Notes under the pieces: model-generated | Told to the model about the DNA's origin: nothing | The model's database searches: none | Seen by the model: the letters and a program-made list of their open reading frames with translations, nothing else | Made by a program: the position numbers and the translations under genes | Source: Bacillus sp. P14.5 | GTDB taxonomy: Bacteria > Bacillota > Bacilli > Bacillales > Bacillaceae_B | Assembly (NCBI RefSeq): GCF_003316765.1 | Contig: NZ_NIJF01000095.1 | Span: forward strand, 62,001-126,000 | Length of the DNA: 64,000 nt | Direction: 5' to 3' | Shown: piece by piece, positions 1 through 64,000 of the stretch | How the letters are laid out: each line of letters opens with the position of its first letter | Numbering within the stretch: position 1 is the stretch's first letter

Positions 1-1
1 G

Positions 2-1597
2 GCGATAACCCCCATTCTCCATGCGGTAGAACATGACCAGCATGAAACCTTTCTATTATACGGTGTGACAGGAAGCGGGAAAACGGAAGTCTATCTCCAG
101 TCGATCCAGGAAGTTTATGAAAAAGGAAAAGAAGCAATCGTACTCGTCCCTGAAATTTCTCTGACACCGCAAATGGTGGATCGTTTTAAAGGAAGGTTCG
201 GCAATGATGTCGCAGTTTTGCACAGCGGATTATCCATTGGCGAGAAGTATGACGAATGGAGAAAGATCCAGAGGAAAGAAGTGAAGGTGGTCGTAGGGGC
301 ACGATCAGCTGTTTTCGCACCATTTGAAAACCTTGGCATCATCATTATTGATGAAGAGCATGAAACCAGCTACAAGCAGGAGGAAAATCCCAGGTACCAT
401 GCCCGTGATGTAGCCATCTACAGAGCCGGGCAGTACAGCTGTCCTGTCATCCTTGGCAGTGCGACCCCTGCCTTGGAGACATTTGCTCGTGCCCAAAAAG
501 GGGTTTACAAGCTGCTGACTCTCTCCAAGCGGATGAATGCCGGTGAACTCCCTTCCGTGTCAATCGTTGACATGAGGGAAGAATTAAGGGGAGGAAACCG
601 TTCGATGTTTTCAGAGGAGCTCTTTGAGAAGCTTCAGGACAGGCTGCAAAAAGGCGAGCAGACGGTGCTTTTCCTTAATAAGCGCGGCCATTCGTCCTTT
701 ATCATGTGCAGGGATTGCGGATATGTTACCCAGTGTCCCCAGTGTGATATCTCTTTGACATACCATAGGTTCTCAGACAGTATGAAATGCCACTACTGCG
801 GTTACGAAACAGGAGTACCGCAAACATGCCCGGAGTGTGAAAGTGAACATATACGCTACTTTGGAACGGGAACCCAGAAGGTTGAAGAGGAGTTGGCCAA
901 GCTTCTTCCTGAAGCTCGGGTCATCCGGATGGACGTGGATACGACGAGCAGAAAGGGATCCCACGAACGGCTTCTGGAAAGCTTCGGTGAAGGACATGCG
1001 GATATTCTCTTAGGCACCCAGATGATTGCCAAGGGGCTGGATTTTCCGAATATTACTCTTGTCGGGGTCTTGACTGCCGACACGATGCTCCACCTTCCAG
1101 ATTTCCGTTCTGCGGAAAAGACCTTTCAGCTGCTGACTCAGGTAAGCGGAAGAGCAGGCAGGCATAAGCTTCCGGGTGAAGTGGTGATCCAAACCTACAC
1201 TCCTGAGCATTACAGCATCGAACTGGCCGGCACGCATGATTATGATTCATTTTATCAAAAGGAAATGATGATGAGGAAAATGGGAAGCTATCCTCCTTTT
1301 TATTATTTATCCTTGATCACCATCAGTCACGAGGATCTGCTGAAGGTGGTAGCCGCTGCTGAAAAGGTGACGAAGTTCCTGCAGTCCAAATTGTCTCCCC
1401 AGTCAATCGTACTGGGTCCTGCGGCTTCCCCGATACCGAGGATCAACAATAGATATAGATATCAATGTTTGATAAAATACAAGCGGGAGCCGGAACTGCC
1501 TTCCATATTAAAGACGATACTCGAACATTCACAACAACAAAAGGCATCAGAAGGGTTAACAATTTCAATAGATGTCAATCCTTATATGATGATGTAA
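2..1597 (+). CDS. priA: Primosomal helicase PriA, C-terminal part (cut by the window edge)
   Basis: PriA restarts stalled replication forks as a 3'-5' DEXH helicase that loads the primosome. The reading frame is open from base 2, so the gene begins outside the window; about 531 residues are visible. They begin just before a Walker A motif (GVTGSGKTEVYL). They also include the DEEHE Walker B box (about residue 117 of the fragment), a SATP motif III, a paired zinc-binding cysteine cluster with four CxxC pairs (about residues 235-285) and the helicase motifs GTQMIAKGLDFP and QVSGRAGR. An internal GTG at 65 is not a real start because homology continues upstream. The gene lies just ahead of def and fmt, as in B. 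subtilis. Confidence 0.95.
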   Translation, partial: AITPILHAVEHDQHETFLLYGVTGSGKTEVYLQSIQEVYEKGKEAIVLVPEISLTPQMVDRFKGRFGNDVAVLHSGLSIGEKYDEWRKIQRKEVKVVVGARSAVFAPFENLGIIIIDEEHETSYKQEENPRYHARDVAIYRAGQYSCPVILGSATPALETFARAQKGVYKLLTLSKRMNAGELPSVSIVDMREELRGGNRSMFSEELFEKLQDRLQKGEQTVLFLNKRGHSSFIMCRDCGYVTQCPQCDISLTYHRFSDSMKCHYCGYETGVPQTCPECESEHIRYFGTGTQKVEEELAKLLPEARVIRMDVDTTSRKGSHERLLESFGEGHADILLGTQMIAKGLDFPNITLVGVLTADTMLHLPDFRSAEKTFQLLTQVSGRAGRHKLPGEVVIQTYTPEHYSIELAGTHDYDSFYQKEMMMRKMGSYPPFYYLSLITISHEDLLKVVAAAEKVTKFLQSKLSPQSIVLGPAASPIPRINNRYRYQCLIKYKREPELPSILKTILEHSQQQKASEGLTISIDVNPYMMM

Positions 1598-1614
1598 GAA
1601 AGAGGGATTATTCT

Positions 1615-2100
1615 TTGGCTATACTACCGATTGTCACCTATCCCAATGAGGTATTGGAGATAGAGTGCAGAAAAGTGACGGTTTTTGATAAAAAATTTAG
1701 AAAGTTTCTGGATGATATGTATGAAACAATGATTGCCGCTGATGGTGTGGGACTAGCTGCGCCGCAGGTAGGAAAAGATATTTCCGCTGCCATTGTTGAT
1801 ATCGGTGATGAAACAGGAACAATAGAATTAATCAATCCAGAAGTTTTAGAGGTTAAAGGAGAACAAAATGATCTTGAAGGGTGTCTCTCCTTCCCAGGTC
1901 TATATGGCGAAGTGTCAAGGCCTGACTATGTCAAGGTGGCATTTCAAGACCGAAAAGGCCGAAATCTCGTAGTAGAAGCAGAAGAGTTTCTGGCTAGAGC
2001 AATTTTGCATGAAATTGACCATTTACACGGAATATTATTCACTTCGAAAGTGACCAGATATATAGAAGAAGATGAACTTGAAAGGTATGAAAACGAATGA
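1615..2100 (+). CDS. def: Peptide deformylase
   Basis: Peptide deformylase removes the N-formyl group from nascent proteins. It is a metalloenzyme with three signature motifs, all present: GVGLAAPQ (residues 44-51), EGCLSFP (88-94, metal-ligand Cys90) and HEIDH (132-136, two His ligands and the catalytic Glu). I chose the TTG at 1615 because the product [10 protein letters not shown] matches the family N-terminus and an AAGAGGG ribosome site lies just upstream. This gives 161 residues. A longer open frame reaching back to 1465 overlaps priA and is unlikely. The stop overlaps the fmt start (ATGA), so the two genes are translationally coupled. Confidence 0.95.
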
Positions 2101-3047
2101 CCAAAATTGTCTTTATGGGAACACCCCAATTTTCAGTTGGAGTACTTCAGAAATTGATTAATAATGATTATGATGTCATTGCTGTGGTTACACAGCCGGA
2201 TCGACCTGTGGGAAGAAAAAGAGTAATGACACCGCCTCCAGTAAAGGTTGAGGCTGAGAAACACGGAATTCCGGTGTATCAGCCTGAAAAAATCAGACAG
2301 AAAGAAGAATTGGAAAAGATTCTGGCCCTAAAGCCTGATCTGATTGTCACGGCTGCTTTCGGCCAGATCCTTCCGAAGGAATTATTGGATGCTCCTCAAT
2401 ACGGGTGCATCAACGTCCATGCGTCCCTGCTCCCAGAACTTCGAGGAGGAGCCCCGATTCATTACTCTATTATTCAAGGGAAAAAGTCGACCGGAGTTAC
2501 CATTATGTATATGGTGGAAAAGCTTGATGCAGGTGACATGATAAGCTCGGTTGAAGTGGAAATCGATGAAAGGGACCACGTTGGCACATTGCATGATAAG
2601 TTAAGCGAAGCCGGTGCAAATCTCTTGATCGAGACGATTCCTCCCCTCCTAAACGGAGAAATCTCACCCGAGAAGCAGGATGAAAGCAAGGCCACTTTTG
2701 CCTGGAATATTAAACGGGAGCAAGAGAAGATCGATTGGACAAAAGCAGGAGAAGAAATATACAACCATGTCCGCGGGATGCACCCCTGGCCCGTGGCGTA
2801 TACAGAGCTTGACGGCTCCGTACTTAAAGTATGGTGGAGTGAGAAAGTGCAGGGGCATAAAGGCAGCCCGGGGGAAATTGTTTCTGTTGAAGAAGATGGT
2901 ATAGTCGTGTCCACAGGCAGCGATGTATCAATAAAAATCACAGAACTTCAGCCTTCAGGCAAGAAGCGGATGAGTGCAAAAGATTATATCAGAGGTGCCG
3001 GCTCATTCGTTGAAAAAGGCATGAAGCTTGGTGAAAGACATGAGTAA
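2097..3047 (+). CDS. fmt: Methionyl-tRNA formyltransferase
   Basis: Fmt formylates initiator Met-tRNA using 10-formyltetrahydrofolate, supplying the substrate that Def later deformylates. The 316-residue product has the formyltransferase N-terminal domain with the [14 protein letters not shown] signature at residues 108-121. Asn106, His108 and Asp144 sit in the catalytic positions. A C-terminal tRNA-binding domain follows. The ATG overlaps the def stop in an ATGA. The 3' end overlaps rsmB by a few codons, consistent with one priA-def-fmt-rsmB transcript. Confidence 0.96.
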
Positions 3048-4377
3048 GGACAAGAAGTCGGTCCGCGAAGCAGCTCTCGATGTACTTGAATCCGTGGAAA
3101 AAAATCAATCGTATAGTAACCTTTTATTAAATCATGCCATCAAGAAGCATGGGATTAAAGGTCCTGACACTGGATTGTTGACTGAATTGACATATGGAAC
3201 TATACAGAGGAGGATGACCCTGGACTTCTATCTGGCTCCGTTCATCAACAAGAAATTAGAAAGCTGGGTCAGGCAGTTGTTAAGGCTCTCACTCTACCAA
3301 ATGATCTATCTCGATAAGATTCCAGACAGGGCAATTTTATTTGAAGCAGTTGAAATCGGCAAAAAAAGGGGCCATAAAGGGATTGCCAGTATGGTGAATG
3401 GCGTACTGAGATCTGTTCAGAGAAAAGGGGTGCCATCTACTGACACGATTCAAGATCCTGTCGAACGTATTTCCATTGAAACCAGCCATCCCAAGTGGCT
3501 TGTAAAAAGATGGACCGGCCAATTCGGAATCGAAAAAACGAGAGAAATGTGTGAGAAGAATATCACTGCCCCTCTGCAAACAGCAAGAGTCAATACATTA
3601 AGGACAACAGTGGATGAATTGGTTAGTGTTCTTACAGATGAAGGGCTGTCTGTCCAAAAAAGCAGTATTGTACCTCATGCGATCGTCTCCTTGAAAGGAA
3701 ATCTTGCCAAAACGGATGCTTTCAAAAAAGGGTTGATGACTATACAGGATGAAAGCTCCATGCTTGTGGGCCACAGTCTGGATGTCAAGGAAGGCTTCCG
3801 GGTTCTCGATGCCTGTGCAGCCCCAGGCGGAAAATCAACACATATCGCTGAGTTGATGAATGGAGAAGGCAAGGTGTTTTCGCTGGACCTTCATAAACAT
3901 AAAATCAAATTGATTGATGAGAGTGCAGCCCGTCTCGGACTGGCTAATATTGATACAAAAGCTCATGACAGCCGAAAAGCGGGCGAGATATTTGAGCCTG
4001 AAAGCTTTGACCGTATATTAGTCGATGCCCCATGTTCCGGCTTAGGAGTGTTAAGAAGAAAACCTGATATTAAATATAGCAAGAACGAAAGCGACTTGGA
4101 GTCCCTACAAAAGATCCAGCTGGAAATTCTTAAAGCCGTTTCTCCCCTGTTGAAAAAAGGCGGCCTTCTTGTATACAGTACTTGTACAGTTGACCGGATT
4201 GAAAACCAGGGAACGGTTGAGCGGTTCTTAAAACATAATCCGGAATTGCGGCCATTCCAGCTGTCTCATCTGCCTGAAACCGTAATGCCGTTTATCGATG
4301 GTCATATGCTGCAAATTTTTCCTCAGGATTTTGGAGGAGATGGATTCTTTATCTCTTGTTTTCAAAAGGATTCCTGA
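3040..4377 (+). CDS. rsmB: 16S rRNA (cytosine-967-C5)-methyltransferase
   Basis: RsmB (Sun) methylates C967 of 16S rRNA using S-adenosylmethionine. An N-terminal NusB-like RNA-binding domain (about residues 1-140, LLTELTYGT and ASMVNGVLR) precedes a Rossmann methyltransferase domain. That domain carries the SAM site [12 protein letters not shown] and the two catalytic cysteines in DAPCSGLG and YSTCTVD. I chose the ATG at 3040, inside the end of fmt; TTG 3028 and GTG 3031 in the same frame are alternatives. In B. subtilis this gene is followed by rlmN, but here only about 170 non-coding bases separate it from prpC. Confidence 0.94.
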
Positions 4378-4483
4378 CTCCCTTAAATTGTTCACCTTCC
4401 AATAGGATGGAAAAGGTGGAAATACAAGCAGGAAAAACAGGCATGAAAGTCGTAAATGTAAATAATGCCGGTGAAAAAAGTCG

Positions 4484-4516
4484 AAGCGGGTCATTTCCTC
4501 ATGAAACACCCGCTTT
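4484..4516 (+). terminator. Hairpin between rsmB and prpC
   Basis: AAGCGGGT (4484-4491) and ACCCGCTT (4508-4515) form an 8-bp stem with a 16-base loop. The T-run after it is very short, so termination is uncertain. It lies in the place normally occupied by rlmN. Confidence 0.35.
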
Positions 4517-4551
4517 CTGCAAGATGGCAATGAAGGAAAGAGGTGGCCGTA

Positions 4552-5301
4552 ATGAAATCTGTACACTATACAGATAAAGGGAAAGTCAGACAGCATAATG
4601 AAGATAGTGTAGGTGTCTTCAGCAATAAAGATGGTGACTGCCTGGCGGTGGTTGCTGACGGAATGGGCGGTCATCGCGCTGGGGATGTCGCCAGCTCATT
4701 GACAATCAATAAATTTGAAGAGTTATGGAAATCACAAGGGAAAATCGCCACTGCAGACCAGGCTGAAAGCTGGCTGCAGGATAAAATCAGTGAGATAAAC
4801 CGCGAAGTTTTTCTGCACTCTCAATCAAATATGGAGTGCGAGGGAATGGGAACAACAGTAGTAGCAGCAATTTGCACTGAAAATTTTGCCACAGTGGTGA
4901 ACATTGGTGACAGCAGAGGTTACATCCTTAATGAAAGCGGTTTTAGCCAGCTGACAGAAGATCACTCTTTGGTCAACGAGCTGGTGAGAAGCGGACAGAT
5001 TTCAAAAGAGGATGCTGAACATCACCCTCGAAAGAACGTTTTGCTGAGGGCACTGGGGACAGAGGAAAAAGTAGAAATGGATACGAGAACAATTATATTT
5101 GAAGAAGAGGATATTCTCCTGCTATGCTCCGACGGTTTATCCAATAAGGTTTCAGAAGATGATATGAAAGGGATCCTTTCAGGCGGCGGCGACCTTGATG
5201 AAATCGGAAAACAGTTCATTTCACTGGCGAATGATAATGGCGGAGAAGATAATATTACATTGGCAATCGTAAAGTATTCACCTGAAAGCGGAAACGGGTG
5301 A
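4552..5301 (+). CDS. prpC: PP2C-family protein phosphatase PrpC
   Basis: PrpC is the Mn-dependent Ser/Thr phosphatase that opposes the PrkC kinase encoded next to it. PP2C signatures are present: ADGMGGH (residues 35-41, metal ligands), GDSRGY, LLCSDGLSNKV and GGEDNITLAIV. I chose ATG 4552, which follows an AAAGAGGTGG ribosome site and gives the usual N-terminus MKSVHYTDKGKVRQHNED. GTG 4543 in the same frame is an alternative. The stop overlaps the region where prkC begins, so the phosphatase and kinase are very probably made from the same mRNA. Confidence 0.95.
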   Translation: MKSVHYTDKGKVRQHNEDSVGVFSNKDGDCLAVVADGMGGHRAGDVASSLTINKFEELWKSQGKIATADQAESWLQDKISEINREVFLHSQSNMECEGMGTTVVAAICTENFATVVNIGDSRGYILNESGFSQLTEDHSLVNELVRSGQISKEDAEHHPRKNVLLRALGTEEKVEMDTRTIIFEEEDILLLCSDGLSNKVSEDDMKGILSGGGDLDEIGKQFISLANDNGGEDNITLAIVKYSPESGNG

Positions 5302-5306
5302 GTTTT

Positions 5307-7298
5307 ATGTTTAACGGCAAAAGAATCAGCGGCAGATACAAGATATTAGAGGTGATTGGCGGCGGAGGTATGGCCAATGTATACCTGGCGAAGGACATGA
5401 TCCTTGACCGCGAAGTAGCCATTAAAATGCTTCGTCTTGATTTTGCCAATGAAGAAGAATTCATAAAAAGGTTTCAGCGTGAGGCGCAATCTGCCACAAG
5501 CCTTGCCCATCCTAATATTGTGAGCATATATGATGTAGGAGAAGAGGATGATATTTACTACATTGTAATGGAATATGTAAGCGGGATGACTTTAAAACAA
5601 TACATACAAAAGCATTCCCCTATTTCCATTGAAAAAGCCATTGATATTATGAGGCAGTTAACTTCGGCGATAGCCCATGCCCATCAGAATCATATTGTGC
5701 ATAGGGACATTAAGCCGCAAAATATTTTAATCGATCATGATGGTACAGTAAAAATCACTGATTTCGGCATTGCGATGGCGCTTAGTTCAACATCTATCAC
5801 ACAGACTAATTCCGTTCTTGGTTCTGTCCATTACCTGTCACCTGAGCAGGCACGCGGGGGGATGGCAACAAGAAAATCGGATATTTATTCGCTTGGGATA
5901 GTGATGTTTGAGCTGCTTTCAGGCAGACTGCCATTTTCAGGAGAATCAGCTGTATCGATTGCTCTGAAACACCTGCAATCTGAAACACCTTCTCTCAGAA
6001 GATGGAATCAGGATATACCGCAAAGCGTGGAGAATATCGTTCTCAAGTCAACGGCGAAAGATCCGTTTCAGCGTTACGATTCGGTGGAAGAAATTGAAGA
6101 AGAATTACGGACAGCTCTTGAACCGGACAGGCTGGATGAACCCAAGTTTGCTATAGAAGAGGATATGGATGCGACAAAAGCCATTCCAGTTATAACGGAT
6201 GAGCGTCCTTACTCTAATATTGAACATACGATTGTTCATGATAAAAATGAATCTGAAACGACGGGGGCAGCTTCCAGTGCAGCGAAGAACGATGGTAAAC
6301 CGCCGAAAAAGAAAAAGCGAAAGTGGCCGGCCATTATTATCGGTGTTTTCTTCTTGCTGGCACTCCTGGCTATTCTGGCAGTCACTGTTCTTCCTGACAT
6401 GCTCGGCCCGAAAGAAGTTGAGCTTCCGGATGTAGGAGGGAAGACTCAGGAAGAAGCTGTTGAGATCCTGGTGAGGGAAGGCTTTCTTATCGGAGACTCA
6501 TTGGAACAAGCCAATGAAGAGGTGCCTGCTAATAATGTAATTAAAACAGACCCTCGTGCAGGCAGGATGGTGAATGAAGGCAGTGAAATCAATCTCTATG
6601 TCAGCACCGGCAAGAAGAAAGTGAATATAGAGGATTACACAGACCAGTTCTACAGTGACGCCGAAGAGGAGTTAAAGGAACTTGGATTTACAGATGTCCA
6701 AAAGGAAGAAGAGTCTAATAATGCTGAGCCGGGCACCATTATTGATCAGAATCCTTCTCCAGATTCAGAAGTTATTCCTGATGAAACTACTGTTACTTTT
6801 ACAGTAAGCACAGGTCCGGCAACTTTTGAACTGAAGGATTTGACTGGGTTGAATCAGCAAAGCTTGAATCTATATGAAGATATAAGTGGTTTGAAAATAA
6901 ATAGAACTGAAGAATTTTCTGAGGACGTACCAAAGGGAGAAGTCATATCACAAGTACCAGAAGAAGGTACTCCGGTTGTAGAAGGGAATGAGGTTTCTGT
7001 CGTCATTTCAAAGGGAAGAGAGACACAGCCTCCAAAAACAGTAACCAGAGAGATCACAATTCCATATGAGCCTGAGCCTGAAAACGAAGGGGAACCTATA
7101 GCTGTGGAAATTTATATTGAGGATCAAGAGCTTAGTATTGATGAAGCTGCTCATACTTTCGGCATATATGAAGACTGGAAAGACAGTATAGAACTTACGA
7201 TCGAAGACGGGAAAACTGGGAAATATAAAGTTCTCGTGAATGGTTCTGTTTTTATTGAGGAAACCACAGTCCCATATCCAGAAAATGAAGAAGAGTAG
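5307..7298 (+). CDS. prkC: PASTA-domain Ser/Thr protein kinase PrkC
   Basis: PrkC is a membrane sensor kinase that detects muropeptides and acts in germination and stationary-phase physiology. The N-terminal kinase domain (about residues 11-270) has a glycine-rich loop (IGGGGMANVY), the ATP-binding Lys in VAIK, catalytic HRDIKPQN and DFG. A basic stretch precedes one membrane helix (around WPAIIIGVFFLLALLAIL). Outside the membrane are three PASTA repeats and a C-terminal Ig-like region with IPYEPEPENEGEP. Length is 663 residues from ATG 5307; GTG 5298 overlapping the prpC stop is also possible. It matches B. subtilis PrkC throughout. Confidence 0.95.
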   Translation: MFNGKRISGRYKILEVIGGGGMANVYLAKDMILDREVAIKMLRLDFANEEEFIKRFQREAQSATSLAHPNIVSIYDVGEEDDIYYIVMEYVSGMTLKQYIQKHSPISIEKAIDIMRQLTSAIAHAHQNHIVHRDIKPQNILIDHDGTVKITDFGIAMALSSTSITQTNSVLGSVHYLSPEQARGGMATRKSDIYSLGIVMFELLSGRLPFSGESAVSIALKHLQSETPSLRRWNQDIPQSVENIVLKSTAKDPFQRYDSVEEIEEELRTALEPDRLDEPKFAIEEDMDATKAIPVITDERPYSNIEHTIVHDKNESETTGAASSAAKNDGKPPKKKKRKWPAIIIGVFFLLALLAILAVTVLPDMLGPKEVELPDVGGKTQEEAVEILVREGFLIGDSLEQANEEVPANNVIKTDPRAGRMVNEGSEINLYVSTGKKKVNIEDYTDQFYSDAEEELKELGFTDVQKEEESNNAEPGTIIDQNPSPDSEVIPDETTVTFTVSTGPATFELKDLTGLNQQSLNLYEDISGLKINRTEEFSEDVPKGEVISQVPEEGTPVVEGNEVSVVISKGRETQPPKTVTREITIPYEPEPENEGEPIAVEIYIEDQELSIDEAAHTFGIYEDWKDSIELTIEDGKTGKYKVLVNGSVFIEETTVPYPENEEE

Positions 7299-7316
7299 TA
7301 CTAAAGGAGGCAAGTT

Positions 7317-8198
7317 ATGCCAGAAGGCAAAATCATAAAAGCGCTCAGCGGTTTTTATTACGTTATGAGCGATGATAAAGTTACCCAATGCCGCGGCAGA
7401 GGGATCTTTCGAAAAAATAAAGTAACCCCCCTTGTCGGTGATCATGTCAGTTTTCAGTCTGATAATGATTTAGAAGGCTATATTCTTGAGGTTTTTACCA
7501 GGAAAAATGAATTAGTGAGGCCGCCAATTGCCAATGTGGATCAGGCTATCCTGGTGTTTTCCGCTGTAGAGCCTGATTTCAGTACAGCACTTCTGGACAG
7601 GTTCCTTGTCCTGATTGAAAGCAAGGATATCGAACCTTTGATCTGCGTGACGAAAATGGATTTGGTTAAGGACGAGGAGCGAGGCATAATCGAAGAATAT
7701 GTTGAGAAATACCGCTCGTTTGGGTATGAGGTTATCGTTACTTCTTCAAAAACAGAGGAAGGCCTTTCTCTGTTGAAGCCTTACCTGGCTGATAAAATTT
7801 CTGTTTTCGCAGGCCAGTCCGGTGTCGGAAAGTCTTCGCTTCTGAATGCCATAAGACCTGAGCTGGAGCTGAAGACAGATGACATCTCATCCCATTTGGG
7901 ACGAGGCAAGCATACGACCAGACATGTGGAACTTATAGAGGTCGAGAATGGCCTTGTAGCAGACACCCCCGGCTTCAGTTCATTGGAATTCAGTGAAATG
8001 GAGCTGGAAGAGCTTCCTGTCTGTTTTCCTGAAATGGCCGAAATAGCGGATAACTGTAAGTTCCGCGGCTGTTTTCATATGAATGAACCAAAGTGTGCCG
8101 TAAAGAAGGCGGTGGAGGAAGGAATTATCCCGAACTTCCGTTATGAACACTATGAACAATTCTATAATGAAATAAAAGAAAGAAAGCCGAGGTATTGA
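7317..8198 (+). CDS. rsgA: Ribosome small-subunit GTPase RsgA
   Basis: RsgA (CpgA/YloQ) is a ribosome-dependent GTPase that checks late 30S maturation. The 293-residue protein has an N-terminal OB fold and a circularly permuted GTPase domain. G4 (TKMD) comes before G1 (GQSGVGKSSLLN) and G3 (DTPGFSS). The C-terminal zinc knuckle is CKFRGCFHMNEPKC. The start ATG follows AAAGGAGGCAAGTT. It lies in the prpC-prkC-rsgA-rpe order found in B. subtilis; PrkC is known to phosphorylate this GTPase there. Confidence 0.96.
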   Translation: MPEGKIIKALSGFYYVMSDDKVTQCRGRGIFRKNKVTPLVGDHVSFQSDNDLEGYILEVFTRKNELVRPPIANVDQAILVFSAVEPDFSTALLDRFLVLIESKDIEPLICVTKMDLVKDEERGIIEEYVEKYRSFGYEVIVTSSKTEEGLSLLKPYLADKISVFAGQSGVGKSSLLNAIRPELELKTDDISSHLGRGKHTTRHVELIEVENGLVADTPGFSSLEFSEMELEELPVCFPEMAEIADNCKFRGCFHMNEPKCAVKKAVEEGIIPNFRYEHYEQFYNEIKERKPRY

Positions 8199-8199
8199 A

Positions 8200-8856
8200 A
8201 TGGTTAAAATCGCACCATCGATTCTATCAGCAGATTTTGCAAACCTTGCCAATGAAATAAAAGATGTAGAAGCAGGCGGAGCGGACTACATCCATGTCGA
8301 TGTAATGGATGGACATTTCGTTCCGAATATCACTTTGGGACCCATGATTGTCGATGCAATCAGACCGGTTACCACACTTCCATTGGATGTGCACTTAATG
8401 ATTGCCAATCCTGATCAATATATCGAAGCTTTTGCGGATGCAGGTTCGGATTACATCACGGTCCATGCGGAAGCAACCCCGCATCTTCATAGGACGATTC
8501 AATTGATCAAGTCTAAAGGCGTAAAGGCCGGGGCTGTATTGAATCCTGGTACATCAGTAGAGATGATCAAGCATGTTATTGCTGATCTTGATATGGTTCT
8601 GTTAATGACAGTTAATCCCGGATTTGGCGGCCAGAGCTTCATTCAGTCGGTTGTTCCCAAAATCCGTGAGGTACGGGAACTCGCTGAGCAATACAACCCT
8701 TCCTTGGAGATTGAAGTGGATGGCGGAATCAATACGGAGACGGCGAAGCTATGTGCCGATGCGGGGGCAGATGTCTTTGTAGCAGGATCTTCGATTTATA
8801 AGCAGCAGGACCGGAAGAGCGCGATTATGGCGATCAGGAAAGCTGCTGAAGAATAA
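8200..8856 (+). CDS. rpe: Ribulose-5-phosphate 3-epimerase
   Basis: Rpe interconverts ribulose-5-phosphate and xylulose-5-phosphate in the pentose phosphate pathway. The 218-residue TIM barrel starts MVKIAPSILSADFANL. It shows the metal-ligand motifs HVDVMDGHFVPN and DVHLMI, the phosphate loop MTVNPGFGGQSF, and VDGGIN. It begins two bases after the rsgA stop and ends this operon. Confidence 0.96.
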   Translation: MVKIAPSILSADFANLANEIKDVEAGGADYIHVDVMDGHFVPNITLGPMIVDAIRPVTTLPLDVHLMIANPDQYIEAFADAGSDYITVHAEATPHLHRTIQLIKSKGVKAGAVLNPGTSVEMIKHVIADLDMVLLMTVNPGFGGQSFIQSVVPKIREVRELAEQYNPSLEIEVDGGINTETAKLCADAGADVFVAGSSIYKQQDRKSAIMAIRKAAEE

Positions 8857-8871
8857 TGTAGTCAGACCGGT

Positions 8872-8891
8872 AAAAGAGATTCGTCTTTTTT
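8872..8891 (+). terminator. Weak terminator-like hairpin after rpe
   Basis: AAAAGA (8872-8877) and TCTTTT (8884-8889) can pair and run straight into a T-rich tract. The stem is short and AT-rich, so this is a weak call. Confidence 0.4.
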
Positions 8892-9011
8892 ATTAACGGG
8901 TTCTGCTTTGAAACACAAACTTCTTATTAATAACAAAAGTAGTTGAGAAATTCACAGCATAAAATAATCTTAACATGCATGAAAATGGTCAGTGGCTGAT
9001 TTGAGGTTTAT

Positions 9012-9130
9012 TGATTTCCACTCCAGGTGCGTGATTCCGCGGGGCGTGCGGTGAGCCTCCTCGGCTTCGCCTGTGGGGTCTCACCTGTCACGCTATTCCC
9101 GCAGGAGGTCACGCACCTTCCGTTACAATC
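9012..9130. repeat. GC-rich hairpin repeat, family R1, copy A
   Basis: This is one of four copies in the window of a GC-rich palindromic element. The outer stem is AGGTGCGTGA (9025-9034) pairing exactly with TCACGCACCT (9109-9118). It continues inward with TTCCGCGGG against CCCGCAGGA and GCGTG against CACGC. The stem sequence differs from that of the other copies, yet both arms changed together. The adjacent open frame (9027-9323) is a by-product of this repeat and is not a gene. This copy lacks the long AT-rich arms seen around copies B and C. Confidence 0.85.
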
Positions 9131-9272
9131 AAATCATTGCCAGCTTTTTTATAGATATCTGTTCTCATTGAAATTAATTTTGGTGACTAAAAGGTTGAGC
9201 CATAAAATTGAAGAAAAAAGTTCTTTCAATGACTGTTTATGGTGCATTTTGGATTGCGAATTGAACAGATTC

Positions 9273-9340
9273 AACGGTAAAGATACCGTTAAATCAAGAA
9301 TAAAGGAGTGTCAAAATCGATGAGATTTGACACTCCTTTT
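9273..9340 (+). ncRNA. Double hairpin ending in terminator-like stem; possible small RNA 3' end
   Basis: AACGGTA/TACCGTT (9273-9279 with 9284-9290, AAGA loop) is followed by a perfect 14-bp stem, AAAGGAGTGTCAAA/TTTGACACTCCTTT (9302-9315 with 9326-9339), then TTTT. No gene ends nearby; rpe ended about 450 bases upstream behind a repeat. It may be the 3' end of an unannotated small RNA or an orphan terminator. I see no promoter that settles this. Confidence 0.4.
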
Positions 9341-9441
9341 GATGTGTTTTATATATTTCACACTCGAAAACAGAACTCGTTATCTTTATTAAACATAAGA
9401 AAGTTATTATTACCTTTATGAAAAATAGAAGGCATTCTGAT

Positions 9442-9533
9442 AAAGCTCCTAGTCCATCCCCTCTGGTCAAATAGCCATTGGAATAAAAGGAGCACCGTCT
9501 TTTTTCTCCAGGAGCTTTTTGCATGTCGGTGCT
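9442..9533 (+). promoter_or_regulatory. Possible attenuator leader upstream of thiN
   Basis: Two mutually exclusive pairings are visible. AAAGCTCCT (9442-9450) with AGGAGCTTT (9510-9518) runs into a T-run like a terminator. AGCACCG (9491-9497) with CGGTGCT (9527-9533) would break that stem. This layout resembles an attenuator. I do not see the TPP riboswitch consensus, so the ligand, if any, is unknown. Confidence 0.3.
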
Positions 9534-9616
9534 AAACGGGGCTCATTCGCTTAATTAAAAGGTTAAATATCCTCTTGTATGGGAAAGCATGACTAATAAA
9601 GGAATACGAGGTGAAA

Positions 9617-10270
9617 ATGATGATAATCAATATTCTTGGCGGGGGACCTGAAGAGTTCATTCCCGATTTGGAAATGTACAAAGAAGATGAAGGAGCAATC
9701 TGGGTGGGGGTCGATCACGGAGTCTTCCGCTTGCTCCATAGGGGCATTAATCCCGATATGGCTTTTGGCGACTTTGACTCAGTGAATGACGCTGAATGGA
9801 AGCTTATTGAAGAGAAAGTGAAACAAATCAACCGGTTCATGCCGGAGAAGGACGAGACTGACATGGAACTGGCCTTAAACTGGGCGATCGATAAGGCGCC
9901 TGGCTCCATAAAGATCTTTGGTGCGACTGGTGGAAGAATCGATCATTTCCTGGCAAACATTCAGCTTCTTGGAAAAAAAGAAAATCTTCACCCGGCCATC
10001 GAGATTGAAATCATTGATATACAAAATCATGTTCAAATTGTTCCGCCCGGTGAATATACTTTAGCAGATAAGAAACAAAGCAAGTATGTATCCTTTCTTC
10101 CTCTATCTGAAAAAGTTGAAGGATTGACGCTGCAAGGATTCAAGTACCCTCTTGAAAACAGGAATATTACAACGGGATCCACACTATGTATAAGTAACGA
10201 ACTTATTCAGTCAACCGGTACTTTTTCATTCTTAAGCGGCATATTAATGGTGATAAGAAGTCATGATTAG
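9617..10270 (+). CDS. thiN: Thiamine pyrophosphokinase
   Basis: ThiN transfers pyrophosphate from ATP to thiamine to make the cofactor TPP. The protein (about 217 residues) begins MMIINILGGGPEEF. It has the family's FGDFDSV motif, the KDETDMELAL acidic motif and GATGGRIDHFLANI. The ATG at 9617 follows GAGGTG; the in-frame GTG at 9611 overlaps that ribosome site and is less likely. The rpe-thiN-spoVM order matches B. subtilis, but here about 760 bases with a repeat and hairpins separate rpe from thiN. Confidence 0.93.
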   Translation: MMIINILGGGPEEFIPDLEMYKEDEGAIWVGVDHGVFRLLHRGINPDMAFGDFDSVNDAEWKLIEEKVKQINRFMPEKDETDMELALNWAIDKAPGSIKIFGATGGRIDHFLANIQLLGKKENLHPAIEIEIIDIQNHVQIVPPGEYTLADKKQSKYVSFLPLSEKVEGLTLQGFKYPLENRNITTGSTLCISNELIQSTGTFSFLSGILMVIRSHD

Positions 10271-10381
10271 GCACTCTTAACTTTTAACCATGAAGGATGC
10301 GTACTTAAATTCATCGTTTGAATATACTATAACCGATTCAAGCGAGACGACAGGTTCTAGATTGATGGGGAGGGACTATTG

Positions 10382-10462
10382 ATGAAATTCTATACGATTA
10401 AACTGCCTAAGTTCTTGGGCGGACTTGTGAAAGCAATGCTGGGGACATTTAAGAAAGAATAA
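10382..10462 (+). CDS. spoVM: Spore morphogenesis peptide SpoVM
   Basis: This 26-codon gene, below usual ORF size cut-offs, encodes a peptide starting MKFYTIKLPKFLGGL and ending GTFKKE, almost identical to B. subtilis SpoVM. SpoVM is an amphipathic helix that recognises the convex curvature of the forespore membrane and anchors SpoIVA to start coat assembly. The Pro9 region, important for curvature sensing, is kept. A GGGGAGGGACT ribosome site precedes the ATG, and a terminator follows. The position between thiN and rpmB is the B. subtilis location. In B. subtilis it is transcribed by SigE; I did not find a convincing SigE promoter here. Confidence 0.95.
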   Translation: MKFYTIKLPKFLGGLVKAMLGTFKKE

Positions 10463-10470
10463 GAGTAATT

Positions 10471-10502
10471 AAAAACATCCTGGAAGACGGGGTGTTTTTT
10501 TA
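10471..10502 (+). terminator. Terminator after spoVM
   Basis: AACATCC and GGGTGTT pair across a short loop and are followed by seven or more T residues, just after the spoVM stop. A second small hairpin (CCCGCTTCAAGCGGG, about 10526-10540) lies further down. Confidence 0.75.
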
Positions 10503-10584
10503 TGTGTCTATATTCATGAGGAACTCCCGCTTCAAGCGGGGATGGTAATAATCCTGGCGGTGGTGTATTAAAAGGGGAGGATAA

Positions 10585-10616
10585 CGAAAAGAGACTCCCT
10601 GAAAAGGGAGTCTCTT
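10585..10616 (-). terminator. Terminator of rpmB
   Basis: A perfect 12-bp stem (10589-10600 with 10605-10616) with a GAAA loop is followed, on the minus strand, by TTTTCG. It lies just downstream of the rpmB stop. It also blocks transcription running in from rpmB towards spoVM. Confidence 0.85.
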
Positions 10617-10624
10617 AATGAACA

Positions 10625-10813
10625 TTATACACGTTCAACTTTACCGGATTTTAAAGCTCTTGCAGAAACCCAAACACGTTTTGGTTTTCCATCTACAAGA
10701 ATGCGAACTTTTTGTAAGTTAGCGCCCCATGTACGCTTGTTAGCGTTCATCGCGTGGGAGCGAGCGTTGCCCGAACGAGCTTTACGGCCAGTTACTACGC
10801 ATTGTTTTGGCAT
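10625..10813 (-). CDS. rpmB: 50S ribosomal protein L28
   Basis: L28 is a small component of the large ribosomal subunit. The 62-residue product starts [16 protein letters not shown] and contains the conserved [11 protein letters not shown] and [15 protein letters not shown]. It is the only clear gene on the minus strand in this window, the same orientation as in B. subtilis between spoVM and the asp23-like gene. A GAGGAGGGAATACC ribosome site precedes the start. Confidence 0.97.
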
Positions 10814-10962
10814 GGTATTCCCTCCTCATAAAAGAAGCTGAAACAATATCAGTTGTTTCACATTTCAACATAGTCATAAAAGATACTTTAATAATTTATC
10901 ATACAACCACCAACAATGCAACACTTCTGCAAAAAGATATCAAGAAAAAATACTTGACGCAT

Positions 10963-11086
10963 AGAAAAGCGGAAGACGCTGTTCAGTCCCGACAGGCACT
11001 GGGGGAACTCACAGGGAAATCCTGAACTTGGATTTTTCTGTGAGTTTCACAGTGACCCGAGGGACTAGCGTCTGGAGCTGGACAGA
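10963..11086. repeat. Intergenic repeat, family R3, copy 1
   Basis: The element starts GAAAAGCGGAAGACGC and ends GCGTCTGGAGCTGGAC, a type of end I recognise from many Bacillus intergenic repeats. It folds as nested stems: AGACGCT with AGCGTCT, CAGTCCC with GGGACT, and a strong inner stem AACTCACAG/CTGTGAGTT with AAATCC/GGATTT (about 11008-11047). It lies between the divergent rpmB and asp23-like genes. An apparent ORF across it (10807-11025) is spurious. Confidence 0.75.
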
Positions 11087-11342
11087 GAAGTGTGTAGCCG
11101 GCTTGTTCAACTCAGGGGAATCTGCTATTTTATGATAGATGGAAAAAAGCAGGTTAAATATACTCTAAAATGTATATTCCACGGAAAAATAGGGTTATTA
11201 CTAATAAAAAGGGCAGCAAAAACGCGGAGAATGATGCAATTATTAATACTTTAAGGGCTCCTGGCATTACTTTAGCTTTTAAAAATATTATAGATATAGT
11301 AAAATGTCTTTAGCCAAGCATGTATTAGAAGGGGGAACAATC

Positions 11343-11705
11343 ATGTCCATCGAAATGAAAACGAAGTTCGGGCAAATTGATATAACTAATGATGTTGTCG
11401 CAATGATCGCAGGCGGAGCTGCTATTGATTGCTATGGTATCGTCGGAATGGCTTCTAAGAATCAAATCAAAGACGGTTTGACAGATATTTTGCGCAAAGA
11501 GAACTTCACTCGGGGTGTTATCGTTCGCCAAGAAGAGGAAGAAGTACATATTGATATGTACATCATCGTGAGTTACGGAACGAAAATTTCTGAAATCGCT
11601 CACAATGTACAATCAAAAGTCAAGTATACTCTTAACAAAACCGTCGGCTTGGCGGTCGATTCAGTAAATATTTTTGTTCAGGGAGTTCGAGTAACGAACC
11701 CGTAG
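11343..11705 (+). CDS. yloU: Asp23/Gls24 family protein (YloU-like)
   Basis: This belongs to the Asp23/Gls24 family of small cell-envelope stress-associated proteins. The 120-residue product begins MSIEMKTKFGQIDITNDVVAMIAGG and has the family core (CYGIVGMAS, GVIVRQEEEEVHIDMYIIVSYG, AVDSVNIFVQGVRV). ATG 11343 follows GGGGGAACA; the frame is open further upstream without homology. It is 15 bases ahead of the fakA-like gene and is probably cotranscribed with it. In B. subtilis the function of this protein is not well defined. Confidence 0.9.
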   Translation: MSIEMKTKFGQIDITNDVVAMIAGGAAIDCYGIVGMASKNQIKDGLTDILRKENFTRGVIVRQEEEEVHIDMYIIVSYGTKISEIAHNVQSKVKYTLNKTVGLAVDSVNIFVQGVRVTNP

Positions 11706-11720
11706 TGAGGAGGAAGATTC

Positions 11721-13397
11721 GTGTCAATTACATCTTTGGAAGGAAAGCGTTTTGCGGAAATGGTCATTCAGGGTGCTAATAACTTGGCCGCCAACGCAAA
11801 TATGGTTGACGCATTAAACGTATTTCCGGTTCCTGATGGTGATACTGGAACAAATATGAATTTATCAATGACTTCCGGTGCCAAGGAAGTTCAGAACAAC
11901 GTGCAAGAGCATATAGGAAAAGTGGCAGGAGCACTATCCAAAGGCCTTCTTATGGGAGCAAGGGGTAACTCAGGCGTCATTTTATCCCAATTATTCAGGG
12001 GATTCGGGAAAGCGATCGAAAATAAATCCTCGTTGAATAGTGCAGAATTTGCGGATGCATTGCAGACTGGTGTAGAAACAGCTTATAAAGCGGTTATGAA
12101 ACCTGTAGAAGGAACAATCCTTACTGTTGCAAAAGATGCAGCGAAGAAAGCTGTCACCATTGCAAAAAACGAAAGTGATATCGTTGCCTTGATGGAGGAA
12201 ACAGTAAAAGAAGCAAGAGCGTCTCTTGACAGGACACCTGATCTTCTCCCTGTATTAAAGGAAGTAGGGGTAGTGGACAGCGGCGGTCAGGGCTTGCTGC
12301 TGGTTTATGAAGGATTCCTTGCAGAATTGAAGGGGGAGCAGGTTTCTGACTATACCACCCTGCCTTCAATGAATGACCTTGTAAGTGCCGAGCACCATAA
12401 GAATGTTCAAGGGTTCATGAATACGGAAGATATCGAATTTGGATATTGTACAGAATTCATGGTCCGCTTTGAAGATGGCAAAGAAACGTTCTCCGAGGAA
12501 AACTTCCGGAATGACCTGAGTGCATTCGGAGATTCATTGCTTGTTATAAGCGATGAGGAACTTGCCAAGGTACATATCCATTCTGAGCAGCCTGGTGAAG
12601 TATTAAGCTACGGGCAAAAATACGGCAGCTTGATTTCAATGAAGATTGAAAACATGCGCCAGCAGCATAGCACACTCATGAATGAAACTTCGCACCATTT
12701 GAACGAAGGTGATGTACAAGCTGTAAAGCCGAAAGAAAAGAAAGAATTTGGCATCGTAACCGTTTCAATGGGCGAAGGGATTGCCGAACTATTCCGCAGC
12801 ATAGGTGCAACCTATGTCATTGAAGGCGGCCAGACGATGAATCCGAGCACGGAAGATATTGTCAAAGCTGTCCAAGAAGTCAATGCGGAAAAAGTCATCA
12901 TCCTCCCGAATAATAAGAACATTATTATGGCGGCCAATCAGGCAGCAGAGGTTGTGGAAGGTGATGTTGCTGTGGTTCCAACCAAAACGGTTCCTCAGGG
13001 CATGGCAGCTCTGCTTGCTTTCAATCCTTCAGCGGGCACTGCCGAGAACCAGGAGTCAATGACAGAGGCATCGAAGTTTGTCAAAACAGGGCAAATCACG
13101 TTTGCTGTCAGAGATACAAGCATAGACGGCCTGAGCATCCAAAAAGATGATTTCATGGGGATATCGGAAGGGAAAATTGTTGTAACGGGCAAAGAACGCC
13201 TGGACACAGCAAAAAACCTGCTTGAAGAAATGCTGGACGAAGAGGCTGAAATCCTGACGATCCTATACGGCGAAGATGCTTCTCAGGAAGATGTCGATGC
13301 ACTTACTGAGTTTATTGAAGAAAAATACCCAGATGTGGAAGTAGAGGTTCATAACGGTAAGCAGCCATTGTACTCCTTTATCTTCTCAATAGAATAA
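11721..13397 (+). CDS. fakA: DhaL-domain fatty acid kinase-like protein (YloV/FakA)
   Basis: The 558-residue protein has an N-terminal DhaL nucleotide-binding domain with the metal-binding motif NVFPVPDGDTGTNMNLS (about residues 33-50) and GARGNSGVILSQ. A middle domain and a C-terminal DegV-like FakB-interacting domain follow. The layout matches Staphylococcus FakA, which phosphorylates exogenous fatty acids bound to FakB. Assignment to B. subtilis YloV is clear; the kinase function is by family. The GTG start follows GAGGAGGAAGATTC. Confidence 0.9.
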   Translation: MSITSLEGKRFAEMVIQGANNLAANANMVDALNVFPVPDGDTGTNMNLSMTSGAKEVQNNVQEHIGKVAGALSKGLLMGARGNSGVILSQLFRGFGKAIENKSSLNSAEFADALQTGVETAYKAVMKPVEGTILTVAKDAAKKAVTIAKNESDIVALMEETVKEARASLDRTPDLLPVLKEVGVVDSGGQGLLLVYEGFLAELKGEQVSDYTTLPSMNDLVSAEHHKNVQGFMNTEDIEFGYCTEFMVRFEDGKETFSEENFRNDLSAFGDSLLVISDEELAKVHIHSEQPGEVLSYGQKYGSLISMKIENMRQQHSTLMNETSHHLNEGDVQAVKPKEKKEFGIVTVSMGEGIAELFRSIGATYVIEGGQTMNPSTEDIVKAVQEVNAEKVIILPNNKNIIMAANQAAEVVEGDVAVVPTKTVPQGMAALLAFNPSAGTAENQESMTEASKFVKTGQITFAVRDTSIDGLSIQKDDFMGISEGKIVVTGKERLDTAKNLLEEMLDEEAEILTILYGEDASQEDVDALTEFIEEKYPDVEVEVHNGKQPLYSFIFSIE

Positions 13398-13407
13398 GAC
13401 TTACAAG

Positions 13408-13440
13408 AAATAGAAGGGGCAGCCCTTCTATTTTCTTTTG
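13408..13440 (+). terminator. Terminator after the fakA-like gene
   Basis: AAATAGAAGGG (13408-13418) pairs perfectly with CCCTTCTATTT (13423-13433) around a 4-base loop, followed by a T-rich stretch. It separates the yloU-fakA unit from the serine dehydratase genes. Confidence 0.88.
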
Positions 13441-13600
13441 TATAGAAAGTTTTCGCTGCTGGACAGCCACAGATGTAAGTCTGTACAAGTCGTGTTATTA
13501 TAAATATTGAACAGACTGATAAAAGCAATGCAGCTTGATTACGGTGAATTCCGTTATTATCAGCTTCATATATAGATTAATTGGAGAGAGGGAGACGGCT

Positions 13601-14266
13601 ATGAAGTACAAAAGTGTGTTCGATATTATTGGGCCGGTTATGATTGGTCCTTCAAGTTCCCATACTGCTGGTGCAGCCAGGATTGGAAGGGTCGCAAGGA
13701 ATCTTTTTGGACGCGATCCAGAATGGGCGGAAATTTCTTTTTACGGTTCATTTGCCAAGACTTATAAAGGGCACGGGACTGATGTGGCCATTGTCGGCGG
13801 CCTGATGGACTATGATACATTTGATGAAAGAATAAAAGATTCGTTGAGTATAGCTAAACAAAAAGGCATCAAGATCAAATTTCGCGAGGAAGATGCCGTT
13901 ACAGATCATCCTAATACCGCAAGGATCCGTCTCGGGGATGCTCAAAGCGAAATGGAATTGGTCGGGATTTCAATTGGCGGCGGGAAAATAGAGGTAACGG
14001 AGTTAAACGGCTTTGAACTTAAGCTTACAGGGTTCCACCCCGCTATCCTTGTCGTGCATGAAGACAGATTCGGTGCGATTGCTGCCGTATCACAAGTGCT
14101 GGCCAAGCATGAAATCAATATCGGTTCCATGGATGTTTCACGTAAGGAAAAAGGAAAGATGGCTTTAATGACAATAGAAATTGACCAGAACAACATTGAA
14201 GAGAAAGTAATAGAAGAATTAAAAGGATTGGCGAATGTAACCCAGGTTACGATGATTGCCGATTAA
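13601..14266 (+). CDS. sdaAB: L-serine dehydratase, beta subunit
   Basis: SdaAB pairs with SdaAA to form an iron-sulfur L-serine deaminase that converts serine to pyruvate and ammonia. The 221-residue chain begins MKYKSVFDIIGPVMIGPSSSHTAGA, the family signature. It ends in an ACT-type regulatory domain (HPAILVVHEDRFGAIAAVS). ATG 13601 follows GGAGAGAGGGAG; an upstream in-frame start at 13535 has no homology. A short spacer separates it from sdaAA. Confidence 0.93.
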   Translation: MKYKSVFDIIGPVMIGPSSSHTAGAARIGRVARNLFGRDPEWAEISFYGSFAKTYKGHGTDVAIVGGLMDYDTFDERIKDSLSIAKQKGIKIKFREEDAVTDHPNTARIRLGDAQSEMELVGISIGGGKIEVTELNGFELKLTGFHPAILVVHEDRFGAIAAVSQVLAKHEINIGSMDVSRKEKGKMALMTIEIDQNNIEEKVIEELKGLANVTQVTMIAD

Positions 14267-14315
14267 TGAGTGCAAGGGTGACAGCGCTTACAATTCATTT
14301 GAAAGGAGTATGGGT

Positions 14316-15203
14316 ATGTTTCGTAATGTAGCCGAGTTAGTAGAATTAGCAGAAAGCAATAACAAGAAGATATCCGATATCATGATAGAACAGGAAATGG
14401 AGTACAAAAATAAAAGTTGGGATGAAATCTTTTCGATGATGGAAAGAAATCTAGTGGTAATGGAGGAAGCTGTCGAGAAAGGACTTAAAGGCGTCCGGTC
14501 TCATTCAGGATTGACAGGCGGTGATGCGGTCCTTCTTCAGAAATACATTGAAAAAGGCAATTACCTTTCCGGCCAGTTCTTATTGGATGCTGTCAGCAAG
14601 GCTGTTGCCACCAATGAAGTGAATGCTGCGATGGGAACCATATGCGCTACCCCGACCGCGGGTTCTGCAGGAGTGGTGCCGGGGACACTTTTTGCCGTAA
14701 AGAATAAGCTTAATCCTACGAGAGAAGATATGGTCAGATTCTTGTTTGTATCAGGTGCCTTCGGATTTGTGGTTGCTAATAATGCTTCCATTTCAGGAGC
14801 AGCAGGCGGCTGCCAGGCCGAAGTCGGTTCCGCAAGCGGAATGGCGGCAGCGGCAATTGTCGAGCTGGCAGGCGGTACGCCGAGTCAAAGTGCAGAAGCA
14901 ATGGCCATCACACTAAAGAATATGCTGGGATTGGTGTGTGATCCAGTAGCAGGGCTGGTGGAAGTACCATGTGTGAAGAGAAATGCAATGGGCGCAGCAA
15001 ACGCCATGGTTGCCGCTGATATGGCTTTGGCGGGAATCACCAGCAGAATTCCTTGTGATGAAGTAATCGATGCCATGTTCAAGATTGGTCAAACCATGCC
15101 GGTCGCACTACGGGAGACAGCGCAGGGAGGACTTGCGGCAACGCCAACCGGCCGTGAGCTCGAAGCGAAAATCTTTGGAGTATCTCTGAATAAAGGTGAC
15201 TGA
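14316..15203 (+). CDS. sdaAA: L-serine dehydratase, alpha subunit
   Basis: This is the catalytic subunit carrying the 4Fe-4S cluster of the two-chain serine dehydratase. From ATG 14316 (after GAAAGGAG) the 295-residue protein starts MFRNVAELVELAESNNKK, as in B. subtilis. It has the SHSGLTGGDAV motif, GTICATPTAGSAGVVPG, AAGGCQAEVGSASGM and the Cys-containing GLVCDPVAGLVEVPCVKRN. The last bases overlap recG. Confidence 0.94.
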   Translation: MFRNVAELVELAESNNKKISDIMIEQEMEYKNKSWDEIFSMMERNLVVMEEAVEKGLKGVRSHSGLTGGDAVLLQKYIEKGNYLSGQFLLDAVSKAVATNEVNAAMGTICATPTAGSAGVVPGTLFAVKNKLNPTREDMVRFLFVSGAFGFVVANNASISGAAGGCQAEVGSASGMAAAAIVELAGGTPSQSAEAMAITLKNMLGLVCDPVAGLVEVPCVKRNAMGAANAMVAADMALAGITSRIPCDEVIDAMFKIGQTMPVALRETAQGGLAATPTGRELEAKIFGVSLNKGD

Positions 15204-17244
15204 TTTATTTCAAATACCGGTGACGGAAATTAAAGGGGTAGGGGAAGAAACCGCAATACAGCTTGCTGCCATGGGAATCGATACTGTCGGAGGCTTGATC
15301 GATTACGTACCATACCGGTATGAGGATTACCGGTTGAAGGATCTGGCAGAAGCTGAACATGATGAACGGGTAACGGTGGAAGGGAAAATTCATTCAGCCC
15401 CCTCTTTGATGTTCTATGGTAAAAAGAAATCCCGATTGAATGTACGCCTGCTTGCAGGCAGTTATTTGATCCAGGCAACATTTTTTAATCAGCCTTATCT
15501 TAAAAAAAAGCTGAATCTTCAAGATACCATTACGGTGACAGGTAAATGGGATAAAAACAGGCAGATCATCACGGTTTCTCAATATTCCCTTGGTCCTCAT
15601 ACCTCAAAAGGAGATTTTGAGCCAGTTTACTCCCTGAAAGGCTCCATAAAAAATCAGACCCTTAGGAAGTTCATCAGGACGGCATTCGACCACTATGGAT
15701 CGGCAATAATTGAGAATCTTCCTGAATCACTGCGAGTGCCGTATAAGCTTATTGACCGCCGGGAAGCACTTTTCAATCTTCATTTTCCTGCAGATCCCAC
15801 TAGCTTGAAACAGGCAAGGCGCAGGATGGTATATGAGGAGTTCCTTCTGTTTCAATTGAAAATGCAGGCGCTGCGTAAATTCGAGCGGGAGCACTCTAAT
15901 GGCATTTCACAGAATTATGATTTAGGTAGTATCAAAGGATTCATCAACAGTCTGCCTTTTCCGTTGACTGACGCCCAAAAAAGGGTTGTGAATGAGATTT
16001 CGGCTGATATGAAGTCCCCTTATCGAATGAACAGACTCCTGCAAGGGGATGTCGGGTCAGGTAAAACAGTCGTTGCGGCCATCGCTTTATATTCGACTAT
16101 TACCGCCGGCTACCAGGGAGCGCTGATGGTCCCGACGGAAATTCTCGCCGAACAGCATGCTGAATCACTCAGCGGCCTGCTTGGTCCTTCAGGCTTAAAT
16201 ACAGCTCTGCTGACAAGTTCTGTTAAGGGCAAGCGAAGAAAACTTCTGCTGCAGAAACTGGAGGACGGGGAGATTGACGTTTTGATTGGCACTCATGCCT
16301 TAATACAGGATGAAGTCAATTTCAAGAACCTCGGCTTGGTCATAACAGATGAACAGCATCGGTTCGGTGTCCAGCAAAGGCGTGTCCTGCGTGAAAAGGG
16401 GGAAAGTCCCGATGTGCTTTTCATGACAGCGACCCCTATCCCGCGGACACTTGCCATCACGGTTTTCGGGGAAATGGATGTTTCAATAATTGATGAAATG
16501 CCAGCGGGCAGAAAAATAATCGAAACCTATTGGGCCAAACAGGATAAACTTGAACGGGTTCTTGATTTTATGGAGAAGGAACTTAAGCAGGGCAGGCAGG
16601 CTTATGTGATTTGTCCGTTGATCGAGGAGTCGGACAAGCTTGATGTGCAAAATGCAATTGATGTCCATGCCCAGCTGCAGTTTTATTTTCAGGATAGGTA
16701 TGATGTCGGGCTTATGCACGGAAGGCTGCATTCCGACGAGAAGGACGAAGTGATGAAAGCGTTCAGCAAAAATGAAATCCAGGTTCTTGTATCGACAACG
16801 GTTGTTGAAGTGGGAGTGAACGTTCCCAATGCGACAATGATGGTTATCTATGATGCTGAACGGTTTGGGCTTTCCCAGCTCCATCAATTAAGGGGGCGTG
16901 TAGGCAGAGGCAGCGATCAATCGTACTGCATTCTGCTGGCGGACCCAAAAACCGATGTGGGGAAAGAACGGATGAGAATTATGGCTGAGACGAATGATGG
17001 CTTTGAACTCAGTGAAAAAGACCTGGAATTAAGGGGTCCCGGTGACTTCTTTGGGAAGAAACAAAGCGGGCTTCCTGAATTCAAGGTAGCGGATATGATT
17101 CATGATTACAGGGCGCTTGAGGTTGCCAGGAATGACGCACAGAAGCTGATACAGAGCAAAGAGTTCTGGAGTGCTGCTGAGTATGAAGGACTGCGGAACT
17201 TCCTCGAAAGTACGGGAGTCCTTCAAGGCGAAAAATTGGACTGA
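15196..17244 (+). CDS. recG: ATP-dependent DNA helicase RecG
   Basis: RecG reverses stalled forks and branch-migrates Holliday junctions. The 682-residue protein has an N-terminal wedge/OB domain (about residues 60-150). SF2 helicase motifs follow: GDVGSGKTVVAAIA, LIGTHALIQ, DEQHRFGVQQR, FMTATPIPRTLAIT and QLRGRVGRG. The C-terminal GPGDFFGKKQSGLPEF motif is the RecG-specific element. GTG 15196 overlaps the end of sdaAA. It matches B. subtilis RecG across its length. Confidence 0.96.
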   Translation: MTDLFQIPVTEIKGVGEETAIQLAAMGIDTVGGLIDYVPYRYEDYRLKDLAEAEHDERVTVEGKIHSAPSLMFYGKKKSRLNVRLLAGSYLIQATFFNQPYLKKKLNLQDTITVTGKWDKNRQIITVSQYSLGPHTSKGDFEPVYSLKGSIKNQTLRKFIRTAFDHYGSAIIENLPESLRVPYKLIDRREALFNLHFPADPTSLKQARRRMVYEEFLLFQLKMQALRKFEREHSNGISQNYDLGSIKGFINSLPFPLTDAQKRVVNEISADMKSPYRMNRLLQGDVGSGKTVVAAIALYSTITAGYQGALMVPTEILAEQHAESLSGLLGPSGLNTALLTSSVKGKRRKLLLQKLEDGEIDVLIGTHALIQDEVNFKNLGLVITDEQHRFGVQQRRVLREKGESPDVLFMTATPIPRTLAITVFGEMDVSIIDEMPAGRKIIETYWAKQDKLERVLDFMEKELKQGRQAYVICPLIEESDKLDVQNAIDVHAQLQFYFQDRYDVGLMHGRLHSDEKDEVMKAFSKNEIQVLVSTTVVEVGVNVPNATMMVIYDAERFGLSQLHQLRGRVGRGSDQSYCILLADPKTDVGKERMRIMAETNDGFELSEKDLELRGPGDFFGKKQSGLPEFKVADMIHDYRALEVARNDAQKLIQSKEFWSAAEYEGLRNFLESTGVLQGEKLD

Positions 17245-17248
17245 AAAA

Positions 17249-17278
17249 CAGATTGCAGATGCTTGCAATCTGTTTTTT
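17249..17278 (+). terminator. Terminator after recG
   Basis: CAGATTGCA (17249-17257) pairs with TGCAATCTG (17264-17272) and is followed by six T residues. It closes the recG transcript directly ahead of the fapR promoter. Confidence 0.9.
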
Positions 17279-17294
17279 AAATTATATACTACTA

Positions 17295-17311
17295 TTAGTA
17301 CCTAGTACTAG
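17295..17311 (+). promoter_or_regulatory. FapR operator upstream of fapR
   Basis: TTAGTACCTAGTACTAG is a near-perfect palindrome (TAGTAC-CTA-GTACTA core) matching the FapR operator type known from Bacillus and Staphylococcus. It lies just after a possible promoter (TTGCAA at about 17264, TATACT at about 17285, spacing 16). FapR would therefore repress its own operon, with release by malonyl-CoA. Confidence 0.85.
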
Positions 17312-17329
17312 TAGCGGATGGTGTTTAAA

Positions 17330-17920
17330 ATGAGACCAACTAAAAAACAGCGGCAAGTAGAATTGTCGGAAACAATAAAAGAAAATCCCTTTATTACAGA
17401 TGAAGAGCTCGCTGATCGATTTGGCGTGAGTGTCCAGACGATTCGTCTCGACCGTATGGAACTATCCATTCCTGAGTTAAGGGAAAGAATCAAGCATGTT
17501 GCCGAAAAGACATTTGGCGACGAAGTGAAATCCCTGCCGATAGAGGAAGTGATAGGGGAGATCATTGATATAGATCTGGATCAAAGCGCTATCTCGATTT
17601 TCGATGTTAAAGCAGAACATGTTTTCAAGCGGAATCGAATTGCCCGCGGCCATCATTTGTTTGCGCAGGCCAATTCTTTGGCTGTCGCTGTAATCAATGA
17701 TGAACTGGCATTGACTGCAAAATCGCAAATCCGCTTTACTCGTCCTGTAAAAGAGGGAGAAAGAATCATTGCCAAAGCAAAGGTTATAGATATACATAAA
17801 GAGCGTACCATAGTGGAAGTACATAGTTTTGTCGGCGGTGAAAAAGTATTTACAGGGGAATTCGAAATGTATCGTTCCAACGATGCTGAAAAGGATGATG
17901 AACATGAAAATAGCCATTGA
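17330..17920 (+). CDS. fapR: Fatty acid and phospholipid biosynthesis repressor FapR
   Basis: FapR represses fatty acid and phospholipid genes and is released from DNA by malonyl-CoA. From ATG 17330 the protein has about 196 residues. The N-terminal helix-turn-helix is [25 protein letters not shown]. The C-terminal hot-dog effector domain (about residues 75-185) contains [17 protein letters not shown] and [13 protein letters not shown]. An in-frame ATG at 17318 would add four residues. It overlaps plsX by 17 bases and heads the operon behind a FapR operator. Confidence 0.95.
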
Positions 17921-18905
17921 TGCAATGGGCGGGGATAATGCTCCGAAAGAAATTGTTCTTGGGGCTGAAAGGGCTGTACAAGAGTTTGAGGATATTGAGG
18001 TCATTCTGTTCGGTGATGAAGGGAAAATAAAAGCAGAGATTGCTGAGCATGAAAGAATTGAAATTGTCCACACAACAGAAGCCATCCTGGGAACCGACGA
18101 GCCTGTAAGAGCAGTTAGACGAAAGAAAAATGCCTCGTTGGTTTTGATGGCACAAGCTGTTGCCGATGGTAAGGCGGATGCTTGTATATCGGCTGGAAAT
18201 ACAGGAGCGCTTATGACGGCAGGCCTGTTCATAGTCGGCAGGATAAAAGGCATTGAACGACCGGCCCTTGCTCCAACATTGCCGACCCTTGACGGACGGG
18301 GGTTTTTGATGCTTGATCTCGGCGCCAATGTGGACGCAAAGCCTGAACACCTTTTGCAATATGCAATTATGGGGAGCATATATGCGGAGAATGTAAGAGG
18401 GATAGAAAACCCGAGAGTCGGCCTTTTAAATATCGGGACTGAAGAGAAAAAGGGAAATGAGTTGACGAAAGCTGCTTTTTCGCTGCTTCAGAATGCTGAT
18501 ATTAACTTTATAGGAAATGTAGAGTCCAGGGATCTGCTGAACGGCACCGCCGATGTAGTAGTGACAGACGGTTTCACAGGAAATATGGTATTGAAAACAA
18601 TTGAAGGGACGGCCTTATCAATTTTTTCAATGCTCAAAACGACTTTGACTTCGTCGTTTAAAAATAAGCTTGCAGCCGGACTGGTAAAAAATGATTTAAG
18701 AGAGCTGAAGAATATGCTCGATTATACAGAATACGGAGGAGCAGGATTATTCGGGTTGAAAGCCCCTGTAATCAAAGCACATGGATCATCCAACGCCAAT
18801 GCGCTGTATAATGCTGTCCGACAGGCGAGGCAGATGGTGAACCATTCTGTTCCGGACACAATAAAACAAGCTGTGGCAAAGGAAGATGGCGAAGAATCAA
18901 GATAG
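17904..18905 (+). CDS. plsX: Phosphate acyltransferase PlsX
   Basis: PlsX converts acyl-ACP and phosphate to acyl-phosphate, the donor for PlsY in phosphatidic acid synthesis. From ATG 17904 ([18 protein letters not shown]) it is 333 residues with the family motifs [42 protein letters not shown] and [19 protein letters not shown]. The start lies within the end of fapR, so translation is coupled. Confidence 0.95.
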
Positions 18906-18919
18906 GGAGAGGGGATAAT

Positions 18920-19867
18920 ATGGGTAAGATAGCATTTGTATTTCCTGGACAGGGATCTCAAAAAGCCGGGATGGGCAAGGAACTCGCAAGTAAATTCCCT
19001 GCAGTGGAAGAATACTTCATGAGCGCGGATAGAAGGCTTGAAATGGATCTTTCAAATCTTATTTTCGAAGGTCCCCAGGATAAGCTGACATTGACTGAAA
19101 ACGCACAGCCTGCCTTATTGACGACAAGCATATCGTTTCTTCAATTGCTGAAAGCTGAAGGAATTCAACCTGATTTCACCGCCGGACACAGCTTAGGGGA
19201 ATATTCCGCGCTGGTGGCTGCAGGAGCCATTAACTTTGAAGATGCAGTATATGCTGTCCGAAAGCGTGGAGAATATATGGAAGAAGCTGTTCCCGCAGGA
19301 GAAGGGACAATGGCGGCTGTACTTGGCATGGATCGCGGCAAACTTGCGGATATCACCGAAAGGATATCACAAGAGGGAAACCATGTAGGCTTGGCTAACT
19401 TAAATTGTCCTGGGCAAATTGTCATCTCAGGATCCTTCAGAGGAGTGGAACTGGCTTCCGACCTGGCTAAAGAAGAAGGTGCCAAACGGGTGCTGCCATT
19501 GCAGGTGAGCGGGCCGTTTCACTCCGAAATGATGAAACCGGCAGCTGAAAAATTTTCTGGCATACTGGATGAAATCTCGATTGTGGATGCAGCGGTTCCG
19601 GTTATCGCCAACGTGAACGCCAAGCCGATGATAAAGGCACAGGAAATTAAAGATCGTTTGATTCAGCAATTATATTCACCCGTACTATGGGAAGATACAG
19701 TATCGTCTCTTCTGGATGAGGATGTTGATACATTTATCGAAATCGGCCCAGGAAAGGTCCTTTCCGGATTGATTAAGAAAGTCAACCGCAGGGTCAACAC
19801 TTTCTCAATCAGTGATGAAGGAAGTTTCAGAGAGACTGTTGAGAAGTTAAAGGAGGCTGCACAATGA
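18920..19867 (+). CDS. fabD: Malonyl-CoA:ACP transacylase
   Basis: FabD loads malonyl groups onto ACP for fatty acid elongation. The 315-residue protein begins [19 protein letters not shown]. It carries the nucleophile motif [14 protein letters not shown] (catalytic Ser), [12 protein letters not shown] and the catalytic His in [24 protein letters not shown] ribosome site precedes it. The stop overlaps the fabG start in ATGA. Confidence 0.96.
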
Positions 19868-20607
19868 AACTAGAAGGAAAAACAGCGTTGGTAACCGGTG
19901 CTTCCCGGGGGATCGGAAGAGAAATAGCTCTTGAACTGGCACGCCAGGGAGCGAACGTGGCAGTGAATTATGCAGGGAGCGAAGCAAAAGCCAACGAGGT
20001 AGCTGACGAAATTAAAGCTATGGGCAGGGAAGCCATTGTCATTCAATGCAATGTTGCAGATGGTGAATCAGTACAGGCAATGGTAAAAGAAACAATTTCC
20101 CGTTTTGGTACTCTTGATATCCTTGTCAATAATGCTGGAATAACAAGGGATAACTTGCTGATGAGAATGAAGGAAAGTGAATGGGATGAAGTCATTGATA
20201 TAAATTTAAAGGGTGTATTCCTTTGCACTAAAGCGGTCAGCCGCCAAATGATGAAGCAAAGAAGCGGTCGCATCATCAATATCTCTTCCATTGTGGGTGT
20301 CAGCGGGAATCCAGGCCAGGCTAATTATGTCGCTGCCAAGTCTGGTGTGATTGGATTGACGAAGACAGCAGCCAGGGAACTTGCGCCAAGAGGTATAACA
20401 GTTAATGCAGTGGCACCTGGATTCATTTCGACTGACATGACCAATGAATTAAGCGAAGATGTGAAAGCTGAAATGTTAAAAGGAATTCCTCTAAGCAGGT
20501 TTGGAGAAGCGAAGGACATTGCCAAGGTGGCTGGATTCCTGGCATCTGAGGATTCCTCCTATATGACCGGACAAACACTTCATGTGGATGGCGGAATGGT
20601 TATGTAG
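19864..20607 (+). CDS. fabG: 3-oxoacyl-ACP reductase
   Basis: FabG is the NADPH-dependent ketoreductase of fatty acid synthesis. The 247-residue short-chain dehydrogenase shows TGASRGIG (cofactor loop), NNAG, a catalytic Ser in ISSIVG, the YxxxK pair in YVAAKSG and the terminal [12 protein letters not shown]. It is coupled to fabD by a 4-base overlap. Confidence 0.96.
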
Positions 20608-20657
20608 TCCTGATTTTTCCTGAATCATAGTCCTATGAAAGAAAAAACAAACGGTTC

Positions 20658-20685
20658 TTGATTATTCATAGGAATCTACTATAAT
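20658..20685 (+). promoter_or_regulatory. Promoter of acpP
   Basis: A SigA-type promoter, TTGATT (20658-20663) with TATAAT (20680-20685) and a 16-base spacer, lies between fabG and acpP. It would give the abundant carrier protein its own transcript. Confidence 0.65.
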
Positions 20686-20707
20686 TACTTGAGGGGAGGT
20701 GACAAGA

Positions 20708-20941
20708 ATGGCAGAAGTATTAGATCGCGTAACTAAGATTATCGTAGACCGTCTTGGAGTGGACGAATCCCAAGTAACTCTTGAAGCTTCTTTTAAAGAA
20801 GACTTAGGAGCGGATTCACTAGATGTAGTAGAATTGGTTATGGAACTTGAGGATGAGTTCGATATGGAAATTTCTGATGATGATGCAGAAAAAATCGCTA
20901 CAGTCGGTGACGCTGTTAACTACATAAATAACAAAGGCTAA
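20708..20941 (+). CDS. acpP: Acyl carrier protein
   Basis: ACP carries growing acyl chains on a 4'-phosphopantetheine arm. The 77-residue acidic protein has the attachment motif [10 protein letters not shown], with Ser as the modified residue. ATG 20708 follows GAGGGGAGGTGACAAGA. The order fabD-fabG-acpP-rnc is as in B. subtilis (acpA), and acpP also has its own promoter. Confidence 0.97.
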
Positions 20942-20956
20942 TCGATGAATTACATG

Positions 20957-20990
20957 GAGCTCCGCTGCTTTTGCGGAGCCCTTCTTCCTT
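20957..20990 (+). terminator. Terminator after acpP
   Basis: GCTCCGC (20959-20965) pairs with GCGGAGC (20973-20979), followed by a pyrimidine-rich CCTTCTTCCTTTT tract. The tail is less pure in T than usual. Confidence 0.65.
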
Positions 20991-21274
20991 TTAAGAGGCT
21001 GTTTTTGAAGAGTTTTGGCACAATGGATGAGGCCGGGCGGAAAGCGAACGCCGCTCCACCCCTTCTTCCTGTGCCTGCCTCTTCAAGGACATCCTCTTCT
21101 TTTTATCAAGGCTTACTGCGGAATAATCCCAATAAGAAACATTATCAAATAAGGCATCTCATAAAGAAAAGAAATCCGGCTATAACTAAAGAATTTTTGC
21201 GATTTTAACGTTTTTATCATAAACTTGAGTAGTGTAAAAATTATTGTAATTATATATAGCAAGGTGGAGGCACA
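20991..21274. other. Spacer between acpP and rnc, no gene seen
   Basis: This stretch begins AAGAGGCTGTTTTTG, similar to the left end of the window's GGCTSTTTTCG repeats, so it may hold a decayed repeat. An open frame at 20945-21208 has no recognisable protein features. The final 60 bases are AT-rich and may carry the rnc promoter (TTGAGT at 21225). Confidence 0.35.
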
Positions 21275-22024
21275 ATGCGGAAACAAGTAAGGAACAGGGA
21301 TAAACAATCAATGCTGTTAGTTGATGAAAAATTTAAAGAGTTTCAAAAGGTACATGAAATCAAATTCAATAATGAGAAATTGCTCAGGCAGGCTTTCACT
21401 CATTCATCCTATGTGAATGAGCATCGGAAAAAACCTTATGAGGACAATGAACGCCTCGAGTTTCTTGGGGATGCTGTACTCGAGTTGACAGTTTCACAAT
21501 TTCTTTATAAAAAATATCCAACCATGAGTGAAGGAGAGTTGACCAAGTTAAGGGCAGCGATCGTCTGTGAACCATCTTTGGTCACCTTTGCAAATGAATT
21601 GAAATTCGGTGAACTCGTCCTTTTAGGAAAAGGGGAAGAATTGACAGGCGGAAGAGAACGCCCTGCACTTTTAGCGGATGTGTTCGAAGCCTTTATCGGC
21701 GCACTTTACTTGGATCAGGGACTCCAAACGGTCCTGGTAATGCTGGAGAAAAACGTCTATCCAAAGATTGATTCCGGTGCTTTTTCTCATGTGATGGATT
21801 TCAAAAGTCAGCTGCAGGAGCTGGTTCAGAGAGACAGCGCTGGTACGATTGAATATGGAATCCTTCATGAGAAAGGGCCCGCGCATAACCGTGAATTTGT
21901 ATCAAGGGTCTGCCTCAACGGGGAAGAACTTGGCATAGGCACTGGCAGAGCTAAGAAAGAAGCCGAACAGCATGCGGCTCAAATGGCGTTAGAAAAATTG
22001 AAGCATAAGCTTGAAGAAAATTAA
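21275..22024 (+). CDS. rnc: Ribonuclease III
   Basis: RNase III cuts double-stranded RNA in rRNA maturation and sRNA/antisense decay. The 249-residue protein has the catalytic signature [14 protein letters not shown] (about residues 63-76) and the second acidic site in [18 protein letters not shown]-terminal double-stranded RNA-binding domain ends [16 protein letters not shown]. It heads the rnc-smc-ftsY unit. Confidence 0.96.
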
Positions 22025-22035
22025 GGGGGAAGACT

Positions 22036-25000
22036 ATGTTCCTCAAACAACTAGATGTCATAGGATTCAAATCATTCGCAGAAAGAATTTCTGTTGATTT
22101 TGTTCCAGGTGTAACAGCAGTAGTCGGTCCAAATGGAAGTGGAAAGAGCAATATAATCGATGCCATTCGCTGGGTGCTTGGAGAACAGTCAGCCAAATCC
22201 CTGCGGGGAGCCAAGATGGAAGATGTTATTTTTGGCGGCAGCGATTCCAGAAAACCTTTAAATTTTGCCGAAGTGACCCTTACCCTGGATAACAGCGACG
22301 GAGCACTTCCAATCGAATACAGCGAAGTTAGTGTTACTCGGAGGGTATTCAGGTCCGGGGACAGTGAGTACTTGTTGAATAAACAGCCTTGCCGGCTGAA
22401 GGATATCATCGAATTATTCATGGACTCCGGTCTCGGCAAGGAAGCCTTTTCAATCATCAGCCAGGGCAAAGTGGAAGAAATCCTGAACAGCAAGCCTGAA
22501 GAAAGGCGTACAATCTTCGAAGATGCCGCAGGTGTCCTGAAATATAAAAATAGAAAAAAGAAAGCTGAAGCAAAGCTTTTTGAAACCCAGGAAAACCTTA
22601 ATCGTGTGAATGATATTATTTCAGAGTTAGAAGGCCAAGTAGAGCCCCTGAAGATTCAGGCTTCCATGGCAAAAGATTACTTGGAGAAGAAAGAGGAACT
22701 GGAAAAAGTCGAAGTCGGTGTAACAGTCTATGAAATTGAAGACCTTCACAAACAATGGCAGGATTTGAGCAGTTCCTTTGAATCTCATGGAAAAGATGAG
22801 CTGCGGTTATCAGCCGAAATTCAAAAGCGTGAAGCACAGCTCGAAAAATTGAGGGATAATACTGCCGCTCTTGATGAATCCATCACTCAGCTGCAGGAGG
22901 TTCTGCTTTCAACTTCCGAAGAACTTGAAAAGCTTCAAGGAAGAAAACAGGTTCTTCACGAGAGAAAGAAAAATGCTTCCAATAATCGAGAACAATTGGA
23001 AAAAAATATTGTTGAAGCTAAATCCAGAATACAAAAACTTTCTGTTGAAAAGCAGCAAACAGAAGAAGAATTCAATTCGGTTAAAACTGAAACAGAAAAC
23101 CTAAAGGGACAACTCTCAGAAAAACAAAAGCGTTTCCAGCATTTTAATGATGATATTGAAACGATGATCGATACCCTGAAAGGCGACTATATAGAAAAGC
23201 TTAATCGCCAGGCTGCCGCCAAAAATGAAATTCAGTACCTGCAGACACAGCTTGATCAGCAAACTGGACGGAGCAAGCGTCTGGATGAGGACAATGAAAA
23301 ATTTTTGGCCCAGCGTGAAGAGATCAAGTCAGCCAGGATCAATATAGAACAGCAGCTTAACGTTCTGAAAGAGGCAATTGATGATCAAGTCATTTCTTAC
23401 AGAAAAGAAAAAAGTGATCTTGAAGCTTTGAAGAGTAAATATCAGAAATTGGAGACCACGCTTTATCAAGCTTACCAATTCCTTCAGCAGGCTAAATCAC
23501 GAAAAGAAATGCTCGAGGAACTGGAAGAGGACTATTCAGGGTTCTTTCAAGGTGTCAAGGAAGTCCTTAAAGCCAGGAACAGCACTTTGAAGGGTATCGA
23601 AGGTGCGGTAGCGGAACTTGTCTCGGTACCGAAGCAGTACGATAAAGCAATCGAGACTGCCCTTGGAGCAGCAATGCAGCATGTGGTCGTCGAAAGCGAG
23701 TCTCATGGACGTGAAGCGATTTCATTCCTGAAGAAGAATCAATATGGAAGAGCGACGTTCCTGCCTATGAACGTTATAAAAGGCAAATCGATTCCCTCCG
23801 CCCAGCTGTCTTTATTGAACAGCCAGGCTTCATTTGTCGGAGTGGCTTCCGATCTTTTGGAATATGATCAAAGGTATCATTCCATTGTCGGAAACCTGCT
23901 GGGGAATGTCATAATTACAGAAGATCTAAAGGGAGCAAATGCCCTTGCCAAAACAACTGGCTACAGGTATCGTTTTGTCACACTTGATGGAGATGTAGTC
24001 AATCCCGGCGGTTCAATGTCCGGCGGGGCCTCCAAACAAAAGAAATCTTCACTGCTAAGCAGAAAGAGTGAACTGGAAGAGTTAATTGTCAAGCTTCGGC
24101 AGATGGAAGAGAAAACGGGCGGTCTGGAAGAACAGATCAAACAGTTCAAGTCCGACATCTCTTTCAGTGAAAAGAAGCTGGAAGACATGAGGCTCAAAGG
24201 TGAGCAGTTGAGATATGAAGAGCAAGAACAGAAATCCAGACAGAGAGAATTGGAATTATCTCAAAAGAACATGGATGAAAGGCTCTCATTATATGACCTT
24301 GAAAAAGGAGAATTTTCAGATCAGAAAACGAAGAATATTAAAAGGATAGACGAGCTGAAGGAAGAACTTGGTGTAATTGCCGGCGAACTTCAGACAATGG
24401 AAAAAGAAATAGAAGATTTAACTAATCAGAAAAATACAGACAAGACATCCAAAGAAGAAATTTCTTATGAAATAAGTGAACTGAAGGCCAAGCTTGCCGC
24501 ACGCTATGAACAGCTTAATGCAAGCAAGAGTGTTTTGGGGCGCATCAATGAAGAGCTTCAACAGTCAGAGAAGAAGAAGAAAGATTACGAAGAAGATCTT
24601 CAGTGGCTTGCAAACGAGATGGATAACGATTTCTCGGGAGAAGCGAAACTTGAGGAAGATGCCGAGGCGAGAGCTCGTGAGAAACAGGAGACAGCAAGTC
24701 TTATCAGCAGCCGCCGGGATGAAAGAATGAAGCTTCAAACAGAAGTGGAAGATGAAGAACTTCATCTGAAAGAGCTGAAGAGGCAGCACAAGGGATTACT
24801 GGGTGCGCTCAAAGATGAGGAAGTGAAGATCAACCGTCTCGATGTAGAGCTGGAGAACCGTCTTGCTCACTTGAGAGAAGAATACATGCTCAGCTTTGAA
24901 GCAGCTAAAGAAGATTACCCTCTTTCTATGGATATAGCCGAGGCAAGAAAAAAGTAAAACTTATCAAACTTGCTCTGGAAGAATTGGGAACAGTTAATCT

Positions 25001-25604
25001 TGGTGCCATTGATGAATATGAACGGGTTTCTGAACGCTATCAATTCCTTCTTGAGCAGCAGGCTGACCTGCAGGAGGCGAAGGATACCCTGCATGAGGTA
25101 ATCAGAGAAATGGACACAGAGATGGTGAAGCGTTTTGATTACACCTTCCATGCCATCAAAGCTGAATTTGAAGGGGTATTTTCAGCTCTCTTTGGCGGAG
25201 GCAGAGCTGAATTAAAGCTTACCACGCCAGATGATCTGCTAAATACCGGGGTGGATATCGTTGCACAGCCGCCCGGGAAAAAACTTCAAAACCTTGGCCT
25301 TCTGTCAGGCGGGGAACGGGCATTGACTGCAATCGCATTGTTATTTTCCATTCTCAAAGTCCGTCCAGTCCCTTTCTGTATCCTTGATGAGGTCGAAGCA
25401 GCTCTTGATGAAGCCAACGTACAAAGGTTCAGTAAATATCTGAAGAAGTTCAGCCAGGAAACCCAATTCATTGTAATCACTCACAGGAAAGGAACTATGG
25501 AAGAAGCGCATGTCCTTTATGGGGTAACCATGCAGGAATCCGGAGTATCCATGCTTGTGTCGGTAAGGCTGGAAGAGACTAAAGAATTTGTTCAAGTTAA
25601 ATAA
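22036..25604 (+). pseudogene. smc: Chromosome condensation protein SMC, split by a one-base frameshift
   Basis: SMC is the ATPase of the condensin complex with ScpAB and is close to essential in B. subtilis. The first frame (22036-24957, 973 residues) has the Walker A GPNGSGKSN, the first coiled coil and the hinge (about residues 500-680, PGGSMSGGAS). It stops after IAEARKK. The other frame continues at once with VKLIKLALEELGTVNLG and the head motifs LLSGGERAL and FCILDEVEAALDEAN. The break is in an A6 run at 24948-24953; an A7 run would restore one 1189-residue protein, the normal family length. Since both halves are fully conserved, I think this is an assembly or sequencing error, not a dead gene. 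Confidence 0.93.
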
Positions 25605-25618
25605 GGCGGGTGCATAAA

Positions 25619-26614
25619 GTGAGTTTTTTTAAGAAATTAAAAGAAAAATTTTCAACATCCTCAGATTCAGTAACCAATAAATTTAAAGATGGTCTTTCAA
25701 AAACGCGAAATAATTTCTCGTCAAAAGTAAATGACCTGGTAGCGAGATACCGTAAAGTGGACGAGGACTTCTTTGAAGAACTGGAGGAGATTCTTATTGG
25801 GGCTGATGTCGGTTTTGATACCGTCATGGAGCTTGTCGACCAATTAAGATACGAAGCTCAACGCCGTAATATCCAGGAAACCAGTGAACTTCAAAGTGTC
25901 ATTTCAGAAAAGCTGGTTGAAATCTATGAAGGAGAAGCGGGTGCTTCCAATGACCTTAACATCCAGGAAGATACACTGACAGTCATCCTGTTCGTCGGTG
26001 TCAACGGTGTAGGGAAAACAACCACAATCGGAAAGATGGCCCATATGTTCAAAGAACAGGGCAAGAGTGTTCTGCTTGCTGCCGGTGATACATTCCGGGC
26101 TGGGGCAATCGATCAGTTGGAAGTGTGGGGACAAAGAGCAGAAGTTCCTGTCATTAAACATTCAGAGGGCTCGGATCCCGCTGCGGTAATATATGATGCT
26201 GTGCAATCTGCCAAAGCTAGGAACGCGGATATTCTTCTATGTGATACTGCCGGCCGGCTGCAAAACAAAGTCAACCTGATGAATGAACTCCAAAAGGTAA
26301 AAAGAGTCATAGAGCGTGAAATTCCGGGGGCTCCCCATGAAGTTCTCCTCGTATTGGATGCAACAACCGGCCAGAATGCCCTGCTGCAAGCCAAGACATT
26401 CAAGGAAGCAACGGATGTATCAGGCATCGTATTAACGAAACTGGACGGAACAGCCAAAGGCGGAATTGTTATCGGGATCAAAAATGAACTGCAAATCCCG
26501 GTTAAATTCGTAGGCCTCGGTGAGAAAGTGGATGACCTCCAGCCGTTCGATCCTGAAAAGTATGTCTACGGCCTATTCTCCAATGAGGTCGATGAAGAGG
26601 AAATTGAAGAATAA
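25619..26614 (+). CDS. ftsY: Signal recognition particle receptor FtsY
   Basis: FtsY is the membrane-associated SRP receptor GTPase that docks Ffh-ribosome complexes. From GTG 25619 (product MSFFKKLKEKFSTSSDSV) it has about 331 residues. An amphipathic N-terminus and N domain precede the G domain with GVNGVGKTTTIGKMA, DTFRAGAIDQLEVW, DTAGRLQNK, TKLDGTAKGG and the closing GLGEKVDDLQPF. GTG 25610 in frame is an alternative; AAGGCGGG favours 25619. It ends the rnc-smc-ftsY unit. Confidence 0.95.
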   Translation: MSFFKKLKEKFSTSSDSVTNKFKDGLSKTRNNFSSKVNDLVARYRKVDEDFFEELEEILIGADVGFDTVMELVDQLRYEAQRRNIQETSELQSVISEKLVEIYEGEAGASNDLNIQEDTLTVILFVGVNGVGKTTTIGKMAHMFKEQGKSVLLAAGDTFRAGAIDQLEVWGQRAEVPVIKHSEGSDPAAVIYDAVQSAKARNADILLCDTAGRLQNKVNLMNELQKVKRVIEREIPGAPHEVLLVLDATTGQNALLQAKTFKEATDVSGIVLTKLDGTAKGGIVIGIKNELQIPVKFVGLGEKVDDLQPFDPEKYVYGLFSNEVDEEEIEE

Positions 26615-26621
26615 AATTGCA

Positions 26622-26658
26622 GAACCGCGTTAAGCCTTTGGCTTGCCGCGGGTTTTTT
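26622..26658 (+). terminator. Terminator after ftsY
   Basis: AACCGCG pairs with CGCGGGTT (one bulge), with an inner AAGCC/GGCTT stem, followed by TTTTTT. It closes the rnc-smc-ftsY transcript. Confidence 0.85.
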
Positions 26659-26811
26659 GATTTCCAGGGAGCTTATACTGTGGTATAAAAAACCTTACTT
26701 CATGATAGGATAAAGTTGGTTTTTCGAGCATTCCGTTCTTTCATAGAATGCGTTTTTCCTTGTGTAGGACCTTAGCCATTGAGTCACCTGTTAAATCAAA
26801 AATAAGAGGAA

Positions 26812-26987
26812 AATTCCGGTTAAACTGTGAAATAGATTTCAATTAAGGCTACATAAGCGGTATTTTTAAGCTTAAGCAAAAAGAATCATTTTTGAATCTT
26901 TTAAGCAAATAAGGAAAATTATTCCGCCTAATTAAACTGTATTAGTGATATTTTCTTAAATAAGCGGAATTTCTCACCCTTTATTTA
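26812..26987. repeat. Two degenerate AT-rich inverted-repeat units
   Basis: The second unit (26907-26987) has ATTCCGC (26921-26927) pairing with GCGGAAT (26964-26970), with AAATAAGG/CCTTTATTT-like outer arms. The first unit (about 26812-26875) shares ATTCCGGTTAAACTGT and ends AAGCGGTATTTT. They look like small palindromic intergenic repeats in a long gene-free stretch. Confidence 0.5.
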
Positions 26988-26990
26988 AAA

Positions 26991-27511
26991 GGCTCTTTTC
27001 AAAAAATCCTGCTTTTGAATGCGGTTTTATCATCCCCCTTTACTTAGGAGGATTGGAGCAGAAGGCGTACGATCTCCTGCGGGACTAGCGGGACAGGTGA
27101 GACCCCGCAGGCGAAGCCGAGGAGGCTCATCCAGCTCCAGCGGCCAGCGCCTAGCAGATTTCGGTCTCTCTCCTTGCTAATCTAGCTGCAAGGCCCAACG
27201 GCTAGCGTACTTCCCTGCCTCCTCCTTGCGATAAGTCAACATCAACTCACTACGTTTGTTGTGTTTCCTTTATCTCATGCGGAGTCAGTCCAGTCCGTAC
27301 GCCGCTGAGCGGGGCCTTTCCACTTTATATAGATAAGTCATCATCGAATCGCTATCGCTCTTCGTGATTCCTTTATCTCATGCGAGAGCCCTAAAATCTG
27401 TACGTCGCTGAACGGCCGCTTCCGCTTTTGCTTCACCGCCCGCCCCGCGGAGTCGTACGCTTGGAGCGGAAATCCATTACTTCTCAATAGCCGCAATCTT
27501 TGCGAAAAGAG
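26991..27511. repeat. GC-rich hairpin repeat, family R1, copy B (long form, interrupted)
   Basis: The long-form element begins GGCTCTTTTC and ends GCGAAAAGAG, so it has the same terminal inverted sequence as the R2 elements. Its GC-rich core has AGGCGTACGA at 27063-27072 and the partner TCGTACGC at 27453-27460. Between them the core is split after GAGGAGGCTCA by about 300 bases of family R3. Compared with copy C, the core resumes with CACCGCCCGCC, so the interruption is a clean insertion. Confidence 0.75.
27130..27433. repeat. Intergenic repeat, family R3, copy 2, inserted into R1 copy B
   Basis: It begins TCCAGCTCCAGCGGCC and ends CCGCTTCCGCTTTTGC, the reverse of R3 copy 1. It lies within an R1 core, flanked by a repeated CA (or TCA). 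Inside are two degenerate tandem units of about 97 bases (27230-27326 and 27332-27429), sharing GATAAGTCA, TTTATCTCATGCG and a CGCTGA-CGG motif. Confidence 0.65.
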
Positions 27512-27550
27512 GTAAAAAACAAACAGTAACCGCATACTTCCGCTTAGACC

Positions 27551-27579
27551 TTGACATTTTTATTGAAACTCTGTATCCT
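27551..27579 (+). promoter_or_regulatory. Promoter of ylxM-ffh
   Basis: TTGACA (27551-27556), a 17-base spacer and TATCCT (27574-27579) form a good SigA promoter about 45 bases before ylxM. Confidence 0.7.
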
Positions 27580-27623
27580 TCTTATGTAAAGGTTTTTCAC
27601 TTAACACATGAGGGAGTGAGGAA

Positions 27624-27956
27624 ATGCTTGAGAAAACGACAAGAATGAACTATCTGTATGATTTCTACCAGTCGCTTTTAACTCCCAAGCAAAGCAGTTA
27701 CATGTCCCTCTACTACTTGGACGACTTCTCTCTTGGCGAAATTGCCGAGGAATATGAGATCAGCCGGCAAGCAGTTTATGACAATATCAAGCGTACAGAA
27801 GCGATGCTTGAGGAATATGAAGAGAAGCTTTTATTATTTCAGAAGTTTCAAGAGCGCAGCAAGCTTTTGCGGGAAATCAAACAGTTACTTAATAAACAAG
27901 ACAATAAAACGTCAGAATTAGAAGAGCTGTTCGAAAAGCTCGAGAAATTGGATTAG
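27624..27956 (+). CDS. ylxM: YlxM-family helix-turn-helix protein (SRP-associated)
   Basis: YlxM is a small DNA-binding-like protein encoded just before ffh in Firmicutes. In streptococci it interacts with the signal recognition particle. The 110-residue product has a sigma-70 region-4-like helix-turn-helix ([30 protein letters not shown], about residues 30-60) and a C-terminal coiled coil rich in Glu, Lys and Leu. It lies 11 bases ahead of ffh and shares its promoter. Confidence 0.93.
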
Positions 27957-27967
27957 GAGGCGGCATT

Positions 27968-29311
27968 ATGGCATTTGAAGGATTAGCCGACCGACTGCAA
28001 GGCACAATTCAGAAGATCCGCGGCAAAGGGAAAGTCAATGAAGCGGATGTAAAAGAAATGATGCGCGAAGTCCGTCTTGCATTGCTTGAAGCAGACGTAA
28101 ACTTCAAAGTAGTAAAAACTTTCGTTAAAAAGGTAAGTGAACGTGCTGTCGGCCAGGAGGTCATGCAAAGTTTGACACCGGGTCAGCAGGTCATCAAGGT
28201 GGTTAAAGAAGAACTTACCGACTTAATGGGAGGAGAGCAAAGCCAAATCGCTGTTGCCAAGCGTGCGCCTACCGTCATTATGATGGTCGGTCTTCAAGGT
28301 GCAGGTAAAACAACGACTACTGGTAAGCTCGCCAATCTTCTGAGAAAGAAATATAACCGCAAACCTTTGCTGGTGGCGGCAGATATTTACCGTCCTGCAG
28401 CGATCAAACAACTGGAAACACTTGGAAAGCAATTGAGCATGCCTGTATTCTCTTTGGGAGATCAGGTGAGTCCTGTGGAAATTGCGAAGCAGGCAATCGA
28501 GAAAGCAAAGGAAGAGCACCACGATTATGTTCTGATAGATACAGCCGGACGCCTTCACATAGATGAAAAGCTGATGGGTGAATTGGAGGATATCAAGGAG
28601 CTTGCGAATCCTGACGAAATCTTTCTTGTTGTCGATGCCATGACGGGACAGGATGCTGTGAATGTTGCCCAAAGCTTTAACGATTCATTGGGGATTTCAG
28701 GAGTCGTCCTGACCAAATTGGACGGAGATACTCGAGGCGGAGCGGCACTATCCATCCGTTCTGTTACGGAGAAACCGATTAAATTTGTCGGGATGGGTGA
28801 AAAGCTGGACGCACTTGAAGCTTTCCATCCTGAGCGAATGGCTTCCCGTATCCTTGGAATGGGAGATGTACTGTCGCTGATTGAGAAAGCCCAGGCGAAC
28901 GTTGATGAAGAGAAAGCCAAAGAGCTTGAAAAGAAAATGAGGACTATGTCCTTTACCTTTGAAGACTTTCTTGAACAGCTTGGACAAGTTAAACAAATGG
29001 GTCCTCTTGATGAATTGATCAAGATGATGCCTGGTGCTAACAAGATGAAGGGCCTGGATAAACTGCAAGTGGATGAAAAACAGCTCAGCCACGTCGAAGC
29101 GATCATTCAATCCATGACTAAAGAAGAAAAGCAGCATCCGGAAACTATCAATGCCGGCAGGAAAAAACGGATTGCAAGGGGAAGCGGAAGGAATATCCAG
29201 GAAGTCAACCGCTTGCTTAAGCAGTTTGAAGATATGAAAAAAATGATGAAACAAATGAGCGGAATGCAGGGAAAAGGCAAGAAAAAAGGCATGAAATTCC
29301 CGTTCATGTAG
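27968..29311 (+). CDS. ffh: Signal recognition particle protein Ffh
   Basis: Ffh is the SRP54 GTPase that binds signal sequences and the scRNA and docks to FtsY. The 447-residue protein has an N domain, a G domain (GLQGAGKTTTTGKLA, DIYRPAAIKQLE, DTAGRLHID, TKLDGDTRGGAAL, GMGEKLDALEAF) and a methionine-rich M domain. The M domain has RIARGSGRNIQEVNRLLKQF and a Met/Lys-rich tail. It is preceded by AGGAGGCGGC. Confidence 0.97.
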   Translation: MAFEGLADRLQGTIQKIRGKGKVNEADVKEMMREVRLALLEADVNFKVVKTFVKKVSERAVGQEVMQSLTPGQQVIKVVKEELTDLMGGEQSQIAVAKRAPTVIMMVGLQGAGKTTTTGKLANLLRKKYNRKPLLVAADIYRPAAIKQLETLGKQLSMPVFSLGDQVSPVEIAKQAIEKAKEEHHDYVLIDTAGRLHIDEKLMGELEDIKELANPDEIFLVVDAMTGQDAVNVAQSFNDSLGISGVVLTKLDGDTRGGAALSIRSVTEKPIKFVGMGEKLDALEAFHPERMASRILGMGDVLSLIEKAQANVDEEKAKELEKKMRTMSFTFEDFLEQLGQVKQMGPLDELIKMMPGANKMKGLDKLQVDEKQLSHVEAIIQSMTKEEKQHPETINAGRKKRIARGSGRNIQEVNRLLKQFEDMKKMMKQMSGMQGKGKKKGMKFPFM

Positions 29312-29362
29312 GCTTTAAATCTTAACTGTGAAAAAGAAAATTCAACTGTTAAGAAAAAACAC

Positions 29363-29391
29363 TTTACAAACAAAATACACACTGATAATAT
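29363..29391 (+). promoter_or_regulatory. Promoter of rpsP
   Basis: TTTACA (29363-29368), a 17-base spacer and TAATAT (29386-29391) lie 38 bases before the rpsP start. Confidence 0.65.
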
Positions 29392-29428
29392 ATCTACTTG
29401 TGTAAAACTATTCGGAGGTGCTTTAAAC

Positions 29429-29701
29429 ATGGCAGTAAAAATTCGTTTAAAACGTATGGGAGCTAATAAATCCCCTTTCTATCGTATTGTAGTAGCAGAT
29501 TCTCGTTCACCGCGTGATGGACGTCAAATTGAAACAGTTGGAACTTACAACCCGGTTGCAGAACCAGCTGTAGTTGATATCAATGAGGAGCTTGCTCTTA
29601 AATGGCTGCAAAATGGTGCGAAACCATCTGACACAGTCCGCAACATTTTCTCTAAACAAGGTATCATGGAAAAATTCCACAACGCTAAATACAGCAAGTA
29701 A
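29429..29701 (+). CDS. rpsP: 30S ribosomal protein S16
   Basis: S16 is an early-binding small-subunit protein. The 90-residue product begins [21 protein letters not shown], with [16 protein letters not shown]. It follows CGGAGGTGCTTTAAAC. It heads the group rpsP-khpA-ylqD-rimM-trmD-rplS. Confidence 0.97.
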
Positions 29702-29712
29702 TTGTGGAACGA

Positions 29713-29946
29713 ATGAAAGATTTGATCTTAACGATTGTGGCTCCCCTTGTAGATCATCCTGAACATTTAGAAATAGATGTGGAGGAAAATGATGATTCTG
29801 TCACTTACAAGCTTATGCTTCATTCCGATGACATGGGCAAAGTGATTGGAAAGCAAGGAAGGGTTGCAAAGTCGATTCGGACAGTAGTTTATGCTGCAGC
29901 AGGATCACATGAAAAAAAGAGAGTCTTTCTGGAAATCGCAGAGTGA
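29713..29946 (+). CDS. khpA: KH-domain RNA-binding protein KhpA
   Basis: KhpA (YlqC) is a small RNA-binding protein that partners KhpB/Jag in Gram-positives. The product is 77 residues from ATG 29713 (80 from GTG 29704). It has the KH motif HSDDMGKVIGKQGRVAKSIRTVVYAAAG. It begins 11 bases after rpsP. I prefer ATG 29713 by family N-terminus, though neither start has a strong ribosome site. A structured non-coding stretch and terminator follow it. Confidence 0.92.
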   Translation: MKDLILTIVAPLVDHPEHLEIDVEENDDSVTYKLMLHSDDMGKVIGKQGRVAKSIRTVVYAAAGSHEKKRVFLEIAE

Positions 29947-29951
29947 GCATC

Positions 29952-30024
29952 AAGAACCGGTATCAGCGGCTCCGCCCATCGAGGTAATCCTTCGGCTGGG
30001 GGTGCCGCGGACACCGGTACATAT
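29952..30024 (+). ncRNA. GC-rich structured element downstream of khpA
   Basis: ACCGGT (29956-29961) pairs with ACCGGT (30013-30018), and GCGGC (29966-29970) with GCCGC (30004-30008). An inner CGAGG-TAAT-CCTTCG stem lies within. Together they form one long hairpin just after the khpA stop. I do not recognise a known RNA family. It might be a repeat, an RNA stability element or part of the transcript end. Confidence 0.45.
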
Positions 30025-30035
30025 CAGACAGTACC

Positions 30036-30064
30036 AAAGGGAGGAGAAAAAACCTCCCTTTTTA
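30036..30064 (+). terminator. Terminator between khpA and ylqD
   Basis: AAAGGGAGG (30036-30044) pairs with CCTCCCTTT (30053-30061), followed by more T residues. It is a strong intrinsic terminator, so rpsP-khpA may be separated from ylqD-rimM-trmD. Confidence 0.88.
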
Positions 30065-30263
30065 TATACCATTTTATAGGGCAAAAGGGATCTCTGGAAT
30101 CATTATCATTCCAAAGCTGTACAGAATGCGTCTGTACGCTTCGTGGGCAAGCAGCCTTCGTCCGGCATGCTCCTATTTGCAAAGATACTAGCCTGATTAA
30201 TGTTTCGCTTATATGACTTGACGGAAGCAAAATAAAATGAACACATTCACAGGAGGCGGGTAA
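30065..30263. other. Spacer before ylqD, no gene seen
   Basis: About 200 bases without a gene. It has a small hairpin, GTACAG (30119-30124) with CTGTAC (30132-30137), and ends with the ylqD ribosome site CAGGAGGCGG. Any promoter for ylqD should lie here, but I cannot identify it with confidence. Confidence 0.35.
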
Positions 30264-30649
30264 ATGAAGATTCTCCAGAATGTCACCGTGAACCAGGTGC
30301 TGACGGAATCGAGCAAGAAAGCATTGCTGGATAAGTATGAGGGGAAGAAGTTTCAACTGCACAAAGAATGTGATCAGCTTAGATTTGAATTGAAGAAGAT
30401 GGAAAAACAAAAAAGTATTCCTCGCAGAATTTAAAATCCCATTTTGAAAAAGAGATAGAGTTAAGAGTGGAGAAAATCAAACTGACAGATTTCCAGATTG
30501 ATCAGCTTCAGATACTCCCTCTTGGAAGTGAATTGAAAGATAAAGAAATACAGGGAATTTTGGAAGTGCAAGTGGGAGATAATTGGGAAGAAAAGAATCT
30601 CTCCCGGACAATCGTAGTAAAAGACGGGTACATAAGTGAAATACGTTAG
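30264..30649 (+). pseudogene. ylqD: YlqD-family protein, split by a one-base frameshift
   Basis: YlqD is a conserved Bacillus protein of unknown function encoded before rimM. The first frame starts at ATG 30264 after AGGAGGCGG (MKILQNVTVNQVLTESSKK) and stops at 30434. The second frame (KSHFEKEIELRVEKIKLTDF, then QILPLGSELKDKEI and [12 protein letters not shown]) continues to 30649. The switch falls at the A6 run 30409-30414; one more A gives an intact 128-residue protein, the length of B. subtilis YlqD. Both halves are well conserved, so a sequencing or assembly error is likely. The middle is predicted coiled coil. Confidence 0.85.
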
Positions 30650-30660
30650 AGGTGATACAA

Positions 30661-31179
30661 ATGGATAAATGGTTCAATGTCGGCAAGGTTGTTAATACAC
30701 ACGGAGTCAAAGGTGAGGTCAGAGTCATTTCCCGGACTGATTTTCCAGATGAAAGATACAAGAAGGGCAGTACCCTGTATCTTTTTTCTGAAAAAGGAAA
30801 AGACCCTGTCGAATTGACAGTTGAAACACATCGCAAGCATAAAAATTTTGATTTGCTTACTTTTGTTGGTTATTCGGACATCAGCAAGGTTGAGCCCTTT
30901 AAGAATGGAATTTTGAAAATTAATGAAACTCAGCTCGGAAACCTTGAAGAAGGAGAATTCTACTTTCATGAGATCATCGGCTGCACGGTCAAGACGGCAG
31001 CTGGAGAAAAAGTGGGTTCTATTATAGAAATCCTTACCCCGGGGGCGAATGATGTCTGGGTTGTCAAAGGGGCTAAAGGAAAAGAAATTCTCATTCCTTA
31101 TATTGATGACGTTGTCAAGGAAATTGACATTGAGAACAAGATAATTCTGATAGATCCGCTGGAAGGGCTGCTGTCATGA
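30661..31179 (+). CDS. rimM: 16S rRNA processing protein RimM
   Basis: RimM helps S19 assembly and 30S head maturation. From ATG 30661 ([22 protein letters not shown]) the protein is 172 residues. It has an N-terminal barrel and a C-terminal PRC-barrel ([32 protein letters not shown]). A GTG/ATT region at 30652 would add three residues; GAGGTGATACAA favours 30661. The stop overlaps trmD. Confidence 0.95.
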
Positions 31180-31919
31180 AAAAAATAGATGTTCTTTCTC
31201 TATTTCCTTCGATGTTCAGCGGCGTATTCGGAGAGTCCATTCTGAAAAAAGCAGAAGAAAAAGGCGCTGTCCAATATAACGTCGTTAATTTTCGGGAGTT
31301 TGCCGATAACAAACATGGACAAGTCGATGATTACCCATATGGGGGCGGGGCAGGCATGGTGCTGAAGCCGCAGCCGATCTTTGACGCGGTAGAAGCCCTG
31401 ACAACCTCATCAGAGCAGAAGAAGCCGAGGGTCATTCTGCTTTGTCCACAAGGAGAACGCTATTCGCAGAAGAAGGCGGAAGAACTGGCCCAGGAAGATC
31501 ATCTGATCTTTGTCTGCGGCCATTACGAGGGATACGATGAAAGGATCCGGGAGCATGTGGTGACCGATGAAATATCGATTGGTGATTTTGTCCTGACCGG
31601 CGGGGAATTGGGAGCGATGGTCATCATAGACAGCGTCGTGAGGCTTCTTCCGGGAGTGCTGGGAAATGAAGATTCACCTGTGCTTGATTCTTTTTCATCC
31701 GGATTCCTTGAACATCCGCATTATACAAGGCCTTCTGACTTTAGAGGGATGAAGGTTCCTCAGGAACTGATCTCAGGCAACCATAAGCTCATTGAGGAAT
31801 GGAGAGAAAGGGAGTCACTGAGAAGGACATTTGAGAGAAGGCCCGACTTGCTGGATATAAAGGAATTGAATGACCGCCAAAAAAAATGGCTGGAAGACTG
31901 GAAAAATGATAGAAACTAG
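31176..31919 (+). CDS. trmD: tRNA (guanine-37-N1)-methyltransferase TrmD
   Basis: TrmD makes m1G37 in tRNA, preventing +1 frameshifting. The 247-residue SPOUT enzyme begins [18 protein letters not shown]. It has [15 protein letters not shown], the trefoil-knot SAM site ([30 protein letters not shown]) and [17 protein letters not shown]. The ATG overlaps the rimM stop. Confidence 0.97.
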
Positions 31920-31948
31920 TTGATTCAATTATATAGATATGGTATTAT
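31920..31948 (+). promoter_or_regulatory. Promoter of rplS
   Basis: TTGATT (31920-31925), a 17-base spacer and TATTAT (31943-31948) lie immediately after the trmD stop, giving rplS its own transcript with a leader of about 100 bases. Confidence 0.65.
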
Positions 31949-31954
31949 AACCTT

Positions 31955-32050
31955 TGTGACTTGCTCAGATAATATCTGTCGGGTCATCGATTAGGATGTT
32001 CCGCTGCAATAAATCGTTTTTGTAAGAGCATCTGGTGGAAGGAGATGAAA
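31955..32050 (+). promoter_or_regulatory. Probable L19 leader upstream of rplS
   Basis: The leader contains CAGATAATATCTG, then AGGATGTTCCGCTG and AGAGCATCTGGTGGAAGGAG, where GATG/CATC and TTCC/GGAA can pair near the ribosome site. Firmicutes rplS genes commonly carry an autoregulatory L19 leader. Assignment to that family is from position and general shape, not from a covariance search. Confidence 0.45.
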
Positions 32051-32053
32051 TAG

Positions 32054-32398
32054 ATGCACAAATTGATCGAAGAAATTACAAAAGAACAACTTCGCTCTGA
32101 TTTACCATCTTTCCGTCCTGGAGATACAGTTCGCGTACACGTTAACATCGTTGAGGGTACTCGCGAGCGTATTCAGGTATTCGAAGGTGTAGTAATCGGC
32201 CGTCGTGGCGGCGGAATCAGCGAAACGTTCACAGTTCGTAAAATTTCTTATGGTGTTGGTGTTGAGCGTACATTCCCTGTACACACACCAAAAATCGCAA
32301 AGCTTGAAGTTATCCGCCGCGGTAAAGTACGCCGTGCGAAACTTTACTACTTGCGCAACCTGCGCGGTAAAGCTGCCCGTATCAAAGAAATTCGATAA
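32054..32398 (+). CDS. rplS: 50S ribosomal protein L19
   Basis: L19 sits at the subunit interface. The 114-residue product starts [20 protein letters not shown]. It has [37 protein letters not shown] and [22 protein letters not shown] precedes the ATG. A terminator follows the gene. Confidence 0.97.
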
Positions 32399-32410
32399 TT
32401 TTAAGATGGA

Positions 32411-32438
32411 AAGGAGCTTGGAGACAAGCTCCTTTTTC
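32411..32438 (+). terminator. Terminator after rplS
   Basis: GGAGCTTG pairs with CAAGCTCC around a GAGA loop, followed by TTTTT. Confidence 0.9.
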
Positions 32439-32448
32439 AGTTTATAAA

Positions 32449-32637
32449 GGCTGTTTTCGCATGGATTGCTGCTTTTGGAAAAATCCCGAGAGCAGATTTT
32501 TCCCCATAGACCAAGTTGTTTCTCTCTGCAAGGAGGAGCAGCTCTTTTCTTTCTTGCCAGTAAGGATATTTATGTCGAATTATGGTGTTTATATTTCGAG
32601 ATTCATATTAAATAGCAGCAAAATTTCGAAAAGAGTC
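32449..32637. mobile_element. MITE-like element R2, copy 1, with 8-bp target duplication
   Basis: A 189-bp non-coding element starting GGCTGTTTTCG and ending CGAAAAGAGTC, flanked on both sides by TTTATAAA (32441-32448 and 32638-32645). Inverted terminal ends plus an exact 8-bp direct repeat indicate transposition. The inside is similar to the other R2 copies read on the opposite strand (AGCAGCTCTTTTCTTTCTTGCC). There is no transposase. The ORF at 32461-32655 is spurious. Confidence 0.85.
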
Positions 32638-32849
32638 TTTATAAAAGTCTTTTAATGATAGGAAACAATCCGGGATCATTAGACGCGGGGTAAGCGGAAA
32701 ATCCACTGCTCCCAAAAGTAATCATAAAATACATAATCATTTAAAACACTGCATACTATGACCTATTTTAAAGTAAATCAGATGTAAACCGTGCCTGTTT
32801 TTTGTAGAATAAGGCTATGGGAAAAATTGAGGCTCAGGAGGGGAACCTG

Positions 32850-33401
32850 GTGGCAAAGCAGAAGAATGAACTGTGGGAATGGACCAAAGCATTATTGATT
32901 GCTGTCGGACTGGCTGCACTGATCCGTTACTTTTTATTTACGCCGATAGTGGTTGATGGTTTATCAATGATGCCTACATTACATAATGGGGACAGGATGA
33001 TTGTAAATAAGTTGAGTTACAGCGTCGGACAACCGGATCGATTTGATATAATCGTTTTTCATGCTCCGGAACAAAAGGACTATATCAAACGTGTAATCGG
33101 GCTCCCTGGGGATACTGTCGAATATAAGGATGATGTACTTTATATTAACGGTGAAGCATATGACGAACCTTATTTGGAAGAATATAAGGAACAGATTGAT
33201 GGCGGCCTTTTGACGGAAGATTTTACTTTAATAGAAAAAATCGGACAGGAAACGGTTCCGGAAAACACTCTGTTTGTTATGGGGGATAATCGCCGTTTCA
33301 GCAAAGACAGCCGGCATATAGGCGTCGTGGAAGTAGATGAAGTCATTGGCAGTACCAATGTCATTTATTGGCCAATCAAAGATATAGAACTCATAAAGTA
33401 A
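32850..33401 (+). CDS. sipS: Type I signal peptidase
   Basis: Signal peptidase I removes signal peptides at the outer face of the membrane. From GTG 32850 (after GAGGGGAACCTG) the protein has 183 residues. A single N-terminal membrane helix (ALLIAVGLAALIRYFLF) precedes the catalytic Ser in SMMPTLHNGDRMIVNK. The catalytic Lys lies in YIKRVIGLPGD, followed by MGDNRRFSKDSR. ATG 32817 in the same frame is an alternative start. The naming within the Sip family is uncertain. The stop codon lies inside the 8-bp duplication created by the R2 element behind it. Confidence 0.93.
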   Translation: MAKQKNELWEWTKALLIAVGLAALIRYFLFTPIVVDGLSMMPTLHNGDRMIVNKLSYSVGQPDRFDIIVFHAPEQKDYIKRVIGLPGDTVEYKDDVLYINGEAYDEPYLEEYKEQIDGGLLTEDFTLIEKIGQETVPENTLFVMGDNRRFSKDSRHIGVVEVDEVIGSTNVIYWPIKDIELIK

Positions 33402-33587
33402 GGCTCTTTTCGTAAACTTTGTTGCTATTTGATGCTAATTCAAAAAATAACCCTATTACGGAGATAAAATCTGGTAGCACCGAAAAAAAGAGCTTCTCTT
33501 CCCCGTTTAGAGTTAAAACTCTTAGTATCCAGGGAAAATCCGGCTCTTGGGATTTTTTCGAAAGCAACAATATATACGAAAACAGCC
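33402..33587. mobile_element. MITE-like element R2, copy 2, with 8-bp target duplication
   Basis: A 186-bp element starting GGCTCTTTTCG and ending CGAAAACAGCC. It is flanked by an exact 8-bp direct repeat, TAAAGTAA (33394-33401 and 33588-33595). The left duplicate contains the TAA stop of the signal peptidase gene. The terminal regions continue the match inward (GTAAACTTTGTTGCT at the left; AGCAACAATATATACG at the right). It has no coding capacity. Confidence 0.9.
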
Positions 33588-33626
33588 TAAAGTAAGAAAA
33601 CAGAAACTTTATTTGGAGGTGACAAT

Positions 33627-34493
33627 ATGACCATTCAATGGTTTCCAGGACATATGGCAAAGGCAAGGAGACAGGTAACCGAGAAATTGAAACTTGTGGA
33701 TATCATCATTGAACTTGTCGATGCGCGCATTCCTATCTCATCCAGAAACCCGATGATCGACGAAGTTGTCCAGCATAAGCCCCGTCTTGTCCTTTTAAAC
33801 AAGGCAGACATGGCCGACAGGGCACTTACAGATCAGTGGATAAGGTATTTCTCAGATAGAGGCATCAAAGCCCTTGCCGTGAATGCCCAGGGAGGGACCG
33901 GCTTAGGAGAAATTGTAAAAGCAGCAAAAGAGATTTTAAGTGAAAAGTTCGACCGGATGAAGTCAAAAGGGATGAAACCGAGAGCGATCAGGGCAATGAT
34001 CGTCGGTATTCCGAACGTAGGAAAATCCACTTTGATCAACAGGCTCGCTAAGAAGAACATTGCGAAAACAGGCAATACGCCTGGTGTAACAAAAGCACAG
34101 CAATGGATAAAGGTCGGCAAGGAAATGGAACTGCTCGATACACCCGGGATCCTTTGGCCGAAGTTTGAAGATCAGGAAGTCGGTTATAAGCTGGCTTTGA
34201 CTGGTGCAATTAAGGATACCATTCTTAACCTCCAGGATATTGCCATATACGGGCTGCGTTACTTAGAAAAACATTACCCAAGGCGTTTGGAAGAGCGCTA
34301 CGGCATCGATGAGTTTCCTGAAGAAATCGTAGAAGTTTTTGATAAAATCGGCATCCAGAGAGGGTGCCTGATTGCAGGTGGCGGAGTGGACTACGACAAG
34401 ACCTCCGACCTTATCGTACGGGATATCAGAAGTGAGAGACTTGGAAAAATAACCTTTGATCTTCCTGAAGATTTTAGTGAAGAACAACAATAA
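33627..34493 (+). CDS. rbgA: Ribosome biogenesis GTPase RbgA
   Basis: RbgA (YlqF) is an essential GTPase for late 50S assembly. The 288-residue protein begins [17 protein letters not shown]. It has a circularly permuted GTPase domain: G4 LNKADMAD precedes G1 [15 protein letters not shown] and G3 [10 protein letters not shown]-terminal RNA-binding region follows. A TTGGAGGTGACAAT ribosome site precedes it. An R2 element separates it from the signal peptidase gene. Confidence 0.96.
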
Positions 34494-34497
34494 AACG

Positions 34498-34551
34498 AAG
34501 CTGATTCCATAGGTGTTTTTTACCCTTATAGAGTCAGCTTGTTTATTTTTT
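34498..34551 (+). terminator. Terminator after rbgA
   Basis: AAGCTGATTC pairs with GAGTCAGCTT (34531-34540, one G-T pair) across a 23-base loop, followed by GTTTATTTTTT. Confidence 0.75.
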
Positions 34552-34608
34552 CACAGTCCTGCCGATAAAAAGAAGGACCATACATAGACAGCAAACAGGA
34601 GTGCATAT

Positions 34609-35385
34609 ATGACGAAAAACTATACAATAGCCGAAGCGGAGAAAATTCTTACAGAAATTACAGATGAAAAAAACGAACTCTTTCAATCATTCATTAATGA
34701 TGAGAGAAAAGGTGTCCAAAAGCTCATCGCTAAATGGCGCAGCGAGCGGAAGCAAGAGGCGGACTTGGAGGAGCAATTTAACCTTATGAGTTCTTTTGAA
34801 AACGAATTGAAGTTCAAGGGTTTTCAGTATATCGCGGGAATTGATGAAGTGGGAAGAGGACCTCTGGCAGGCCCGGTTGTCGCAGCTGCTGTCATCCTTC
34901 CGCTGGATTTTCGATTGCTGGGGATAAATGATTCCAAGAAGCTGTCCGAAAGACAGAGAAACTCATTTTATGAGCTAATTACAGAAAAGGCGATTGCCTG
35001 GGGGACAGGAATTATATCTTCAGAAGAAATCGACAGGCTGAATATCTACCAGGCTTCAAAGAAAGCCATGATTACAGCCGTCAATGGGCTGGGTGTGAAT
35101 CCGGATCATCTGTTAATTGATGCAATGGAACTGGGAACACCTTTCCCTGAAATATCTTTAGTCAAAGGAGATGCCCGCAGCATTTCTATCGCTGCTGCCT
35201 CTATTGTCGCAAAGGTGACGAGGGACAGGATGATGGAAAAGTATGCACAGGATTACCCGGGGTATGGATTCCGAAAGAATATGGGGTATGGAACTAAGGA
35301 GCACTTGGAAGGCTTGAACCAGCATGGTCCGTGTCCAATCCATCGCAGTTCTTTTGCGCCGGTAAAAGAACTTATGTTGAAGTAA
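34609..35385 (+). CDS. rnhB: Ribonuclease HII
   Basis: RNase HII cuts RNA in RNA-DNA hybrids, including single ribonucleotides. The 258-residue protein has an N-terminal helical extension typical of Bacillus (about 70 residues). The catalytic domain has GIDEVGRGPLAGPVVAAAV (Asp-Glu pair), INDSKKLSERQR, LIDAMELG and ASIVAKVTRDRMM. The terminal HRSSFAPVKELM is conserved. It lies 13 bases ahead of the ylqG-like gene. Confidence 0.96.
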   Translation: MTKNYTIAEAEKILTEITDEKNELFQSFINDERKGVQKLIAKWRSERKQEADLEEQFNLMSSFENELKFKGFQYIAGIDEVGRGPLAGPVVAAAVILPLDFRLLGINDSKKLSERQRNSFYELITEKAIAWGTGIISSEEIDRLNIYQASKKAMITAVNGLGVNPDHLLIDAMELGTPFPEISLVKGDARSISIAAASIVAKVTRDRMMEKYAQDYPGYGFRKNMGYGTKEHLEGLNQHGPCPIHRSSFAPVKELMLK

Positions 35386-35398
35386 AGAAGGTGGCGTT

Positions 35399-37261
35399 AT
35401 GCTGGAACGCGGAGTACAAAGCAGCTCATTTCAAGCTCAGAAATCTCACTATCCATCCAAATTGAATGATGGACAGGTAATATACGCGAAAATTAATAAG
35501 GTGTTGCCTGAAGGGATGGCGGAAATCAATTATAAGGGGCAGAAGATGATCGCGAAATTGGAAGCCCCGCTTGTCGCAGGAAACCATTATATTTTTCAAA
35601 CAGAGCTCGGGGATGAAGGCGTTCTTAATTTGAAGGTGATATCAACTCTCCAGGGTGAAGTGAAAAGTTCATTCTCAGACATTGCTGAAAAGCTGATGAG
35701 CGATCTTCAGCTTCCAAAAGGGGGAAATATCAAGGAATTGGTTACTCTCATGGTCAAGAACTCCCTTCCTTTCTCAAAAGGTGAATTGATCAGGATGAAT
35801 GCACTGCTGGCTGATTCATCGGACAAGCAGGAAGGGATTCAAACTCTTTTGAAGCTGAAGGGTGCCGGCCTGACCATTACCCGGCCTCTATATCTTTCAC
35901 ATTTATATGGAAAAAACATGGAATCGGTATCAGAGCTATTGAACAGACTTGAAGCGGCTTTAAAGAAAAACACTTCATTGCCGGTGGAGAGCAAGGGGAT
36001 TTTCAAAGTTCTCACAGAAGTGAAAGAAAGTGAAAACACCAAGCTATTTCAGAAAGTTGTTAAAAACACTTTTAGCCTGGTAATGGATAATAGAGAAGAT
36101 CTGACAACGCGTTCATCGGCTCTCAAGCTTCTTCAAATGTTGGGGGTTGTATCGGAGTCCGTTTCTTTGGAGAGGGCAGCATCCTTATCGGGAGAAACCT
36201 CTAAGCCTTCAGGTCAAGCCGGTCAAGGTGGTATCGCTGGAGGGGCTGCCCCGATTAAGGATAAGCTGGTCGTTTTGTCTGAACTATTATCAAAAATGAA
36301 GTCACCCGATGAAAAGGGCCAGCTTCTGTTCAAGGAAGTCCAGAGTGTTTTGAAAAGCATGGAAACCGGAGGAAGGGATTCCCAGGAGCTAATAAAAACA
36401 GGGGCAGAATTAATCAGGCGGGGAGAAGCAGTGTTTTCGGAAAAAGGAATGACTCAATTGACGGATACGGAAAAATTCAACCTTAATAATGGTATCCATT
36501 CAAGGAAAGAACAGCAAGGATTAAATCGTTTTTTGAGCATGATTGAGCAGCTGAATCAGAACCGCCCCCCGGAACAGCCGGCAATGAAACTGCTTCAAAA
36601 GATGATGGTGATTGATGAAGGAAATGCTGCCAGGATCCATATAGAAAGTCTGCCGGAAATAATTAAGGATCTCATTTCAAAGCTGGGATTGAACCAAGAG
36701 GCAAAGCTTGCTGCAGGATTTGCCGGGGAGCGGTCCCTGAACGACTCACTGAAACCGTCTTTAATTGCCCTTTTGAAAGACCTTCCTCAAGGGGAGACGA
36801 GGGATGCGGCTGAAAGGCTCCTGTATAAGCTGAACGGCCACGCTGTCCTATCTGGGGAGAACGGGCCCCTGCAGCATGTAGTTTACCAGCTGCCGCTATC
36901 CTGGCTCAACCAAAGAACAGACCTGACCATGCAATGGACTGGAAGGAAGACCGATAAAGGGAAGATTGATTCTGAATATTGCCGTGTATTATTCTATCTC
37001 GAATTGAAAAGTATCAAAGAGGTCATCGTCGATATGACAGTCCAAAACAGGTCCATAACGTTAAATATTTACAATGATACCCCTAAGTTAAAGGAATTAT
37101 CAGGACCGTTTTCATTAAATATGAAGGAGGGCCTTGAAAAGCTTGGCTATAAATTATCCTCCGTCAATTTCAAGGAATCTGGAACTTCCGCACCAGTTAA
37201 GGAAAGGTACCGGGAACTGGCGGGGGAAGTTCCCTATTCTGGAGTGGATCTTAAAATATGA
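35399..37261 (+). CDS. ylqG: YlqG-like protein with FliK-like C-terminal domain
   Basis: A 620-residue protein in the B. subtilis ylqG position, not functionally characterised. The N-terminal 80 residues look like a small beta domain (GQVIYAKINKVLPEGMAEINYKG). The middle is long, helical and poorly conserved. The last 130 residues (YQLPLSWLNQRTDLTMQW, VLFYLELKSIKEVIVDMTVQ, LKELSGPFSLNMKEGLEKLGYKLSSVNF) have the pattern of the flagellar hook-length control FliK C-terminus. It overlaps a small FlhB-C-like gene, which supports a secretion-switch link. Function is inferred only. Confidence 0.8.
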   Translation: MLERGVQSSSFQAQKSHYPSKLNDGQVIYAKINKVLPEGMAEINYKGQKMIAKLEAPLVAGNHYIFQTELGDEGVLNLKVISTLQGEVKSSFSDIAEKLMSDLQLPKGGNIKELVTLMVKNSLPFSKGELIRMNALLADSSDKQEGIQTLLKLKGAGLTITRPLYLSHLYGKNMESVSELLNRLEAALKKNTSLPVESKGIFKVLTEVKESENTKLFQKVVKNTFSLVMDNREDLTTRSSALKLLQMLGVVSESVSLERAASLSGETSKPSGQAGQGGIAGGAAPIKDKLVVLSELLSKMKSPDEKGQLLFKEVQSVLKSMETGGRDSQELIKTGAELIRRGEAVFSEKGMTQLTDTEKFNLNNGIHSRKEQQGLNRFLSMIEQLNQNRPPEQPAMKLLQKMMVIDEGNAARIHIESLPEIIKDLISKLGLNQEAKLAAGFAGERSLNDSLKPSLIALLKDLPQGETRDAAERLLYKLNGHAVLSGENGPLQHVVYQLPLSWLNQRTDLTMQWTGRKTDKGKIDSEYCRVLFYLELKSIKEVIVDMTVQNRSITLNIYNDTPKLKELSGPFSLNMKEGLEKLGYKLSSVNFKESGTSAPVKERYRELAGEVPYSGVDLKI

Positions 37262-37542
37262 AAAAAATTAATGAGAATAAGAGAAAGCAAGCGGTAGCGC
37301 TTCAGTATGCGGCAGACAAACAGCAGGCACCCAAGGTCGTTGCCAAGGGAAAGGGATTGATTGCAGACAATATTCTTGATAGGGCCAAAGAGTATGAAAT
37401 CCCAGTACAGGAGGACCCTGCCCTTGTTGAATTGCTGGGAAGTCTCGATATTAATGAATCCATTCCTGAGGAACTTTATCAAGCGGTGGCAGAAGTGTTT
37501 GCTTTTCTGTACAGAGTCGACAAGGAAGCTGGAAGAAGCTGA
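37258..37542 (+). CDS. ylqH: FlhB C-terminal-like protein (YlqH/FhlB type)
   Basis: The 94-residue protein matches the cytoplasmic C-terminal domain of the flagellar export switch FlhB/YscU. It has RKQAVALQYAADKQQAPKVVAKGKGLIADNILDRAKEYEIP and ELYQAVAEVFAFLYRVD. It lacks the membrane part and the NPTH autocleavage site of FlhB. Its ATG overlaps the ylqG stop, so the FliK-like and FlhB-C-like proteins are made together, outside the main flagellar operon. A hairpin follows the stop. Confidence 0.88.
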   Translation: MKKINENKRKQAVALQYAADKQQAPKVVAKGKGLIADNILDRAKEYEIPVQEDPALVELLGSLDINESIPEELYQAVAEVFAFLYRVDKEAGRS

Positions 37543-37570
37543 AGCGTATTGAAAACTTCAGCGTTCTTTT
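37538..37570 (+). terminator. Terminator-like hairpin at the end of ylqH
   Basis: GCTGAAG (37538-37544) pairs with CTTCAGC (37556-37562), followed by GTTCTTTTC. The tail coincides with the left end of an R1 repeat. Confidence 0.55.
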
Positions 37571-37774
37571 CGCAAAGATTGTCTCTGATGAGAATTAATG
37601 GATTTCCGCTCCAGGCGTACGACTCCGCGGGGCGGGCGGTGAGCCTCCTCGGCTGCGCCTGCGGGGTCTCCCCTGTCCCGCTAGTCCCGCAGGAGATCGT
37701 ACGCCTTCCGCTCCAATCCTCCTACATGAAGGGCAATTAAGGTAAAATCGCATTTTAAGCAAAATTGAAAAGCC
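37563..37774. repeat. GC-rich hairpin repeat, family R1, copy C (long form, uninterrupted)
   Basis: This is the most complete copy. The GC core has AGGCGTACGA (37613-37622) pairing exactly with TCGTACGCCT (37697-37706). It continues inward with CTCC/GGAG, GCGGG/CCCGC and a second GCGGG/CCCGC. Outer AT-rich arms run from GTTCTTTTCGC to TTGAAAAGCC, resembling the GGCTSTTTTCG ends of the R2 elements. The ORF at 37549-37740 is a translation artefact. Confidence 0.8.
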
Positions 37775-37782
37775 TTATTAAA

Positions 37783-37971
37783 TAGATGGTATCAGCATTT
37801 AGAGTTGCTTTCGGAATATGTTGAGGGCAGGTTCCTTCCCGTATACAGAGATTTCTCTCTCTATACGGGGGAACAGCTCTTTTCTTCTTGATTACCATAA
37901 TATTTCCTGTGAATAATGGCGTTAGCTTACCAAGTTAATATTAAATAGCAACAAAGTTTACGAAAACAGCC
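37783..37971. mobile_element. MITE-like element R2, copy 3, with 8-bp target duplication
   Basis: A 189-bp element, in the orientation opposite to copies 2, 4 and 5, ending CGAAAACAGCC. It is flanked by an exact 8-bp repeat TTATTAAA (37775-37782 and 37972-37979). The left end has decayed (TAGATGGTATCAG), but the interior AGAGTTGCTTTCGG and the right end AGCAACAAAGTTTACG match the family. It abuts the right end of R1 copy C. Confidence 0.82.
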
Positions 37972-37979
37972 TTATTAAA

Positions 37980-38240
37980 TGATTGTAAGACTATAAAAAA
38001 GATAGTTTTTAATTAGGCTCTTGATGGATTAAGGTGCCGGATGCTGAGATTCCGGTTGGAGAATTGTTTAGAAATTATTTTATTAAGATAACGTTTTCAA
38101 GTAATAAAGGTGAAAAAGAGTACCCTTTTTCTCTCTTTATATTTCAGAATTTTAAAATTAATATAATATTTTGTGCATATATGTAGACATCTAATCTTTC
38201 ATTTTATACAATGAAAGCGCAGTCTATTTTTGAAAGAGTT
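37980..38240. other. Spacer upstream of sucC, no gene seen
   Basis: AT-rich stretch that should contain the sucCD promoter. GATAACGTTTTCA (about 38088-38100) resembles a CcpA cre site with two mismatches, too weak to call. A pyrimidine/purine hairpin (AAAGAGTACCC, then CTCTCTTT) lies at about 38115-38140. Confidence 0.35.
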
Positions 38241-38257
38241 TGATAGGAGGATGGAAA

Positions 38258-39418
38258 ATGAATATCCATGAATATCAAGGTAAAGAAATCCTCAGAAATA
38301 ATGGGGTACCCGTACCTAATGGTAAAGTGGCTTTTACTCCGGATGAAGCGGTAGAAGCAGCAAAAACATTGGAATCAAGCGTTTATGTTGTTAAAGCACA
38401 GATTCATGCAGGCGGCCGCGGGAAAGCGGGCGGAGTTAAAATCGCAAAGAGTATTGACGAAGTACGTACATATGCCGAAGAACTGCTGGGAAAAACGTTA
38501 GTGACCCACCAAACAGGCCCGGAAGGAAAGGAAGTTAAGCGCTTACTTGTCGAAGAAGGCTGTGACATCAAGAAGGAATACTATGTCGGGCTTGTCCTTG
38601 ACAGAGCAACTTCCCAAGTGGTCCTGATGGCTTCTGAAGAAGGCGGAACCGAGATCGAGGAAGTGGCTGAGGCTACTCCTGAAAAAATCTTCAAAGAATA
38701 TATCGACCCTGTTGTCGGCCTTACTGGATTCCAGGCGCGCCGGATCGCGTTCAATATCAACATCCCTAAAGAACTTGTCAATAAAGCGGCTAAGTTCATG
38801 CTTGGACTTTATAATGTATACGTCCAAAAGGATGCTTCAATCGTTGAAATTAATCCTTTGGTTGTGACAGGTGATGGAAATGTCATGGCATTGGATGCGA
38901 AGTTCAACTTTGATTCAAATGCCCTGTATCGTCAGAAAAGCGTCATAGAACTTCGTGACCTTGAAGAAGAAGATCAAAAAGAAATCGAAGCTTCTAAATA
39001 TGATTTGAGCTATATCTCCCTTGAAGGAAATATCGGCTGCATGGTCAATGGCGCAGGCCTTGCGATGGCTACAATGGACATCGTCAAGCATTATGGCGGC
39101 GATCCCGCGAACTTCCTTGATGTTGGGGGCGGTGCAACAGCTGAGAAAGTTACGGAAGCATTCAAAATCATCCTTTCAGATGAAAATGTAAAAGGCATCT
39201 TCGTCAATATCTTCGGCGGTATCATGAAGTGTGACATCATTGCGGAAGGTGTAGTTGAAGCGGCTAAACAAGTGGAGCTTAAGGTTCCTTTGGTAGTCCG
39301 TCTTGAAGGTACGAATGTTGACCTAGGGAAGAAAATCCTTAATGAGTCAGGCTTGAATATCATTTCCGCTGAATCCATGGCGGACGGCGCACAAAAAATT
39401 GTTGAGCAAGTAGGATAA
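38258..39418 (+). CDS. sucC: Succinyl-CoA synthetase, beta subunit
   Basis: SucC with SucD converts succinyl-CoA to succinate, making ATP or GTP in the TCA cycle. From ATG 38258 (after ATAGGAGG) the protein is 386 residues. It starts [22 protein letters not shown] and has an ATP-grasp domain ([18 protein letters not shown]). The CoA-ligase part has [32 protein letters not shown] and [15 protein letters not shown]. It lies 16 bases ahead of sucD. Confidence 0.97.
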
Positions 39419-39434
39419 GAAAGGCGGAGGACTA

Positions 39435-40337
39435 ATGAGCGTATTTATTAATAAAGATACAAAAGTTATTGTTCAAGGTATTACTGGTTCGACTGCTCTT
39501 TTCCATACAAAGCAAATGCTTGAATACGGTACACAAATCGTTGCTGGTGTGACACCAGGAAAAGGCGGAACCGAAGTTGAAGGAGTTCCTGTATTCAATA
39601 CAGTTGAGGAAGCTAAGAGAGAAACTGGCGCTAATGCTTCAGTTATCTATGTCCCTGCTCCATTCGCAGCGGATGCGATTTTGGAAGCTGTAGATGCTGA
39701 ATTGGATCTTGCCATCTGTATCACAGAGCATATCCCTGTGCTTGATATGGTAAAAGTGAAACGCTACATGGAGGGCAAAAAGACTCGTCTTGTAGGTCCT
39801 AACTGTCCTGGCGTCATCACTCCGGATGAGTGCAAGATCGGCATCATGCCTGGTTATATCCATACCAAAGGCCATGTGGGTGTTGTTTCGCGTTCTGGTA
39901 CTTTGACTTATGAAGCTGTTCACCAATTGTCACAGGAAGGAATCGGCCAATCTACAGCTGTAGGTATCGGCGGAGACCCTGTAAACGGCACAGATTTCAT
40001 CGATGTTTTGAAAGCCTTCAATGAAGATCAAGACACTTACGCTGTCATAATGATCGGGGAGATCGGCGGTACTGCTGAGGAAGAAGCAGCAGAATGGGTG
40101 AAAGCCAATATGACTAAGCCTGTAGTCGGCTTCATTGGCGGACGTACTGCACCTCCAGGGAAACGAATGGGCCATGCAGGTGCCATTATTTCCGGAGGCA
40201 AGGGTACTGCAGACGAGAAAATTCGTGTTATGAATGAGTGTGGAATTGAAGTAGCTCCGACACCATCTGACATGGGTGAAACACTTATCAAGGTCCTTAA
40301 AGATAAAGGCATCTACGATAGCTGCAAAACTCATTAA
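39435..40337 (+). CDS. sucD: Succinyl-CoA synthetase, alpha subunit
   Basis: SucD binds CoA and carries the phosphohistidine. The 300-residue protein has a Rossmann domain ([16 protein letters not shown]), [20 protein letters not shown] and [21 protein letters not shown], where GHAGAI holds the active-site His. AAAGGCGGAGG precedes the ATG. A strong terminator follows. Confidence 0.97.
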
Positions 40338-40350
40338 TATAGTAGAAACT

Positions 40351-40394
40351 GGACTGAATAGGGTGCACACAGCCATTCTATTCAGTCCTTTTTT
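40351..40394 (+). terminator. Terminator after sucD
   Basis: GGACTGAATAG (40351-40361) pairs perfectly with CTATTCAGTCC (40378-40388), followed by six T residues. Confidence 0.9.
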
Positions 40395-40501
40395 AAAAAC
40401 CATCCTTTAACTATCATGGCGGGCAAGCTGTAAAAAAAGTTATTGTTCAGGAGAAAGTTCCGGCTAGCATGTTTTTATAAACCCTGAGTCCTTTTTAAAT
40501 A

Positions 40502-40669
40502 GGCTCATTTCGTTAACTTTGTTACTGGTAAATATGAATCCTGGAAAATAACTCCATAGTTCACCAGAAACATCATTGTAATCAAGAAAAAAGAGGTCCT
40601 CCCTGCGATTAGAGAGAAATACTCAGTATCTCGAGGAAAATCCGTCTATTGAAATTTTCGAAAACAGCT
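40502..40669. mobile_element. MITE-like element R2, copy 4 (degenerate)
   Basis: It starts GGCTCATTTCGTTAACTTTGTTAC and ends TTTTCGAAAACAGCT, with internal TCAAGAAAAAAGAGG, ATTAGAGAGAAATACTCAGTATC and GAGGAAAATCCG shared with other R2 copies. No clean 8-bp duplication remains, so this looks like an older copy. It fills most of the space between sucD and dprA. Confidence 0.7.
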
Positions 40670-40709
40670 ATGTAGGAAGCTGAAGAAATAAATTAACCAG
40701 GAGGTAAAA

Positions 40710-41603
40710 ATGAATAAAGACAGGAACATCTTCTTTACCCTTCAGCACTGTGACAGCATAGGCTGGAAGTCGATACACCTGCTTATGAAGTCAACACCCT
40801 CTCCTTGCGAAATCCTCAACCTGACACCAGGCGACCTGCGCAGTATCCTTCCAATTCCCGCCAGTAAAGTCAACGCATTTTATCATCAATTTCACTCATT
40901 TGACCCCTTACCGGTATTGAAGAATTATAAAGAACGAAATATTGAGTTTCTGACAATTCTTGATGAGGAGTATCCTCCTTTGCTGAAAAATATTTACGAT
41001 CCGCCGTGGGTATTGTTTTATTCAGGAAAGCCCGACTTGCTGAAAAGAGACAGAAAAATTGCCATTGTTGGTTCCAGGAAAGCAGATGAATACACTTCTG
41101 ACTCTTTAAAGTTCCTGCTTCCTCAATTGGTGAAAGAAGAATTTGTTATTGTCAGCGGCCTGGCTGCTGGAGCAGATGAAATTGCACACAGGGAAGCAAT
41201 TGAATTACAAGGTGAAACAATAGCGGTAATTGGCGGGGGGATGGATCATATCTATCCTGCTAGAAATCGAAAGCTGGCTGAATGGATGATGGCAAATCAG
41301 CTTGTCGTTTCCGAATATCCCCCTGACACCCGGCCTCAGCGCTGGCATTTCCCGATGAGGAATCGCATCATCAGCGGCTTGACTCAAGCTGTCCTTGTTA
41401 CCCAGGCAAACAGAAAGAGCGGTTCACTGATTACCGCAGAATACAGCCTAAATGAAGGGCGGGATGTCTTTGCGCTTCCCGGCAGATTGGATTCAGCCCT
41501 GTCAGAGGGAAGCAACCTCCTGATTCAGCAAGGAGCAAAGCTGATTACTTCCTCTGAAGACATTGTTTCCGAATTCACGTATAAATCATATAAAAACATA
41601 TAA
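40710..41603 (+). CDS. dprA: DNA processing protein DprA
   Basis: DprA (Smf) protects incoming single-stranded DNA and loads RecA during transformation. The 297-residue protein has an N-terminal helical region and a Rossmann-like domain. Motifs are KIAIVGSRKADEY, VSGLAAGADEIAHREAI, AVIGGGMDHIYPARN, SEYPPDTRPQRWHFPMRNRIISGLT and the closing ALPGRLDSALSEGSNLLIQQGAKLI. AGGAGGTAAAA precedes the ATG. Competence itself cannot be judged from this window. Confidence 0.95.
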   Translation: MNKDRNIFFTLQHCDSIGWKSIHLLMKSTPSPCEILNLTPGDLRSILPIPASKVNAFYHQFHSFDPLPVLKNYKERNIEFLTILDEEYPPLLKNIYDPPWVLFYSGKPDLLKRDRKIAIVGSRKADEYTSDSLKFLLPQLVKEEFVIVSGLAAGADEIAHREAIELQGETIAVIGGGMDHIYPARNRKLAEWMMANQLVVSEYPPDTRPQRWHFPMRNRIISGLTQAVLVTQANRKSGSLITAEYSLNEGRDVFALPGRLDSALSEGSNLLIQQGAKLITSSEDIVSEFTYKSYKNI

Positions 41604-41770
41604 ACTTTAGAAAGATACGCTGTTCTTTACATATCTGTCTTCCTGGCATAGAATGGTTCAACGGACGATAAAGAAGAAGCAGGTTAAAAGAATAGTATTA
41701 AAACTGCTGATTTTTTGAAAATTACCCTTAAATATGTATAAAATGTAGAAAAAGGTTGCATTTCTTCTCA
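41604..41770. other. Start of the dprA-topA spacer, nothing recognised
   Basis: AT-rich sequence with no gene and no clear terminator for dprA. Confidence 0.3.
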
Positions 41771-41853
41771 ATCTGTTATACATTTTGCAACAGATATAAT
41801 ACAAAAAAGCAGTTTCTTTTTGTTAGAGCTGTTGGAAACGTTTCCTCGGCTCT
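41771..41853 (+). promoter_or_regulatory. Putative promoter with two operator-like palindromes upstream of topA
   Basis: ATCTGTT (41771-41777) and AACAGAT (41789-41795) form an inverted repeat running into the -10-like TATAAT (41795-41800). About 25 bases beyond lies GGAAACGTTTCC (41834-41845), a perfect 12-bp palindrome inside a wider AGAGC/GCTCT frame (41825-41829, 41849-41853). The core resembles a CcpA cre site. No regulator can be assigned from sequence alone. Confidence 0.4.
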
Positions 41854-41934
41854 ATTAGTTACTATAAAATAACCAGAAGATAGCTGATTTCGTAAAAGAA
41901 ACGTAACTAAGCTATTAAATACAATATTCTTAAC

Positions 41935-42060
41935 TAAGGCTGGCTGGTGAAGGTAAGAATGAAGCTCTCAGCAAGCTGATTTCCTTGTAGTCCAAGCCTT
42001 TCACGGGTGAGTGGGACACTTGTTTTTTTCAGGTCCCGGTTGCTTGCAAGTATTTATGAA
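41935..42060 (+). other. Possibly structured leader upstream of topA
   Basis: AAGGCT (about 41937) can pair with AGCCTT (41995-42000), and GTGAAGG with CCTTTCAC. GGGAC with GTCCC flanks a run of seven T residues. I could not match this to a known riboswitch or T-box. It may simply be a long 5' leader. Confidence 0.25.
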
Positions 42061-42122
42061 GACAAAGATCTTTAAAATTAGAATGAAAAATAAACGATTT
42101 CCCTCTTTAAGGAGGCAATTTA

Positions 42123-44198
42123 ATGTCAGATTATCTAGTGATTGTTGAGTCGCCGGCAAAGGCGAAAACAATCGAGAAATATTTAGGAAAGAAATATAAG
42201 GTCCGTGCTTCTATGGGCCATGTGCGCGACTTGCCTAAAAGCCAAATGGGTGTGGATGTGGATGATGGATTTAATCCAAAATATATTACGATTCGCGGAA
42301 AAGGACCCGTATTGAAGGAATTGAAAACAGCTGCTAAAAAAGCTAAAAAAATATATCTCGCAGCTGACCCCGACAGAGAAGGAGAAGCGATAGCCTGGCA
42401 CCTGGCCCACAGTCTCGATATGGATGTCCATTCTGAGTGCAGGGTCGTCTTCAATGAAATTACGAAGGATGCCATAAAGGAATCCTTCAAGCACCCGCGT
42501 GCCATAAATATGGATTTGGTCGATGCCCAGCAGGCAAGAAGGATTTTGGACAGGCTCGTTGGTTATAACATCTCCCCCTTGCTTTGGAAAAAGGTCAAGA
42601 AAGGGCTTAGTGCCGGCAGGGTTCAATCAGTAGCTGTAAGACTGATCATTGACCGCGAAAAAGAAATTAAAGAGTTCATCCCGGAAGAATACTGGACCAT
42701 CCATGCTGAATTTAACAAAGGGAAGAGTTCTTTTCAAGGAGCCTTTTATGGGTTGGACGGAAACAAGCTGGACCTGAAAACTGAAAAAGAAGTAAAGGAT
42801 GTTCTAAAAAAGATTAAAGGTGATTCATTTGAAATCAAGAAAGTCACCAAGAAAGAAAGAAAACGTAATCCTGCTGCCCCGTTCACAACATCGTCCTTAC
42901 AGCAAGAAGCTGCACGGAAATTAAATTTCAGGGCTAAGAAAACGATGATGCTCGCTCAGCAGCTATACGAAGGAATTGAGATCGGCAAAGAGGGTACTGT
43001 GGGTCTCATCACATATATGAGAACAGATTCTACCCGGATTTCTGAGGTGGCTCAGAAAGAAGCATCAGAGTATATCACTGGAAAATATGGCAGTGAGTTC
43101 ATCAAGAGCCAGGAGAGAAAAGAGAAAAAGGGACAAAAATCACAAGATGCCCATGAAGCAGTACGTCCTACTTCGACACTAAGAGATCCCGCTTCCATGA
43201 AAGAGTACCTATCCAGAGATCAATTGAGGCTTTATAAGCTGATATGGGAACGATTTGTTGCAAGTCAGATGGCTTCAGCAATTATGGATACAATGAGCGT
43301 GGATATTGTAAATGGAGAAGTGGTTTTCCGTGCCAACGGATCTAAAGTTAAATTTCCGGGATTCATGAAAGTGTATGTAGAGGGAACAGATGACGGAAAA
43401 GAAGAGAAGGAGAACATGCTGCCTGCACTAGAGGAAGGGGACATTGTCAACTACAAAGACATTGATCCTAAGCAGCACTTCACTCAGCCACCGCCAAGAT
43501 ACACTGAAGCAAGGCTTGTCCGGACATTGGAAGAGCTTGGCATAGGCCGTCCTTCAACGTATGCGCCGACATTGGATACCATTCAAAGGAGAGGCTATGT
43601 CAGCCTCGACAACAAACGCTTTATTCCAACTGAGCTTGGAGGAATCGTCTCTGAACTTGTTTCAGAGTTCTTCCCGGATATCATCGATGTTGAATTCACT
43701 GCCAATATGGAACGGGATCTGGATTATGTTGAAGATGGTAAAGAAAGATGGGTCAACATTATTGATCAATTCTATAAAGGATTTGAAAAACATCTGGAAA
43801 AAGCGGAAGAAGAGATGGAGAAAGTAGAAATTAAAGATGAACCTGCAGGCGAGGATTGTGAAAACTGCGGACATCCAATGGTGTACAAAATGGGACGCTA
43901 TGGAAAGTTCATGGCTTGCAGCAACTTTCCTGACTGTCGAAATACAAAAGCAATTGTGAAAGAAATCGGTGTCAAGTGCCCTGAGTGTGAAGAGGGGAAT
44001 ATCATCGAAAGAAAGAGTAAAAAGAAGCGGATCTTCTACGGATGTGATCAATATCCTAAGTGTGAATTCCTGTCTTGGGACAAACCGATTGACAGAAAAT
44101 GCCCTAAATGCGAACATCTCTTAATAGAGAAAAAGCTGAAAAAGGGTGTTCAGGTGCAATGTTCCACGTGTGATTATAAAGAAGAAACACAGCAATAA
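42123..44198 (+). CDS. topA: DNA topoisomerase I
   Basis: TopA relaxes negative supercoils. The 691-residue protein starts [22 protein letters not shown], with a Toprim domain ([16 protein letters not shown]). It has [30 protein letters not shown] and the catalytic tyrosine in [11 protein letters not shown]. The C-terminus carries three four-cysteine zinc-ribbon units, beginning [16 protein letters not shown] and [22 protein letters not shown] precedes the ATG. In B. subtilis the next gene is trmFO, which is absent here. Confidence 0.97.
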
Positions 44199-44209
44199 AG
44201 GAACCGATG

Positions 44210-44234
44210 GTGAGCTGACAAGGCTCACTTTTTC
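44210..44234 (+). terminator. Terminator after topA
   Basis: GTGAGC (44210-44215) pairs with GCTCAC (44223-44228), followed by TTTTT. Confidence 0.8.
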
Positions 44235-44331
44235 CTTTTGTATAATTATATGGTATCTTTAAGGTTGATGATTGTGAAAACGACAGGGATAGAAACGATT
44301 ATGCATCAATAAAAGAGAATTCCCGTATAAT

Positions 44332-44517
44332 GACCCTCTTTTCGTAAACTTTGTTGCTAATTTATATGAACCTCATATGGTAACGCCAATATTCAAGTGA
44401 ATATTCTGGTAGGCAAGAAAAAAGCTACTCGACCATTTAGAGAGGAAAACCTTAGTCTCCGTAGGAGATTCTTGCTTTAGAAATTTTCCGGAAGCAAAAA
44501 TTAGTGAGATAACTGAC
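44332..44517. mobile_element. MITE-like element R2, copy 5 (degenerate right end)
   Basis: The left end CCCTCTTTTCGTAAACTTTG is very close to R2 copy 2. The interior (GGCAAGAAAAAAGCTACTC, ATTTAGAGAGGAAAACC, AATTTTCCGGAAGCAA) follows the family. The right end has decayed and no target duplication is visible. It occupies part of the slot where trmFO is expected. Confidence 0.72.
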
Positions 44518-44538
44518 TATTTTTTGGTATCTTTCTAA

Positions 44539-44724
44539 AAGGTCTTACTTTATAATGTGTTTTTACCTTAGCCCCCTTTTACGTAGGAGGATTGGAGCGG
44601 AAGGCGTACGATCTCCTGCGGGACTAGCGGGACAGGTGAGACCCCGCAGCCGAGGAGGCTCACCTGTCCCGCCTGAAGCGGAAATCCATTACTTCTCAAT
44701 AGTGAAAATCTTTACGAAAGAGAG
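44539..44724. repeat. GC-rich hairpin repeat, family R1, copy D (internally deleted)
   Basis: The left half is intact (GGAGCGGAAGGCGTACGA at about 44594-44611), but most of the right half is gone. What remains folds as GCGGGACAGGTGAG (44627-44640) pairing exactly with CTCACCTGTCCCGC (44659-44672). It then jumps to GAAGCGGAAATCCATT. The ORF at 44555-44752 is an artefact of the repeat. Confidence 0.75.
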
Positions 44725-44830
44725 TTTTATAAATACAAGCAGCAGTAAATGAATGAGCACTAACGGTAAAATGGACACTCATTAGAAACAATTCAGAACT
44801 TTGTGAAATATTTGTAAACTCCATTGCGCC

Positions 44831-44865
44831 GGCTACTAAATTATGTTACTATTTAGTAGCCTTTT
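44831..44865 (+). terminator. Perfect 11-bp hairpin immediately upstream of xerC
   Basis: GGCTACTAAAT (44831-44841) pairs exactly with ATTTAGTAGCC (44851-44861), followed by TTTT and then the xerC ribosome site. It could be a terminator for upstream transcription, an attenuator of xerC, or a protein-binding palindrome. Confidence 0.6.
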
Positions 44866-44879
44866 GTGAGGTGATTAAC

Positions 44880-45779
44880 ATGTTGGAAAATGCAAACCAA
44901 TATCTGAATAACTTTATTACATATTTACAGATAGAAAAAAACTATTCAGAGTTTACCGTTACTTTTTATAAGGATGATATCAGGGAATTTTTCCTTTTTA
45001 TGAATGAACAGAACTTACACGCTTTATCAGAAATAGAGTATTTTGATGCCCGTTTATTTTTGACGGGCCTGCACGAAAGGAACTTTGCAAGAGCTTCAAT
45101 CTCCAGGAAGATTTCAAGTTTGAGAAGCTTTTTCCGGTTTTTGAATAGGGAAGGGACTCTCACCGAGAATCCCTTTGCTTTAGTAAGCAGTCCGAAATCT
45201 GAAAAAAGGCTTCCTAAATTCTTTTATGAAGAAGAGATGGAAACCCTTTTCAGAGCCTGTGAGGGCGAAGAGCCCTTACAGGTCCGGAACAGGGCAATGT
45301 TTGAGTTGTTTTATGCTACTGGAATCAGGGTAAGTGAATGTGCAGGTCTTCGAATGAAGGATATAGATTTTTCATTGTCTACCATCCTAGTGAATGGGAA
45401 GGGCAGCAAGGAGAGATATGTTCCATTCGGAACTTACGCGCATGAAGAACTGGAAATGTACATAAATATATCTCGCGGACAGCTGATGAAGAACGAGGAG
45501 CACGAATATGTCTTTGTGAACTACAAAGGGGGCCCTTTGACAGCAAGGGGAATCAGGCATGTGCTGAATGGTATCGTTAAAAAGGCATCCTTGACTGCGA
45601 AAATTCATCCCCATATGCTCAGGCATACGTTTGCAACCCATTTACTTAATAATGGAGCAGACATGCGTACTGTACAAGAACTGCTTGGACACGAAAATTT
45701 ATCATCTACTCAAATTTATACGCATGTAACGAAAGATCATCTTAGAAAGACTTACTTGAATCACCATCCACGTGCTTAG
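44880..45779 (+). CDS. xerC: Tyrosine recombinase XerC (CodV)
   Basis: XerC with XerD resolves chromosome dimers at dif. From ATG 44880 (after GAGGTGATTAAC) the protein has 299 residues. A SAM-like N-terminal core-binding domain (about residues 1-90) precedes the catalytic domain. The latter has the first Arg in ATGIRVSECAGL, HPHMLRHTFATHLLNNGADMRTVQELLGHENLSSTQIYTH and the nucleophilic Tyr in IYTH. GTG 44871 is a possible alternative start. It begins the xerC-hslV-hslU-codY cluster. Confidence 0.95.
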   Translation: MLENANQYLNNFITYLQIEKNYSEFTVTFYKDDIREFFLFMNEQNLHALSEIEYFDARLFLTGLHERNFARASISRKISSLRSFFRFLNREGTLTENPFALVSSPKSEKRLPKFFYEEEMETLFRACEGEEPLQVRNRAMFELFYATGIRVSECAGLRMKDIDFSLSTILVNGKGSKERYVPFGTYAHEELEMYINISRGQLMKNEEHEYVFVNYKGGPLTARGIRHVLNGIVKKASLTAKIHPHMLRHTFATHLLNNGADMRTVQELLGHENLSSTQIYTHVTKDHLRKTYLNHHPRA

Positions 45780-45800
45780 TTGAAAAGGAGGTACATTATA

Positions 45801-46343
45801 TTGGGCAATTTTCATGCAACCACGATATTTGCTGTAAGGCATAAAGGTGAATGTGCCATGTCGGGGGACGGACAGGTGACATTCGGAAATGCAGTAGTAA
45901 TGAAACACACGGCAAAGAAAGTCAGGAAGCTGTTTAATGGAAAAGTGGTAGCGGGATTTGCAGGTTCCGTCGCTGACGCTTTCACTTTATTTGAAATGTT
46001 TGAAGGGAAGCTGCAGGAGTTCAATGGAAATCTTCAAAGAGCCGCAGTGGAACTTGCTAAGCAGTGGAGAAGCGATAAGGTGCTTCGCAAACTTGAGGCC
46101 ATGTTGATTGTCATGAATGATGAAGACTTGCTTTTAATATCAGGAACAGGGGAAGTAATTGAACCTGATGACGGCATATTGGCAATTGGTTCAGGCGGTA
46201 ATTATGCTTTGGCAGCTGGTCGCGCGCTGAAGAATATGAGCGGTGAACAATTGAATGCGGAACAAATTGCGAAAGCAGCATTGGAAGTCGCTGCTGATAT
46301 CTGTGTTTATACCAATACTAATATTATTGTAGAAAAACTGTAA
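45801..46343 (+). CDS. hslV: ATP-dependent protease peptidase subunit HslV (ClpQ/CodW)
   Basis: HslV is the proteasome-like peptidase that works with HslU. From TTG 45801, placed 10 bases after AAAAGGAGG, it has 180 residues and starts [29 protein letters not shown]. It has the family core [19 protein letters not shown] and [14 protein letters not shown]. As in other Bacillus members, five residues precede the TTI that is N-terminal in E. coli HslV. Here the second residue is Gly instead of the Ser of B. subtilis CodW. Confidence 0.95.
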
Positions 46344-46403
46344 TTCTTTCTCAAACATGATAATAAAGTCAATGCCCCGGCTTGTTCCGGGACCAATATG
46401 CAC

Positions 46404-46462
46404 CTCATGCAGAAAAGGGATGAATCGGCACTCATCTCTGGTAAAGCTTTATCTTGCATGAG
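46404..46462 (+). other. Structured spacer between hslV and hslU
   Basis: CTCATGCA (46404-46411) pairs with TGCATGAG (46455-46462). This stem encloses a second, GGGATGA (46417-46423) with TCATCTC (46432-46438), and a small AAAGCTTT palindrome. A GC hairpin CCCGG/CCGGG lies just upstream (about 46375-46392). hslV and hslU are usually almost adjacent, so a 190-base structured gap is unusual. Identity unknown. Confidence 0.4.
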
Positions 46463-46533
46463 AACAAAGCGTTGAATCAGCTTACTTCAGGACAGACGAA
46501 TAATGAACCTCACCCAACAAAGGAGTGTTTCTC

Positions 46534-47949
46534 TTGAAAAAACAAGCCAATCAATTGACCCCCAGACAGATTGTAGAACGACTGGATCAATATATTGTAG
46601 GGCAGGGCGAAGCGAAAAAGGCAGTAGCTGTTGCACTAAGGAATCGATATAGAAGAAGTTTACTCGCTGAAGGCATCAAGGATGAAGTTGTCCCAAAGAA
46701 TATCTTAATGATGGGTCCGACAGGTGTAGGAAAAACGGAAATTGCCCGAAGGATGGCCAAACTTGTAGGTGCTCCATTCCTGAAGGTCGAGGCCACCAAG
46801 TTTACAGAAGTCGGTTATGTCGGCAGGGATGTTGAATCAATGGTGAGAGATTTGGTGGAAACTTCCGTCAGACTGGTTAAAGAAGAAAAGATGGCTGACG
46901 TAAAAGAAGCGGCAGAAGAGAATGCAAACCGCCGTTTGGTGGAGCTGCTGGTTCCTTCGAAAAAGAAAAACAGTAATTACAAAAATCCTTTTGAAATGAT
47001 TTTTGGAGGTAATCAAGGCGGTCAGCAGCACCAGGAGGATGAAGAGCAAAAAGAAGAGACATCTATCCACGAAAAGCGCAGGGTAATCTCGGAAAAACTG
47101 GCATTGGGTGAGCTTGAAGAAGAGGTTATTACCGTAGAAATTGAAGAGCAGCAGGCCTCCATGTTCGATATGCTTCAAGGTTCGGGTATGGAACAGATGG
47201 GCATGAACATGCAGGATGCACTTGGCGGCCTCATGCCTAAGAAGAAGAAGAAACGCAAGATGAAGGTTAAAGAAGCCAGGCCGGTTTTAATCAATGAAGA
47301 GGCCCAGAAACTGATTGACTTGGATGAAGTGACACAGGAAGGCATCATCAGAGCTGAACAGACAGGAATCATCTTCATTGATGAAATAGATAAGATCGCA
47401 AGTAAAAACTCCAGCCAATCTTCCGGTGAGGTTTCGAGGGAAGGCGTTCAGCGTGACATCCTTCCAATTGTGGAAGGTTCTACAGTCGTTACAAAGCACG
47501 GATCAGTCAAGACGGATTATATGCTTTTCATTGCTGCTGGTGCTTTTCATACAGCCAAGCCATCAGACTTGATTCCGGAGCTGCAGGGACGTTTTCCAAT
47601 CCGGGTGGAATTAAAGAAATTATCTGTTGAAGACTTTGTAAGGATACTCGTGGAGCCGGATAATGCTATTGTTAAACAATATATTGCTCTTTTGGAAACA
47701 GAAGGTATACAAATTGAATTTTCTGACGATGCTATTCGTAGGATGGCTGAAATCGCCTTTTCTGTTAATCAAAATACCGATAATATCGGTGCCCGGCGCC
47801 TGCATACAATCATGGAGAAACTGCTTGAGGACTTATCGTTTGAAGCTCCGGACATTACTATGGAGAAGATTACGATCACACCTTCTTATGTGGAGGATAA
47901 ACTTGGTGCCATTTCCCAGGATAAGGATCTGAGCCAATTCATTCTATAA
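46534..47949 (+). CDS. hslU: ATP-dependent protease ATPase subunit HslU (ClpY/CodX)
   Basis: HslU is the AAA+ unfoldase of the HslVU protease. From TTG 46534 (after AAAGGAGTGTTTCTC) it has 471 residues. It has Walker [30 protein letters not shown] and the inserted I domain (about residues 110-240, ending in the basic [14 protein letters not shown]). Walker [11 protein letters not shown], sensor and C-terminal [21 protein letters not shown] and the HslV-docking C-terminus DLSQFIL follow. The region encodes the normal full-length family architecture. Confidence 0.96.
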
Positions 47950-48090
47950 GTTTGCGGTACATCCGCGGAGGGTAAAAAATACAGTAAAAGAATTATGTCA
48001 CACCCTGTTTAAACTAACGACTACACCAGTCAAATATGGATTTAATTATATAAATATAGAAACTACACAGTTGCACTAGGAGGAAATGAA

Positions 48091-48870
48091 ATGAATTTAT
48101 TAAGTAAAACAAGAACAATCAATGCGATGCTGCAAAAAGCAGCAGGAAAACCGGTTAACTTTAAGGAAATGGCGGAAACTTTGAGTTCTGTCATCATTGC
48201 CAATGTCTTCGTGGTCAGCCGCCGCGGAAAACTTTTAGGATTTGCCGTGAATCAAAAGATTGAAAATGAAAGAATGAAGAAAATGCTTGAAGATCGTCAA
48301 TTCCCAGAAGAGTACACAAACAGCCTGTTCAATATTCAGGAAACATCTTCTAACCTGGATATTGACAGCCAGTATACAGCTTTCCCTGTGGAGAACAGAG
48401 AGTTGTTTAATAACGGCCTGACTACCATCGTTCCGATCATCGGTGGGGGAGAGCGTCTTGGCACATTGATTCTTGCCCGTCTTGAGGACAGTTTTGATGA
48501 TGATGACCTGATCCTCGGAGAATATGGCGCGACGGTTGTCGGGATGGAAATCTTGAGGGAGAAATCGGAAGAAATCGAAGTTGAAGCAAGAAGCAAAGCG
48601 GTTGTTCAAATGGCAATCAGTTCATTATCTTATAGTGAGCTTGAAGCAATCGAACATATCTTTGAAGAATTAGATGGCAATGAGGGTCTGCTCGTTGCTT
48701 CAAAAATTGCGGACAGAGTGGGAATCACCAGATCTGTAATTGTCAATGCGCTTCGTAAATTAGAGAGCGCAGGTGTAATTGAGTCCCGTTCCCTTGGGAT
48801 GAAAGGTACGTACATTAAAGTCTTGAATGACAAGTTCCTAATCGAACTGGATAAATTAAAAACAAATTAA
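48091..48870 (+). CDS. codY: GTP- and branched-chain-amino-acid-sensing repressor CodY
   Basis: CodY represses nutrient-limitation genes when GTP and isoleucine/valine are high. The 259-residue protein starts [24 protein letters not shown]. An N-terminal GAF domain (effector site, about residues 1-155) precedes a C-terminal winged helix-turn-helix ([40 protein letters not shown]). CAGTTGCACTAGGAGG precedes the ATG. CodY is known in B. subtilis to affect the flagellar operon that follows. Confidence 0.97.
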
Positions 48871-48872
48871 TC

Positions 48873-48911
48873 AAAAAAGCCGCTGGTCCATTAGGACCAG
48901 CGGCTTTTTGA
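48873..48911 (+). terminator. Terminator after codY
   Basis: AAAAAGCCGCTGGTCC pairs with GGACCAGCGGCTTTTT around ATTA, giving a long perfect stem ending in T5. It isolates codY from the flagellar operon. Confidence 0.92.
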
Positions 48912-48990
48912 TTTGAAAAATATTAGGAGATTAACAAGTTTAACATGAAAAAAGGGGTCTAAAGACCTAACAAGAATATCCGGCAAAGGG

Positions 48991-49018
48991 TTGTTTTTAC
49001 AGACCTACATAGTAAAAT
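48991..49018 (+). promoter_or_regulatory. Putative promoter ahead of the c-di-GMP riboswitch
   Basis: TTGTTT (48991-48996), a 16-base spacer and TAAAAT (49013-49018) would start transcription about 40 bases before the aptamer. A moderate match. Confidence 0.45.
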
Positions 49019-49063
49019 AATAGTACATACAGTTTACGACATAATTCTACAATTTTAACAGAA

Positions 49064-49150
49064 AAGGCAAACTCTACTGAAAAGAGAGGACGCAAAGCCA
49101 CGGGCCTAATGACAAACATGTTTATGGCAGCCGGGTTACCTAAGAGAGCA
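49064..49150 (+). promoter_or_regulatory. Cyclic di-GMP-I (GEMM-I) riboswitch aptamer
   Basis: The sequence carries the GEMM-I signatures in order: GGCAAAC, a CTCT...GAAA...AGAG hairpin, GGACGCAAAGCCACGGGCCTAA, then TATGGCAGCCGGGTTACC. The GAAA loop and the CCTAA...TATGG receptor that it docks into are both present, as are the conserved guanine and cytosine stretches around the ligand site. A terminator follows within 30 bases, and the next gene is flgB. It should make the flagellar operon respond to the second messenger c-di-GMP. Confidence 0.95.
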
Positions 49151-49168
49151 AGTGTCGATTTTTCTATG

Positions 49169-49197
49169 AAGCGATCTCTTAAGGGATCGCTTTATTT
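49169..49197 (+). terminator. Expression-platform terminator of the c-di-GMP riboswitch
   Basis: AAGCGATCTC pairs with GGGATCGCTT (about 49169-49191) around TTAA, followed by TTTATTTAT. UAAGAGA (49141-49147), at the 3' edge of the aptamer, is exactly complementary to UCUCUUA (49175-49181) in the terminator stem. Aptamer folding and termination can therefore be exclusive. Confidence 0.85.
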
Positions 49198-49199
49198 AT

Positions 49200-49560
49200 A
49201 GCTTCTTCTAATGGATGCATTTTCCTATTTAAGTTGATGTAATAATTGGAAGGGTGGCCGGTGTGGAGTGTTTGTAATAATATTGTAATATTTTATGAGG
49301 ATTTTATTTAAATTTTATATGAAAACAATGGAAATTAAGAGGGTCTAATGTATTGAATGCAACCAACATATATGTATTCTTTTTATAGAATACCCCTATT
49401 TATAATAAAATCATGATAAAAGTCCTTCTTAAAAATGATTAAGAAGTAGGAATAAAATTAACCGAATATTCATAGACACTCATTTTGCTTAATATTACAA
49501 TAGGTAGTATGATTTCGTAAAAAATGTCAAAATCCTTTAATTTTTGACAAAATCCTGGTT
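49200..49560. other. Long leader between riboswitch terminator and flgB, no gene seen
   Basis: This AT-rich stretch contains three short palindromes. GTATTCT/AGAATAC lies at about 49374-49393, CTTCTTAA/TTAAGAAG at about 49423-49446, and GTCAAAA/TTTTGAC (49526-49532, 49542-49548) just before the flgB ribosome site. A further promoter may lie here. I see no convincing SigD or CodY site. Confidence 0.35.
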
Positions 49561-49573
49561 AGAGGTGTAAAAA

Positions 49574-49963
49574 ATGAATTTGTTTTCCAACACCATTCAA
49601 TCTCTTGAAAATGGTTTGAATTATTCTTCGGCTAAGCAGAAGATGATTTCTCAAAATATTGCTAATGTTGATACGCCAAATTACAAAGCTCAAAGTGTCA
49701 GCTTTAAAGACCAATTGAGCCAATCTATTTCCTCTATGCAAGCTATCAGGACAAATCCAAAGCACTTTGAATTTTCAAGTGGGGGAGCGAATGGGTTTGC
49801 ACTTAACGCCAAGCCTTTCCAATATAACCACAATGGCAACAGTGTGGATATCGATAAGGAAATGGCTGAAATGGCTAACAACCAAATCTACTTTAATGCA
49901 TTGTCGGATCGCCTCAATGGTAAGTTCAATTCAATGAAGACTGTCATTTCGGGAGGTAAATAA
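49574..49963 (+). CDS. flgB: Flagellar basal-body rod protein FlgB
   Basis: FlgB is a proximal rod subunit. The 129-residue protein has the rod-family N-terminus (LFSNTIQSLENGLNYSSAKQKMISQNIANVDTPNYKA) and a C-terminal helix ending SMKTVISGGK. It is the first gene of the fla/che operon, behind the c-di-GMP riboswitch, with AGAGGTGTAAAAA as ribosome site. Confidence 0.95.
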   Translation: MNLFSNTIQSLENGLNYSSAKQKMISQNIANVDTPNYKAQSVSFKDQLSQSISSMQAIRTNPKHFEFSSGGANGFALNAKPFQYNHNGNSVDIDKEMAEMANNQIYFNALSDRLNGKFNSMKTVISGGK

Positions 49964-49965
49964 GC

Positions 49966-50427
49966 ATGTCTATATTTCATGGTATGAATACTACGGCTTC
50001 TGCTCTTGGCGCTCAAAGACTGAGAATGGATGTTATTTCCTCGAATATGGCCAACGCAGATACAACAAGAGGAAAACTGGTTGACGGTGAATGGCAGCCC
50101 TACAGACGGAAGTCGGTTGTCCTCCAGCCGAATGCCGGGAACTTTACTTCAATGCTGAATAAAGCTATGAATGTGAAAGACTCTCAGTCTCCTGGAAGTG
50201 GTGTCAGGGTGTCGGAAATAAAAGAGGATGAAGAGACACCGTTCAACCTGGTCTATGATCCTGAACATCCCGATGCGAATCAGGACGGTTATGTTCAGCT
50301 GCCTAATGTTGATCCTCTCAGAGAGATGATTGATCTCATTTCGGCTACAAGATCTTATGAAGCGAATGTTACGGCTTTTAATGCAAATAAATCAATGATG
50401 ATGAAATCATTGGAAATAGGTAAATAA
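49966..50427 (+). CDS. flgC: Flagellar basal-body rod protein FlgC
   Basis: FlgC is a second proximal rod subunit. The 153-residue protein has MNTTASALGAQRLRMDVISSNMANADTTRG near its start. The C-terminal rod-protein motif DPLREMIDLISATRSYEANVTAFNANKSMMMKSLEIGK follows. It begins two bases after flgB. Confidence 0.96.
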   Translation: MSIFHGMNTTASALGAQRLRMDVISSNMANADTTRGKLVDGEWQPYRRKSVVLQPNAGNFTSMLNKAMNVKDSQSPGSGVRVSEIKEDEETPFNLVYDPEHPDANQDGYVQLPNVDPLREMIDLISATRSYEANVTAFNANKSMMMKSLEIGK

Positions 50428-50438
50428 GGAGGAGACCG

Positions 50439-50744
50439 ATGGCTATACATAATATATATTCTGCTGAACCTAACAGGATAGGTCCGTCGTTTGCTAAAAA
50501 TATGGGGACGCCGGTTCAAAATCAGCAGAACTTTGCAGATTTCCTGAAAAAATCCATTGAAGAAGTAAATGCGAGCCAAAAAGAGTCAGACATGATGACT
50601 GAGAAATTAGTACGCGGTGAAAATGTAGACCTGCACCATGTGATGATCGCATCACAAAAAGCCAGTATCACAATGCAGACAACAATGGAAGTCAGAAATA
50701 AGGTTGTTGAAGCATATCAGGAAATCATGAGAATGCCTATGTAA
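50439..50744 (+). CDS. fliE: Flagellar hook-basal body protein FliE
   Basis: FliE joins the MS ring to the rod. The 101-residue protein shows the family C-terminus LVRGENVDLHHVMIASQKASITMQTTMEVRNKVVEAYQEIMRMPM. AAGGAGGAGACCG precedes the ATG. Confidence 0.96.
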   Translation: MAIHNIYSAEPNRIGPSFAKNMGTPVQNQQNFADFLKKSIEEVNASQKESDMMTEKLVRGENVDLHHVMIASQKASITMQTTMEVRNKVVEAYQEIMRMPM

Positions 50745-50791
50745 TGACGGTTATTATTGCCGGGTAAATCAGACAAAGTAACCGGGGGATT

Positions 50792-52384
50792 ATGATGAAT
50801 GACAATGTAAAAAAATATAAAGAACAATTAAATACTTTTTGGTCAACCAGAACGAAAAGGCAAAAGGGTATGTATGGAGCAGTGCTGCTGGTAATCGTGC
50901 TTGCTATCGCGATTACCGGATTCCTTTCCACAAGGACGAATCTAGTGCCGTTATACAGCAACCTGGCTCCCTCAGAAACTGGTGCAATCAAAGAAAACCT
51001 GGATGGGAGAGGCGTTGCTTCTGAGATTGCAGACGGCGGTTCTACCATCATGGTTCCAGCTGAGATGGTCGATACCTTGAAGGTCGAGCTTGCAGCTGAA
51101 GGAATTCCGAACTCAGGAAGCATCGATTATTCCTTCTTCAGTCAGAATGCTGGATTTGGTATGACAGACAATGAGTTCAATGTCATGAAGCTCGACGCCA
51201 TGCAGACAGAGCTTGCCAACCTGATGAAAGGCATCGAAGGCGTCCAGGATGCCAACGTGATGATAACCCTGCCTGAAAAGGGCGTATTTATCAGTGAAGA
51301 GACAGAGCAGGCATCTGCTTCCATCGTCCTGAATACACAACCGGGCTTCAATTTTGATCAAAAGCAGATCAAATCCCTGCATCATCTTGTTTCTAAGAGC
51401 GTTCCTAATCTGCCTACCAGTAATATCGTCATCATGAATCAATTTTTTGAGTACTTTGAGCTGGAAAATGAAAATTCTTCCTTCGGTGGAAGCGTGGTCC
51501 AGCAAATGGATGTAAAAAACATGGTGGAAAAGGATATTCAGAAACAAGTACAAAGTATGCTGGGAACATTAATAGGATTCGATAAAGTCGTCGTCTCGGT
51601 AACCACTGATATTGACTTTACCCAGGAAAACAGGGAAGTAAACGAGGTTACGCCAGTTGATGAAGAAAATATGGAAGGAATCGCTGTAAGTGTCCAGAGA
51701 ATCACAGAAACCTTCACTGGGAATGGAGCGGCAGCCGGTGGTGTTCCGGCTGCGGAAGATGCTGGTGACGGGTTGGGGACATACGTTGAAGGCGAGAACT
51801 CAGATGGAGATTACGAACGGATCGAGGAAACCATAAATAATGAGGTTAATAGAATCCGAAGAGAAATAGTGGAAAGTCCTTACAAGATCAGGGATATCGG
51901 TATCCAGGTCATGGTTGAGCCGCCGGATCCTGAAGATCCTAATTCTTTCCCTCAGGACAGACAGGAAGATATTTCTCAGATACTATCGACGATTGTCAGA
52001 ACTTCAATTGACAAAGAGTCGGGCACGGAACTGACGCCTGAAGCCATTGAAGATAAAATTGTAGTCTCGGTTCAGCCTTTTAATGGAAAAATGGAATTCG
52101 GAAAGGAAACGCAGACTGCTTTGCCTTGGTGGACCTATGTTATTGGAGGAATCCTGCTTGCGGTTATCCTATTACTGATTTTCCTCATGGTAAGAAGGAA
52201 GAAAACCATTGTTGAGGAAGATGTCGTGTATCAGGAAGAGATCATGCAGCCAGTCAATATTCCGGATATAGGAACCGAGAAAGAGACTGAAGGTTCCGCA
52301 AGAAGAAAACAACTTGAAAAAATGGCCAGGGAAAAACCCGAAGAATTTGCAAAACTGCTAAGGTCTTGGCTGGCTGATGAATAG
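50792..52384 (+). CDS. fliF: Flagellar MS-ring protein FliF
   Basis: FliF forms the membrane MS ring of the basal body. The 530-residue protein has an N-terminal membrane helix (GAVLLVIVLAIAITGFL, about residues 29-46). Ring-building motifs follow (VPLYSNLAPSETGAIKENL, NEFNVMKLDAMQTELANLMKGIEGV, ASIVLNTQPGF), then a large periplasmic domain. A second helix (WWTYVIGGILLAVILLLIFLM, about 440-460) precedes a cytoplasmic FliG-binding tail ending PEEFAKLLRSWLADE. Confidence 0.96.
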   Translation: MMNDNVKKYKEQLNTFWSTRTKRQKGMYGAVLLVIVLAIAITGFLSTRTNLVPLYSNLAPSETGAIKENLDGRGVASEIADGGSTIMVPAEMVDTLKVELAAEGIPNSGSIDYSFFSQNAGFGMTDNEFNVMKLDAMQTELANLMKGIEGVQDANVMITLPEKGVFISEETEQASASIVLNTQPGFNFDQKQIKSLHHLVSKSVPNLPTSNIVIMNQFFEYFELENENSSFGGSVVQQMDVKNMVEKDIQKQVQSMLGTLIGFDKVVVSVTTDIDFTQENREVNEVTPVDEENMEGIAVSVQRITETFTGNGAAAGGVPAAEDAGDGLGTYVEGENSDGDYERIEETINNEVNRIRREIVESPYKIRDIGIQVMVEPPDPEDPNSFPQDRQEDISQILSTIVRTSIDKESGTELTPEAIEDKIVVSVQPFNGKMEFGKETQTALPWWTYVIGGILLAVILLLIFLMVRRKKTIVEEDVVYQEEIMQPVNIPDIGTEKETEGSARRKQLEKMAREKPEEFAKLLRSWLADE

Positions 52385-52395
52385 GAGGAAGCAAA

Positions 52396-53412
52396 ATGGC
52401 TAAACAACGCGAAAAAGAATTGACAGGCAAACAGAAAGCGGCCGTTCTCCTTATCTCACTTGGCCCTGATGTATCGGCATCTGTATATAAACACCTATCA
52501 GAAGAAGAAATAGAAAAGTTAACATTAGAGATTTCTGGTGTTAAAAAGGTAGAGACTGTTGCGAAGGAAGAAGTTCTGGAGGAATTCCACAACATTGCCC
52601 TTGCACAGGATTATATTTCACAAGGCGGTATCGGATACGCCAAAACAGTGCTGGAGAAAGCGTTGGGGAATGAACAGGCGTCGGCCATTATTAACAGGCT
52701 GACATCTTCTCTGCAAGTTAAGCCGTTTGATTTTGCAAGAAGAGCGGATGCCTCCCAAATTCTGAACTTTATTCAAAATGAGCACCCACAAACCATTGCG
52801 TTGATTCTTTCTTATTTGAATCCACAGCAGGCCGGGCAAATCCTTTCTGAATTATCACAGGAAGTGCAGGCTGATATTGCGAGGCGTATAGCTCTTATGG
52901 ACGGGACTTCTCCTGAAGTAATAAGTGAAGTCGAAGCAATCCTTGAAAGAAAGCTCTCGACAACTGTTACTCAAGATTACTCACAGACTGGAGGAGTAGA
53001 AGCAGTCGTTGAGGTGCTGAATGGTGTTGACAGATCTACCGAAAAGACCATCCTGGATGCATTGGAAATTCAAGACCCTGAACTGGCTGAAGAAATCAAG
53101 AAGAGGATGTTTGTCTTTGAAGACATTGTCACTCTCGATAACCGTTCCATCCAAAGGGTCATCCGGGACAGTGAAAATGAAGATCTGCTCTTGTCTCTTA
53201 AAGTCTCAAGTGATGAAGTCAAGGATATCGTTTTCCGGAATATGTCCACTAGAATGGTAGATTCTTTTAAAGAAGAAATGGAATTCATGGGTCCTGTAAG
53301 GCTGCGTGACGTGGAAGAGGCACAATCCAGAATCGTAAGTGTGATTAGAAGGCTTGAAGACGCTGGTGAAATTATTATAGCCCGCGGCGGAGGAGACGAT
53401 ATTATTGTCTAG
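52396..53412 (+). CDS. fliG: Flagellar motor switch protein FliG
   Basis: FliG is the rotor protein that meets the stator. The 338-residue protein has KAAVLLISLGPDVSASVYKHLSEEEIE at the N-terminus, the EHPQTIALILSYLNPQQAGQIL middle motif (EHPQ) and the charged C-terminal torque helix around RSIQRVIRDSENEDLLLSLK. GGAGGAAGCAAA precedes the ATG, and its end overlaps fliH. Confidence 0.97.
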   Translation: MAKQREKELTGKQKAAVLLISLGPDVSASVYKHLSEEEIEKLTLEISGVKKVETVAKEEVLEEFHNIALAQDYISQGGIGYAKTVLEKALGNEQASAIINRLTSSLQVKPFDFARRADASQILNFIQNEHPQTIALILSYLNPQQAGQILSELSQEVQADIARRIALMDGTSPEVISEVEAILERKLSTTVTQDYSQTGGVEAVVEVLNGVDRSTEKTILDALEIQDPELAEEIKKRMFVFEDIVTLDNRSIQRVIRDSENEDLLLSLKVSSDEVKDIVFRNMSTRMVDSFKEEMEFMGPVRLRDVEEAQSRIVSVIRRLEDAGEIIIARGGGDDIIV

Positions 53413-54166
53413 AGTCATCAAGTATACAGAGTCTCCTGATATCCAGGCACGGAAAGCAAAGGTCATTTCTGTAAGGAATATTCTGGGGGCAGGTATCGAA
53501 AAAGGCGAAGGAAAAGTGCTGGAGAATCACATTGGTCTCCTTGAAAGAGAAAAACTAATAGAGTCTGCAAAAAAGGAAGCCCAAATTATATTGGAGTCGG
53601 CAAGAAATGAAGCTGAAAGAATGAAACAGGAAGTATCTTCTTTAAGGGCCGAATGGGACCAGGAGAAAGAGCTTCTGCAGCAGGATGCATATGAGCAAGC
53701 TTTTTTGCAGGGACTCGATGAGGGAAGACGCCAGGGAAGTGAAGAATATAAGCAGCAAATCGACGCAGCGGTCGATGTAGTATCCAAGGCTAAAGAGGAT
53801 TACCATCATCATATTGCCAAAGCAGAGAGAGTCATTCTGGAACTGGGGATGAAAACTGCAGAGAGAGTCATTGGGAGAAAAGTGGAAGAAGAACCGGAAA
53901 TATTTTTGGATATCGTCAAAAGAGGTATTAAGGAGGTGCGTGACCTGCCTGAAGTGAAGGTACATGTCAATCCTGCTAATTACAAGCTGCTTAGCGATAA
54001 TCAAGAAGAAATCCAATCGATGTTTCCTGTTCTTCGCAAGCTTCTTTTGTACCCGGATGACGAGCTCAGCCAACTGGAATGCTTCATAGAAACGGAAGAA
54101 GGCAGAGTCATAGCCAGCGTAGACAGCCAGATGCGGGAAATAAAAATAAACTTGTTGAGATATTAG
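53405..54166 (+). CDS. fliH: Flagellar export ATPase regulator FliH
   Basis: FliH binds and regulates the export ATPase FliI. The 253-residue protein begins at TTG 53405, 8 bases after GGCGGAGGAG and inside the end of fliG. A long Glu/Lys/Gln-rich coiled coil (about residues 45-130) precedes the conserved C-terminal domain (LGMKTAERVIGRKVEEEPEIFLDIVKRGIKEV, VHVNPANYKLL, ECFIETEEGRVIASVDSQMREI). Confidence 0.9.
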   Translation: MSRVIKYTESPDIQARKAKVISVRNILGAGIEKGEGKVLENHIGLLEREKLIESAKKEAQIILESARNEAERMKQEVSSLRAEWDQEKELLQQDAYEQAFLQGLDEGRRQGSEEYKQQIDAAVDVVSKAKEDYHHHIAKAERVILELGMKTAERVIGRKVEEEPEIFLDIVKRGIKEVRDLPEVKVHVNPANYKLLSDNQEEIQSMFPVLRKLLLYPDDELSQLECFIETEEGRVIASVDSQMREIKINLLRY

Positions 54167-54179
54167 AGGGTGAAATTGA

Positions 54180-55502
54180 ATGAAAGCAGCTGAACTTTTA
54201 GAGTATATTCCTTCATTACACTCCTTCAAGAAGTTTGGAAAAGTAAAAAGGGTAGTGGGCTTGATGATCGAATCACAAGGTCCAAAAAGTTCAATTGGAG
54301 ATATGTGTTTGATACATCTTGCTGAATCTACAAGGAAAATACAGGCGGAAGTAGTAGGATTCAAAGAAGAGACTGTCATTTTGATGCCTTATTCCGGTAT
54401 TAATGAAATCTCTCCTGGAAGTCTTGTGGAAGCGACTTCCAATCCGCTTACAATCAAGGTTGGTCATTCTTTAATCGGGAAGGTTGTTGATTCACTGGGA
54501 AACCCTTTAGATGGAGAGCCTCTCCCTAAGGGTTTGACGCGTACTTTCACAGAACAAGAGCCCCCTAGTCCGCTGAGCCGGCCTCCCATCAATGAAAGAA
54601 TTGAAGTGGGAGTCAGAGCCATTGACAGCATGCTGACAGTAGGGAAAGGACAGAGGGTCGGGATTTTTGCAGGAAGTGGTGTCGGCAAAAGCACCCTCCT
54701 CGGAATGATTGCCAGGAATACAACAGCAGATCTGAATGTCATCGCTCTTATTGGAGAGCGTGGGCGAGAGGTGAGGGAGTTCATTGAAAGAGATCTCGGA
54801 GAGGAAGGGCTTAAGCGGTCGATAGTGGTTGCCGCTACATCTGACCAGCCTGCCTTAATGAGGATCAAAGGGGCATTCACTGCAACGGCCATAGCCGAAT
54901 ATTTCCGCGATAAGGGAATGAATGTCATGCTGATGATGGATTCGGTTACGCGTGTCGCTATGGCTCAAAGGGAAATAGGGCTTGCAGTTGGAGAGCCCCC
55001 TGCCACAAAAGGATATACACCTTCTGTTTTTGCGATTTTACCCAAGCTGCTCGAAAGGACAGGCACGAACCAGAATGGAACCATTACCGCATTTTATACT
55101 GTTTTGGTTGACGGAGATGATATGAACGAACCGATTGCCGATACTACAAGAGGGATCCTGGATGGGCATATCGTCCTTGATCGGAACATTGCCAATAAAG
55201 GGCAGTTTCCTGCGATAAATGTCCTGAAAAGTGTCAGCAGGCTGATGAATCACTTGGCACCTGAACAACACCTGAAGGCAGCTGAAAAAGTCAGGGGTCT
55301 TATGAGTACATATAGTAATTCTGAAGACCTGATTAACATAGGTGCCTATAAAAGAGGAACTTCACAGGAAATTGATATGGCCATTGCTTATCAGCCTCAG
55401 ATTCTCTCATTCCTAAAGCAGGGAACCGGGGAAAGAGTGACCATGGATGAAAGTGTCAACGCTCTGACGGACCTTGCAGAAAAAGGGGAGTGGAATGGAT
55501 GA
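54180..55502 (+). CDS. fliI: Flagellum-specific ATPase FliI
   Basis: FliI powers the type III flagellar export apparatus. The 440-residue protein has an N-terminal barrel and Walker A GIFAGSGVGKSTLLGMIARN. It also has IALIGERGREVREFIERDL, Walker B VMLMMDSVTRVAMAQREIGLAVGEPPATKGYTPSVFA and the F1-like C-terminus. Its stop overlaps fliJ (ATGA). Confidence 0.97.
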   Translation: MKAAELLEYIPSLHSFKKFGKVKRVVGLMIESQGPKSSIGDMCLIHLAESTRKIQAEVVGFKEETVILMPYSGINEISPGSLVEATSNPLTIKVGHSLIGKVVDSLGNPLDGEPLPKGLTRTFTEQEPPSPLSRPPINERIEVGVRAIDSMLTVGKGQRVGIFAGSGVGKSTLLGMIARNTTADLNVIALIGERGREVREFIERDLGEEGLKRSIVVAATSDQPALMRIKGAFTATAIAEYFRDKGMNVMLMMDSVTRVAMAQREIGLAVGEPPATKGYTPSVFAILPKLLERTGTNQNGTITAFYTVLVDGDDMNEPIADTTRGILDGHIVLDRNIANKGQFPAINVLKSVSRLMNHLAPEQHLKAAEKVRGLMSTYSNSEDLINIGAYKRGTSQEIDMAIAYQPQILSFLKQGTGERVTMDESVNALTDLAEKGEWNG

Positions 55503-55942
55503 CCTATACGTTTAAGTTTGAAAAAATCCTCACTCTAAAGGAAAGAGAAAAAGAGGAAGTCAGGGAATCTTACCGTGCAGCAGTAGAAAAATTCGAAGAT
55601 ATCGCTCAGAAGCTTTATGAACTATTAAGGAAGAAAGAGGACTTGGAAAGTTTCCAAAATGAAAGGCTGGTAAGCGGTTTGTCCGTGCAGGATATCCGGC
55701 ATAATCAGAACTTCATCACAAATATCGAAAAAACAATAGAGTATTACCAAGGTCTGGTCATCCAGGCGAGGAACAGGATGAACTGGCATGAACAAAAGCT
55801 CTCAGAGATGAATGTGGAAGTGAAGAAGTACGAAAAAATCAAAGAGAACGATTTTAATAAGTATAAAGAATTCCTGCACTCTTCTGAAAGCAAAGTACTA
55901 GATGAATTGGCAGTCATGCAGTTTACGAATAAGAGAAATTAG
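55499..55942 (+). CDS. fliJ: Flagellar export chaperone FliJ
   Basis: FliJ is a coiled-coil export protein that fits in the FliI ring. From ATG 55499 (overlapping the fliI stop; AAAAGGGGAG upstream) it has 147 residues and begins MTYTFKFEKILTLKEREKEEV. It is almost entirely helical. GTG 55490 is a possible in-frame alternative. Confidence 0.92.
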   Translation: MTYTFKFEKILTLKEREKEEVRESYRAAVEKFEDIAQKLYELLRKKEDLESFQNERLVSGLSVQDIRHNQNFITNIEKTIEYYQGLVIQARNRMNWHEQKLSEMNVEVKKYEKIKENDFNKYKEFLHSSESKVLDELAVMQFTNKRN

Positions 55943-55950
55943 GTGATGAC

Positions 55951-56555
55951 ATGGGGAAAGTAGCAGGGAAGAATAGAAACGAAAAACAAACAGCCCCTTT
56001 CAGTGGATTTTGTTTGCAGGTATCATTCCTCTTCTGTTTGCCGTGGTAATAGCCTTGCTGATAATGACGGTATTAGGTATCAATGTGTTTGAAAAAGCAA
56101 AAGAGGCAGGAGAAAACATCCCCATTGTTTCATCTGTCATACCAACAGACGCCAAAGAAGAAGCGGCGAAGCTGGAAGAAAGAGTACTCTCTCTGCAATC
56201 TAAAATCGAAAGTCAGGATTCAGAAATAACCAGCCTTAAAAGCAAAATTGATTCACAGGAAAGTGAAAAAGACCGTTTGCTGGCGGAGCAAGAACAACTT
56301 CAAGGGCAGATTGAGGAATTAGAGCAGATCCGTGAGGAAAACAAGCGGGCCTTTAAAGAGGTGATTTCTACCTTTGAATCCATGTCAGCCAAAAGTGCAG
56401 CACCTGTTTTGCTGAATATGGAAAATGAGGAAGCCGTAAAAATCTTATCGAACATCAAGCCTGATACACTTGCTGAAATTCTTGAAAAAATGCCTCCTGC
56501 CGATGCGGCTGAATATACAGAATTACTTTCAGCGAATATAGATCAGGAATCTTAA
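55951..56555 (+). pseudogene. ylxF: MotE-like flagellar protein (YlxF), split by a one-base frameshift
   Basis: This gene fills the ylxF position between fliJ and fliK. The ATG at 55951 encodes MGKVAGKNRNEKQTAPF, then the frame is lost at a C4T3 tract (55994-56000). The rest continues in another frame from 56010 (FAGIIPLLFAVVIALLIMTVLGINVFEKAKE). One added base gives a 201-residue protein: a membrane helix, a coiled coil (about residues 75-135) and a C-terminal MgtE-N/MotE-type domain (LSNIKPDTLAEILEKMPPADAAEYTELL). Such proteins act as chaperones of the motor in related bacteria. The lost base is probably an assembly error; initiation at TTG 56010 would remove part of the N-terminus. Confidence 0.83.
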
Positions 56556-56583
56556 TGAATTTTGTTTGAAAGGAGGTGAACAA

Positions 56584-57936
56584 ATGAACGTTGGTGCAAT
56601 GCTATCCATGCAGAATTTAGGACAGCTTTCCAATCGGGAAATGGCAAATGGGCGTCAAGAAGGAGAGAATGGGACTCTTTTCAGCCGTTTATTTTCCAGT
56701 GAGATGGAGTCTGAAGCAAGTGGTGAACAAATTGAGACAGAAATGATGCAGCTTCTGAAGCTTCTCCAGATTCTTCAAGGGGAGAGCACAGGCACTCTTG
56801 AGACAAAAGAAATCTCAGATGTGAATTTGAAGGCGGTCCTTACTGAAGCTGGTTTTACTGAAATGGAATTCCTTGAGGCTGTACAATCTTTAATGCAGGG
56901 GATTGTTAAGGAAATCCCTCAATTAAAAGAAATAGTTTCTTTATTGAAAGAGGAAGAAGGAGAAGAAGCCTTAATTCAGTTATTGGAAGTAATCAGTTTG
57001 GTATCCGTTGATAACCTGAAAAAATTAGACCAGCCGTCACTTCAGCTTCTCCTGAAAGCTTCGAAGGTACTGGAGCAGGGCTTGAGACAAACTGATTCCA
57101 ATAATAATCAAGCTGAAAAGGCTGAAAGCTTACAGAATAACCTAAGAATTATCGGGCAGAAGCTGGAACAGATTTTCAATGGCGGCGATTTGAAAAGCGC
57201 CAAATGGAGTGAAATTCTCAAACGGGCGTTCGATGCTAATCTTTCAGGCAGAAATCCAGATGCGATTTCAAAAAATGAAGTTCAGCATTCACTTTCTGTT
57301 AATAAACCTTCCGGAGAGAAATCCGCTAATCTGGTTCAACTCAATGGGAAGCAATTGTCCTTCCAGACCAATAACATTGATTCTGCTGCAGAAAGCACAT
57401 TGGAGGGGGAAAAGCCTTCAAAGGGAAATGGTGTTCCATTTACAAGTTTGATAGGACAGCATCAAACAGGAAAAATAGAGCAATTCTCTCTCTTCTTGAA
57501 TAGGAACAAAAATGGAACTACTTACGAACAATTTGTTAAAGAGTTTGCAAATATTCTGGGAAGATCACAAATGATGCATACTCCCAACATGAGCAAACTG
57601 CTGATCAAGCTTTATCCAGAGCAGCTTGGTTCACTGCGTATTGAAATTCTGCAGCAAAATGGGGTTATGACTGCAAGGATTCTTGCAAGCACAAAGGCAG
57701 CCAAGGATATTCTTGATTCGCAGCTGACTGGGTTAAGACAAGCACTATCAAGCCAGAATCTCCAGGTTGAAAAAATAGAAGTAGCCCATACACTGAATGA
57801 AATGAACCGTCAGGAAAGACAGCCTTCACAACAAAATAATGGACAGCAGCCAAAAGAGCAGTCAAACCAGCAGCAGGATGAAAATGAAAATCCTGAAACA
57901 ACTTTCAAAGAACTACTAATGAACAGTGAAGTATAG
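56584..57936 (+). CDS. fliK: Flagellar hook-length control protein FliK
   Basis: FliK measures hook length and switches export specificity. From ATG 56584 (after AAAGGAGGTGAACAA) it has 450 residues. The N-terminal part is low-conservation and Gln/Glu/Leu-rich. The C-terminal FliK domain (about residues 330-410) shows MSKLLIKLYPEQLGSLRIEILQQNGVMTARI and LDSQLTGLRQALSSQNLQVEKIEV. A Gln/Asn-rich tail follows. It precedes flgD, its usual partner. Confidence 0.92.
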   Translation: MNVGAMLSMQNLGQLSNREMANGRQEGENGTLFSRLFSSEMESEASGEQIETEMMQLLKLLQILQGESTGTLETKEISDVNLKAVLTEAGFTEMEFLEAVQSLMQGIVKEIPQLKEIVSLLKEEEGEEALIQLLEVISLVSVDNLKKLDQPSLQLLLKASKVLEQGLRQTDSNNNQAEKAESLQNNLRIIGQKLEQIFNGGDLKSAKWSEILKRAFDANLSGRNPDAISKNEVQHSLSVNKPSGEKSANLVQLNGKQLSFQTNNIDSAAESTLEGEKPSKGNGVPFTSLIGQHQTGKIEQFSLFLNRNKNGTTYEQFVKEFANILGRSQMMHTPNMSKLLIKLYPEQLGSLRIEILQQNGVMTARILASTKAAKDILDSQLTGLRQALSSQNLQVEKIEVAHTLNEMNRQERQPSQQNNGQQPKEQSNQQQDENENPETTFKELLMNSEV

Positions 57937-57945
57937 GTGATGAAA

Positions 57946-58587
57946 ATGTCTAATACGATCAACTCAAATCTATTATTATCTTCAATGCAGCAGAAAGAAA
58001 GAGAAGGGGGAAAAGATGTACTGGGTAAAGATGATTTCATGAAAATCCTGATGACCCAGCTTCAGAACCAAGACCCTCTTAATCCAATGCAGGACAAAGA
58101 TTTTATAGCTCAAATGGCGACTTTCTCTACCTTGGAGCAGATCACTAATTTAGGTAAAACGATGGAAAAATTCATTGAAGCAGAAGGACAGAATAACCTG
58201 ATTTCATATAATCAATTTGTCGGAAAAGAAATTACCTGGCACAAACTTGAGAATACAGATGGTGAAGGCGGCAAAACAGAGATCAAAGAAGGAAAGGGCA
58301 TCGTCAATTCTGTAAGGTTTAAGGATAATGAAGTCCAATTTATTTTAGAAGATGGAACAACACTGGCGCCTGGCAATTTATCACAAGTCAATCATAATAG
58401 GAATTCATCTGGCGGCAATTCATTAGTCACTGCAAGCAGCCTGATCGGAAGGAGTGTACACTGGAAATCCGGAGAAGAAGAATTATATAGTTCCGTTTCC
58501 TCGGTGTCAAAGAAAGAAGGCAGTCTATGGTTCCATTTAGAAAATGGAAGCAAGATCAAAGAAGAACAAATTATGAAAATTGAATAA
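57946..58587 (+). CDS. flgD: Flagellar hook capping protein FlgD
   Basis: FlgD is the scaffold cap for hook assembly. From ATG 57946 it has 213 residues. It has the signature GKDDFMKILMTQLQNQDPLNPMQDKDFIAQMATFSTLEQITNL (about residues 26-68) and C-terminal beta-rich repeats (GKEITWH, SLIGRSVHW). GTG 57937 and ATG 57940 are alternative starts; AGGTGAT favours 57946. Confidence 0.94.
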   Translation: MSNTINSNLLLSSMQQKEREGGKDVLGKDDFMKILMTQLQNQDPLNPMQDKDFIAQMATFSTLEQITNLGKTMEKFIEAEGQNNLISYNQFVGKEITWHKLENTDGEGGKTEIKEGKGIVNSVRFKDNEVQFILEDGTTLAPGNLSQVNHNRNSSGGNSLVTASSLIGRSVHWKSGEEELYSSVSSVSKKEGSLWFHLENGSKIKEEQIMKIE

Positions 58588-58603
58588 TCAAGGAAGTGGT
58601 TGA

Positions 58604-58993
58604 ATGCAGAGCAAGTTCATCAATCGTTTGCCATCTCAACCGATTACGTCACAATTTCCTCCTAAAAGTATTGGCAAGAATACCACTCCTGCCAAGTCTT
58701 TCGCCGAAACCTTAAAGGAATCTTTTGAAGGAAAAAGCCTTACGATAAGCAAGCACGCGGATACCCGATTGAAGCAGAGAGGGATTGAAATATCGTCTGA
58801 GACATGGAGGGAAGTTGAAAGTAAGGTTGCTCAAGCCAAAACAAAAGGTGTAAAGGAATCGCTTGTTATTCTTGAAAATGCGGCATTGATTGTCAGCGCG
58901 AAAAATTCCACCGTCATAACTGCCATGGATAGAAAAGAAGCAGGTTCACAGATTTTCACTAATATAGATGGAACAATAATCATAGATCAATAG
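58604..58993 (+). CDS. Flagellar operon protein, TIGR02530-like
   Basis: This 129-residue protein is found between flgD and flgE in many Bacilli and Clostridia, and is thought to have a role in flagellar assembly. The conserved core is LTISKHADTRLKQRGIEI, VESKVAQAKTKGVKESLVILENAALIVSAKNSTVITAMDR and a terminal FTNIDGTIIIDQ. The first 45 residues are Pro/Ser-rich and probably disordered. The exact function is not established. I assign the family by position and motif memory. Confidence 0.82.
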   Translation: MQSKFINRLPSQPITSQFPPKSIGKNTTPAKSFAETLKESFEGKSLTISKHADTRLKQRGIEISSETWREVESKVAQAKTKGVKESLVILENAALIVSAKNSTVITAMDRKEAGSQIFTNIDGTIIIDQ

Positions 58994-59066
58994 GCTGGAC
59001 CTTATAGAGGAAGCCATTCACTGTTGACCGACAGATGCAGTGAAATATGAAAGGGGAAAATTAAAC

Positions 59067-60284
59067 ATGCTACGTTCAATGTATTCAGGAATCAGCGGAA
59101 TGAAAAATTTCCAAACAAAACTTGATGTAATCGGTAATAATATCGCAAACGTAAACACCTACGGATTTAAGAAAGGCCGTGTCACTTTCAAGGATACAAT
59201 GAATCAGACCGTAACAGGAGCTTCAGCTGCACAGGAAAACCGCGGAGGAAGAAACCCTATGCAGGTTGGGCTGGGGTCCACACTTTCAACCATTGATACG
59301 ATCCATACTCAATCAAGCCTTCAGTCAACCGGCCGCCCGCTTGATCTGGCAATCAATGGAGATGGTTACTTCGTGGTCAAGCAAGGAGATGCTGAGTTCT
59401 ATTCGAGAGCTGGAAACTTCTACTTGGATGATAATGGCACACTGGTTAACGGTGACGGGATGAAAGTTCAATCATATGAAAATGGAGTTCTGGAAGATAT
59501 CCAGGTCAATGTAAACGCCCAGCTTCCGGCTAATACTACTGAGGAAATTACGCTATCTGGAAATCTTTCAAATAACGCAGTAGGCGATGAGCCATTCGTT
59601 CAGCAAATCAACGTGGTAACTGATGAAGGAGAACAGATTACACTGGATATGAAATTATCACCAATAGGCACTCCATCTTCAAAATGGTCATTGGAATTCA
59701 TTAACCAAAATGGAGAGACGCCTCTTAATACACCGCCGGTAACGATTGACTTTGACAATCCTGGTGAGAATTTAACCGTAACTCCCCCACTGAATCCGGA
59801 AGAAATCAATCTTCCTTATACAGATTCGAATGGTGATGCTCAGAATTTGGACGTTTCAATTGATTATTCTCAGCTTACCAATCTTGCTGGAGATTTATCA
59901 GCCGCTGCTGATCCAGACGGAAATACAGCGGGATCACTTGAAAGCTTCAACATCGGCTCGATGGGAGAGATAAATGGTGTTTATTCCAACGGAGAAATTA
60001 CCACAATCGGTTACCTTGCATTGGCTAAATTCAGCAACCCATCCGGTTTGACCAAGGCGGGCGGCAACTCTTTCCAGCAGTCGGTAAACTCAGGTACGGC
60101 GAATGTTAATGTAGCTGGGGAAGGCAGAGGAACCATTGCCTCAGGATCCCTGGAAATGTCCAATGTCGACCTGTCAGAAGAGTTTACAGAAATGATTTCT
60201 GCACAGCGCGGTTTCCAGGCGAACACCCGAATCATCACCACTTCGGATGAAATCCTTCAAGAGCTTGTGAACTTGAAACGATAA
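59067..60284 (+). CDS. flgE: Flagellar hook protein FlgE
   Basis: FlgE builds the hook. From ATG 59067 (after AAAGGGGAAAATT) the protein is 405 residues. It has MLRSMYSGISGMKNFQTKLDVIGNNIANVNTYGFKKGRVTF at the N-terminus, GRPLDLAINGDGYFVV, and the C-terminal SNVDLSEEFTEMISAQRGFQANTRIITTSDEILQELVNLKR. GTG 59040 in frame is less likely. In B. subtilis older maps this position was called flgG. Confidence 0.94.
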   Translation: MLRSMYSGISGMKNFQTKLDVIGNNIANVNTYGFKKGRVTFKDTMNQTVTGASAAQENRGGRNPMQVGLGSTLSTIDTIHTQSSLQSTGRPLDLAINGDGYFVVKQGDAEFYSRAGNFYLDDNGTLVNGDGMKVQSYENGVLEDIQVNVNAQLPANTTEEITLSGNLSNNAVGDEPFVQQINVVTDEGEQITLDMKLSPIGTPSSKWSLEFINQNGETPLNTPPVTIDFDNPGENLTVTPPLNPEEINLPYTDSNGDAQNLDVSIDYSQLTNLAGDLSAAADPDGNTAGSLESFNIGSMGEINGVYSNGEITTIGYLALAKFSNPSGLTKAGGNSFQQSVNSGTANVNVAGEGRGTIASGSLEMSNVDLSEEFTEMISAQRGFQANTRIITTSDEILQELVNLKR

Positions 60285-60342
60285 TAGATTGCAAGGGAGG
60301 TACAGGACTGGATGGTGAAAATCATGCCGGTCCTGAATAAAT

Positions 60343-60564
60343 TTGATAAAGCTGACCAAATTGAATGGCAAAACGTTCTCGCTTAATTGTTTATACATAG
60401 AAAGTGCGGAAGCATTTCCTGACACCACCATCACTCTTACCAACGGAAAGAAATTGGTTGTGAAAGAGACAGTAGAAGAAGTGGAGAACAAGACGGCCTC
60501 CTTCTACCGGAAAATTAACATACTGGGACTACGTAATACCGCGGGGGTACAAGATGAAGAATAA
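60343..60564 (+). CDS. swrD: FlbD-family protein SwrD
   Basis: SwrD (YlzI, FlbD family) raises flagellar motor power and is needed for swarming in B. subtilis. The 73-residue product reads MIKLTKLNGKTFSLN then TTITLTNGKKLVVKETVEEVENKTASFYRKI, matching the family. The start is TTG 60343. No normal ribosome site lies at the right distance. A short upstream frame (ATG 60312, 24 codons) with GGGAGG in front overlaps it. The 3' end overlaps fliL by 11 bases. Confidence 0.87.
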   Translation: MIKLTKLNGKTFSLNCLYIESAEAFPDTTITLTNGKKLVVKETVEEVENKTASFYRKINILGLRNTAGVQDEE

Positions 60565-60976
60565 ACTGCTTACTATAACACTGATATTGTTGGTGACCAT
60601 CACCTTGGTAGGTGTTCTGGCCCTCGTTGTTTTATTAAAGTTCAATGGGGACGAAACGAAAGAACCGAGCATCGATGAAGTGATTGAAGCATCGGTCGAC
60701 GTACCGGAACTTACCACAAACCTGCTCAGCGGGGATTACATCAGAATTTCCTTTAAAGTCCAGACGGACGGCAAAAAAGCAAAGGAAGAATTAGAAAAAA
60801 GGGATTTTCAAGTGAAGAATATCATCATAGAAGAGCTTTCTGAATTGAAATCGGAAGAACTTCAGGGAAAAGAAGGAAAACAGCAGCTGGAAACGACCAT
60901 AAAGGATAAAGCTAACAGCCTTATGCAAGAGGGAGAAATCGAAAGAGTATATATCACCTCTTATATGATTCAATAA
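60554..60976 (+). CDS. fliL: Flagellar basal body-associated protein FliL
   Basis: FliL sits near the stator and influences torque. The 140-residue protein has one N-terminal membrane helix (LLTITLILLVTITLVGVLALVVLL, about residues 4-27). A periplasmic domain of the FliL fold follows (ELTTNLLSGDYIRISFKVQTDGK, VKNIIIEELSELKSEELQGKEGKQQLE, VYITSYMIQ). Confidence 0.94.
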   Translation: MKNKLLTITLILLVTITLVGVLALVVLLKFNGDETKEPSIDEVIEASVDVPELTTNLLSGDYIRISFKVQTDGKKAKEELEKRDFQVKNIIIEELSELKSEELQGKEGKQQLETTIKDKANSLMQEGEIERVYITSYMIQ

Positions 60977-61006
60977 GAATGCTGCAGTAGAAAGCGGGGT
61001 GAGGAA

Positions 61007-62005
61007 ATGTCCAGTGAGGTTCTCTCGCAAAATGAGATAGATGCATTGTTATCGGCACTTTCTACAGGTGAAATGAGTGCGGATGATTTTAAAAAAGATG
61101 AAGAAGAGAAAAAAGTAAAAGTTTACGATTTTAAGAGGGCGCTAAGATTCTCTAAAGATCAAATCAGAAGTTTGACGAGGATTCATGAAAATTTTGCAAG
61201 AATCCTGACTACCTATTTTTCAGCACAGCTGAGAACATATGTACAGATATCTGTAGTATCTGCCGATCAGGTGCCATTTGAGGAGTTTGTCAGGTCGGTA
61301 CCCAAAATGACCATATTGAATATCTTTGACGTTCCCCCTTTGGACGGGCATATCTTGATGGAAGTTAATCCTAATATCGGCTATGCCATGATGGACCGTG
61401 TAATGGGCGGCAAGGGAACTGGGATGAATAAGATAGAAAACCTGACGGAGATCGAAACAAAGATCATGTCCAATCTTTTCGAAAGGGCATTTGATAATCT
61501 CCGTGACGCTTGGAGCAATATAGCTGAAATAGATCCGATGCTTGCAGAGTTCGAAGTGAATCCTCAGTTTTTGCAAATGGTTTCTCCCAATGAGACCGTA
61601 GTGGTCATTTCAATGAATACGACTATCGGGGAAACCAGCGGGATGATCAACATTTGTATACCGCATGTCGTTCTGGAGCCGATCATTCCTAAATTATCGG
61701 TGAGCTACTGGATGCAGACGAAAGCGAAGGAAAAAGATCCTCAGGAATCAGAAAAACTTCAGAAGCGAATTAAAACAGCGCAAGTACCGGTTGTGGCTGA
61801 ATTAGGCAGCTCAGATATTACAATTGATGATTTCCTCTCGCTGGATATAGGTGATGTTATACAGTTGAACAGACGAATAGACTCGCCTTTAGTGGTAAAG
61901 GTCGGGGAAATCCCTAAATTCACCGCCCAGCCAGGAGAGCAGAACAAAAAACTTGCTGTACAAATAATTGATTCTTTAAAGGGGGGAGAAGAGGATGATG
62001 AGTGA
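61007..62005 (+). CDS. fliM: Flagellar motor switch protein FliM
   Basis: FliM binds phosphorylated CheY and transmits the signal to FliG. The 332-residue protein has the N-terminal CheY-binding motif LSQNEIDALLSAL, GGKGTGMN in the middle domain and the C-terminal SpoA domain (VVAELGSSDITIDDFLSLDIGDVIQLN). GGGGTGAGGAA precedes the ATG. It overlaps fliY by 11 bases. Confidence 0.96.
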   Translation: MSSEVLSQNEIDALLSALSTGEMSADDFKKDEEEKKVKVYDFKRALRFSKDQIRSLTRIHENFARILTTYFSAQLRTYVQISVVSADQVPFEEFVRSVPKMTILNIFDVPPLDGHILMEVNPNIGYAMMDRVMGGKGTGMNKIENLTEIETKIMSNLFERAFDNLRDAWSNIAEIDPMLAEFEVNPQFLQMVSPNETVVVISMNTTIGETSGMINICIPHVVLEPIIPKLSVSYWMQTKAKEKDPQESEKLQKRIKTAQVPVVAELGSSDITIDDFLSLDIGDVIQLNRRIDSPLVVKVGEIPKFTAQPGEQNKKLAVQIIDSLKGGEEDDE

Positions 62006-63191
62006 TGATATGTTATCACAAGATGAAATAGATGCCCTATTGAGGGGCACAGCCAGCGATGAGAAAGAATCAGCTTCTTCTCAAAATTTAAATGTGGAAG
62101 AGTACTTGAGTGAGTTCGAACAGGACGCTTTGGGAGAAATCGGTAATATATCCTTCGGCAGTTCAGCCACAGCTCTTTCTACTCTGCTGAACCAGAAAGT
62201 TGAAATCACTACACCAAAGGTCTCCATCTTGGAAAGAAGCAGATTGGAAGATGATTTTCCACATCCGTATGTAGCTATACAAGTTCAATATACAGAAGGA
62301 TTTTCTGGTGCCAATCTCTTGGTCATAAAACAGGAAGACGCCGCAGTAATTGCTGACCTGATGCTTGGAGGAGATGGGCTGAGCCCATCAACGGACCTTG
62401 GGGAAATCCAAGTTAGTGCGGTTCAAGAAGCAATGAACCAGATGATGGGATCGGCTGCTACGTCCATGTCCACAGTGTTCAGTAAAAGAGTGGATATATC
62501 CCCTCCGACAGTCGATATGATGTATCTTCCTAAAGGAGAAGGTGCAGACAACATTCCTGAACAAGATTTATTGACTAAGATCTCTTTTTCATTAAAAGTA
62601 GGAAACTTGATAGATTCAAATATCATGCAGTTGCTTCCTCTGCAATTTGCCAAACAGCTTGTCGAAGAATTAACAAATAATAACGATACTTCATCGACAA
62701 ATTCCGATATAATGGAACAGGACATGGTCAATCAGGAGAATAGTAACCGGAACACAGTTCCAGAGACATCGTATAAAGAACCTGAAACTTACAAAGAAAC
62801 GCCAGCCCGACAGGCACCTGAAAGAACCCAGCCTCAGCACTATGGAAGCAATCAGGTGAATGAGCAGGCTGTCAATGTACAACCGGCTTCATTTTCAAGT
62901 TTTGAACAGGCGCCGGCTGCCAAGCCTGAAAGTAAAAATCTTGATATGCTCCTGGACATTCCATTGAATGTGACAGTTGAACTTGGCAGGACGAATCGTT
63001 CTGTTAAGGATATCCTGGAATTATCTTCAGGTTCAATTATTGAGCTCGATAAGCTTGCCGGTGAACCGGTCGATGTCCTGGTGAACAGCAGACTAATAGC
63101 AAAAGGTGAAGTGGTCGTCATTGATGAAAACTTCGGAGTTAGAATCACAGATATTGTCAGTCAAACAGACAGATTAAAAAAACTGAAGTAA
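61995..63191 (+). CDS. fliY: Flagellar motor switch phosphatase FliY
   Basis: FliY combines switch-complex and CheY-P phosphatase roles in Bacillus. The 398-residue protein has an N-terminal LSQDEIDALLRG motif like FliM. Two CheC-type phosphatase segments (DALGEIGNISFGSSATALSTLLNQ and EIQVSAVQEAMNQMMGSAATSMS) follow, then a Gln/Pro/Thr-rich linker (about residues 225-305). The C-terminal FliN-like SpoA domain reads LDIPLNVTVELGRTNRSVKDILELSSGSIIELD. ATG 61995 is assumed; 61998 is equally possible. Confidence 0.95.
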   Translation: MMSDDMLSQDEIDALLRGTASDEKESASSQNLNVEEYLSEFEQDALGEIGNISFGSSATALSTLLNQKVEITTPKVSILERSRLEDDFPHPYVAIQVQYTEGFSGANLLVIKQEDAAVIADLMLGGDGLSPSTDLGEIQVSAVQEAMNQMMGSAATSMSTVFSKRVDISPPTVDMMYLPKGEGADNIPEQDLLTKISFSLKVGNLIDSNIMQLLPLQFAKQLVEELTNNNDTSSTNSDIMEQDMVNQENSNRNTVPETSYKEPETYKETPARQAPERTQPQHYGSNQVNEQAVNVQPASFSSFEQAPAAKPESKNLDMLLDIPLNVTVELGRTNRSVKDILELSSGSIIELDKLAGEPVDVLVNSRLIAKGEVVVIDENFGVRITDIVSQTDRLKKLK

Positions 63192-63207
63192 AACGGGGGA
63201 AAAGAAA

Positions 63208-63570
63208 ATGGCAAATAGAATTTTGATAGTGGATGACGCGGCTTTTATGAGAATGATGATCAAAGATATTCTTTCGAAGAACGGCTTCGAAGTTGTAGGA
63301 GAAGCTGCAGACGGCAATCAGGCAGTCGAGAAATTTAAAGAGTTAAATCCTGATTTAGTCACAATGGATATAACGATGCCTGAAAAAGATGGAATAGCTG
63401 CATTAAAAGAAATAAAAGCAATAGATGGGAATGCCAAGATCATCATGTGTTCAGCAATGGGGCAGCAAGCAATGGTCATCGACGCCATTCAGGCCGGTGC
63501 GAAGGACTTCATTGTTAAACCGTTCCAGGCGGACCGCGTAATCGAAGCAATACAGAAAGCGTTAAACTAA
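63208..63570 (+). CDS. cheY: Chemotaxis response regulator CheY
   Basis: CheY is the single-domain response regulator that sets motor direction. The 120-residue protein has the acidic pocket VDDAAFMR, the phosphoacceptor Asp in LVTMDITMPEKDG, CSAMGQQ in place of the usual T/S region and the conserved Lys in IVKPFQ. AAACGGGGGAAAAGAAA precedes the ATG. Confidence 0.97.
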   Translation: MANRILIVDDAAFMRMMIKDILSKNGFEVVGEAADGNQAVEKFKELNPDLVTMDITMPEKDGIAALKEIKAIDGNAKIIMCSAMGQQAMVIDAIQAGAKDFIVKPFQADRVIEAIQKALN

Positions 63571-63646
63571 AGGTATTCAGCAGATAAATAAATGATAGTT
63601 TTTTCCAAGCAACATAAGCAAGGGAATTAAGGAGAAGGTGCTTTTT

Positions 63647-64000
63647 TTGAGAAACATATTAAGGAAGCTTTTTTTCATTATTGCTTGTTCAGCTGCTCTG
63701 CATATGACTGGAACCATGCCGGCATATGCAGGGTTCGATGGAACCGTGAAAGACTACTGGGAACAGCCTGAAGAGCGTAATGAAGAAGAACAGCCTGCAG
63801 CAGAACAGACTGAAAACAGCAATCCCCAGCCCTCCACTGGTGTTACGGCGATGGATTATATGAAAATGATTTTTGCCCTTATATTTGTTATTGCCTTAAT
63901 CTATTTTTTGCTAAAATTTATCAATCAAAAGAGCAAATCATTTCAGCAGACCAAGTTGATTCACAACCTTGGGGGTACAACGCTTGGGGGGAACCGCTCC
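63647..64000 (+). CDS. fliO: Flagellar export protein FliO (FliZ), N-terminal part, cut by the window edge
   Basis: FliO helps assemble the FliPQR export gate. Reading from TTG 63647 (after AAGGAGAAGGTG) gives 118 residues before the window ends. A signal-peptide-like N-terminus (LRKLFFIIACSAALHMTGTMPAYA) precedes an acidic Glu/Gln/Pro-rich stretch. A membrane helix (MIFALIFVIALIYFLLKFI) and then NLGGTTLGGNRS match B. subtilis FliZ. The rest of the fla/che operon continues beyond the window. Confidence 0.92.
   Translation, partial: MRNILRKLFFIIACSAALHMTGTMPAYAGFDGTVKDYWEQPEERNEEEQPAAEQTENSNPQPSTGVTAMDYMKMIFALIFVIALIYFLLKFINQKSKSFQQTKLIHNLGGTTLGGNRS

What the first reader, a model, noticed from the sequence alone, without database searches (positions are those of the whole stretch)
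32441..37979. R2: a roughly 187-bp MITE-like element with exact 8-bp target duplications, five copies in the window
Copies at 32449-32637, 33402-33587 and 37783-37971 are flanked by perfect direct repeats TTTATAAA, TAAAGTAA and TTATTAAA. Degenerate copies lie at 40502-40669 and 44332-44517. The best ends are GGCTSTTTTCG and CGAAAACAGCC, in inverted order. Three different, exact 8-bp duplications are hard to explain except by transposition. The GG-starting ends and 8-bp target size fit mobilisation by an ISL3-type transposase; that is inference.
Basis: partly seen in the sequence, partly recalled or inferred. Interest (0 to 1): 0.72.

Follow-up and report, generated by a model that had tools for sequence, protein, structure and literature searches.

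The report
Non-autonomous IS1595-family transposon, ~190 bp
The repeat is a short DNA parasite that cannot move by itself; its ends match those of full-length insertion sequences of the IS1595 family (not ISL3, as first guessed), and it sometimes moves joined to a second, GC-rich repeat.

Summary
A profile finds five copies in the window, three with exact 8-bp duplications. Of 44 full-ended copies in the host DNA I held, at least 13 have exact 8-bp duplications, none 9 bp. The end pattern matches 187 times in the genome; reversed control 0. At copy 2, three related species show the empty site with one TAAAGTAA. So R2 is a MITE.

The ISL3 guess is not supported: the host has no ISL3 transposase match, and no ISL3 element in 30 loci from relatives carries R2 ends. 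The matching family is IS1595: of 77 loci in named records, 51 carry R2-type ends on both sides, 40 of those with exact 8-bp duplications; scrambled ends gave 0. No IS1595 element with R2 ends was found in the host, so its copies are probably stranded.

Beyond the finding, a GC-rich repeat also carries IS1595-type ends. R2 joined to it moves as one: a 305-bp composite has TTTCAAAA on both sides, and a relative has the empty site with one.

New member of a known kind.

The parts
32441..32448 (.). 8-bp target duplication TTTATAAA, left of copy 1 (partner 32638-32645)
   Evidence: Sequence
32449..32637 (+). R2 copy 1, 189 bp, between rplS and lepB (gene names recognised by eye; an L19 leader lies upstream)
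   Evidence: Profile hit 150.7 bits; absent in relatives G028 and G033 at the same place
33394..33401 (.). 8-bp target duplication TAAAGTAA, left of copy 2 (partner 33588-33595); its last three bases are the stop codon of the frame 32817-33401
   Evidence: single TAAAGTAA at the empty site in G028, G033, G009
33402..33587 (-). R2 copy 2, 186 bp, between the frames 32817-33401 and 33627-34493
   Evidence: Profile hit 157.5 bits
37562..37774 (-). GC-rich repeat unit (R2b) abutting the duplication of copy 3; its end at 37562 is IS1595-type (4 of 25 mismatches), the limit at 37774 is read by eye and did not pass the end test
   Evidence: L264
37775..37782 (.). 8-bp target duplication TTATTAAA, left of copy 3 (partner 37972-37979)
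37783..37971 (+). R2 copy 3, 189 bp, left end degenerate
   Evidence: Profile hit 142.9 bits
40502..40692 (-). R2 copy 4, degenerate; right limit about 40692, no intact duplication seen
   Evidence: Profile hit 91.4 bits, envelope 40502-40692; absent in G028 and G033
44335..44517 (-). R2 copy 5, degenerate, no intact duplication seen
   Evidence: Profile hit 89.6 bits; the interval is short and lacks it in G028 and G033
44526..44725 (+). GC-rich repeat unit (R2b) beside copy 5, approximate limits; both ends too decayed to pass the end test (9 and 10 of 25 mismatches)
   Evidence: L260

Best explanation
R2 is a miniature inverted-repeat transposable element, about 161-195 bp, that keeps only the two ends of an IS1595-family insertion sequence around an unrelated core. 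The IS1595 transposase of a full-length element acts in trans on the ends and inserts R2 into AT-rich sites, making 8-bp duplications; the surviving copies lie mostly between genes. It spread in a small clade of the genus (inferred to be Rossellomorea). In this host no element carrying a transposase and R2 ends was found, so the copies are probably stranded now. Shown: the ends, duplications, empty sites, and full-length IS1595 elements with the same type of ends and duplications in relatives. Inferred: action in trans, and loss of the mobiliser.
For: Ends and exact 8-bp duplications. Full-length IS1595 elements with R2-type ends: L121 (TTTAGATA, 1482 bp, 335-aa frame) and L122 (AAAAAGAA, 1665 bp, 335 aa) with exact duplications; L123 (AAATAGAA, exact, but its frame lacks the beginning); L120 (335 aa) with one mismatch in the duplication. 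77 loci in named records: 51 with both ends at 6 or fewer mismatches of 25, 40 of those 51 with exact duplications; 20 scrambled-end runs gave 0 of 77 for both. L121 matches PF12762 at 59.1 bits (cut-off 27) and NF033547 at 208.9 (cut-off 75). R2 keeps left/right polarity: its ends match the IS better in the same orientation than reversed in 39 of 45 elements (64 considered, 19 dropped for unclear ends or duplications). Empty sites. 4 of 40 R2 sites (4 of 44 dropped for short flanks) lie in a stop-free frame of 150 codons or more, against 96 of 200 random points. Closest copies 99.5% identical.
Against: Transposition was not observed. The shared part is only about 28 bp on the left and 30-50 bp on the right; no full-length element carrying the R2 core was found, so the exact parent is unknown. 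26 of the 77 IS1595 loci did not pass the two-end test (63 pass on the left, 62 on the right; some are cut by contig ends). The IS in G009 has GTAAAGATTG at its right end where R2 has GTAAACTTTG. The host's single IS1595 element (transposase 43% identical) has other ends, GGCTATGTTAAAG; cross-mobilisation by it cannot be excluded. The host assembly is in 121 contigs, so a copy lost in a gap is possible.
Confidence: 0.92

Rival explanations
1. R2 is a MITE mobilised by an ISL3-family transposase.
For: GG-starting ends and 8-bp duplications also occur on ISL3 elements in relatives (L062, L063, L078, L081).
Against: No ISL3 transposase match in the host. In 30 of 57 ISL3 matches fetched from relatives no ISL3 element carries R2 ends; the best resemblance to the R2 end is 8 or more of 25 mismatches except in L073, where a separate R2 copy lies near an ISL3 remnant at a contig end.
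Confidence: 0.02
2. R2 is now kept as a structured regulatory RNA or terminator, and mobility is only its origin.
For: The consensus folds into internal hairpins; the first 20 of the well-aligned copies have a shared fold of -20.3 kcal/mol, mostly the paired ends and the first hairpin; copies 1 and 2 sit just behind genes.
Against: The covariation term for those 20 copies is only -0.39; over 27 well-aligned copies the shared fold is nearly nil (-1.2 kcal/mol) and over all 44 there is none; seven copies cleanly lack the first hairpin; no Rfam match at R2; four of the five window copies are absent at the same places in G028 and G033, the fifth could not be resolved.
Confidence: 0.04
3. R2 is moved in this host by its own intact IS1595 element with GGCTATGTTAAAG ends.
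For: Same family, intact 370-aa frame, 8-bp duplication AATGTATA.
Against: By direct count its end differs from GGCTCTTTTCGTAAACTTTG at 11 of 20 bases, and nothing in its locus comes nearer to the R2 end than 10 of 25 mismatches, whereas 51 of 77 IS1595 loci match within 6 of 25 on both sides.
Confidence: 0.08

Closest known systems
IS1595 family insertion sequences (PF12762/NF033547)
   Same: Same type of 25-bp ends and AT-rich 8-bp duplications in the elements seen here. Passages of PMC8101967 describe the family as usually flanked by 8-bp duplications, with a zinc finger (except the IS1016 group) and a DDE domain; the GG ends are stated there for the related eukaryotic Merlin elements.
   Different: R2 has no transposase gene and a core unrelated to the sampled IS.
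ISHwa6-related MITE of Haloquadratum walsbyi (IS1595 type, 165 bp, 7 copies, IR 25, DR 8)
   Same: An IS1595-type MITE of similar size, end length and duplication length (one table row of PMC3852290 seen).
   Different: Archaeal, 7 copies; R2 has 63 distinct copies in the host DNA held and forms composites.
ISApl4 (IS1595 family, compared there with IS1016 elements)
   Same: A/T-rich 8-bp duplications (passages of PMC12561309).
   Different: Autonomous 712-bp element with 14-bp ends.
ISL3 family
   Same: GG ends and 8-bp duplications (7 of 30 loci).
   Different: Different end sequence and transposase.

Membership tests
MITE derived from the IS1595 family | Terminal inverted repeats shared with full-length IS1595 elements | tested here: met
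   51 of 77 IS1595 loci have R2-type ends on both sides, scrambled controls 0; ends of L121 and L122 within 2-4 of 25 mismatches
MITE derived from the IS1595 family | 8-bp target duplications | tested here: met
   13 of 44 exact (lower bound), 0 of 44 at 9 bp, shifted control 1 of 176
MITE derived from the IS1595 family | Short, no room for a transposase gene | tested here: met
   44 full-ended copies of 161-195 bp
MITE derived from the IS1595 family | Inserted: empty site in relatives | tested here: met
   Copy 2, single TAAAGTAA in G028, G033, G009
MITE derived from the IS1595 family | Internal deletion derivative of a known parent | tested here: inconclusive
   Homology to sampled IS limited to about 28 bp left and 30-50 bp right
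MITE derived from the IS1595 family | Moved in trans by the IS1595 transposase | not testable with these tools
   Needs an assay
IS1595 family (the partner element, L121/L120) | DDE_Tnp_IS1595 domain and zinc-binding N-terminus | tested here: met
   L121: PF12762 59.1 bits over cut-off 27; NF050000 (zinc-binding) 51.4 over 28; but PF12760 (zinc ribbon) 20.7, below its cut-off 25.4
ISL3-derived MITE | Ends shared with an ISL3 element | tested here: not met
   30 of 57 ISL3 matches from relatives examined, none with R2 ends as its own
ISL3-derived MITE | 8-bp duplication | tested here: met
   Met but does not discriminate

The most novel reading that the evidence does not exclude
One group of IS1595 transposases drives a whole guild of non-autonomous elements in Bacillales: R2 in one clade, other cores elsewhere (inferred), and a GC-rich palindromic repeat that looks like an ordinary intergenic repeat but carries IS1595-type ends. 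R2 and the GC-rich unit have fused and move as composite elements of about 300-570 bp, so small IS1595 derivatives spread REP-like repeats through the genome.
Probability: 0.6. Interest if true: 0.5.

Novelty: new member of a known kind. Interest (0 to 1): 0.4.

Why it matters
It gives an abundant repeat, for which my paper searches found no name, a mobiliser family and so a testable mechanism. It also shows that GG ends plus an 8-bp duplication are not enough to call ISL3. The composite with a GC-rich palindromic repeat offers a route by which REP-like intergenic repeats could spread: as cargo between transposon ends.

Tried and rejected
ISL3 as mobiliser: not supported. Plasmid and phage collections with copy 3: only matches of about 30-36 bp, no annotated transposase under them; the phage match (L130) shows only hypothetical proteins and was not followed. 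Conserved RNA structure: weak. Longer variants of 248-570 bp as decayed autonomous copies: tblastn with the L121 transposase against eight elements (seven of 248-570 bp and one of 114 bp) found nothing; most are R2 joined to the GC-rich unit. Copy 3 empty site: not resolved, the flanks have diverged and both relatives have R2-like matches in the interval. At the place of the L056 composite, G033 has a different small insert. In L308 (G033) the composite-like pair of ends has 2 mismatches in its duplication. Papers: a text search for the R2 end listed 20 papers, by title none on a bacterial repeat, none opened; the GC-rich core gave 0 papers; IS1595 with MITE listed 12; other searches gave nothing used beyond PMC12561309 and PMC8101967 (listed). 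I saw passages only of PMC3852290, PMC12561309 and PMC8101967. Siguier et al. 2009 is known to me through their reference lists and recall. The library lacks most subscription papers, so 'not described' is not shown.

Weak points: host searches score at most 40 candidates per query, so copy numbers are lower bounds. The end templates were partly taken from L121-L123, and those partly from the GC-rich copies themselves. In one search only 11 of 30 GC-rich units pass at both ends, only one has an exact duplication and two a one-mismatch one. An earlier count said 13 of 30 have R2 beside them; the rows give 12, which I use.

Full report
What was checked. The three intact copies and their duplications TTTATAAA, TAAAGTAA and TTATTAAA are exactly at the stated places. 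A profile from 11 copies (three of them from the window) finds five copies in the window, two of which (4 and 5) were not used to build it. Copy 4 ends near 40692, not 40669. The end pattern occurs 187 times in the 4.87-Mb host genome, the reversed control 0 times. In the host loci held, 63 distinct copies were found, 44 with both ends; 13 of 44 have exact and 9 a one-mismatch 8-bp duplication, 22 are worse, none has 9 bp, against 1 exact in 176 shifted comparisons. The duplications are AT-rich.

Empty sites. At copy 2, species G028, G033 and G009 have the unoccupied site with one TAAAGTAA; G008 lacks R2 too but the site has diverged. The duplication includes the stop codon of the frame before it. 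At copy 1, G028 and G033 lack R2 and show a similar, not identical, TTTATTAAA. Copies 4 and 5 are absent from the same intervals in G028 and G033. Copy 3 could not be resolved. R2 thus inserted after these species parted, or was lost cleanly; at copy 2 a clean loss in three species is the less simple reading.

Who moves it. The host has no match to the ISL3 transposase. Among 61 genomes (host included) ISL3 occurs in 16 (57 matches); of 30 loci fetched, 7 show an end pair with a duplication, none R2-like. A search for IS1595 (PF12762) hit 9 of the 61 genomes, 8 over the cut-off. Of the ten loci returned, L121, L122 and L123 have R2-type ends on both sides with exact 8-bp duplications, L120 with one mismatch, L127 degenerate ends; L125 (the host) has other ends and its own exact duplication; L124, L126, L128 and L129 show no R2 ends. 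The partner transposase is a 335-aa IS1595 protein. A scan of named genomes with it found 140 stretches encoding a relative; the best 80 were kept, giving 77 distinct loci, mostly from Bacillales (Bacillus, Metabacillus, Priestia, Niallia, Rossellomorea, Sporosarcina, Paenibacillus and others), with a few records labelled otherwise (Lacticigenium, Clostridium, Pseudomonas, Chryseobacterium). Choosing ends by resemblance alone, 51 of 77 have both ends within 6 of 25 mismatches, and 40 of these 51 have an exact 8-bp duplication (45 with at most one mismatch); twenty scrambled-end runs gave 0 of 77 each time.

How R2 relates to the IS. Homology ends after about 28 bp on the left and 30-50 bp on the right; orientation is kept in 39 of 45 elements. 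The left end resembles GTATAGATTGTTGCTTTC and the right is GTAAACTTTGTTGCT, as on the right of L186, L195, L197 and L239. The core was not found in any of the 45 IS compared. Within R2 the right end is the best conserved part (97%).

Distribution. R2-type ends occur in 46 of 61 genomes (host included), in some at over 250 places (G008 274, G028 318, G059 254), but the R2 core was found in only 5 of 61: G000, G008, G009, G028, G033. So the other genomes probably hold different cores between the same ends; I did not look at those cores. Intact R2-type transposase frames are rare: in the 36 genomes of the genus, G024 and G009 have a full-length one and G011 a shortened one; G000 and G010 have a more distant one (43%), and several others only remnants. 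Remnants in G018 and G005 lie between R2-type ends.

The composite. Elements of 248-570 bp with R2-type outer ends turned out, mostly, to be R2 joined to a GC-rich repeat; L056 (305 bp) and L042 (570 bp) have exact 8-bp duplications, L005, L027 and L037 one mismatch, L015 and L030 two. Thirty copies of that GC-rich repeat (the best 30 of 43 matches) were tested: 16 have an IS1595-type left end, 20 a right end, 11 both; control windows 0. Their duplications are mostly decayed: one exact (L282, 224 bp, AAATTATA, standing alone), two with one mismatch. In 12 of 30 an R2 copy lies within 130 bp of the GC-rich core, in every case on the same side; by my own arithmetic less than one would be expected by chance. 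The composite moves as one: in the host the 305-bp composite (L056) has TTTCAAAA on both sides, and G028 has the same flanks with a single TTTCAAAA. In G033 two composites at other places, 298 and 552 bp, have exact duplications TTATAGAA and TTTTAAAT; a third (L308) has two mismatches. In the window, copies 3 and 5 each lie beside a GC-rich unit (37562-37774; about 44526-44725). Without an outer duplication there, these two cannot be called composite insertions.

Verdict. R2 is an IS1595-type MITE, as far as sequence can show it; action in trans is inferred. IS1595-type MITEs are known (Haloquadratum; table row in PMC3852290), so the kind is not new. The less ordinary part is the fusion with a GC-rich repeat that also has IS1595-type ends.

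Noticed in passing
L181-L257, e.g. L182:4072-4596, L186:4067-4582, L203:4118-4642, L207:4041-4673, L208:4059-4532, L239:4081-4791: 28 of 40 IS1595 elements with R2-type ends have more than 450 bp behind the transposase match (in a few because the match was partial), with a further frame there that mostly differs between elements (L182, L184 and L185 share one). Ten frames were located; of the 8 longest tested, 7 match Pfam families (DinB/MST-like, HAD hydrolase, two GNAT acetyltransferases, phosphoesterase, alpha/beta hydrolase, SAP/DUF6434), L255 none. They look like exchangeable passenger genes.
   Followed up: partly
37562-37774 and about 44526-44725; G000 loci L260-L289: A GC-rich palindromic repeat (43 matches in the host, 40 of them strong) carries partly decayed IS1595-type ends; no Rfam match in the window and no text match in the paper library.
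   Followed up: yes
R2 alignment, copies L008, L033, L046, L047, L055, L011, L038: Seven R2 copies lack the first internal hairpin cleanly (TATCCC or similar in its place), about 20 bp shorter.
   Followed up: no
R2 consensus positions 94-105; 32540-32550 and 37875-37885: A well conserved internal stretch, AGCTCTTTTCTT, resembles the terminal end GGCTCTTTTCG; possibly an internal transposase-binding site or a relic of a nested end.
   Followed up: no
L014:1387-1500: A 114-bp element with IS1595-type ends, related to the GC-rich side of L056 (80% over 111 bp), has exact duplications TTTCGTAA, a sequence that also occurs inside the R2 end; possibly an insertion into an R2 copy.
   Followed up: no
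49056-49143 and 31993-32034: c-di-GMP-I riboswitch (83.2 bits) and an L19 leader (40.5 bits) in the window.
   Followed up: no
L073 (G008:C56): An ISL3 remnant at a contig end lies near an R2 copy; the only such case among the 30 ISL3 loci fetched.
   Followed up: no
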